Shown: piece by piece, positions 1-28,795 of the stretch
How positions within the stretch are numbered: the stretch's first letter is position 1
Layout of the letters: every line of letters begins with the position of its first letter
Virus record (IMG/VR): IMGVR_UViG_3300029263_000608
Location: 1-28,795 of that record
Strand: one strand, 5' to 3'
Length of the DNA: 28,795 bases
DNA from: a virus
Translations under genes and position numbers: made by a program
The notes under the pieces: model-generated
What the model saw: the letters and a program-made list of their open reading frames with translations, nothing else
What the model was told of the DNA's origin: nothing
The model's database searches: none

Positions 1-771
1 GTATTTTTTTCTATTTCTATCATATCCAGTAGTTAGTTCTGCCATTTTATTGTCAGTCCTTCTATTGGCTTTTAAGAATTCTTTAAGTTCTTGTGCAGGT
101 CCTGACTCACCACCAAATACATCTCCAGAAACAGGATCAAGATTAATGTTAATGCTTTGACTGGGATCATCTTTAGATGTAACAGTCATACCATCAAGCC
201 CATCAAACATACTACCACCTTGCTCAAAATCAAATCCGTAATCTTCAAAATGATATTTCATTCTGTTAACCACTTCAGACTCTTCTCTATCAACCATGTC
301 TTTAGTTACAAAAGCCAAAGATTTATCAAACTGTGAGTCTGTTGAATCGTAAGTAATTGTGTTAGCATTAATGTCTTTACCTTGCTCACGAGGATCGTAA
401 GCAGGGTACTCGGTAACCATGGTCTCTGATTGAGTATCATCGACTACAACATTAGAATCTAAAGGTGTTTCAACTGTGGTAGAAACCACAGAAGTATCTA
501 CGACCTCTGGAGTTTCGGTAGTAGAATCCGTAATAACCACCTCCCCATTTGAAGGAGAAGTTTCGATTGGATTTTTTTTTTCTAATGCAGTAAAATATTC
601 AACATTAAATTTTTCCGCATCTAAATCTGTTAACTTTTCATCTCTTAAATAAGAATACAGCTCAGTATTTTTAGCAGTTCCTGCCGCATACTCAACCTTA
701 AACTGTTCAGAAGATAAATCTGTTAACCCTTGTTCCTTTAAATAATTGTATAACTCTGTAAACTTATCCAT
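1..771 (-). CDS. Large virion (ejection) protein candidate, N-terminal part only
   Basis: The frame is open from an ATG at 771 to the left edge, giving 257 visible residues; the C-terminus lies outside. The ATG shares one base with the stop of the preceding 743-aa gene (TAATG), which suggests translational coupling. Residues 6-28 and 37-59 are two copies of a 23-residue helical motif, ELYNYLKEQGLTDL and ELYSYLRDEKLTDL, each followed by a short stretch ending in VEY. A Thr/Ser/Val-rich linker (about 65-110) and an acidic region follow. No catalytic motif is visible in this part. It is last in a 13-14-15-16-like series, so by position it would match T7 gp16, the large ejected protein that carries a transglycosylase domain in T7. 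That role is inference from order only. Confidence 0.75.
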   Translation of the reverse strand, partial: MDKFTELYNYLKEQGLTDLSSEQFKVEYAAGTAKNTELYSYLRDEKLTDLDAEKFNVEYFTALEKKNPIETSPSNGEVVITDSTTETPEVVDTSVVSTTVETPLDSNVVVDDTQSETMVTEYPAYDPREQGKDINANTITYDSTDSQFDKSLAFVTKDMVDREESEVVNRMKYHFEDYGFDFEQGGSMFDGLDGMTVTSKDDPSQSININLDPVSGDVFGGESGPAQELKEFLKANRRTDNKMAELTTGYDRNRKKY

Positions 772-3002
772 TAATTAAATTTTCTTCTGGTTTTTCTTGT
801 TCCTTTTCTATTTCTATTCTGACGAATTTCGTTTTCGTTATTCGTAACCTTAACAGCTGCCTCACGTAGCATTTTAGTTGCTTCTGCCGATCCAGTTCTA
901 TTAAAAGGGGTCTCACTCATTTGAATTACTGGTAACTGAACCTCGTTATCGTTTTTATCTTTATAAGTTATAATTACTTGATTCTCTCCGTCATCCCATC
1001 TTAATGTAGCACCATTTTTAAATCCTTTAGGTAAGAAATTTGTAAAAACTTCAGAAAAAGCAGTTTGTACTACGTTTTCCGAATCACCTTTTCCTAATGT
1101 ACCTATTTTATCTTCCAGATATACAGTTGGTGAAACCATAGTTGCAGATTTTCCTTCACCCATTATCATACTTTGTTGAGAAGATGATGACACTGCTGGA
1201 TAAGGAGCTAATGAGGCATATTTACTTGCATCACCACCATTAAGAATTTCTCTTTCCATAGCTTTTAATTCAGTATCAGTTACATTTTCACCTTGTGATT
1301 CAATTTCAGCTTTTAATTTTAAAGCATATGCTTTTGTTTCTCTTTTAAAAATTTCTTCATTTAAAACATTACGACTATTGAGGAAATCTTTAGATTCAGG
1401 AGGTTTACCTACTGCTTTTACAGCTCTTTCATTAGCAATAAAGCTTCTGTCTTCTTCATCTGTAGACTCCCTTGTAGTACTTCTAAATCCTCCACCTGGC
1501 TCTTTGTCGTACATATCAGCCGCATATTTAAATGAGTCATCATCTTGATCAGTGACGTATCTCCATAGCTCTTGAGAGATTACTCTTGCAGGTTTAGGAA
1601 CACCACTATCATCAAGTCTATTTATTGGCTCAACTCTACCATCTTGGTAAGTTATAAGAATTTCATCACCATCTCTTATAATATTATCAATTCGTTTTGC
1701 TGGATCTGTTTGGTCTTTATTTAATGCAACAATACGATCATTAGCCTCTGCATCAAATTTACTTGCGTCATCTGAAACCAATGTATTAACACCATCCATA
1801 AACGCAATAAGCTTCTTGTCTTCTTTTTCTGCGGCTAAAGCAGCAGTACTTGGGTCTTTTTTTTGTTGTGGTGTTGCTCCTTGAGTCATTTTTACAATGT
1901 GATCAACTTGAGATTCAACAGCTCTGTCTGCAATCGTACGTGCTTGTTTCATTTGAGCTGCATTCATTTCAGGAATCGGTTGACCTGAACTCATGTCAAC
2001 TTTAATCATAAATTTTGTATCTATACCTGGATGATCTTTTTTAAATTGACTCTCTGTCTGAGCAAAGTAATAACCATTACCAGTTGTCAATATCTCTGCC
2101 GCACTTAGATTAGATGTATCTGATTCAGCACCAACCATGGCATTTATTTGATCTGTCTTCCACATGTCGTAAGTAATGGTTTCCCCATTCTCATCTTCAC
2201 CAAATTCTCCTAATTGCCTAAAATCCTCAAAAGTCGTAATGTTACCACCACCACCAAGAGCAGTTAATCTTTTACGTTCAGAAGTTATAATCGAAGCAAT
2301 ATTAGCTGTTTGTTTTTTTGCCAACTCATTAACATCAACACCAGCATTTTTATACTTCATGAAATCCATGATGTTATTTGGATCTTGGTAGTCTTGTTTT
2401 TGAGTTTTGTAATCTGGCATTACATCATATATTCCAGTCTCTGTGTTTTGCCCCATTGTCACTAACTGCATTTTACCATTAGCAGGGTTGGTCCATAGTT
2501 TTTTGTTTTTTAAATTACCTAAAGCTTCTGTCTGTAAATTAGTAAAAGTCTCTAAATTACCTGACGATATATTTGGATCTTCAAGTCTGGTTCGAGCTTC
2601 AACAGCCCAAGAATCCCAGCCTTTTACAGCTGTGCTTAGACTTTTATATCCAGTTTTCTGCTGTTGCATAAAAAGCATATTATCTTTAGGACTAATTAAA
2701 CCACGCTTTAATAAATTATTCTGTGTTCTTATAGCTTCAACAGACATAGCTGAACCGTTTATTAATAAAGAAGCTGCGTCTTGTGTACCAGTTTCTGGAA
2801 CTTGGCTAAGTTGTTCAATAGACTCTTGAGTAGCTTTTTCAATAGCAGCTTTTTTTGCTTCTCTATCAGCACGTATGGCATCTAATCCTTTAACTAATTG
2901 TCCTGATATTTCATTCCAATTAACCTGCGTGCTGTCTACACTTCTTTGTGCGTAAACTGAATATTTATTAGCCCCTGAAGGTCTTGAAGTTTCTTCTGCC
3001 AT
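771..3002 (-). CDS. Internal virion/ejection protein candidate (T7 gp15-like by position and size)
   Basis: This 743-aa protein is highly polar and probably mostly helical, rich in Gln, Asn, Lys, Glu and Asp. It has no signal peptide, no membrane segment and no recognised enzymatic motif. Its start lies five bases after the stop of the 284-aa gene and its stop overlaps the next ATG, so the three genes form a tight unit. T7 gp15, an internal core protein ejected into the host periplasm, is of nearly the same length (about 747 aa) and sits in the same relative place. I could not align the two by eye, so the role rests on synteny and length. It could instead be another structural protein of the tail or internal core. 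The C-terminus is strongly basic (RKGTRKTRRKF). Confidence 0.8.
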   Translation of the reverse strand: MAEETSRPSGANKYSVYAQRSVDSTQVNWNEISGQLVKGLDAIRADREAKKAAIEKATQESIEQLSQVPETGTQDAASLLINGSAMSVEAIRTQNNLLKRGLISPKDNMLFMQQQKTGYKSLSTAVKGWDSWAVEARTRLEDPNISSGNLETFTNLQTEALGNLKNKKLWTNPANGKMQLVTMGQNTETGIYDVMPDYKTQKQDYQDPNNIMDFMKYKNAGVDVNELAKKQTANIASIITSERKRLTALGGGGNITTFEDFRQLGEFGEDENGETITYDMWKTDQINAMVGAESDTSNLSAAEILTTGNGYYFAQTESQFKKDHPGIDTKFMIKVDMSSGQPIPEMNAAQMKQARTIADRAVESQVDHIVKMTQGATPQQKKDPSTAALAAEKEDKKLIAFMDGVNTLVSDDASKFDAEANDRIVALNKDQTDPAKRIDNIIRDGDEILITYQDGRVEPINRLDDSGVPKPARVISQELWRYVTDQDDDSFKYAADMYDKEPGGGFRSTTRESTDEEDRSFIANERAVKAVGKPPESKDFLNSRNVLNEEIFKRETKAYALKLKAEIESQGENVTDTELKAMEREILNGGDASKYASLAPYPAVSSSSQQSMIMGEGKSATMVSPTVYLEDKIGTLGKGDSENVVQTAFSEVFTNFLPKGFKNGATLRWDDGENQVIITYKDKNDNEVQLPVIQMSETPFNRTGSAEATKMLREAAVKVTNNENEIRQNRNRKGTRKTRRKFN

Positions 3003-3007
3003 GTTGT

Positions 3008-3862
3008 TTATCTATTTAAAATATCATAAAAAGATTGATCATATACGCCAGTCTTTCTATATGCTTTTAGTTGAGCATCCGTAAACCTTCCATCTTGCAA
3101 TCTTGATATAACTTGATTTCTACCTAAAGGCTGAGTTGTAGTTGGAGCAAATAATGCTGCATTATCCATATCTCCAGTTGCTACGTAATCTGCATATTGT
3201 TTTTGCCCTTCAGCTGTTGTACCTGGTTGATTTACTGATGTTGTAGATAAATTAGAGTAATCTAAACCATCAGCCATTTTAGAGGCTGCTCTATCTGCTC
3301 CGCTTTTACCAAATAAAGGTACTAAGCTTGCAGCTCCTTGAACAACTTGACCAACTGATGCAACACCTTGCTGCATAGCTGCTGCTGACGCTTCTTGAGC
3401 ATCTCTTGATCTCATACTTTGATCGGCAGCTGCACCAACCTTCATAGCTTTAAGGTCTTGATTAATATCTGATTGCTCTTGAACTTGCATTTTTTGTAAA
3501 TCAAATAATTCTCTTCCTTTAGCAATACGATTATCTTCAGCTGATACAGTTGCTTGCGCTCCAACAGTTCCTACACCAGCTAATACATTACGAGGGTCAC
3601 CTCCTTGTAACATCTCAATATTTTGTACTTGACTTTGTATGTTACGCTCTTCTTGTCTATCATAAGCATCTAAAGGAACATTAAGTTTTTGCATAAACTC
3701 AACTTCAGCTTTTCTTTCAGCCTCCTTCATTAATTTATCAGTAGCTTCATTAGCTTTTGATGCTATTTTTTTTTGCTTTGCTGCTTGAGCAAAACTCATT
3801 CCAGCTGATGTTGCTGAAATTGCTAATCCTACACCTGCTGCTACTGCTGTAAATACCGCCAT
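3008..3862 (-). CDS. Internal virion protein candidate with N-terminal hydrophobic segment (T7 gp14-like)
   Basis: This 284-aa protein begins with a Gly/Ala-rich hydrophobic segment (about residues 3-26, AVAAGVGLAISATSAGMSFA) followed by a basic, Lys/Glu-rich helix, a Gln-rich predicted coiled coil (about 60-150), and a second short Ala/Val-rich patch (about 165-183). This plan, a membrane-active N-terminus plus a helical body, is typical of the small ejection proteins of podoviruses such as T7 gp14, which inserts into the outer membrane. It starts one base after the stop of the GNAT-like gene and is followed by the 743-aa gene. The role is inferred from architecture and order; sequence identity to gp14 was not established. 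Confidence 0.75.
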   Translation of the reverse strand: MAVFTAVAAGVGLAISATSAGMSFAQAAKQKKIASKANEATDKLMKEAERKAEVEFMQKLNVPLDAYDRQEERNIQSQVQNIEMLQGGDPRNVLAGVGTVGAQATVSAEDNRIAKGRELFDLQKMQVQEQSDINQDLKAMKVGAAADQSMRSRDAQEASAAAMQQGVASVGQVVQGAASLVPLFGKSGADRAASKMADGLDYSNLSTTSVNQPGTTAEGQKQYADYVATGDMDNAALFAPTTTQPLGRNQVISRLQDGRFTDAQLKAYRKTGVYDQSFYDILNR

Positions 3863-3863
3863 A

Positions 3864-4271
3864 TTATATTTTTTTTATTATTTCATGAGATACTTTTGTA
3901 TCTACGTGGTATCCCATTTTTTTATGAGTATCAATTAATTGTTGATTTCGTCCAATACTAAATATATATTTTTTACCATTAGCTTTTATGTATTTCTCAC
4001 ATGTTAAAATTAAAAACTCAATAGCATCCTGTCTGTCATCATCTCTATAAGAAGGATGAGAAACAATCCATTCTAATAAAACTCCCATAGAATTTGTAAA
4101 ATACATAAACCCTGCTACAATAGGAACATTATCTTTTTCTACCATCAAACCGCCTGTGCCATTGTCTGGTAAAAAGTCTTTAGGAGGATTTTGCCAATCT
4201 GGCCATTCATCCCACCAAGACACTAATGTATCCCAATCACCTTCGTTAAGTTTGCGTATATTAAATTCCAT
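3864..4271 (-). CDS. GNAT-like acetyltransferase-fold protein (T7 gp13-like position)
   Basis: The 135-aa protein fits the compact GNAT fold. An N-terminal strand and helix (MEFNIRKLNEGDWDTLVSWW) is followed by central strands (about 42-58, GLMVEKDNVPIVAGFMY), a strand plus the region where the acetyl-CoA loop should be (about 66-82, LLEWIVSHPSYRDDD), and the typical late helix with aromatic end (109-121, NQQLIDTHKKMGY). The pyrophosphate-binding loop is degenerate: no clear RxxGxG/A. Catalysis is therefore doubtful. T7 gp13 is also a small GNAT-like protein (about 138 aa) directly upstream of 14-15-16, with a similar N-x-x-x-I-x-F-x-K-x-x-G end. It has its own likely promoter element just upstream (4289-4296). 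An active protein acetyltransferase is the alternative. Confidence 0.75.
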   Translation of the reverse strand: MEFNIRKLNEGDWDTLVSWWDEWPDWQNPPKDFLPDNGTGGLMVEKDNVPIVAGFMYFTNSMGVLLEWIVSHPSYRDDDRQDAIEFLILTCEKYIKANGKKYIFSIGRNQQLIDTHKKMGYHVDTKVSHEIIKKI

Positions 4272-4288
4272 TAAATATAATTTAATAA

Positions 4289-4296
4289 CAAAGATA
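4289..4296 (-). promoter_or_regulatory. Bacteroidota-type -7 element TATCTTTG upstream of the GNAT-like gene
   Basis: On the minus strand the 33-base gap reads TTTGTTATCTTTG, containing the TAnnTTTG consensus. It ends 18 bases before the ATG at 4271. No TTTG at the expected -33 distance is seen. It would start transcription of the 13-14-15-16-like block. Confidence 0.5.
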
Positions 4297-4304
4297 ACAA
4301 ATTT

Positions 4305-5126
4305 CTATGGATAACTTTTCATCACACTACTTCCTACAGAAAACAATTCAACTGGGTTTGTAGAGTCGTTTTCTAACTTAAATTCTAAGTAATATCCTCT
4401 CGCTCCATGAGACTCTGCAACCGCATTTTTTATAAACATAACAAACTGTCCTACTGTTGGAACAGATGCTTTAGGATCTGCTAAATTAACATTAACAGTA
4501 ATACTTGTAGATGTTTTGGCTAAAATCACCCCTGCTAAAATAGGCTCTGTAGTCGCAACTCCATTGCTTAAAGTTGCTGCATATGCTATATCTCCAATGT
4601 TTAGCAATGAACCAATAGGTGTTGCGAAAGTAATTACAGTTGTAGTGGCAGGTCCACTTACACTTGTAGAGACACCTACACCATTAGCAGAACGCTGTTT
4701 CCAGTTTACTGTCCCAGCATTTGTTCTAAGGTAACTAAACCACTCTCCTTCTTTTTCTTCAAAGTAAGTTTCCAGCATTGATCCTGGACTACCGTCATTT
4801 AAGTCAGTAAGTAATCGTGTACACTCCCATCGAGCTGCATTAGAATCTGATATAGTCGTATTGGATTCATAAGAAAGTGTTTTGAATAATTTAATACTTA
4901 AAGTAGGTTCTGGATTAAATACACTTGTAATAGTGGAATTAGAAAACTGACCATAATATGTATTACGTGCAACTCCTGTGTTATGCCTAAACATATTGCC
5001 ACCTTTAAAACTATAAAAATAACTGTTCATTCCTATCATAAATTCTGGAACAAATGAGTAAAAAGATGGCCATCCTTTAGATGATTCGCTGTATGATAAT
5101 GTATATGATTCGCAATTTAAAGACAT
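4305..5126 (-). CDS. Phage tail structural protein (conserved N-terminal family)
   Basis: This 273-aa protein carries near its N-terminus a stretch I recognise from many marine and crAss-like phage tail proteins: SSKGWPSFYSFVPEFMIGMN, then YFYSFKGGNMFRHN, then RNTYYG. This family usually sits beside or fused to the tail-tube/hub protein. After about residue 150 the character changes to a Thr/Val/Ser-rich beta-type region containing NIGDIAYAATLSNG and VPTVGQFVMFI, possibly an inserted small beta domain, before a conserved-looking end (HGARGYYLEFKLENDSTNP). The gene lies 16 bases after the adhesin-like gene and precedes the GNAT-like gene. The biochemical role is unknown; a virion tail location is inferred from family and neighbours. 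Confidence 0.8.
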   Translation of the reverse strand: MSLNCESYTLSYSESSKGWPSFYSFVPEFMIGMNSYFYSFKGGNMFRHNTGVARNTYYGQFSNSTITSVFNPEPTLSIKLFKTLSYESNTTISDSNAARWECTRLLTDLNDGSPGSMLETYFEEKEGEWFSYLRTNAGTVNWKQRSANGVGVSTSVSGPATTTVITFATPIGSLLNIGDIAYAATLSNGVATTEPILAGVILAKTSTSITVNVNLADPKASVPTVGQFVMFIKNAVAESHGARGYYLEFKLENDSTNPVELFSVGSSVMKSYP

Positions 5127-5142
5127 ATTTTTTTATTTATTA

Positions 5143-6435
5143 TTATGGGCATACAAATATTTGTGTAATAATTCCGTTGTTTCCTATGGTTCCTGTTGCC
5201 TCTGCTCCACCTCCAGCGTCAGAGACTGCAAAACCTTTAAAGTTACTCCAGAAAGGAAATGAAGGTCCTGTAGGACCGTTATAAATTTTATCTCCAACTT
5301 GAGGTAGAGTTCCACTACCATCATGATATAAAAGACCTGATACAGTTACACTACACTCAGTACCTTGTCCAGCAGAACTTCCTCCTGTTGCAAAGAACTG
5401 TGTCCGAGTTGCTCCTCCAGTACAAGCGGCAGATGAAACTACAACTCCATTTCGTACACCAATTGCAGTAGTGTTTGCTATTATGATATACTTCAATAAA
5501 GATGTATCATTTAAATACGTTGATCCATTTCTATCTGTAAAAACAAAATTACCTACATTTGGAGTCGTGTTTGTATCTACAGTAAAAGGAGATGATGTTC
5601 CTGTTGCATTTCGTGCAAAATAATATGTTGTAGTTGCAAAAGCACAAGCTAATGTTGATTGTATGCCTGATGCTGTAAAACTTGGTAAAGCTGCAGGACA
5701 ATCTACTTCCCAATTAAAAACAGTACCACACATAGGAGCGCCAATCAATAAATTAATTGTTGATGGAGCTGCCGAAGTTTTAGGAATTATCATAGTAAAT
5801 ATTCTACTTCCAGTTGGATTAACTCCAATTTCATTTGAAGCCACAGTCACTGTTTCAAAAGTACCTTGAGCAACATATGAAGCTCCAGTATATGTATAAT
5901 TTTGAGGCTTGTCACCTGAACTACAAGATCCAGATGGCGTATTATCGTAAGGAGAATCGCTTAATAAACTGGCGTTACTATTTCCAACATATGTAATTCT
6001 TCCAGTACCTTGGTTTAAAATTCCAGCATAGTCAACTTGAGTGTTAGCACCATTAACTATTGTAAACGTATTATGGTTTCCTTCACAAGTAAGTCTATTG
6101 TATGTATTACTATTGTATGTTCCTAATACACCATCAGGGACTGAACTACCCATATAAAAGTATAAAACTATTGCACCTAAACCACTACCCACATCTATAG
6201 TTGCATTAAATAAACCATTGCCACTAAAAGACGCCTCAACACCTGTACCACACGCAACTGAACATGTACCACATGGTTGAGCATTTAATAAAACACCATT
6301 TACTTGTTGTCTTACAATGTTTGATTGAGAATAAAAACCATCTGGCGAAGGTGTAGTTAGTGTTGAGTCTGTATACAAAGTAGACGCTTGCGAAAAATTT
6401 AATCCATCAAAACAATATGTTACTAATGCTGCCAT
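5143..6435 (-). CDS. Adhesin-like tail protein with repeated Cys-terminated modules
   Basis: This 430-aa protein is rich in Gly, Ser, Thr and Cys with almost no charge, as expected for a beta-structured surface protein. Three regions look like versions of one module: residues 14-55 (ASTLYTDSTLTTPSPDGFYS ending NAQPC), 263-338 (TPNVGNFVFTD ending SSAAC) and 361-430 (LPQVGDKIYN ending IFVCP). Between them is a central domain with a cysteine cluster (CGTCSVACG, 55-63) and a PKTSAAPSTINLLIG segment seen in marine phage structural proteins. It directly follows the tail hub, whose C-terminus carries the same module. A receptor-binding or tail-tip decorating role is likely by inference; no enzymatic motif is visible. 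Confidence 0.75.
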   Translation of the reverse strand: MAALVTYCFDGLNFSQASTLYTDSTLTTPSPDGFYSQSNIVRQQVNGVLLNAQPCGTCSVACGTGVEASFSGNGLFNATIDVGSGLGAIVLYFYMGSSVPDGVLGTYNSNTYNRLTCEGNHNTFTIVNGANTQVDYAGILNQGTGRITYVGNSNASLLSDSPYDNTPSGSCSSGDKPQNYTYTGASYVAQGTFETVTVASNEIGVNPTGSRIFTMIIPKTSAAPSTINLLIGAPMCGTVFNWEVDCPAALPSFTASGIQSTLACAFATTTYYFARNATGTSSPFTVDTNTTPNVGNFVFTDRNGSTYLNDTSLLKYIIIANTTAIGVRNGVVVSSAACTGGATRTQFFATGGSSAGQGTECSVTVSGLLYHDGSGTLPQVGDKIYNGPTGPSFPFWSNFKGFAVSDAGGGAEATGTIGNNGIITQIFVCP

Positions 6436-6447
6436 TTATTAATGTGT

Positions 6448-9400
6448 TTATGGGCATGTAGTTACCGCAGTAACTAAGCCAAATTGATTTACTGTTATAT
6501 AATTTGTTGCACTTATTTTATACAATCCTGATGTTAGATTACTTCCAATAGCTCCATCTGATGCTGAATATACAAAATCTCCAATTTCTGGTAACGCACT
6601 ACTTCCTGAGTGAAAATATGTTTGATTTAATAATTGATTACAAACATTTCCTTCTGTGGAAAATATAGTACTACTTGAATATGATGTGTATGTAAATGCA
6701 CAATCACAACAAGCAGATGCAGAAGAACTTACGTCATAACAAAACTCTTGACAACTAATTAATCTATAATCATATATTAAATATAAATACTGATTAGCTA
6801 CTGGTAAAGATAAAGGATTTATAGTAGCTTGATATAATCCAGTTGACGGACTTATTACAGATGCATTTGGAATTGTAGTTGCAGCCGCTAATAATGTTGC
6901 TATGTCAGTTTTATTGTTTGCATACAAAGTATTGCTTGATAAAAATTTAAAATTATCATTAGGAAATGCCCAATCATAAGTATCAAAATTTATTTTATTA
7001 GAACGCAATGTTAAATTTACACCATCATAAGGAAAAACTCCCAAAGACCTTATTCCTGTTTGAGCATCATAGCTTGAAGCTATTAAATTACTTGAACCGA
7101 ACTCTGCTAAATCTGAATCTATTGGACTAAGATTAACACCATCTTTCCACACATACTCTACATGAATAAATTCTCCACTTTGTTCTGGCGAATTCATAAC
7201 AATTTTTACAACTGTTATTTCAGTAGGACTAACACATTCAGCTGTTACTACAAAAGATGCTTGTGTAATTGCAGTAAATGTTACTGTTGCATTAGAAGGA
7301 CTATTTAAAGTTTTATTAAAACTAAATGTTCCAGATCCAGTTAAGGTAGCACTTGTTGTTGTAACACCATTCCATAACACAGAAATAGTTATTGATCCAG
7401 TTGAAATATTATAATCAAAATTAGCTGTTCCAATTAATGCACCATAATTTATAACACTAACAATAGCGTTTGATGCTCCAGCTAATAATCCCTTTCTTTG
7501 TAAATTATAACCGCATTCAGAAATTTCTGGAGGTAAAGGTATTTTATCGCAATTCATTGCTAAAACATATTCATCCATGTAAGGATCAAATCCTCCTAAT
7601 TTTTGTGTTTGAATAGAAGTATAAAATTCATCTCTAAACCAAGAACGCATTCCAAATGCAGATATTACTTCTAAAGAATCATTATTTCTACTTGTACCTC
7701 TTAACTTTAATACAGCACCTCTTTTTACATCAGTAAAAAACATATCATATCCATGAGCTACAAAGCTTTCAGGATTATAACTAATACCATACTCTTCAAT
7801 ACGAGCAATTTGAGTTCCTAAAATTTCAGGAACTGATGCAATAACACCACCACCAGTACTATCACTAATTAAATTTTTACTTGATAATACATAAGTAATT
7901 CTGTCTTCTTGTAAAACTAAAATATCTGTTTCTCTTGGATGCATTTTTTGTATTGGTCCAAAAGAAGTTTCACAATCTTTGAAGTTTGCTAAACCTAAAT
8001 TAAATTCATTTAAATTGTTTACTCCACTATTACTGCTAAAAATACCACTATAAGTAATTCCTTCAAATCTATCAGCTTCTTTAAAGTCTTGATTAGAAAC
8101 AGCTAATACTCTTTGACCTAACTGAAATGATCTTCCTGCTAATTGATCTTTTATTTTAAAACTTTCTACTCCATTACCAAATGAAAAACAGTCTCTAAAA
8201 TCTAAATTAACTACAGCGTCTTGAGAAGCGGTTTGATTTTGATCTCCTAAAACAGTATTAACTCCAGACATATGAAAACCATCTGGTTGCGATATAGAAA
8301 AAGATTGTGATGCATCGTAATACAATTCTGCATTAGCATCATTCGGTTCTGTTTCAAATACCAGTAAAGTATTTGCTCTAAAAACTATTAACTCAACATC
8401 TAAATCAGCTGTTCTATCAGGGTTTATAAATCTATCACATCCAGGCACTCCAGAAGATACTCCTAAATGCAAAGGGTCATTTGCACTTTGAGCAGCAGCT
8501 TGTATCCACTGAAAGGTTACTGCGTCACGAGTACAAGCCATATTAGCTGCTATACCAGCATTACCAGGATTAGGTACTGCCAAATTGCCATCAAATAACC
8601 CTGCTGTATCTCCATCAACATTTCCTGGTTGTGCAAGGCCTGGATTTATATTATCTCCAATCCACCACCTTCTCATGTCAAGGTAATCTTTAGATGATAC
8701 ATATTCCTGTTCCCACTCCCATAATCTTTTTTCACATTCGTTTCCACTAAAAGTACCATTACGAAGCATTCTAACTTTTATTCTTATAACAGTACCACCT
8801 GGTACATCATAATTTGTAGTCACATTTGTGGTAGGATTTGTAGTAAAACATTTGTATGCAAGTCTTTTTCTAAAATTGCAACTATTACCACCACGACCAG
8901 CGTCTCTTATTTTTATGTTTCCAAATTCTATAATAGAATCTTCTGGTATAACAATATCAAAATTTTGATTTTTAATTTGCATATACAAACCTTTTAATTG
9001 GCTTGAATCTTCACCTAATTCATTATCATCACCTAAAAAGTTTGTTGCCTCTGCACTTATTTCTAAAATCTCACATGTTTCAACTCTTGATAGCGGTCCA
9101 CTTACATCTGCCTTTACCGCAAGAGTTTGTCCTTTTTGAACTTTGTTTGCGTTATCTCCTTCAAGCTTAAAGAAAACCATATTATCACTTGGTCTAATGT
9201 AGTAAAAATTAGAAAAAATAGTTTCATAACCTGCTTTACTTGGCTTAACAACAAACTTATATCTCTCTGCCCAATAAGGCGCTCTGGATGATACCGCAAC
9301 TTGTATGCTATTTGCGGTAACACTATCCCCAGGTTCTACATAAACAGTATTATATTCAGAAACTAAAACCGTAGAAGACCTACCATATTCATCGCTGTAT

Positions 9401-11244
9401 ACAATACCTGTTTCAAAATCACGATCACTATGTAAACTTCCTGTATCTAAGTCTGTTGTAAAACCAGCTTGTACAGATATAAATCTAAAATATTCATATA
9501 AAGTAGTTGTTACAGGACTTGCAGGAACTGATGTATCAATACTTTGAAATGCCATTGCAATAGTCTGAATATCACAAGTGTTTGATCCTGGCGAAAAATT
9601 TGAAATATTAAATCCTTGTTGTAATGAAGCATCTGAAATACTACTATTAAATTTAACAAAAGGAAATGCTCCTATAGCTGGAGAAGAAAGTTCATTATTA
9701 AAAAAATCTGTTAATGAGTTTCCTTGATCTGCTGTGGCAAGGGGTTGAAAATTAGTTCCAAGAATAGTTCCAATACGTTCTGCAAACAAAGGACTATTAA
9801 AAAAATCATACGGACTTGAATAGTCTTGGTCTAATGTTATATTTACAGAAAGAGAAAATGACTGATTTTTAAAATTAATATTTGCAGTAGCAGCAGTAGT
9901 ATCATTTGGAAAAAAAACTCTTTTATCGCTTTCAAAACTAAATGTAAATCCTATTAAAGCATTAGTTTTTAATTTGTCAGCAATTAAAGTAAAATCAACT
10001 GTAGCTTTTGAGTTATCAATTATTTCACTTTGTCCAGGGTTTGGGTCTAACGTGTATGTTAGTCCACTATTTAAAAGAGCTAATGGCAATTGAGCTTCTC
10101 CTAAAATAGTACTAATTAAACTTGTGTTAAAGTCAATAGCAATTTTGTTTCCATCTGCATCAGGTCTTGAAATATTATAACCATCTACATAATTACCATA
10201 CATTAAACGATTGCCTTGTATTGTTTGAGCTTTTGCTAATCTTGGTACATTATCAAACTGTCTAAGTAATTCGTCATTACCTAATACAGTGTATATTTTA
10301 TTGTTAGTAAAAGTGAATGATTTAGTTGTATTATTAGCCCAACCAAAATCTTCTTTTTTAAATCTTTCTATTACATTAAGTGTTGTTGAATTAGTATCTT
10401 TAAATAACAAATCAACTTCTTTAACTCTTGAGCTTCCTGTAGAAAATTGAATTTCAATTCCGTTATACAGATTTAACATTCCGTCATTACAATAGTTCTT
10501 TGTACTAAATTGAAATGGACGAGGAACAAAACCTGGATTCGAGAATAAAGACGTTGCACTATACTGCCCATCTTCATACCTATATCGATACGCAAAACAC
10601 AAAAATCTATTTTCAATATAGTTTTGATTTCCAGCGATATTTAAAAAACTTAATGTTGGTGCTGGTAAAGGAATATTTCCCCCTACAATGTTTTCAAAAC
10701 CAGGTGGCTTAACCACTACAGATATATCTTCTTCTATAATTTGATCTACATTTGAAATTGGTGCTGGATAATTTCTATCTATATTTATTGTTCGAGGAGG
10801 GTTTTTGTCATCTGTCCAAAATAATAAATTTTCAATTAAATCAACTCCTGTTATTAAAAATGCAGAATCAAAATTTAAAAGTCCTACTGTAATGACATGA
10901 TAATTAACTATTTCATCAGTTGTATTATATGACACCACTAAATCAACAACTCCACCAGGAGCTTGAAGATTTGAACCGTCATGAATAAACCAGTAAATAA
11001 CTTCTCTAACACCATCTTGATACGCCCCTATACATACAGCGGCTGCACTTAAAGGCTCACCATCGTATTGAATAGTAGTTAGCTGCTCGTTTCCTTTTGA
11101 GTTCTCTACAGCTCCGATTTCAGTAGACTCTGTAGAACCTAAACGGACATTTTGAGCATCAACATATTCACCTGGAGGAAGAAGTCTTTCATCCACAGCT
11201 TTATTCATTCTACCTGCAATAAAATTTGTTGTAACTATTGGCAT
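6448..11244 (-). CDS. Giant tail hub/nozzle protein (tail tubular protein B or P22 gp10-like)
   Basis: At 1598 aa this is the largest gene here. The N-terminus (AGRMNKAVDERLLPPGEYVD, then GSTESTEIGAVENSKGN) is the signature of the tail-tube/stabilisation protein family of podo- and crAss-like phages. A beta-rich body follows, with conserved blocks such as VYSDEYGRSSTVL, ETDILVLQEDRITYVL, EYGISYNPESF, GMRSWFRDEFY and GGFDPYMDEYVL, probably a beta-propeller platform like T7 gp12. The last roughly 300 residues are an extension with low-complexity beta sequence, a CCDC cluster, and a C-terminal module (LPEIGDFVYSASDG ending AVTTCP) that recurs in two other genes. It lies one base upstream of nothing but spacer: the ring-protein stop is two bases before its ATG, and the adhesin-like gene follows after 12 bases. 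It is about twice the length of T7 gp12 because of the extension and longer insertions. Confidence 0.85.
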   Translation of the reverse strand: MPIVTTNFIAGRMNKAVDERLLPPGEYVDAQNVRLGSTESTEIGAVENSKGNEQLTTIQYDGEPLSAAAVCIGAYQDGVREVIYWFIHDGSNLQAPGGVVDLVVSYNTTDEIVNYHVITVGLLNFDSAFLITGVDLIENLLFWTDDKNPPRTINIDRNYPAPISNVDQIIEEDISVVVKPPGFENIVGGNIPLPAPTLSFLNIAGNQNYIENRFLCFAYRYRYEDGQYSATSLFSNPGFVPRPFQFSTKNYCNDGMLNLYNGIEIQFSTGSSRVKEVDLLFKDTNSTTLNVIERFKKEDFGWANNTTKSFTFTNNKIYTVLGNDELLRQFDNVPRLAKAQTIQGNRLMYGNYVDGYNISRPDADGNKIAIDFNTSLISTILGEAQLPLALLNSGLTYTLDPNPGQSEIIDNSKATVDFTLIADKLKTNALIGFTFSFESDKRVFFPNDTTAATANINFKNQSFSLSVNITLDQDYSSPYDFFNSPLFAERIGTILGTNFQPLATADQGNSLTDFFNNELSSPAIGAFPFVKFNSSISDASLQQGFNISNFSPGSNTCDIQTIAMAFQSIDTSVPASPVTTTLYEYFRFISVQAGFTTDLDTGSLHSDRDFETGIVYSDEYGRSSTVLVSEYNTVYVEPGDSVTANSIQVAVSSRAPYWAERYKFVVKPSKAGYETIFSNFYYIRPSDNMVFFKLEGDNANKVQKGQTLAVKADVSGPLSRVETCEILEISAEATNFLGDDNELGEDSSQLKGLYMQIKNQNFDIVIPEDSIIEFGNIKIRDAGRGGNSCNFRKRLAYKCFTTNPTTNVTTNYDVPGGTVIRIKVRMLRNGTFSGNECEKRLWEWEQEYVSSKDYLDMRRWWIGDNINPGLAQPGNVDGDTAGLFDGNLAVPNPGNAGIAANMACTRDAVTFQWIQAAAQSANDPLHLGVSSGVPGCDRFINPDRTADLDVELIVFRANTLLVFETEPNDANAELYYDASQSFSISQPDGFHMSGVNTVLGDQNQTASQDAVVNLDFRDCFSFGNGVESFKIKDQLAGRSFQLGQRVLAVSNQDFKEADRFEGITYSGIFSSNSGVNNLNEFNLGLANFKDCETSFGPIQKMHPRETDILVLQEDRITYVLSSKNLISDSTGGGVIASVPEILGTQIARIEEYGISYNPESFVAHGYDMFFTDVKRGAVLKLRGTSRNNDSLEVISAFGMRSWFRDEFYTSIQTQKLGGFDPYMDEYVLAMNCDKIPLPPEISECGYNLQRKGLLAGASNAIVSVINYGALIGTANFDYNISTGSITISVLWNGVTTTSATLTGSGTFSFNKTLNSPSNATVTFTAITQASFVVTAECVSPTEITVVKIVMNSPEQSGEFIHVEYVWKDGVNLSPIDSDLAEFGSSNLIASSYDAQTGIRSLGVFPYDGVNLTLRSNKINFDTYDWAFPNDNFKFLSSNTLYANNKTDIATLLAAATTIPNASVISPSTGLYQATINPLSLPVANQYLYLIYDYRLISCQEFCYDVSSSASACCDCAFTYTSYSSSTIFSTEGNVCNQLLNQTYFHSGSSALPEIGDFVYSASDGAIGSNLTSGLYKISATNYITVNQFGLVTAVTTCP

Positions 11245-11245
11245 A

Positions 11246-12169
11246 TTATTTTATAATTTTATTCTGGCCTCTTAAGTTCATTAGAAGTCTTCCAGGATGT
11301 ATATTACTTAATCTTATTTTTGCATTTCGTAGTAAAGAAGATTTGTCTTTTCTTGCTCTATTTACAATGTATTCTTGTACACCTAATCTACCATTTAAAA
11401 TAGAGTATTTAATATAAGCATAAATATATTCTTCAAATAATTTATTTACTTGCACCTCAGTATCAACACCGTTTTTCATTCCGTCTGACACATACTCTAA
11501 AACTACCGAAGCAGCCCCTGACATGTTACTAAAATTAATTACTCCAGATTGTTTATCTATCGTAAACGTAGGATTTGAGTTTGCAGTTTCAGTGTTTAAT
11601 CCAAATCTTGAGCCTATAGCATAATCAAAATACCAATTACCATCACAACAATAACCCTCAGATCCGTTATATGCACTACCTTGATTTAAATATATGCTTT
11701 TGTTACCACCTAAAATCCTTGATGAATCTAATTCAGAATCTTGTGGTCTTAAAACATTTCCATTTTGATCAAATAAAATATTAGAATTATTGTCTTGCAA
11801 ATAAGCAGAAGACCAATTTGTTTGAATGTTTTCAGATAAAGGATGTAAACCTCCATTTCTAAATTCAGAAATTCTAACCCAATTTACATAATCTTGAGGT
11901 AATACAAATCGTAATTGCTGAGTGATGTCTAATTGAAGAATTTTCACCTCCTTCATGGCATCATAATTTAATTCTTGAACACCCCTTTTTGCATGAAATA
12001 ATATCTGATATCTTTCAATATTGTTTATTAATTCATGATTCCCTTGGTACATTAACATAAAATTGTTAACTATATCTGCCAATGAAACATACTGATACGA
12101 ACCCCAATTAGAATCCGTTGGCGCTGTTCCTGAATTTTCGTAATATGCGTAGTCGTTTATATATGCCAT
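11246..12169 (-). CDS. Head-tail connector/tail ring protein candidate (tail tubular A-like position)
   Basis: This 307-aa protein belongs to a family I recognise from marine Bacteroidota and crAss-like phages. Its conserved core is YQGNHELINNIERYQILFHA, KRGVQELNYDAMKE, RFVLPQDYVNWVRIS, ENIQTNWSSAYLQDN, and an end with VNRARKDKSSLLRN and LSNIHPGRLLMNLRGQ. The start abuts the stop of the 323-aa gene with no gap, and the hub follows after one base. Its place between head genes and the tail hub matches T7 gp11 (tail tubular A) or a crAss-phage ring protein. That role is inference from family and order; the structure was not checked. Confidence 0.8.
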   Translation of the reverse strand: MAYINDYAYYENSGTAPTDSNWGSYQYVSLADIVNNFMLMYQGNHELINNIERYQILFHAKRGVQELNYDAMKEVKILQLDITQQLRFVLPQDYVNWVRISEFRNGGLHPLSENIQTNWSSAYLQDNNSNILFDQNGNVLRPQDSELDSSRILGGNKSIYLNQGSAYNGSEGYCCDGNWYFDYAIGSRFGLNTETANSNPTFTIDKQSGVINFSNMSGAASVVLEYVSDGMKNGVDTEVQVNKLFEEYIYAYIKYSILNGRLGVQEYIVNRARKDKSSLLRNAKIRLSNIHPGRLLMNLRGQNKIIK

Positions 12170-13141
12170 TTATGCTTGTGTTTGTTGTTCTTGTTGTAAC
12201 TCTTGAGTACCAAAATTATAAACATCAGCCTCTCTTATTTCAATACCTACATACTGACATATTTTTGCTATCAAAGTAGGCTCATCAGATAATGGTAATT
12301 CAAAGTCTTGATAATCAGCGGCTGTAGAATCAAATAAAGGCTCTCCTGCTAATAAGGTAGCGTAAGTCCAGTTTGGTGGATTAGGATACCTAACATACTG
12401 AGACATTATTGTCCCTGGTGTTGTTAATGTAGTTGGATAAACACTTATCGTGTTTCCAGACTCTGTAGTAGTAGCACCACCTAAAACGTATGCAGGATAT
12501 CCTGCCGAGGGAGATGTAAGAGGTGAAGAATTTAAATAAAATATTTTATCTTGATTAACTCTCTCCACTTCTACAATACCAGTGTTATTTACAACTGTGT
12601 AACTATTTCCAATTGTTTGTGCAGTTCCAAATATATTTTGAGACAAAGTTAATTGAGTGTTGCTATCGACACTAATAACAAAAGCTGTTTGCCCAGCAGT
12701 AGTGCTTGTAATTGACGTAGATGAAACAAGTTGCCCTGCTGTCACCGTACTTGTAAAAGTAGCTGTAGCGTCTGTTAAAGTTAACGCACCTGCTGCGGTT
12801 GTTGTTCCTGATGTACTTACCGTAGGATAATAATTAATTTTATTAACTAAATAATAATTAGAAGGTAGATTAAATAAATTTATGCCAGGGGATATTAAAG
12901 TTTGGGTTGCTGAAAAACTATCAATAACTTCTATTAATGATTTTGTAATATCGGCATACCCTGTGCCAGATGCTCTTTGGTTTTCTTTAAGTAATTGATT
13001 ATTGTACTGGTAAAAATAATTCTCGAACATATCCATTTGAGCTTGCGCACAATAAAGATTAAAGTCTTGTGGTGAAATATATCCGTAGTTGTTTTTATTT
13101 GCTATCGCTAATACCGTATTTCGTACTTCGTTTATTGGCAT
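12170..13141 (-). CDS. Head-tail adaptor-like protein with an inserted beta module
   Basis: The 323-aa protein starts with a helical region conserved in marine phages (VRNTVLAIANKNNYGYISP, FNLYCAQAQMDMFENYF, then RASGTGYADITKSL) and ends with a helical tail rich in Gln (LQQEQQTQA). Residues about 112-187 interrupt this with a Thr/Ser-rich beta module (LTDATATFTSTVTAGQLVS, then ISVDSNTQLTLSQNIF). The module resembles two in the next gene upstream, 278 aa. After it the family sequence resumes (TGIVEVERVNQDKIFYLNSS). The gene is first after a terminator and has a TAnnTTTG element 16 bases upstream of its ATG, so it probably begins the tail operon. An adaptor or ring role at the portal is inferred from position. 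Confidence 0.8.
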   Translation of the reverse strand: MPINEVRNTVLAIANKNNYGYISPQDFNLYCAQAQMDMFENYFYQYNNQLLKENQRASGTGYADITKSLIEVIDSFSATQTLISPGINLFNLPSNYYLVNKINYYPTVSTSGTTTAAGALTLTDATATFTSTVTAGQLVSSTSITSTTAGQTAFVISVDSNTQLTLSQNIFGTAQTIGNSYTVVNNTGIVEVERVNQDKIFYLNSSPLTSPSAGYPAYVLGGATTTESGNTISVYPTTLTTPGTIMSQYVRYPNPPNWTYATLLAGEPLFDSTAADYQDFELPLSDEPTLIAKICQYVGIEIREADVYNFGTQELQQEQQTQA

Positions 13142-13156
13142 AATTTATTCTTTTTA

Positions 13157-13164
13157 CAAAGATA
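13157..13164 (-). promoter_or_regulatory. Bacteroidota-type -7 element TATCTTTG starting the tail operon
   Basis: On the minus strand the sequence after the terminator U-run reads TTTGCTATCTTTG, matching TAnnTTTG. The ATG of the 323-aa gene begins 16 bases downstream, leaving a very short leader. No -33 TTTG at normal spacing is visible. Confidence 0.55.
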
Positions 13165-13166
13165 GC

Positions 13167-13201
13167 AAAAAAAAAGAGGCTACTTTTTTTTGTAGCCTCT
13201 T
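13167..13201 (-). terminator. Rho-independent terminator after the paralog cluster
   Basis: A 10-bp perfect stem (13174-13183 with 13192-13201, AAGAGGCTAC pairing with GTAGCCTCTT) encloses an 8-base loop. In the minus-strand direction it is followed by a run of seven or more U (13173-13167). The stop of the 278-aa gene is 21 bases upstream. Confidence 0.9.
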
Positions 13202-13222
13202 GATTATTTGAGTATTAATTAA

Positions 13223-14059
13223 TTACTGTATTCTTAAAATAAAGTACTCTTGTCCACCTAACCACGATACATTTGTAATGTTAGCAGCAGGGTTTAAAAG
13301 ACCTGGGAAATCAAGCGTTACATTTGACCAATCAGTTTCTAATGAAGATACCACAGAGTCTTGTATAGCGTTTCTCATGTCTGCATTAGCACCTATAGTA
13401 GATGAATATGCATAATCAATTCTACCTACATCTGTTCCAGCTGCATCGTATGTAATGTTAACAATAGATGAAGTGGTTGCACTGTTTGAAACATCAGCAA
13501 TATTAGCTGATCTTACTATTCTGTTAAAATCATCAGCTCCTTCTTTATATACAAGGTAGTTGTCAGTGTTTGCAAAAATATCATTTGCTACACCAAGTTG
13601 AGTTTTAGATACAGAAGTAACCGTAGTTACAGCTGCTCCTGAAATATCTCTAACATAATCTCCTACACTAACACCAGCTAAAATAAAATTAACTGAAGTG
13701 TCTACTAAAAAATTTGCTAATGTAGCTGTAGCTGTACCGTATTGTAATGTGGTGTATTCTGGCATGTAGATAAAATAACCTACACCGTTAGGAACTCCTG
13801 TTCCTTGATCAGCTGTTACGCCTACAGGAAGTAAAGTTAATACATTATCAGATGTTACTGCTGTTACTAAATATTTTTCCCCTCCAACTGCTGCATTAGT
13901 TGTTCTGTCCCACACAATTGCGTTTACTAAAACGTCTTGTGTAAAAGTACCTGTTGAATCTGTTAGTGTTGATGCTGCTGATCCATCAGATGTTGAAGTT
14001 CCAGTTTTTACAACATTAAGTTGTTTAAAGTTTATAAATTTTTCCATTGTTTGATTCAT
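13223..14059 (-). CDS. Head-associated paralog with two inserted beta modules
   Basis: This 278-aa protein is the longest of three tandem paralogs. Its start (MEKFINFKQLNVV) and its C-terminal domain (about 176-250, NITYDAAGTDV then NAIQDSVVSSLETDWSNV) match the 99- and 113-aa neighbours. Between them sit two beta modules: residues 28-98 (LTDSTGTFTQDVLV, TAVTSDNVLTL) and 108-172 (TATLANFLVDTSVNF, TSVSKTQLGVANDIF). The chosen ATG at 14059 shares a base with the upstream stop (TAATG). The family alignment favours the internal ATG at 14047, four codons later; either could be used. It lies behind the capsid gene and before a strong terminator. A decoration or minor head role is inference; I know no function for the family. 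Confidence 0.8.
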   Translation of the reverse strand: MNQTMEKFINFKQLNVVKTGTSTSDGSAASTLTDSTGTFTQDVLVNAIVWDRTTNAAVGGEKYLVTAVTSDNVLTLLPVGVTADQGTGVPNGVGYFIYMPEYTTLQYGTATATLANFLVDTSVNFILAGVSVGDYVRDISGAAVTTVTSVSKTQLGVANDIFANTDNYLVYKEGADDFNRIVRSANIADVSNSATTSSIVNITYDAAGTDVGRIDYAYSSTIGANADMRNAIQDSVVSSLETDWSNVTLDFPGLLNPAANITNVSWLGGQEYFILRIQ

Positions 14060-14400
14060 TATGCTATTGCAATTGCACTTAGCGGATTAGTAATAACTAC
14101 TTTTGTTGCTGGTGATACAAGCGGTGGCACAATCGCTCCATGAGGAATATGTGGCTCTACTACGTTTGTCCATCCAGTTGCTAACGCTTCTTGAATAGCT
14201 GTTTGAACAGATTCCAATAAAATTGGAGTTGCTGCTGCTACAGGATAAGTTAATGTTACTTTTTTTCCACCTAAATAATCTAACACAACAGTTGTTGTTG
14301 TAGCTTGTCCAACATGTCTTAAACCTGTAATAGATACAAGTTGAAATTGACTATTAGCTGCATTAGCATCTAATACTGGGATACTTAAAAATTTTTCCAT
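14059..14400 (-). CDS. Small head-associated paralog (113 aa)
   Basis: This 113-aa protein begins MEKFLSIPVLDANAAN and contains TTTVVLDYLGGKKVTLTY and a helix QTAIQEALATGWTNVVEP. The 99-aa upstream neighbour has the equivalents MDKFLSIPV, INYGSGKVITITHA and MQDALATSWTLV, so the two are paralogs. About 24 bases of leader and the first nine codons are almost identical between them. Both end in an AIA motif (SAIAIA here, NIAIA there). It is small, uncharged and beta-type with one amphipathic helix. The function is unknown; a virion decoration role is plausible given its place after the capsid gene. Confidence 0.8.
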   Translation of the reverse strand: MEKFLSIPVLDANAANSQFQLVSITGLRHVGQATTTTVVLDYLGGKKVTLTYPVAAATPILLESVQTAIQEALATGWTNVVEPHIPHGAIVPPLVSPATKVVITNPLSAIAIA

Positions 14401-14426
14401 AATAATAATAATTTATGAGTTAATAA
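14374..14426. repeat. Duplicated leader plus gene start, copy A (113-aa paralog)
   Basis: It covers the first nine codons of the 113-aa gene and its upstream leader. It matches copy B at 14704-14758 except for two substitutions and one 2-base indel, which indicates tandem gene duplication with its leader. Confidence 0.85.
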
Positions 14427-14430
14427 TAAT

Positions 14431-14730
14431 TTATGCAATAGCAATATTGCTTACTGCGAATTGAGGGGCTGCCTCTCTACTTACAAGAGTCCATGAAGTT
14501 GCTAAAGCATCTTGCATTTCTCTTTGTATAAATTGTCTGAATTGTGTTCCAGAATTTGTTGCTGAAACTGGTCCGACTGAAGCATGAGTAATTGTAATTA
14601 CTTTTCCACTTCCATAGTTAATAACTGTTTCAATTGATGCTGATGCGCCTACTTCAATAAGCTTAACGTCATTACAAGAAACTAAGTGGTTTCCTTCTCC
14701 TGTTACTGGTATACTTAAAAATTTATCCAT
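14431..14730 (-). CDS. Small head-associated paralog (99 aa)
   Basis: The 99-aa protein reads MDKFLSIPVTGEGNHLVSCN, then ETVINYGSGKVITITHA, then QREMQDALATSWTLVSRE. This is a short beta-beta-helix unit I recall as common, and uncharacterised, next to capsid genes in marine phages. It is the first of three tandem paralogs. A TATATTTG promoter element lies 33 bases upstream and a terminator lies just beyond that, so the paralog cluster probably forms its own transcription unit. No enzymatic residues are evident. High copy number in the virion is a reasonable guess because of separate transcription, but it is only inference. Confidence 0.8.
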   Translation of the reverse strand: MDKFLSIPVTGEGNHLVSCNDVKLIEVGASASIETVINYGSGKVITITHASVGPVSATNSGTQFRQFIQREMQDALATSWTLVSREAAPQFAVSNIAIA

Positions 14731-14758
14731 AATAATAATATAATTTATGAGTTAATAA
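14704..14758. repeat. Duplicated leader plus gene start, copy B (99-aa paralog)
   Basis: Partner of the repeat at 14374-14426. The shared leader includes, on the minus strand, TTATTAACTCATAAATTA directly before an ATTATTATTATG start. Confidence 0.85.
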
Positions 14759-14762
14759 AGTA

Positions 14763-14770
14763 CAAATATA
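14763..14770 (-). promoter_or_regulatory. Bacteroidota-type -7 element TATATTTG before the paralog cluster
   Basis: The minus strand reads TTTGTTATATTTG immediately after the terminator U-run, matching TAnnTTTG. It lies 33 bases before the ATG of the 99-aa gene, the same distance as the element at 25048-25055 from its gene. No -33 box is seen. Confidence 0.55.
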
Positions 14771-14772
14771 AC

Positions 14773-14802
14773 AAAAAAAAAGCCACCCTTTTAAGGTAGC
14801 TT
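14773..14802 (-). terminator. Rho-independent terminator after the 251-aa gene
   Basis: On the minus strand AAGCUACC (14802-14795) pairs with GGUGGCUU (14787-14780), an 8-bp stem including one U-G wobble, followed by an eight-base U-run. On the plus strand the wobble becomes an A/C mismatch, so the structure is oriented for minus-strand transcripts. Confidence 0.8.
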
Positions 14803-14863
14803 ATTTTCGGTATGCTCTGTTTCGTTCCGCAACGACCAAGTTTAAAAACTAAACAGTTACATC
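14803..14863 (-). other. Non-coding 3' region with a locally GC-rich, foldable segment
   Basis: This 61-base stretch between the 251-aa stop codon and the terminator has no reading frame. Positions 14808-14837 are about 57% G+C by count in an otherwise very AT-rich genome. On the minus strand CGTT-GCGG-AACG forms a small hairpin (14834-14823), flanked by GGT and ACC that could close a larger loop. GTTTA/TAAAC (14840-14854) gives another short stem. It may be a structured RNA or a transcription-control site; nothing known was recognised. Confidence 0.35.
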
Positions 14864-15619
14864 CTATTTTATTTTATTTTTAAGAAGTTTATAAACCTCT
14901 AACCCATCATCGCTTTTCATAAATGATGCAACTATAAAGTTAGCATCTTCTCCAAAAGGAATGGTAAGCATTTTCTTTTTATTATTTGGAAGATTATAGT
15001 AAACATCTTTTCCATTGTTTCTTGTAGATAAAAGTGATAAGTTAAAAAACTGATACACATCATCCATAAGTTCTAACATTGGATCATTAATAGTATCTAA
15101 GAAATCGTCTGGATTATTTTTAGCATAAACTAATATATCTCTTTTCAATTCAGCTGTTGTCATATTTTCTACAGCATTACCCATTAACACTCTACATATT
15201 TGTGTTAATTTAGCAGTGTCTTTAGTAATTTTTTTAGCTTCTATTTGAGCTTCTAACTCATATTCAACTTGTTCTAATTCAGAAGCAGCATCACGCTCTT
15301 TGTTTATTTCTTCAAAAACAAATCCATTACTTGGATGTAAATTTAAAAATTGTTGTAATACTTGATTCTCTTTGCTTACTGTCAACATACCGTCTTCAAA
15401 AACAATTGGTTCTAAAATAGCATTACCATCTTGTTCATTTTCAAAAGGCGACTTTTGATTACGCGCATAACGTAATGGTTCATTAACACCTGTTTCTTCG
15501 TTAAAATGTAATAAGGGTGACCTCTGTGAATGTCTTGAGGCTAACATATAAGATAAAGGAGATTTGTCTCCTTTTAAACGATACGATTTTGCTTTGTACT
15601 CTACTTTTTTTGTTGTCAT
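14864..15619 (-). CDS. Conserved marine phage protein of unknown function (251 aa)
   Basis: I recognise this family from many uncultured marine phages, always unnamed and near the capsid gene. The N-terminus is basic (KAKSYRLKGDKSPLSYMLAS), then LRYARNQKSPFENEQDGNAI. A charged coiled coil follows (about 105-145), then TTAELKRDILVYAKNNPDDF, and an end with DVYYNLPNNKKKMLTIPFGE and DGLEVYKLLKN. It is soluble, with no signal peptide or membrane segment. Terminators lie on both sides (15648-15691 upstream, 14773-14802 downstream), so it appears to be its own transcript or a read-through product. It may act in head assembly or DNA binding; neither is shown. Confidence 0.85.
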   Translation of the reverse strand: MTTKKVEYKAKSYRLKGDKSPLSYMLASRHSQRSPLLHFNEETGVNEPLRYARNQKSPFENEQDGNAILEPIVFEDGMLTVSKENQVLQQFLNLHPSNGFVFEEINKERDAASELEQVEYELEAQIEAKKITKDTAKLTQICRVLMGNAVENMTTAELKRDILVYAKNNPDDFLDTINDPMLELMDDVYQFFNLSLLSTRNNGKDVYYNLPNNKKKMLTIPFGEDANFIVASFMKSDDGLEVYKLLKNKIK

Positions 15620-15647
15620 TATAATATGATTTAATTTGATTTATATT

Positions 15648-15691
15648 AAAAAAAAAAGGGAGGCTCATCAGAATATATATTGCCCCCCTTT
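15648..15691 (-). terminator. Rho-independent terminator directly after the major capsid gene
   Basis: A 10-bp stem (15655-15664 with 15682-15691) has one G-U wobble when read as minus-strand RNA and a 17-base loop, followed by at least seven U. It lies 14 bases after the capsid stop codon. No TAnnTTTG element follows before the 251-aa gene, so that gene probably depends on read-through or an unrecognised promoter. Confidence 0.85.
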
Positions 15692-15705
15692 AATTATTTA
15701 CTTAT

Positions 15706-17166
15706 TTATGCATCTTGGAATAAGAAGAAGTTGTTTGCACCTAAAGTACATACAGCTCTTTCACTCAAGAAGTTCACTTCCATTGCATCTAAGTCACTTG
15801 TTCTTGCACCACCAGCTGAACCAGTAATCCAAGACTTGTAACGTCTGTCTTCAGTTTCTGAAGCTCTGTAACGAACATGTAAAAATGGTCTCTTAGCGTT
15901 CTTACCTAAGATTTGATCATATACAGTTGTAGAACCAGCTGGAACTAAAAGTCCATTGATTTTACCTGCATTAAGACCACCTCTCATAGTAGGATCGTTT
16001 AAGTATTTCCAGTCAGACTTGTAGAAGTCATAACCTCTACGGAATCCTGTGAAACCTAAATTAAGAGCCATGTCTTTATCATTATCAAATAAACCATAAG
16101 AAGTACCACCTGCTCCATAAGAGTTTTGTGATGCTAACATATCGTCAATGTCAAATGAAAATTGTCTGTCTACAAAAATAACATTTTCTTCAATAGATCC
16201 TTGCTTGTCAAGTCTTTGAATAATGTTATCAAATTGAGCTAAAGTTGTTGGGTTTCCACCACCGAATACATTACCTCTATTTCCTACTACAAAGAAAATC
16301 CCTTCAGAACCAGACTCATTAACTACAGAAGCTCCTGCTGCTGTACTTTGTAAGTAATCTCCTGCTCCAGAACCTGCTGCTGCTGGTACTGCTTCAATCA
16401 TTGCTGTTTCTAAGTAATCTTCAAAACGTAATCTTGTATCGTGTTCAGATTTTAAATACCATAAGTATCCAGATGCACCACCTTCAGATGTAACTTCAAT
16501 CCATCCAATTTGAGCCATGTCAGAACCAGAAACAGAATACTTGTCTTTGATAATGATTGGTTTGTTTTGGAAAATGAAATCATCAGCTTCTAATGAACCA
16601 ACCATTCCGTTTACACCTTTTGCAAATTCAGAACCGTATACAAAAATATCACATGAAATTCCTGCTGCCATTGCTTGACCGCCACCTTCATAATATGCTA
16701 TTGTTACTACGTTTGGATTTGCAGCTGTTGGAGCTACAGAAATAATACCTTTGTTCTGTAAAGTTGAACCAGCTGTATTATCAGATACCATTACAGTTTG
16801 ACCAGCTCTAAGAGCAGCCTGACTTGATGTTCCACCTAAAGCTGGGTTGAAGTTTGAAATGTTGTTTGGAATTGTCCAAACAGCAGTGTCAACTCCAGCA
16901 GCTCCTGCTGATGTACATGCTTGATATTTAGTGTGTAATCTTCCTTGTTCTGCCCATTTGATAAGGTCAGAAGTTGAAGGCATTTCAGCTCCTACCATTC
17001 TTAAGAATGAAGCTACTGATCTATTTCCATAACGCTCAAATTCCTTTTCGTAAGTATCTGGAAGATACTGATTTAAGAAATCAAAGTTAGTTATGTAGTT
17101 TGTTGATAAAGGAGTTTGTTGCGCACTTGGCTGCAAGTCAAATCCTGGGGCTACATTTACTGCCAT
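15706..17166 (-). CDS. Major capsid protein
   Basis: The 486-aa product has the size and placement of an HK97-fold capsid protein: after terminase, portal and scaffold, and with its own terminator. The N-terminus (TNYITNFDFLNQYLPDTYEK, then RYGNRSVASFLRM) resembles capsid proteins of marine Bacteroidota phages. It also contains RLRFEDYLETAMIEAVPAAA, a long helix-like segment reminiscent of the spine helix, and conserved C-terminal blocks (LHVRYRASETEDRRYKSWIT). Alternating beta-rich stretches with few Lys residues fit a shell protein. No protease domain or delta-domain is obvious. The leader is A-rich with no Shine-Dalgarno sequence. I am confident about the role from context, less so about the exact fold. 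Confidence 0.88.
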   Translation of the reverse strand: MAVNVAPGFDLQPSAQQTPLSTNYITNFDFLNQYLPDTYEKEFERYGNRSVASFLRMVGAEMPSTSDLIKWAEQGRLHTKYQACTSAGAAGVDTAVWTIPNNISNFNPALGGTSSQAALRAGQTVMVSDNTAGSTLQNKGIISVAPTAANPNVVTIAYYEGGGQAMAAGISCDIFVYGSEFAKGVNGMVGSLEADDFIFQNKPIIIKDKYSVSGSDMAQIGWIEVTSEGGASGYLWYLKSEHDTRLRFEDYLETAMIEAVPAAAGSGAGDYLQSTAAGASVVNESGSEGIFFVVGNRGNVFGGGNPTTLAQFDNIIQRLDKQGSIEENVIFVDRQFSFDIDDMLASQNSYGAGGTSYGLFDNDKDMALNLGFTGFRRGYDFYKSDWKYLNDPTMRGGLNAGKINGLLVPAGSTTVYDQILGKNAKRPFLHVRYRASETEDRRYKSWITGSAGGARTSDLDAMEVNFLSERAVCTLGANNFFLFQDA

Positions 17167-17183
17167 AATTTGTTTTTTTAAAA

Positions 17184-18335
17184 TTAATTATTTTTTCTAC
17201 TTTTAATTTTGAGTCCTCTTCCACTGTCGTTACTTGAATTCATAGGTCTAATCGTAATTCCATTTTTAGAAACCGATTGAGATTGTTGTCTAAGATCCAT
17301 ATTAATGTTTTTTGATTTTCTTGAAACATTATCTACAGTCGCAGCAACTCCTTGTTCGTAAAAGTGTTTAGCAAACTTATCAGGATTCATTGCCACAGAC
17401 AATGCTTTGTGATAGCCTTTAGCATCTGCAATTAAACCATCTTTATCCATAAATTTGTTAACGAAATTGTTAACGTCAGATTGAACATTTTTAAGTTCTT
17501 GTGCATCTCCTGGTTTAAAAGAAATATTTTTATCACCAACTGAAAACTCAAAACCTTTGAATTCGTTGTTAAAAACCGACTCGGTTTTATCTAAGAAATA
17601 ATTATATCTTTTAGTATTTGCATCCGTAACACTTTCGGATTCCTCTATATACTTTTTATAAGCATTAATTTTTTCTTGTTGATCTTCTGATAACCCATTC
17701 CCACTTGACTCAAGAGGAACTTTATACTTATCTTTCTGTTCATTAAGAAACTTTTTTGCCTTAGAAAGTTCTCGTTTTTTTGCTAATTTTATTTTTCTAA
17801 TATCTTTTTCATCATCTAAGTCTTCGTCATATGAAAACTTATCTTCAATAATGTCATTAATATCATCTGAGTCTAAACCTTCTTCAGTCGACTCATAATA
17901 ATTAGCAAGTACAGCATTATCGTCCATATCATCAATGTCTTTTTGTAAATTATAAAAGTCATTAATACCACGCCCAGTTTCCTGCTTGTACTTTAAATAC
18001 TTAGATACGTCTTCTGGTAAATCAGAATTTGCCTCTTTTTCCGCAAATAATTCATCAACAGAATTGATATTTTTATTGTATCTTTTCTTTATATATGAAA
18101 TAACATCATCATCATTTAATTCTGGTATAGATGTTTCTTCATTCTTAGTTTCATCAACCGATGTTTCTTCGGTAGTTGAATTTTCTTTATTACTAAAATC
18201 TATTCTATCAATAGAGTTATCTTCAACTTCTTTTTGCTCAAATTGTTCTTCGTGTTCTTTTAACAAAGTCTCTTCAACTTGCGCTCTTGATTTTTCTTCA
18301 ACATTTCCGTCTACTGCTTTTACTGTAAATTCCAT
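17184..18335 (-). CDS. Acidic scaffold-like head assembly protein
   Basis: The 383-aa protein is very acidic in its first half (for example NDDDVISYIKKRYNKNINSV, DDMDDNAVLANYYESTEEG, DEDLDDEKD), with long charged helices, then a basic helical middle (KLAKKRELSKAKKFLNEQK). It ends in a basic Ser/Asn-rich tail (GRGLKIKSRKNN). No catalytic motif is visible. Its position between portal and capsid, acidic helical character and basic C-terminus are those of a phage scaffolding protein, whose C-terminal basic part usually contacts the capsid protein. A TAACTTTG promoter element lies 17 bases upstream. A minor virion protein is the alternative. Confidence 0.72.
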   Translation of the reverse strand: MEFTVKAVDGNVEEKSRAQVEETLLKEHEEQFEQKEVEDNSIDRIDFSNKENSTTEETSVDETKNEETSIPELNDDDVISYIKKRYNKNINSVDELFAEKEANSDLPEDVSKYLKYKQETGRGINDFYNLQKDIDDMDDNAVLANYYESTEEGLDSDDINDIIEDKFSYDEDLDDEKDIRKIKLAKKRELSKAKKFLNEQKDKYKVPLESSGNGLSEDQQEKINAYKKYIEESESVTDANTKRYNYFLDKTESVFNNEFKGFEFSVGDKNISFKPGDAQELKNVQSDVNNFVNKFMDKDGLIADAKGYHKALSVAMNPDKFAKHFYEQGVAATVDNVSRKSKNINMDLRQQSQSVSKNGITIRPMNSSNDSGRGLKIKSRKNN

Positions 18336-18351
18336 TTGATTTTATTTTTAA

Positions 18352-18359
18352 CAAAGTTA
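18352..18359 (-). promoter_or_regulatory. Bacteroidota-type -7 element TAACTTTG before the scaffold-capsid genes
   Basis: It matches TAnnTTTG within the 53-base gap between portal and scaffold genes, 17 bases upstream of the scaffold ATG. The flanking bases differ from the extended motif at 4289, 13157 and 14763, and no -33 box is present, so it is the weakest of the set along with 25048. Confidence 0.4.
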
Positions 18360-18388
18360 ATACTAATTTAATTATAATTTTAGACTAT

Positions 18389-20824
18389 TTATCTTGGGTT
18401 AAATTCTGCTAAATCAAACCCATCTAAACTATCTTCGTTAGATTCAAAATTTATAGCTGGTAAATCTCTTTTTTTCTGTTCAATCATTTTAGAGGTTTGC
18501 GTTGACTGCTGACTAATTCTATCATTCTTTGCAGTCTCTCTTTCATTTTCTCTGTTCTTTAAGTTTTGACCATCCAAACCTTTTAACTGCATTTGCATTT
18601 CAAATTCTACTTGCATTAACTCTTGTTTTAATTGAGCTTCTCTTTGTAATTTTTGAATATCGAAAGCAATCTCTGCTTCCTTAACAGCAATCTTAGATTG
18701 AGTCTCAGCTTCATTAGCTTGCATAGCCATTTGAGCAGCAGCTTGTTGCGCTTGCATTTGCATTTGAGCTTGCATTTGTTGTTGTTGTGCTTGAGTTTGT
18801 TGTTCAGCTAATTGCTTGGCTTTTCTTTTTACTTTAAGTAATTGATTAGCCATTTTTAAATTAGAAATTTCCCTAATATCAATAGCGTCTTCAAGATTAA
18901 TATCTGATTTAGATAAGGCCATTTGAATGTTTTGTTCCAACATAGCTTTTTCTTCTTCATCTGGCATTAATTCTATAAACACACCAAAGTCATAAAGATA
19001 TAAATTTTTAATATCTTCAATTATACTTAGATTATATTTACCTATTTGCATTGCAAACTCATCTTTAAAATCAGCAAACTCTAAAACATCTGCTGTTCTA
19101 ATAGATAAACATTCTGCTAAAGTTTTTGTAATATATAGACTTGCATTTAAAATATGTCTTGTAGCTACATTAGAATTTAATGCTGCTAACTTTTGTACAC
19201 CAACTAATGAATTAGGATCAGGACTTGATCCATCACGAGCTTCATTTAATCCAGTTACAGACCTAATCATATCCATGTAATGATTATAATTACCAATAAG
19301 CATTTGCATTTTACTTGCGCCACTATTTGCAGTTAACTGAGTAATTGGAACTCTTGCATTATTATATTCACCATCTTGCGTGTAACTTCTACCAATAACA
19401 CTACCTGTTTGAAAATACAAACGTAATGCATCTTCAGGATTATATGCGTTACCAGTTCCTAAGTCTACTTCATTTAAACCATCAGCATCAATAAACACAC
19501 CGTCTGGAACTACCCTTGCAACTACTTGTTGTATTTTTAGGTGACTAATTTGAATTAAATCAGCAAAAGGTATCATTCTTTTTACTAAAGACTCTAACTG
19601 TCCTTTGTACATTTTTGGCGCACACGCAACATAGTTAGGCATAGCATATTGACTTGCTGATTTTGGTCTAACCATATTTTCTCCAAGTTTCCATTGAAGC
19701 ATAATATTAGTTCCCATTACCATAATACCATCATACCATACATCAATAGTCTTAGTGATTTTTTCAAAGCCACCCTCATCCATCATTTCTTGAGGTGGAT
19801 TAAATTGATCATCTTTTTCAACAGTCTTAAATGTACCGTCTGCCATACTTTTCTTTTTATAAACAAAAGTATGTGTAGTCTTATAATTAAAATATAATAA
19901 AGTAGCAGTGTCTCTATGAAACATACTATTCTCATAAAATTGTGCAGAATTATAGTAGTCATACCATGACTGACTATATTTTGAAATTTCATCTAAATCT
20001 TCGTTAGTTAAATCAGGATCAATTTTTATTAATTCTGTAATTGGAACAGTTTTTATTTCTCCCCAATAGAAAGTATCTTTAAAGTAAGGATCTTCAGTGT
20101 AACTATAAACAACATTTGCTGGATCAACATACTCTACTCTTACACCTTCTCCTGGTAAAAATATATGTTTTGCCATTCCAATACCTAAACAAGTAATGTC
20201 ATAATCAACTCTTTTTCTTGTGTCGTTATAATGACTTGCTTGAAATAAAGTATCTATAGCTTCTTCAGTAGCAATTTCGATAGATGGCTTATAATTCATT
20301 TGCATGAAAAGCTCTAACTCTGCATCTGTTTCTGGTAAATCTTCTTCCTTAGTTTGAAATACATTAACACCAAAATCATCTTCAACTTGTTGAAGTAAAG
20401 GTTTTGCAAGCATGTCACCTTCAATCATCTCTTGATATTGGTTCCGTTTTTCAGCTGATAATGCATCTTGCGCAACTGCCTTAACTTTAAACATCCTGTC
20501 ATTCATCCCATTGACTACAATGTCAACAAATTTTGGAATAATAGGTACTGGCGTCCAGTCTAAATTTAAATAACTTAAATCACCATCAATTGCTAATTCA
20601 TTTTTATATTTAGCTACAGACTGTTCTCCACGAGCATATAATCTTAAACGATTAAAGTCTCCCCATTGAGAATAAAATCTACAAGAGCCACTGTCTTTTC
20701 TAAACCATTCATATTGTATTGCTTGTCCCACTTGAAGTCCAAACTCCATTGAATCTTTAACGGAGTCTGATGCAAATTGGTCTGGAAATGCAGAAGAATT
20801 TACTTGTATCTTTACGTCTTTCAT
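18389..20824 (-). CDS. Portal protein
   Basis: The 811-aa protein carries blocks typical of the large portal family of crAss-like and marine podoviruses: NRLRLYARGEQSVAKYKNEL (about 58-77), LDWTPVPIIPKFVDIVVNG (88-106), RKRVDYDITCLGIGMAKHIF, VEYVDPANVVYSYTEDPYF, and a stem/crown-like region with VTGLNEARDGSSPDPNSLVG. The C-terminal part (about 670-770) is a Gln/Met/Ala-rich coiled coil (TQAQQQQMQAQMQMQAQQAA), fitting an extended barrel. It follows the terminase with no gap, the standard packaging-motor order. It forms the dodecameric DNA channel at one capsid vertex. Length is well above the T7 portal (about 536 aa) and fits crAss-like portals. Confidence 0.93.
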   Translation of the reverse strand: MKDVKIQVNSSAFPDQFASDSVKDSMEFGLQVGQAIQYEWFRKDSGSCRFYSQWGDFNRLRLYARGEQSVAKYKNELAIDGDLSYLNLDWTPVPIIPKFVDIVVNGMNDRMFKVKAVAQDALSAEKRNQYQEMIEGDMLAKPLLQQVEDDFGVNVFQTKEEDLPETDAELELFMQMNYKPSIEIATEEAIDTLFQASHYNDTRKRVDYDITCLGIGMAKHIFLPGEGVRVEYVDPANVVYSYTEDPYFKDTFYWGEIKTVPITELIKIDPDLTNEDLDEISKYSQSWYDYYNSAQFYENSMFHRDTATLLYFNYKTTHTFVYKKKSMADGTFKTVEKDDQFNPPQEMMDEGGFEKITKTIDVWYDGIMVMGTNIMLQWKLGENMVRPKSASQYAMPNYVACAPKMYKGQLESLVKRMIPFADLIQISHLKIQQVVARVVPDGVFIDADGLNEVDLGTGNAYNPEDALRLYFQTGSVIGRSYTQDGEYNNARVPITQLTANSGASKMQMLIGNYNHYMDMIRSVTGLNEARDGSSPDPNSLVGVQKLAALNSNVATRHILNASLYITKTLAECLSIRTADVLEFADFKDEFAMQIGKYNLSIIEDIKNLYLYDFGVFIELMPDEEEKAMLEQNIQMALSKSDINLEDAIDIREISNLKMANQLLKVKRKAKQLAEQQTQAQQQQMQAQMQMQAQQAAAQMAMQANEAETQSKIAVKEAEIAFDIQKLQREAQLKQELMQVEFEMQMQLKGLDGQNLKNRENERETAKNDRISQQSTQTSKMIEQKKRDLPAINFESNEDSLDGFDLAEFNPR

Positions 20825-23071
20825 TTATTTAAGTAATTGACTAACTGAATTCGTGTTATTATATCTTGCAAAGTTAATGCTTATTTTCGATTTTTCTTTA
20901 GCAGGTGTATATAGGTGTTTTTGATTAGCCATAATTGCTAATCCAGAACTAATTGACGCATCAAACTTTGTTCGATTATTGATATCAAATTTTGCCCAAT
21001 CCTCTAAAGTTCTTTGAAAATACATTATACCCATTTCATCACTGTCTCTATAATTTTCAATTAAATCTAAACCAACATTTTTTTCTATATATGATTCTAT
21101 TGCAGAGGCGTGTGATTGTTTTACATCTTCACTTGAATTGGGAATCCCACCTAATTCTTTTTCTGTTTTAGATAATTTATTAAATGTTTTATCAGGTCTA
21201 TTTATACTATAACCTCTATAGCCTCTATTTTTTAAATGATACAATAAACGAGGTTTATTATTTTCACATAATATTGGCATTCCATAAAACACACAAGCCA
21301 TTAATATTTCTTCAAAAAATATTTCTGCTGTTTGTGGCCGAGCTATATATTCTAAAAAGAATTCATTGCTTGGCGCGTTATCCATATTAAACTTAGTCAT
21401 ACCATGTAGAGAACCATTTGATCCTTTACCAACTACAACTCCTGAAATATCATATGAATCACAACCAAATGAACCAACGTGTTCATTACCTGGATATTTT
21501 CTTCCATTTTTTATTATTAAATTATTTTGCAATGACCTTTCAGGTAACCAAGATACAAAAAATCTTCCTCTTTTATCAGGACTCCATATTACTCGACTAT
21601 CTAAAATTCCATTTTCCCAAGAAAAAGATCCTTGAGTTATATTTTGACCCATAATTAAAGAGTCATTATAATCTATTTGTTGATATATTTTAGTTAAATT
21701 GAATAATGATTGTTTACTCTCATCTCTAAATGCATGAGATTCAGTTCTTGGGAACTGTCTGTAAAATTCATTTAACGCATCTGGATCATTAGATAAAGAA
21801 TCCACTTCGTTTTGCCAATAGTTTATAGCGCCTTGATGTATCATTTCCCCATCAATACCCAGCTTGGGTATTTTTGGGTTTTCAAAAACTGGCATACCAT
21901 ACATATCAATAAATCCTTCCATATTCCATTCCATAGGAATAAACAGACTATACAATCCGCTTTTTGTTTGTCCGTTTGAGTTACGTTTAGTAACATCAGA
22001 GTCGTAGTATAATTTTTTAAAATTAGCGCCACCTTTATCTAAAGCATTTGAAGTTGAACCCATCATACACTTTCCAATAATCTTGCTACCTAAACGTAAA
22101 CATGTTTTTGTAATACCCCAGTTTTTAATAATACTGTTAGGTTTTTCCCACTTTCCACTTTCATCATGTATTAAAAGTTTTAATTTTTCCCCATCATAAC
22201 TGTTATCACCAGTGTTTTTCCAGTCAATAGTGGTATCTAATCCTTCAACTAAATCTGTATCTTCTTCATACATGTTTTTTTTAGTAATCTTTGCTGCTGG
22301 AACTCTATAAGCTAATTCAGTTTTTGGCTTATCCATACCATCTTGTATGGGCTTAAAAAAGAAAGGATAATTATTTGATATTGGAACAACTTTATCGGTA
22401 AACATTTTTTTAGCATCCGCACCTGTCTTAGATAATATTCCAATACGAGCATCCTTAGTAATAGTACCTGTATTGGCACACTCCTCACTTCCCATATAAG
22501 AAAAACCTGAACGTCTAATTTTTAAATAATCATTACCAAAACTTCTTTTATCGGCCTTGCAAGCTTCCCAATGTATATAAAAAATTCTGTTTGCTTCCCT
22601 AAAGTCAGGTAGACCAACATCAATTTTAGTATGCTGTATGTACATCCAGTGAGAACCAGTTATATACGTTGGAATTCCATTGTTTTTGAACCAGTAACCT
22701 TTTTCTCTGTACTCAAATTGTTGTTCTATATAATCAATCCATTCATTTTTAAAACTTGAAGGAGTATTGTGCCATTGAAAAATAGACTTTATTTTTTTTA
22801 AAGGTTTTGGTATTTCTTGAGGAGACCAATATTGATCGGCAGAAACTTTACTTTTTATATAAATTTCATTTTCTAATTTAGGAAGAGCTATTCTTAACCC
22901 TTGAATAGAAATAATATTTCCTATTTTTCCAGTTTTAGAAATAACAACAAAATCATATTTTTCATTGTAGCCATAAATCCAAGTGTTAGCTTTGTTTTTG
23001 GTAGCTAAAACATTTTTAGGAACTATATTTTTAAGTTCTGTATATAATTTATTTTGAATTTCTTTCTGCAA
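20825..23071 (-). CDS. terL: Terminase large subunit (packaging ATPase-nuclease)
   Basis: This 748-aa protein powers DNA packaging and cuts the concatemer. The ATPase half shows a divergent Walker A (about 184-194, KIRRSGFSYMG), a Walker B (298-304, KLLIHDE) and a coupling motif (338-348, GSTSNALDKGG). Between these lies a stretch typical of marine phage terminases (TITKDARIGILSKTGADAKK). The RNase H-like nuclease half has a first acidic residue at D538 (GSFGCDSYDISG), a second block near 600-604 (ILCEN) and a third near 649-659 (DVKQSHASAIE). The start is TTG: an in-frame stop lies eight codons upstream and the next Met is residue 143, so TTG at 23071 is the best choice. It overlaps the 91-aa gene by 23 bases. 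An N-terminal extension of about 130 residues precedes the ATPase. Confidence 0.94.
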   Translation of the reverse strand: MQKEIQNKLYTELKNIVPKNVLATKNKANTWIYGYNEKYDFVVISKTGKIGNIISIQGLRIALPKLENEIYIKSKVSADQYWSPQEIPKPLKKIKSIFQWHNTPSSFKNEWIDYIEQQFEYREKGYWFKNNGIPTYITGSHWMYIQHTKIDVGLPDFREANRIFYIHWEACKADKRSFGNDYLKIRRSGFSYMGSEECANTGTITKDARIGILSKTGADAKKMFTDKVVPISNNYPFFFKPIQDGMDKPKTELAYRVPAAKITKKNMYEEDTDLVEGLDTTIDWKNTGDNSYDGEKLKLLIHDESGKWEKPNSIIKNWGITKTCLRLGSKIIGKCMMGSTSNALDKGGANFKKLYYDSDVTKRNSNGQTKSGLYSLFIPMEWNMEGFIDMYGMPVFENPKIPKLGIDGEMIHQGAINYWQNEVDSLSNDPDALNEFYRQFPRTESHAFRDESKQSLFNLTKIYQQIDYNDSLIMGQNITQGSFSWENGILDSRVIWSPDKRGRFFVSWLPERSLQNNLIIKNGRKYPGNEHVGSFGCDSYDISGVVVGKGSNGSLHGMTKFNMDNAPSNEFFLEYIARPQTAEIFFEEILMACVFYGMPILCENNKPRLLYHLKNRGYRGYSINRPDKTFNKLSKTEKELGGIPNSSEDVKQSHASAIESYIEKNVGLDLIENYRDSDEMGIMYFQRTLEDWAKFDINNRTKFDASISSGLAIMANQKHLYTPAKEKSKISINFARYNNTNSVSQLLK

Positions 23072-23324
23072 ATCCTTTTGGTGTGTTATTTATTTTAGTG
23101 TCAACCCCCTCTAATAAATCGTTTTCTTCTTGTATTTTTTTTAGAATTTCAAAAGCATCCATAATACAAAGTTTTTTTGTTGCTGCTGCATTTTTTAATC
23201 TATCCGCAGCTAACTCATCATCTGTACCATATTTAATAATATCCTCCTTCGCCACTTTTATCAGCTGTATCACCGCCTTGTGTCCTGCTTCTATTATTTT
23301 TAATTTTGTTTCTTTTGTGTTCAT
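23049..23324 (-). CDS. Small helical protein before terminase; small-subunit candidate
   Basis: The 91-aa product is helical and charged, with a conserved-looking core (DELAADRLKNAAATKKLCIM, then DAFEILKKIQEEND) that I recall from proteins encoded just upstream of terminase in marine phages. It overlaps the terminase start by 23 bases and, at its 5' end, overlaps the 55-aa gene by 92 bases in another frame. Position and size fit a terminase small subunit, but no helix-turn-helix DNA-binding motif is obvious, so this is inference. It may instead be an assembly factor. Confidence 0.72.
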   Translation of the reverse strand: MNTKETKLKIIEAGHKAVIQLIKVAKEDIIKYGTDDELAADRLKNAAATKKLCIMDAFEILKKIQEENDLLEGVDTKINNTPKGFAERNSK

Positions 23325-23400
23325 TTTTAATACGTTTAACTTTTTTTAAAGGATAATTTTCTTCGTTTAAATCATCCATCCAATCCCATTCTCTACTCAT
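23233..23400 (-). CDS. Overlapping 55-aa basic protein (short gene)
   Basis: An ATG at 23400 forms an ATGA overlap with the stop of the GroES-like gene, a classic coupling arrangement. The frame runs 55 codons to a TAA at 23233. The product begins MSREWDWMDDLNEEN and then becomes very basic (KKVKRIKNEHKRNKIKNNRS) with a Gly-rich end (GGDTADKSGEGGYY). Its last 92 bases overlap the 91-aa gene in a different frame. Without it there would be a 72-base unexplained gap in an otherwise tightly packed operon. The acidic-aromatic head with basic tail suggests a nucleic-acid or protein-binding peptide; the function is unknown. Confidence 0.65.
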   Translation of the reverse strand: MSREWDWMDDLNEENYPLKKVKRIKNEHKRNKIKNNRSRTQGGDTADKSGEGGYY

Positions 23401-23966
23401 AACACAACTGTTATATTTTTAGTAAACATACGGTATAGTTTTTCATCATCTACAATAAACTCATATTCTGATTCTGGCTCATATAAAACTTCATCACCAA
23501 TTTTAACTCCTTTTTTTATTAACTCATCATTAATATACCTAACAGTACCCCTTAATGGTTCGTTCTTAGAGTTTTTATTTAAATAAGACTCTTGAGCTTT
23601 TAATGGTTTAATAAAACAGTATTTACTATACCCCATCCAATTAGATTCATCTTTAGTTTTGTAAAGATAAAATTGATCAGGATCGACAAAGAATAGATCA
23701 TCTTTAAAAAAGCTTTTACCACTCTTTCTGCGCCCATACATGTCGTTGTAAAACTTAAATACATTATGATGTACTAAAAGTATATCGCCCTCTCTAACAG
23801 GACCTGTGTAGTTTATAGGAGTTGCTATTACAATAGCAAAACGATTAGAAGATTTGTGGTCTTCTTCTGAAGTACTTGTAATAAAGTCTACGTTACCATA
23901 GGACTTAATATTATCGTATCTTCTATTGTTATAGGGTTTAACAATAAACGAGTATGGAGATTTCAT
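23397..23966 (-). CDS. GroES-like co-chaperonin candidate with two fused domains
   Basis: The 189-aa protein appears to contain two GroES-type beta-barrel halves. Domain 1 (about 6-103) has FIVKPYNNRR, AIVIATP and PVREGDILLVHHNVF. Domain 2 (about 116-189) has YCFIKPL, LRGTVRYIND, KIGDEVLYEPESEYEFIVDD and a C-terminal EKLYRMFTKNITVVL, which parallels the GroES ending in which a GD-V-L-F strand is followed by an I-D-G-E-E-L hairpin and a D-I-L-A-V end. Residues 123-138 could be the mobile loop that docks to GroEL. Phage co-chaperonins such as T4 gp31 help host GroEL fold the capsid protein. The gene is upstream of terminase and shares a base with the preceding gene (TAATG). The fold call is by eye and could be wrong. 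Confidence 0.6.
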   Translation of the reverse strand: MKSPYSFIVKPYNNRRYDNIKSYGNVDFITSTSEEDHKSSNRFAIVIATPINYTGPVREGDILLVHHNVFKFYNDMYGRRKSGKSFFKDDLFFVDPDQFYLYKTKDESNWMGYSKYCFIKPLKAQESYLNKNSKNEPLRGTVRYINDELIKKGVKIGDEVLYEPESEYEFIVDDEKLYRMFTKNITVVL

Positions 23967-24190
23967 TAAAAATTTATATTATATTCTAAAGATATAGGTA
24001 AGGTGCATTTAAATTCTTTCCAAAGCATAACTTCATCTTGTTTCATAATCCAAATTTTATAAGACTCTGAAGAAACATCATGTTGAATAAGATGTATTCC
24101 ATAACTGCCTCCTAAAACATCCTGACCTACTATATAATGCATAGCGCCAGACTTATAGTCTGCTCCGATTGAAATTTTTCTTATGTCCAA
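23966..24190 (-). CDS. Small conserved phage protein of unknown function (74 aa), TTG start
   Basis: This short protein (ISIGADYKSGAMHYIVGQDV, GGSYGIHLIQHD, VMLWKEFKCTLPISLEYN) belongs to a small family I recall from marine Bacteroidota phages. The frame begins at TTG (24190): three codons upstream in the same frame is the TAA of the 181-aa gene, and the only internal Met that could serve as an early start is residue 17, which would cut into the conserved region. Its stop shares a base with the ATG of the GroES-like gene. It is soluble, beta-rich and has no known motif. Confidence 0.7.
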   Translation of the reverse strand: MDIRKISIGADYKSGAMHYIVGQDVLGGSYGIHLIQHDVSSESYKIWIMKQDEVMLWKEFKCTLPISLEYNINF

Positions 24191-24199
24191 TTTTTTAAA

Positions 24200-24745
24200 T
24201 TAAAATAATGTTCCTACTGTAAGAACTCTATAAAATATGTTTAAATATAATAATCCATTTCCTTGAGTTGGATTAGCTGAATTTGCTTGTAGTACTAAAG
24301 GCACACCTGAAGGAATATTTATTTGAGAAGCAGCAGAGGAATTTATTTCTAATTTAGCAACAGAATCTGTTGCGCTATTTAAAGTTCCACTACTTATATT
24401 AAATTGAGGTATGTTATTAGTTTCTAAATTTAAATTATTTCCAACCGCAAAATCATAAACAGTATTACCTGCATCGAAAGAAACCATTACACTCATAATA
24501 TCTAAAACTTTTCCAGCTCCAGGACTCGGTATTAATGTAACTGGTGATGTGAAAATAGTTGCTAATTGAGAACTTGTTACAGCTATCTTTGCTGTTAATG
24601 TATCAAGACCAAATAAACCTTGCAACGTACCCAAAGTACATGTCTTAGTCATTAAATTATTTTCAGCATCAGTTAATATTAAATAATCTGATGCATCAAT
24701 ATTTGTAATGTTAGGATATGCGGATACGTTACTGATTTTTGCCAT
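24200..24745 (-). CDS. Fibre- or tail-associated structural protein (181 aa)
   Basis: The N-terminal part (ISNVSAYPNITNIDASDYLI, then LTDAENNLMTKTCT) is a motif common to fibre and structural proteins of marine phages. The C-terminal domain (AVTSSQLATIFTSPVTLIPS, PGAGKVLDIMSVMVSFD, YDFAVGNNLNLETNN) is a jelly-roll-like segment seen in many phage virion proteins. The protein is nearly uncharged and beta-rich. It lies six bases after the 87-aa coiled-coil gene. A role as a virion-surface or fibre component is likely by family resemblance; partner and receptor are unknown. Confidence 0.75.
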   Translation of the reverse strand: MAKISNVSAYPNITNIDASDYLILTDAENNLMTKTCTLGTLQGLFGLDTLTAKIAVTSSQLATIFTSPVTLIPSPGAGKVLDIMSVMVSFDAGNTVYDFAVGNNLNLETNNIPQFNISSGTLNSATDSVAKLEINSSAASQINIPSGVPLVLQANSANPTQGNGLLYLNIFYRVLTVGTLF

Positions 24746-24751
24746 GGTATT

Positions 24752-25015
24752 TTATTTTACAACCTCTAAAGGCTCTTTTGTTTTTGGTTCTGGTTCTTTT
24801 ACTTCTCCAGTTTCTAAGTTTATTACAGCATTTTGTCCAAACTCTTCCATTAATATTTTCTCTTGTTCTGCAAACTTTTTTTGAATTTCAGTTAGTCCGC
24901 TTAACAATGCAGATTTTTTAATTTCAGCATCAGCTATATCAAATTTAGCTTGATTAAATTGACTTTGTAATCCTTGTAATAACTCTAATTGCTCTTTATT
25001 TAATTGCTTTGACAT
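24752..25015 (-). CDS. Small coiled-coil phage protein (87 aa)
   Basis: Residues 1-60 form one long predicted coiled coil (NKEQLELLQGLQSQFNQAKF, KKFAEQEKILMEEFGQNA). It is followed by a conserved turn (INLETGEVK) and an acidic/proline tail (EPEPKTKEPLEVV). Similar short proteins with a final TGE-I/V motif occur next to structural genes in many phages of different types. A TATATTTG element lies 33 bases upstream, so this gene may begin a transcript through the small genes into terminase. Function is unknown. Confidence 0.75.
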   Translation of the reverse strand: MSKQLNKEQLELLQGLQSQFNQAKFDIADAEIKKSALLSGLTEIQKKFAEQEKILMEEFGQNAVINLETGEVKEPEPKTKEPLEVVK

Positions 25016-25047
25016 TTAATTTAATTTAATTGATTATTATTAATTAA

Positions 25048-25055
25048 CAAATATA
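25048..25055 (-). promoter_or_regulatory. Bacteroidota-type -7 element TATATTTG before the 87-aa gene
   Basis: It lies in the 60-base gap between the 116- and 87-aa genes, 33 bases before the ATG, the same spacing as the element at 14763-14770. No terminator stem and no -33 TTTG are seen. Confidence 0.45.
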
Positions 25056-25075
25056 CAGTTTTTTTTTATAATTAT

Positions 25076-25426
25076 TTATTCTTCAAGTACACCAATAGTT
25101 AAAGTTACAGAAGTGGGTATAATCAAATTGTTTATTTCATTTTGTACACTATCTTCAATACCAATAACCTGTTCATCACCCATTGCTGATTTAGTCCAAG
25201 CAACCACTTCAGCATTAGTTAGCTGATCAAACGGAATAAAGTTTGTTATCTGACTTGTATTAATATCTTGAGTTCCAATGCTATTAGCAATATAAGGATT
25301 GCCTTGGGGATCTAATTGATCCGATACACCTGTTACAATCCAATGTACATTATACACTACATCTGATTCACCATTTTGTTCTGGGTAGCAATCTACCGTT
25401 TTGCAATTCCATTCGTAAGTTGTCAT
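25076..25426 (-). CDS. Conserved phage structural-region protein, DUF7936-like (116 aa)
   Basis: The protein shows the pattern of a family found in cyanophages and other marine phages: an early W-x-C and Y-P (YEWNCKTVDCYPEQNG), VVYNVHWIVTG, a GTQDI strand, then the signature FIPFDQLTNAEVVAWTKSAM followed by an acidic helix (GIEDSVQNEINN). I associate it with DUF7936, from memory. It is usually encoded among tail fibre genes. It lies between the 249-aa fibre-associated gene and the 87-aa coiled-coil gene. Its molecular role is unknown. Confidence 0.72.
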   Translation of the reverse strand: MTTYEWNCKTVDCYPEQNGESDVVYNVHWIVTGVSDQLDPQGNPYIANSIGTQDINTSQITNFIPFDQLTNAEVVAWTKSAMGDEQVIGIEDSVQNEINNLIIPTSVTLTIGVLEE

Positions 25427-25447
25427 ATTTATTTATTTATTTATATT

Positions 25448-26197
25448 TTAGGGAAATTGACATTTTATGTTGGTAATAATAACACCTGTGCTTGCTGCAA
25501 TTTTTATGGCTGCAATACCGCCATTGATACAAAATGTTGTAGTTGCTGCTGAACCATTTTGAATGAAAACAGAAGGTTCAATCCCTGTATGTCTTTGTAA
25601 AGGATTTTGGCGGTCAATATCGCTGTAAAGAATATCTCCTATATCTAAATTACTGGCATCCCCAATAGTACTATCATAATAATAATCTACAGGAGTAGAT
25701 GTACCTCCAGTTACATCAAAATAAACAGCTGTTAAAGTATTAGTTGTGTTGCAACTTGTCACATCAGAAGCAATGCCCAGTGTACTTAATTTAAATGCAG
25801 CTGAATTTAATCCAGCAAAAGCACCAAAATACTGAAAATTACCACCGCTTCCAGGAAACGGATCACCTGGTGATCCATTATCGTCTTCCCAAAACTTATC
25901 ATTGTTTGAAACTGAATTTGGATTTCTGTTTTTCCAAGCTAATACTGTCCTGTTAGCGGAACAAGCTGTGCCTGGATTACCTGCTTGTATTGTAATATAT
26001 ACTTCGTTTTGAGCAGCTGTGTTATTACCGTAATTTCTAAATTGCAATAAATTGCTTTCATCTCCTGGTCCATAACTGCTATCAAAAGCACCGTCATCCG
26101 CATCAGCAAAACATTCAACTAAATCGTTAGATGAAGGTAAAACCGCTGCGACTACATCTGCCATCGAAAAAGTTGTTGTATCTGGTACGCTTGACAT
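25448..26197 (-). CDS. Fibre-associated protein with Cys-terminated modules (249 aa)
   Basis: The ATG shares a base with the stop of the large S74 fibre (TAATG). The N-terminus (TTTFSMADVVAAVLPSSNDL, then LLQFRNYG) is a domain I associate with phage and bacterial surface proteins. It is followed by one or two copies of the module seen in the tail hub and adhesin-like proteins: about 149-246, with YYYDSTIGDASNLDIGDILY and an end VIITNIKCQFP; and perhaps about 60-149, with NNDKFWEDDNGSPGDPF and TSC. Being coupled to a fibre gene and sharing modules with tail-tip proteins suggests a fibre tip or receptor-binding role. This is inference. Confidence 0.75.
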   Translation of the reverse strand: MSSVPDTTTFSMADVVAAVLPSSNDLVECFADADDGAFDSSYGPGDESNLLQFRNYGNNTAAQNEVYITIQAGNPGTACSANRTVLAWKNRNPNSVSNNDKFWEDDNGSPGDPFPGSGGNFQYFGAFAGLNSAAFKLSTLGIASDVTSCNTTNTLTAVYFDVTGGTSTPVDYYYDSTIGDASNLDIGDILYSDIDRQNPLQRHTGIEPSVFIQNGSAATTTFCINGGIAAIKIAASTGVIITNIKCQFP

Positions 26198-28795
26198 TAT
26201 ATTCCTGCTTTTTCTAATCTTGCTTCTAACTCAGCAATTTTAGCGATTAGTAAATCTATATAAGCAACGGACTTAAATCCTCGATTATCTGTTCTTACAA
26301 ACTCAGGATTAGTCTCTTCTAACTCTTGTGCTATAACTCCATATCTCTTTTGTCCTTTTTCGCTTTTTAACTCAAAAGTTTTCCAATCTGCGTTAATTCT
26401 ATTATCGCATGCTTCTTCAATATTTTCTTTAAATCTTTCATCAGAAGATAGTATAAAGTTAGTTGCAGTTACTGTAGAAGTAAATCTACCATCACCACTA
26501 ACATCTAATTTATATCCAGGAGTAATCGTTCCAATACCAACATTACCAGTTGGTAGGATACGCATTTTTTCATTTGCCGCAGAATTTGCAAAAGATCCAC
26601 CAGTTGGTTGACAGTGAAAAGCTATAAATGCGTCATCGTTAGCGCTGTACTGAGCAGACCTTATGTGAGCTAAGTGATCGTTGTTTCTTTCCCAAGAATA
26701 TAATCCTAAATCAGAATTAACACCACCATCTGTGTGATCTAATATAATTTCGTTATTACCTGTACTTTGTAATTTTATTACTTTAGTAGAATTTAATTGA
26801 GAAACAGGGTTTGTTGTTCCTAAACCTATATTACCATTTACTATTGCATTATTAGCAAATACCCAATTACCTTGATTATCATAAGTGCTTGCATTAAAAC
26901 CTCCATCAATTTTTCTTGAGAAAAAAGTTACTTTACCTCCTCTTGTAGTCGTAGTACCTCCTTGTGTTGCTGTTCTTAATATAAATAATCTATTATCACC
27001 ACCTGGAGCAGCAGTTGTTAAATAGTTAATTTCGCCTACAGTATCATTATCCCCAGTTGCATCTCTTCTAAGGCTGAAGGATGCAGCAGAAGTAGATGGT
27101 CTAAGAATTTGTAAATTACCTGTAATTGTTCCACCAGTTAGTGGTAAGAAAATTCCAGCACCTGGTTCAATAGCGTCTACGTAGGCTTTAGTAACAAAGT
27201 TTGCAGCAGAAGTAGGTGTAATACCAGATACTAATCCTGCAAAAGTTGCGACACCTGCTTGGGTTAATGTAAGAGCTGTTGCCATAGAACCACCTGATCC
27301 ATCACCGCTTCTCCATTGCCACGAACCAGCTTGAGTTCCTGTATTACTATCCCACTGATCAAATCTGGTTGTCATAGCACCAGTAGTTTCATCTTGTCTG
27401 TGTACTAAATGTGCGTTTCTGTCTTCAGTATAAACTCCCCAATATTGAAATGGATCTCTACCAACTCTAAGTTGAGGTTGTGTCATTATTACGCCACTGA
27501 CTGTAAATACGTCCAAACCAGAATCATCAGTATCATGGTTTATTTTTAAACGGCTTTCGCTTGCGTCCCATTCCATTTTTTCACCTGTAGCATTTCCATA
27601 GAAGAGTACGTCATGACCATCTGTGTCAGCTCCAACTGTTAAAGAACCTGTCAATGTTCCACCAGTTAGTGGTAAATAAGGACCGCCTGCGCCACCACCA
27701 CTTGCTACTGTAATATTACCTGAAGCATCAGTTATTAATGTGCCTGCTCCGTAAGCATTAAATTTAAGCGCTCCTGCAGAGCTAATGACCATTCTTTCTG
27801 TTAAAGTATCTCCTGAGTTTGTTTTAAAGCTCATTGCGCCTTCTAAAGCTCCTCCATTACTAACAATTAAACTGCTAATTTCACCAATTATATCAGTTGC
27901 AGCAAGATTATCACCAACGACAAAAGTAAGATTGGCTCTGTTACCTAAAGCTTCACCAACTTTTATAGCAGTGTAAGAAAATGATTGACCGCTGTTCTCA
28001 AATATTGCTGTATTTGAAATTCCTGTTGTTTCCACTTGTAATTTAGCGTCAGGCGTAGTCGTCCCAATACCAACGTTGCCTGCTGTGTCAATACGCATTC
28101 TTTCAAGATTGTTTGAAGCACCTGCTACATTAAAAGTCATTGCATTAACTCCACCACTAGTAGACTCTACTGTATAATTTATAGAACCTTTAATCCCAGC
28201 GCCTTGACCTGAGCCATCTGCTCCATAAAAATTTATTCCACCAATTCTATCTCCAATAGTCCAACTTGAATCATTTTTTAAACATCCTATAGTGATTATA
28301 GATGTATTTGCTAAAGCACTTTCTATATTAAAAAGCGTATCAGGACTTGTCGTCCCAATACCAACATTTCCAGCTGATGTGATACGCATTCTTTCACTTG
28401 CTCCAGCACTTAAAGACATATTATTTCCTACAGCACCAATTGTAACATAAGTTCCACCACTTGTTCCAGCTCCAGTAAAAGCAATTTCTCCAGCACCATT
28501 ATTCCCACCATCAAAAATTGCAACTGTCTGAGAAGATGTATTTACAACATGTAATGGTCTTGTTGGCGTAGTCGTCCCAATACCAACGTTGCCAGTTGCT
28601 GCTATACGCATTGCTTCATTAGGTTCTCCCGCAGCGTCTCCTTTTGTTGCAAAAGCTAATCCAGTATGACTACCGTAAATACTTACTTCATTAATTAGAC
28701 TTATACTTGCTCTTACAGAATTAGCAGCTTGCCCAGAAGCATCCTCACTAAAATACTGTAAAGCAGAAATTACCTGACCTATTGTCCAAGTTCCA
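26197..28795 (-). CDS. Tail fibre with C-terminal S74 intramolecular chaperone, 5' end outside window
   Basis: The frame is open to the right edge, giving 865 visible residues; the first internal Met (28611) is not the start, because the same repeat pattern continues upstream of it (GTWTIGQVISALQYFSEDAS). It has five fibre repeats of the NVGIGTTTP type and two LPLTGGTLTG-like motifs that often mark fibre-domain joints. The last 83 residues (26200-26448) are a peptidase S74 domain: SSDERFKENI, KRYGVIAQELEE, YIDLLIAKIAELEARLEKA. Such domains trimerise the fibre and then cut themselves off before the conserved Ser. The fibre is encoded upstream of terminase, unlike T7, where it follows the ejection genes. 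Confidence 0.94.
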   Translation of the reverse strand, partial: GTWTIGQVISALQYFSEDASGQAANSVRASISLINEVSIYGSHTGLAFATKGDAAGEPNEAMRIAATGNVGIGTTTPTRPLHVVNTSSQTVAIFDGGNNGAGEIAFTGAGTSGGTYVTIGAVGNNMSLSAGASERMRITSAGNVGIGTTSPDTLFNIESALANTSIITIGCLKNDSSWTIGDRIGGINFYGADGSGQGAGIKGSINYTVESTSGGVNAMTFNVAGASNNLERMRIDTAGNVGIGTTTPDAKLQVETTGISNTAIFENSGQSFSYTAIKVGEALGNRANLTFVVGDNLAATDIIGEISSLIVSNGGALEGAMSFKTNSGDTLTERMVISSAGALKFNAYGAGTLITDASGNITVASGGGAGGPYLPLTGGTLTGSLTVGADTDGHDVLFYGNATGEKMEWDASESRLKINHDTDDSGLDVFTVSGVIMTQPQLRVGRDPFQYWGVYTEDRNAHLVHRQDETTGAMTTRFDQWDSNTGTQAGSWQWRSGDGSGGSMATALTLTQAGVATFAGLVSGITPTSAANFVTKAYVDAIEPGAGIFLPLTGGTITGNLQILRPSTSAASFSLRRDATGDNDTVGEINYLTTAAPGGDNRLFILRTATQGGTTTTRGGKVTFFSRKIDGGFNASTYDNQGNWVFANNAIVNGNIGLGTTNPVSQLNSTKVIKLQSTGNNEIILDHTDGGVNSDLGLYSWERNNDHLAHIRSAQYSANDDAFIAFHCQPTGGSFANSAANEKMRILPTGNVGIGTITPGYKLDVSGDGRFTSTVTATNFILSSDERFKENIEEACDNRINADWKTFELKSEKGQKRYGVIAQELEETNPEFVRTDNRGFKSVAYIDLLIAKIAELEARLEKAGI
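28052..28080. repeat. 29-bp direct repeat in the fibre gene, copy 1
   Basis: It is identical over 29 bases to 28565-28593 and encodes the fibre repeat NVGIGTTTP. A near copy lies at 28343-28371, and diverged copies near 26808-26840 and 26521-26550. Confidence 0.9.
28565..28593. repeat. 29-bp direct repeat in the fibre gene, copy 2
   Basis: Identical partner of 28052-28080, encoding the same NVGIGTTTP fibre repeat about 513 bases away. It offers a site for homologous recombination inside the fibre gene. Confidence 0.9.

Follow-up and report, generated by a model that had tools for sequence, protein, structure and literature searches.

A T7-style gene order behind a crAss-type muzzle: a probable ejection module in a Bacteroidota-type podovirus

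Ejection proteins are so divergent that size and gene order serve for matching them. In podoviruses the mark of an ejection cluster is a gp14-like gene beside gp15, with a larger gene next; sequence conservation is low, and for most homologues of gp15 the assignment relies on size and synteny (PMC8954989). In crAss001, the products of gp45, gp46 and gp47 are cargo detected in virions, of which gp45 and gp46 are proposed to be channel proteins (PMC10172136). Zincin-like metallopeptidases (MPTases) with an HExxH motif and a downstream glutamate have been described in the giant phage-borne ‘polyvalent proteins’ (Iyer et al., 2017; PMC5512222), a packaged example being N4 vRNAP; the suggested functions are processing of the large protein itself or action in the host.

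The window analysed here is an entire virus record of 28 795 bases. In the order of transcription it encodes the terminase large subunit, the portal, a structural protein in the position of the major capsid protein, two tail/ring-type structural proteins and then the muzzle protein, upstream of a block of four genes in the T7-type order (GNAT/gp13, small, middle, large, all on one strand). The last gene of the block runs off the left edge of the record. We refer to the last three positions of the block as slots 14, 15 and 16.

6448..11244, minus strand: muzzle, N-terminal and main part (crAss_MUZ; Pfam PF25731, E 6e-11; hhalign 95.5% to crAss001 gp44)
4305..5126, minus strand: separate C-terminal part of the muzzle (crAss_MUZ_C; Pfam PF25729, E 1.2e-10; hhalign 97.8% to crAss001 gp44)
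3864..4271, minus strand: GNAT-like protein, 135 aa, in the position of T7 gp13 (phrog_17252, E 8e-33)
3806..3862, minus strand: hydrophobic N-terminal segment of the slot-14 protein, residues 1–19 (Kyte–Doolittle 1.72)
3008..3862, minus strand: slot-14 protein, 284 aa, probable membrane-pore type ejection protein, with a hydrophobic N-terminus
771..3002, minus strand: slot-15 protein, 743 aa, probable periplasmic-tunnel type ejection protein, its position kept in relatives
1..771, minus strand: first 257 residues of the slot-16 giant, frame open at the left edge, 248 of 257 identical to relative L007

The GNAT-like gene is separated by 33 nt from the gene upstream of it and the gaps that follow are of 1, 5 and −1 bases, so that the four genes read as one operon. 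The sequence-only reading had placed four consecutive genes here (135, 284 and 743 aa, and a large one cut by the edge), which is correct; all are on the minus strand, and 257 aa of the cut one lie in the window. It had also called the phage ‘Bacteroidota-type’, which is sound, since the cultured phages matched by the GNAT-like protein are phages of Flavobacterium, Cellulophaga, Tenacibaculum and Maribacter.

In the window the muzzle is encoded by two separate genes, on either side of a gene for a 430-aa protein: the larger aligns with residues 1–152 of crAss001 gp44, that is with its N-terminus, and the smaller with residues 1034–1331. In crAss001, on the other hand, gp44 is one protein, and the Flavobacterium phages elemo have one muzzle-sized gene at the place of the split muzzle. 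The block stands directly behind the muzzle gene, as the cargo block does in Crassvirales. Right behind gp44, the muzzle homologous to that of the window, crAss001 carries three genes, for a protein with a hydrophobic segment (gp45), a mid-size protein (gp46) and a giant (gp47), and this cargo block is the nearest anatomical relative of the block described here. Profile comparison of slots 14 and 15 with gp45–gp47, for which single crAss001 sequences were used, gave hhalign probabilities of at most 5.6%, and gp45 is 842 aa long compared with 284 aa for slot 14. Moreover, the cargo block of crAss001 has no GNAT-like gene, unlike the window and T7; this gene is therefore a trait common to the window and T7 that crAss001 does not share.

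The block had initially been read as a T7-like 13-14-15-16 block, which holds for its layout, its sizes and its giant fourth gene, whereas detectable kinship with the T7 proteins is not supported. T7 has the same order, with a GNAT-like gene first, a hydrophobic N-terminus in gp14 as in slot 14, none in gp15 as in slot 15, and a large last gene, and the nozzle gene ahead of its block corresponds to the muzzle in the layout of the window. Nevertheless, profile comparison with T7 gp13–gp16 (HH-suite, controlled by reversed T7 profiles) gave hhalign probabilities of 0.1–3.3%, the same level as the reversed profiles. The T7 gp13 family (PF11090) has no match in the GNAT-like members scanned and the T7 gp14 family (PF24072) none in the slot-14 members scanned, with T7 controls at 1.1e-47 and 7.6e-47, respectively. 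Descent from the T7 proteins thus finds no support in these comparisons, and ‘T7-like’ would apply to the layout alone. A true T7-type ejectosome, whose four proteins share ancestors with gp13–gp16 and have diverged past recognition by sequence, is in our opinion unlikely: the order includes a GNAT-like gene in the place of gp13 that is absent from crAss001, slot 14 and gp14 have an N-terminal hydrophobic segment in common, and the GNAT-like family aligns colinearly with gp13 over its whole length (columns 7–130 to gp13 2–123), albeit at 0.4% probability, but every profile comparison is at control level, PF11090, PF24072 and SLT are absent whereas T7's own proteins match these families strongly (E 1e-47 to 1e-31), and the small–middle–large order is general among podoviruses. 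Indeed, it is under the general definition of an ejection cluster (PMC8954989), and not by T7-specific features, that the block qualifies. Its small, middle and larger genes are adjacent, and hydropathy indicates membrane-spanning elements both in the gp14-like proteins (among 74 from slot 14, 71 exceed a hydropathy of 1.1 within their first 60 residues, compared with 1.31 for residues 1–19 of T7 gp14) and in the gp16-like giants tested (one or two segments with hydropathy of at least 1.5).

We then scanned viral contigs with the GNAT-like family and the family of the 743-aa protein, which yielded 76 distinct GNAT loci. The order GNAT, a protein of 197–323 aa, one of 444–781 aa and a giant recurs in most of them; all four slots are available at 62 of the 76, and contig ends truncate most of the remainder. 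The block is interrupted, by small genes or a tRNA, in three of these 62 loci, all in Pachyviridae. Such a recurrent order with kept slot sizes is not due to chance. It is found in the Flavobacterium elemo, Maribacter Panino and Cellulophaga Pachyviridae phages, behind muzzle and GNAT genes as in the window, although in Pachyviridae the small inserts lie between the GNAT and slot-14 genes. The giants of elemo, Panino and phi18:3 are connected by BLAST to those of the close relatives of the window, while their slot-15 proteins have no detectable kinship with its slot-15 family. Slot 15 is in fact occupied by several families of mutually undetectable similarity, only size and place being constant; the closest relatives of the 743-aa protein among viral contigs are 84–87% identical, and direct tblastn against phage records returned no match for the 284-aa and 743-aa proteins of the window. 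Virion membership, expected for ejection proteins, has support in a relative: for Cellulophaga phi18:3, GenBank attaches the note ‘experimental MS/MS proteomics analysis’ to the positional equivalents of slots 14–16 (gp120, gp121 and gp123), which locates these equivalents in the virion and is not proof of the head interior. The entry of the GNAT-like gp116 of the same phage has no such note.

The GNAT-like assignment of the 135-aa protein is plausible but weak. Acetyltransf_1 matches three of 17 family members (best E 0.01), and the family profile matches structure 1mk4 over its whole length (residues 3–124; E 0.02). This structure (YqjY) we take to be a GNAT, the structure record itself saying hypothetical. 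The acetyl-CoA loop motif Q/RxxGxG/A is absent from all 76 members, and an inactive GNAT-like fold is for this reason the likeliest reading of the protein. T7 gp13 itself has only weak matches, to spermidine acetyltransferase structures. Pfam matches of the GNAT-like protein to Cas9-WED and HdeA fell below the families' own cut-offs and were discarded.

The membrane segment that had been proposed for slot 14 is supported by hydropathy, by which alone membrane segments were judged: residues 1–19 of the 284-aa protein are hydrophobic, with a weaker segment at 166–184, while the 743-aa protein has none, the same distribution as in T7 gp14 and gp15. The first 50 residues of slot 14 are homologous to the N-termini of their counterparts in elemo, Panino and Pachyviridae phages (hhalign 93.7%), and this homology spans the two main groups of loci. 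Its AF2 model (mean pLDDT 56.8) has long helices of low confidence at 24–59, 64–87 and 91–163 and a C-terminal domain at 188–284 (pLDDT about 84); that of the 743-aa protein has a mean pLDDT of 62.7. With these low-confidence models Foldseek found nothing in the PDB for the 284-aa protein and no PDB fold match for the 743-aa protein. The likeness to the gp14 and gp15 folds suggested earlier was thus not recovered, no T7 structure having been retrieved with models that are too poor to exclude T7 folds. The 743-aa model does resemble unnamed viral models (E down to 4.5e-23); a Foldseek match to ‘internal virion protein B’ of Aeromonas phage PS was insignificant (E 0.2) and set aside. The 743-aa protein has no Pfam or PHROG match at E < 0.03, and PDB profile searches with the slot-14 and slot-15 proteins gave nothing meaningful.

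An S74-like chaperone domain, which is typical of fibres, ends some relatives' slot-14 or slot-15 proteins (Pfam S74 in one scanned member, E 8e-6). We may wonder whether the genes encode external tail-fibre or decoration proteins rather than internal cargo; this is very improbable in view of the hydrophobic N-termini, the mostly helical predictions and the place behind the muzzle, where crAss001 offers a precedent of internal cargo.

Judged from relatives, the gene cut by the left edge encodes a giant of about 3000 aa (2957 to at least 3332). Its complete counterparts measure 3045, 3053, 2957, 3234 and 2976 aa, and that of L008 at least 3332 aa; the 257 residues in the window share 223 identities with relative L013, in addition to those with L007 given above. 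The left-edge gene is thus large, as proposed from the sequence, and not a short, unrelated one. The lytic transglycosylase that had been anticipated in it was not recovered: SLT (PF01464) matches none of 22 relatives' giants, with T7 gp16 as the control at 1.7e-31; several of these giants are complete, whereas others end with the flank that was fetched. This set includes the giants of elemo, phi18:3 and phi19:3; the window's own giant is cut after 257 residues. Across 19 relatives' giants no Pfam families were found beyond isolated matches.

What many giants of relatives probably carry is a zinc metallopeptidase (zincin), predicted from an HExxH motif with a downstream glutamate, where T7 gp16, less than half as long, has its lytic transglycosylase. 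HExxH is present in 40 of 53 giants longer than 1000 aa, compared with 0.007 expected per giant after shuffling, and 18 giants align over 185 residues with H76, E77, H80 and E134 invariant. A few of the 40 motifs sit elsewhere and may belong to a different domain. In L007 the motif lies at residue 1135, from which we infer a metallopeptidase region in the phage of the window, whose own copy would lie beyond the edge. Naming the zincin yielded sub-threshold matches only, to Peptidase_M78, SprT-like and aureolysin. The giant of crAss001, gp47, has one HExxH, at residue 2157; the two regions look alike by eye, but kinship was supported neither by hhalign nor by HMMER with shuffled controls, and the domain has no significant match to the zincin of the relatives. 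Giants of Pachyviridae, including the MS-detected gp123, have no HExxH, and the peptidase is therefore dispensable for the module.

The layout of HExxH and glutamate is that of the polyvalent-protein metallopeptidases (PMC5512222), although by Pfam the close relatives of the window show no other polyvalent domain and no named MPTase family was matched. One may ask whether the main role of the giant is that of an injected effector with several domains (polyvalent, with the zincin and perhaps anti-defence domains), the 284-aa and 743-aa proteins alone forming the channel. This is conceivable but doubtful: its size of 3000 aa or more, the HExxH…E domain and the lack of SLT in the giants scanned would fit, whereas the giant corresponds to gp16-type proteins in position and size class, some giants have hydrophobic stretches, and one protein can combine channel and effector roles.

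Taken together, the block is probably the module for the ejection (cargo) proteins of a podovirus whose tail has a crAss-type muzzle. This is the best reading because the order recurs and the phi18:3 equivalents were detected in virions by MS/MS. It is further supported by the operon-like spacing, the hydrophobic segment in slot 14 rather than slot 15, the place behind the muzzle as in crAss001, the small–middle–larger order and the zincin motif in giants of relatives; against it counts that no homology of the block proteins to known ejection proteins could be detected. The ‘distant and unannotated ejectosome’ of the sequence-only reading is accordingly well supported as an ejection module, but less so as unannotated, the slot 14–16 proteins of relatives being already labelled virion structural proteins.

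A mechanism can be drawn by analogy with T7 (PMC8954989, PMC11784390) and crAss001 (PMC10172136). The 284-aa protein, the 743-aa protein and the giant would be packed inside the head close to the portal. Once the phage has adsorbed, the 284-aa protein would exit first, its hydrophobic N-terminus and helices forming a pore in the outer membrane, and the 743-aa protein would form a channel across the periplasm. The giant would come next, to the inner membrane or the cytoplasm, and bring enzymatic domains, among which the probable zinc metallopeptidase seen in relatives may serve for processing of the giant or for cleavage of proteins en route. The GNAT-like protein would most likely be an assembly factor like T7 gp13, and not an acetyltransferase. 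Within this scheme, the experimental support is that for virion membership, in a relative.

The block thus belongs to a sequence-defined family across dozens of marine flavobacterial-type phages, with cultured members in Cellulophaga, Flavobacterium and Maribacter, and what is new here is the combination of a crAss-type muzzle tail, a T7-style gene order and a giant that probably bears a zincin. As a speculation to which we give rather little credence, this crass-tailed flavobacterial phage lineage might have built an ejectosome on the T7 plan from unrelated parts, with a packaged zinc metallopeptidase where gp16 has its lytic transglycosylase, for self-processing at ejection or for cleaving peptide bonds in the envelope. 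The family makes it possible to test whether a channel is built as in T7 and what role a packaged metallopeptidase may play in DNA entry.

The muzzle protein of crAss001 is a single protein, gp44. In the window the crAss-type muzzle protein appears to be divided: the counterparts of the N- and C-terminal parts of gp44 are encoded by different genes, and a 430-aa gene lies between them.

Features considered here (window coordinates unless a locus is named)
4305-5126, putative C-terminal muzzle part, matching the C-terminal part of crAss001 gp44
5143-6435, 430-aa gene between both muzzle parts
6448-11244, putative N-terminal muzzle part, matching the N-terminal part of gp44
23397-23966, co-chaperonin GroES-like protein (phrog_13932, E 2e-22)
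26197-28795, large protein with repeats, its reading frame running off the right edge
Gene 20385-31469 of L005 (elemo, a Flavobacterium phage), residues 1323-1392 of the giant slot-16 protein, DUF3293 domain (E 1e-12)

The DUF3293 domain lies slightly upstream of the HExxH of the elemo giant (residue 1543). An HExxH is also found near the C-terminus of the crAss001 cargo protein gp47 (locus L037; residue 2157, TTYHEAFHVVF), which is annotated as an RNA polymerase subunit; it resembles the zincin of the relatives' giants, a resemblance for which no statistical support was found.

S74-like intramolecular chaperones are usually located in fibres. Such a sequence (SDIRLKENI...GVMAQEVP) ends the slot-15 proteins of four relatives (L020, L021, L026 and L130) and the slot-14 proteins of two others (L067 and L080) at the C-terminus. 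By eye only, the end of the right-edge protein (DERFKENI...YGVIAQELEE) also looks like an S74 fibre chaperone.

Finally, the GroES-like gene precedes the terminase gene in the window, as it likewise does in elemo and the Maribacter phage Panino.
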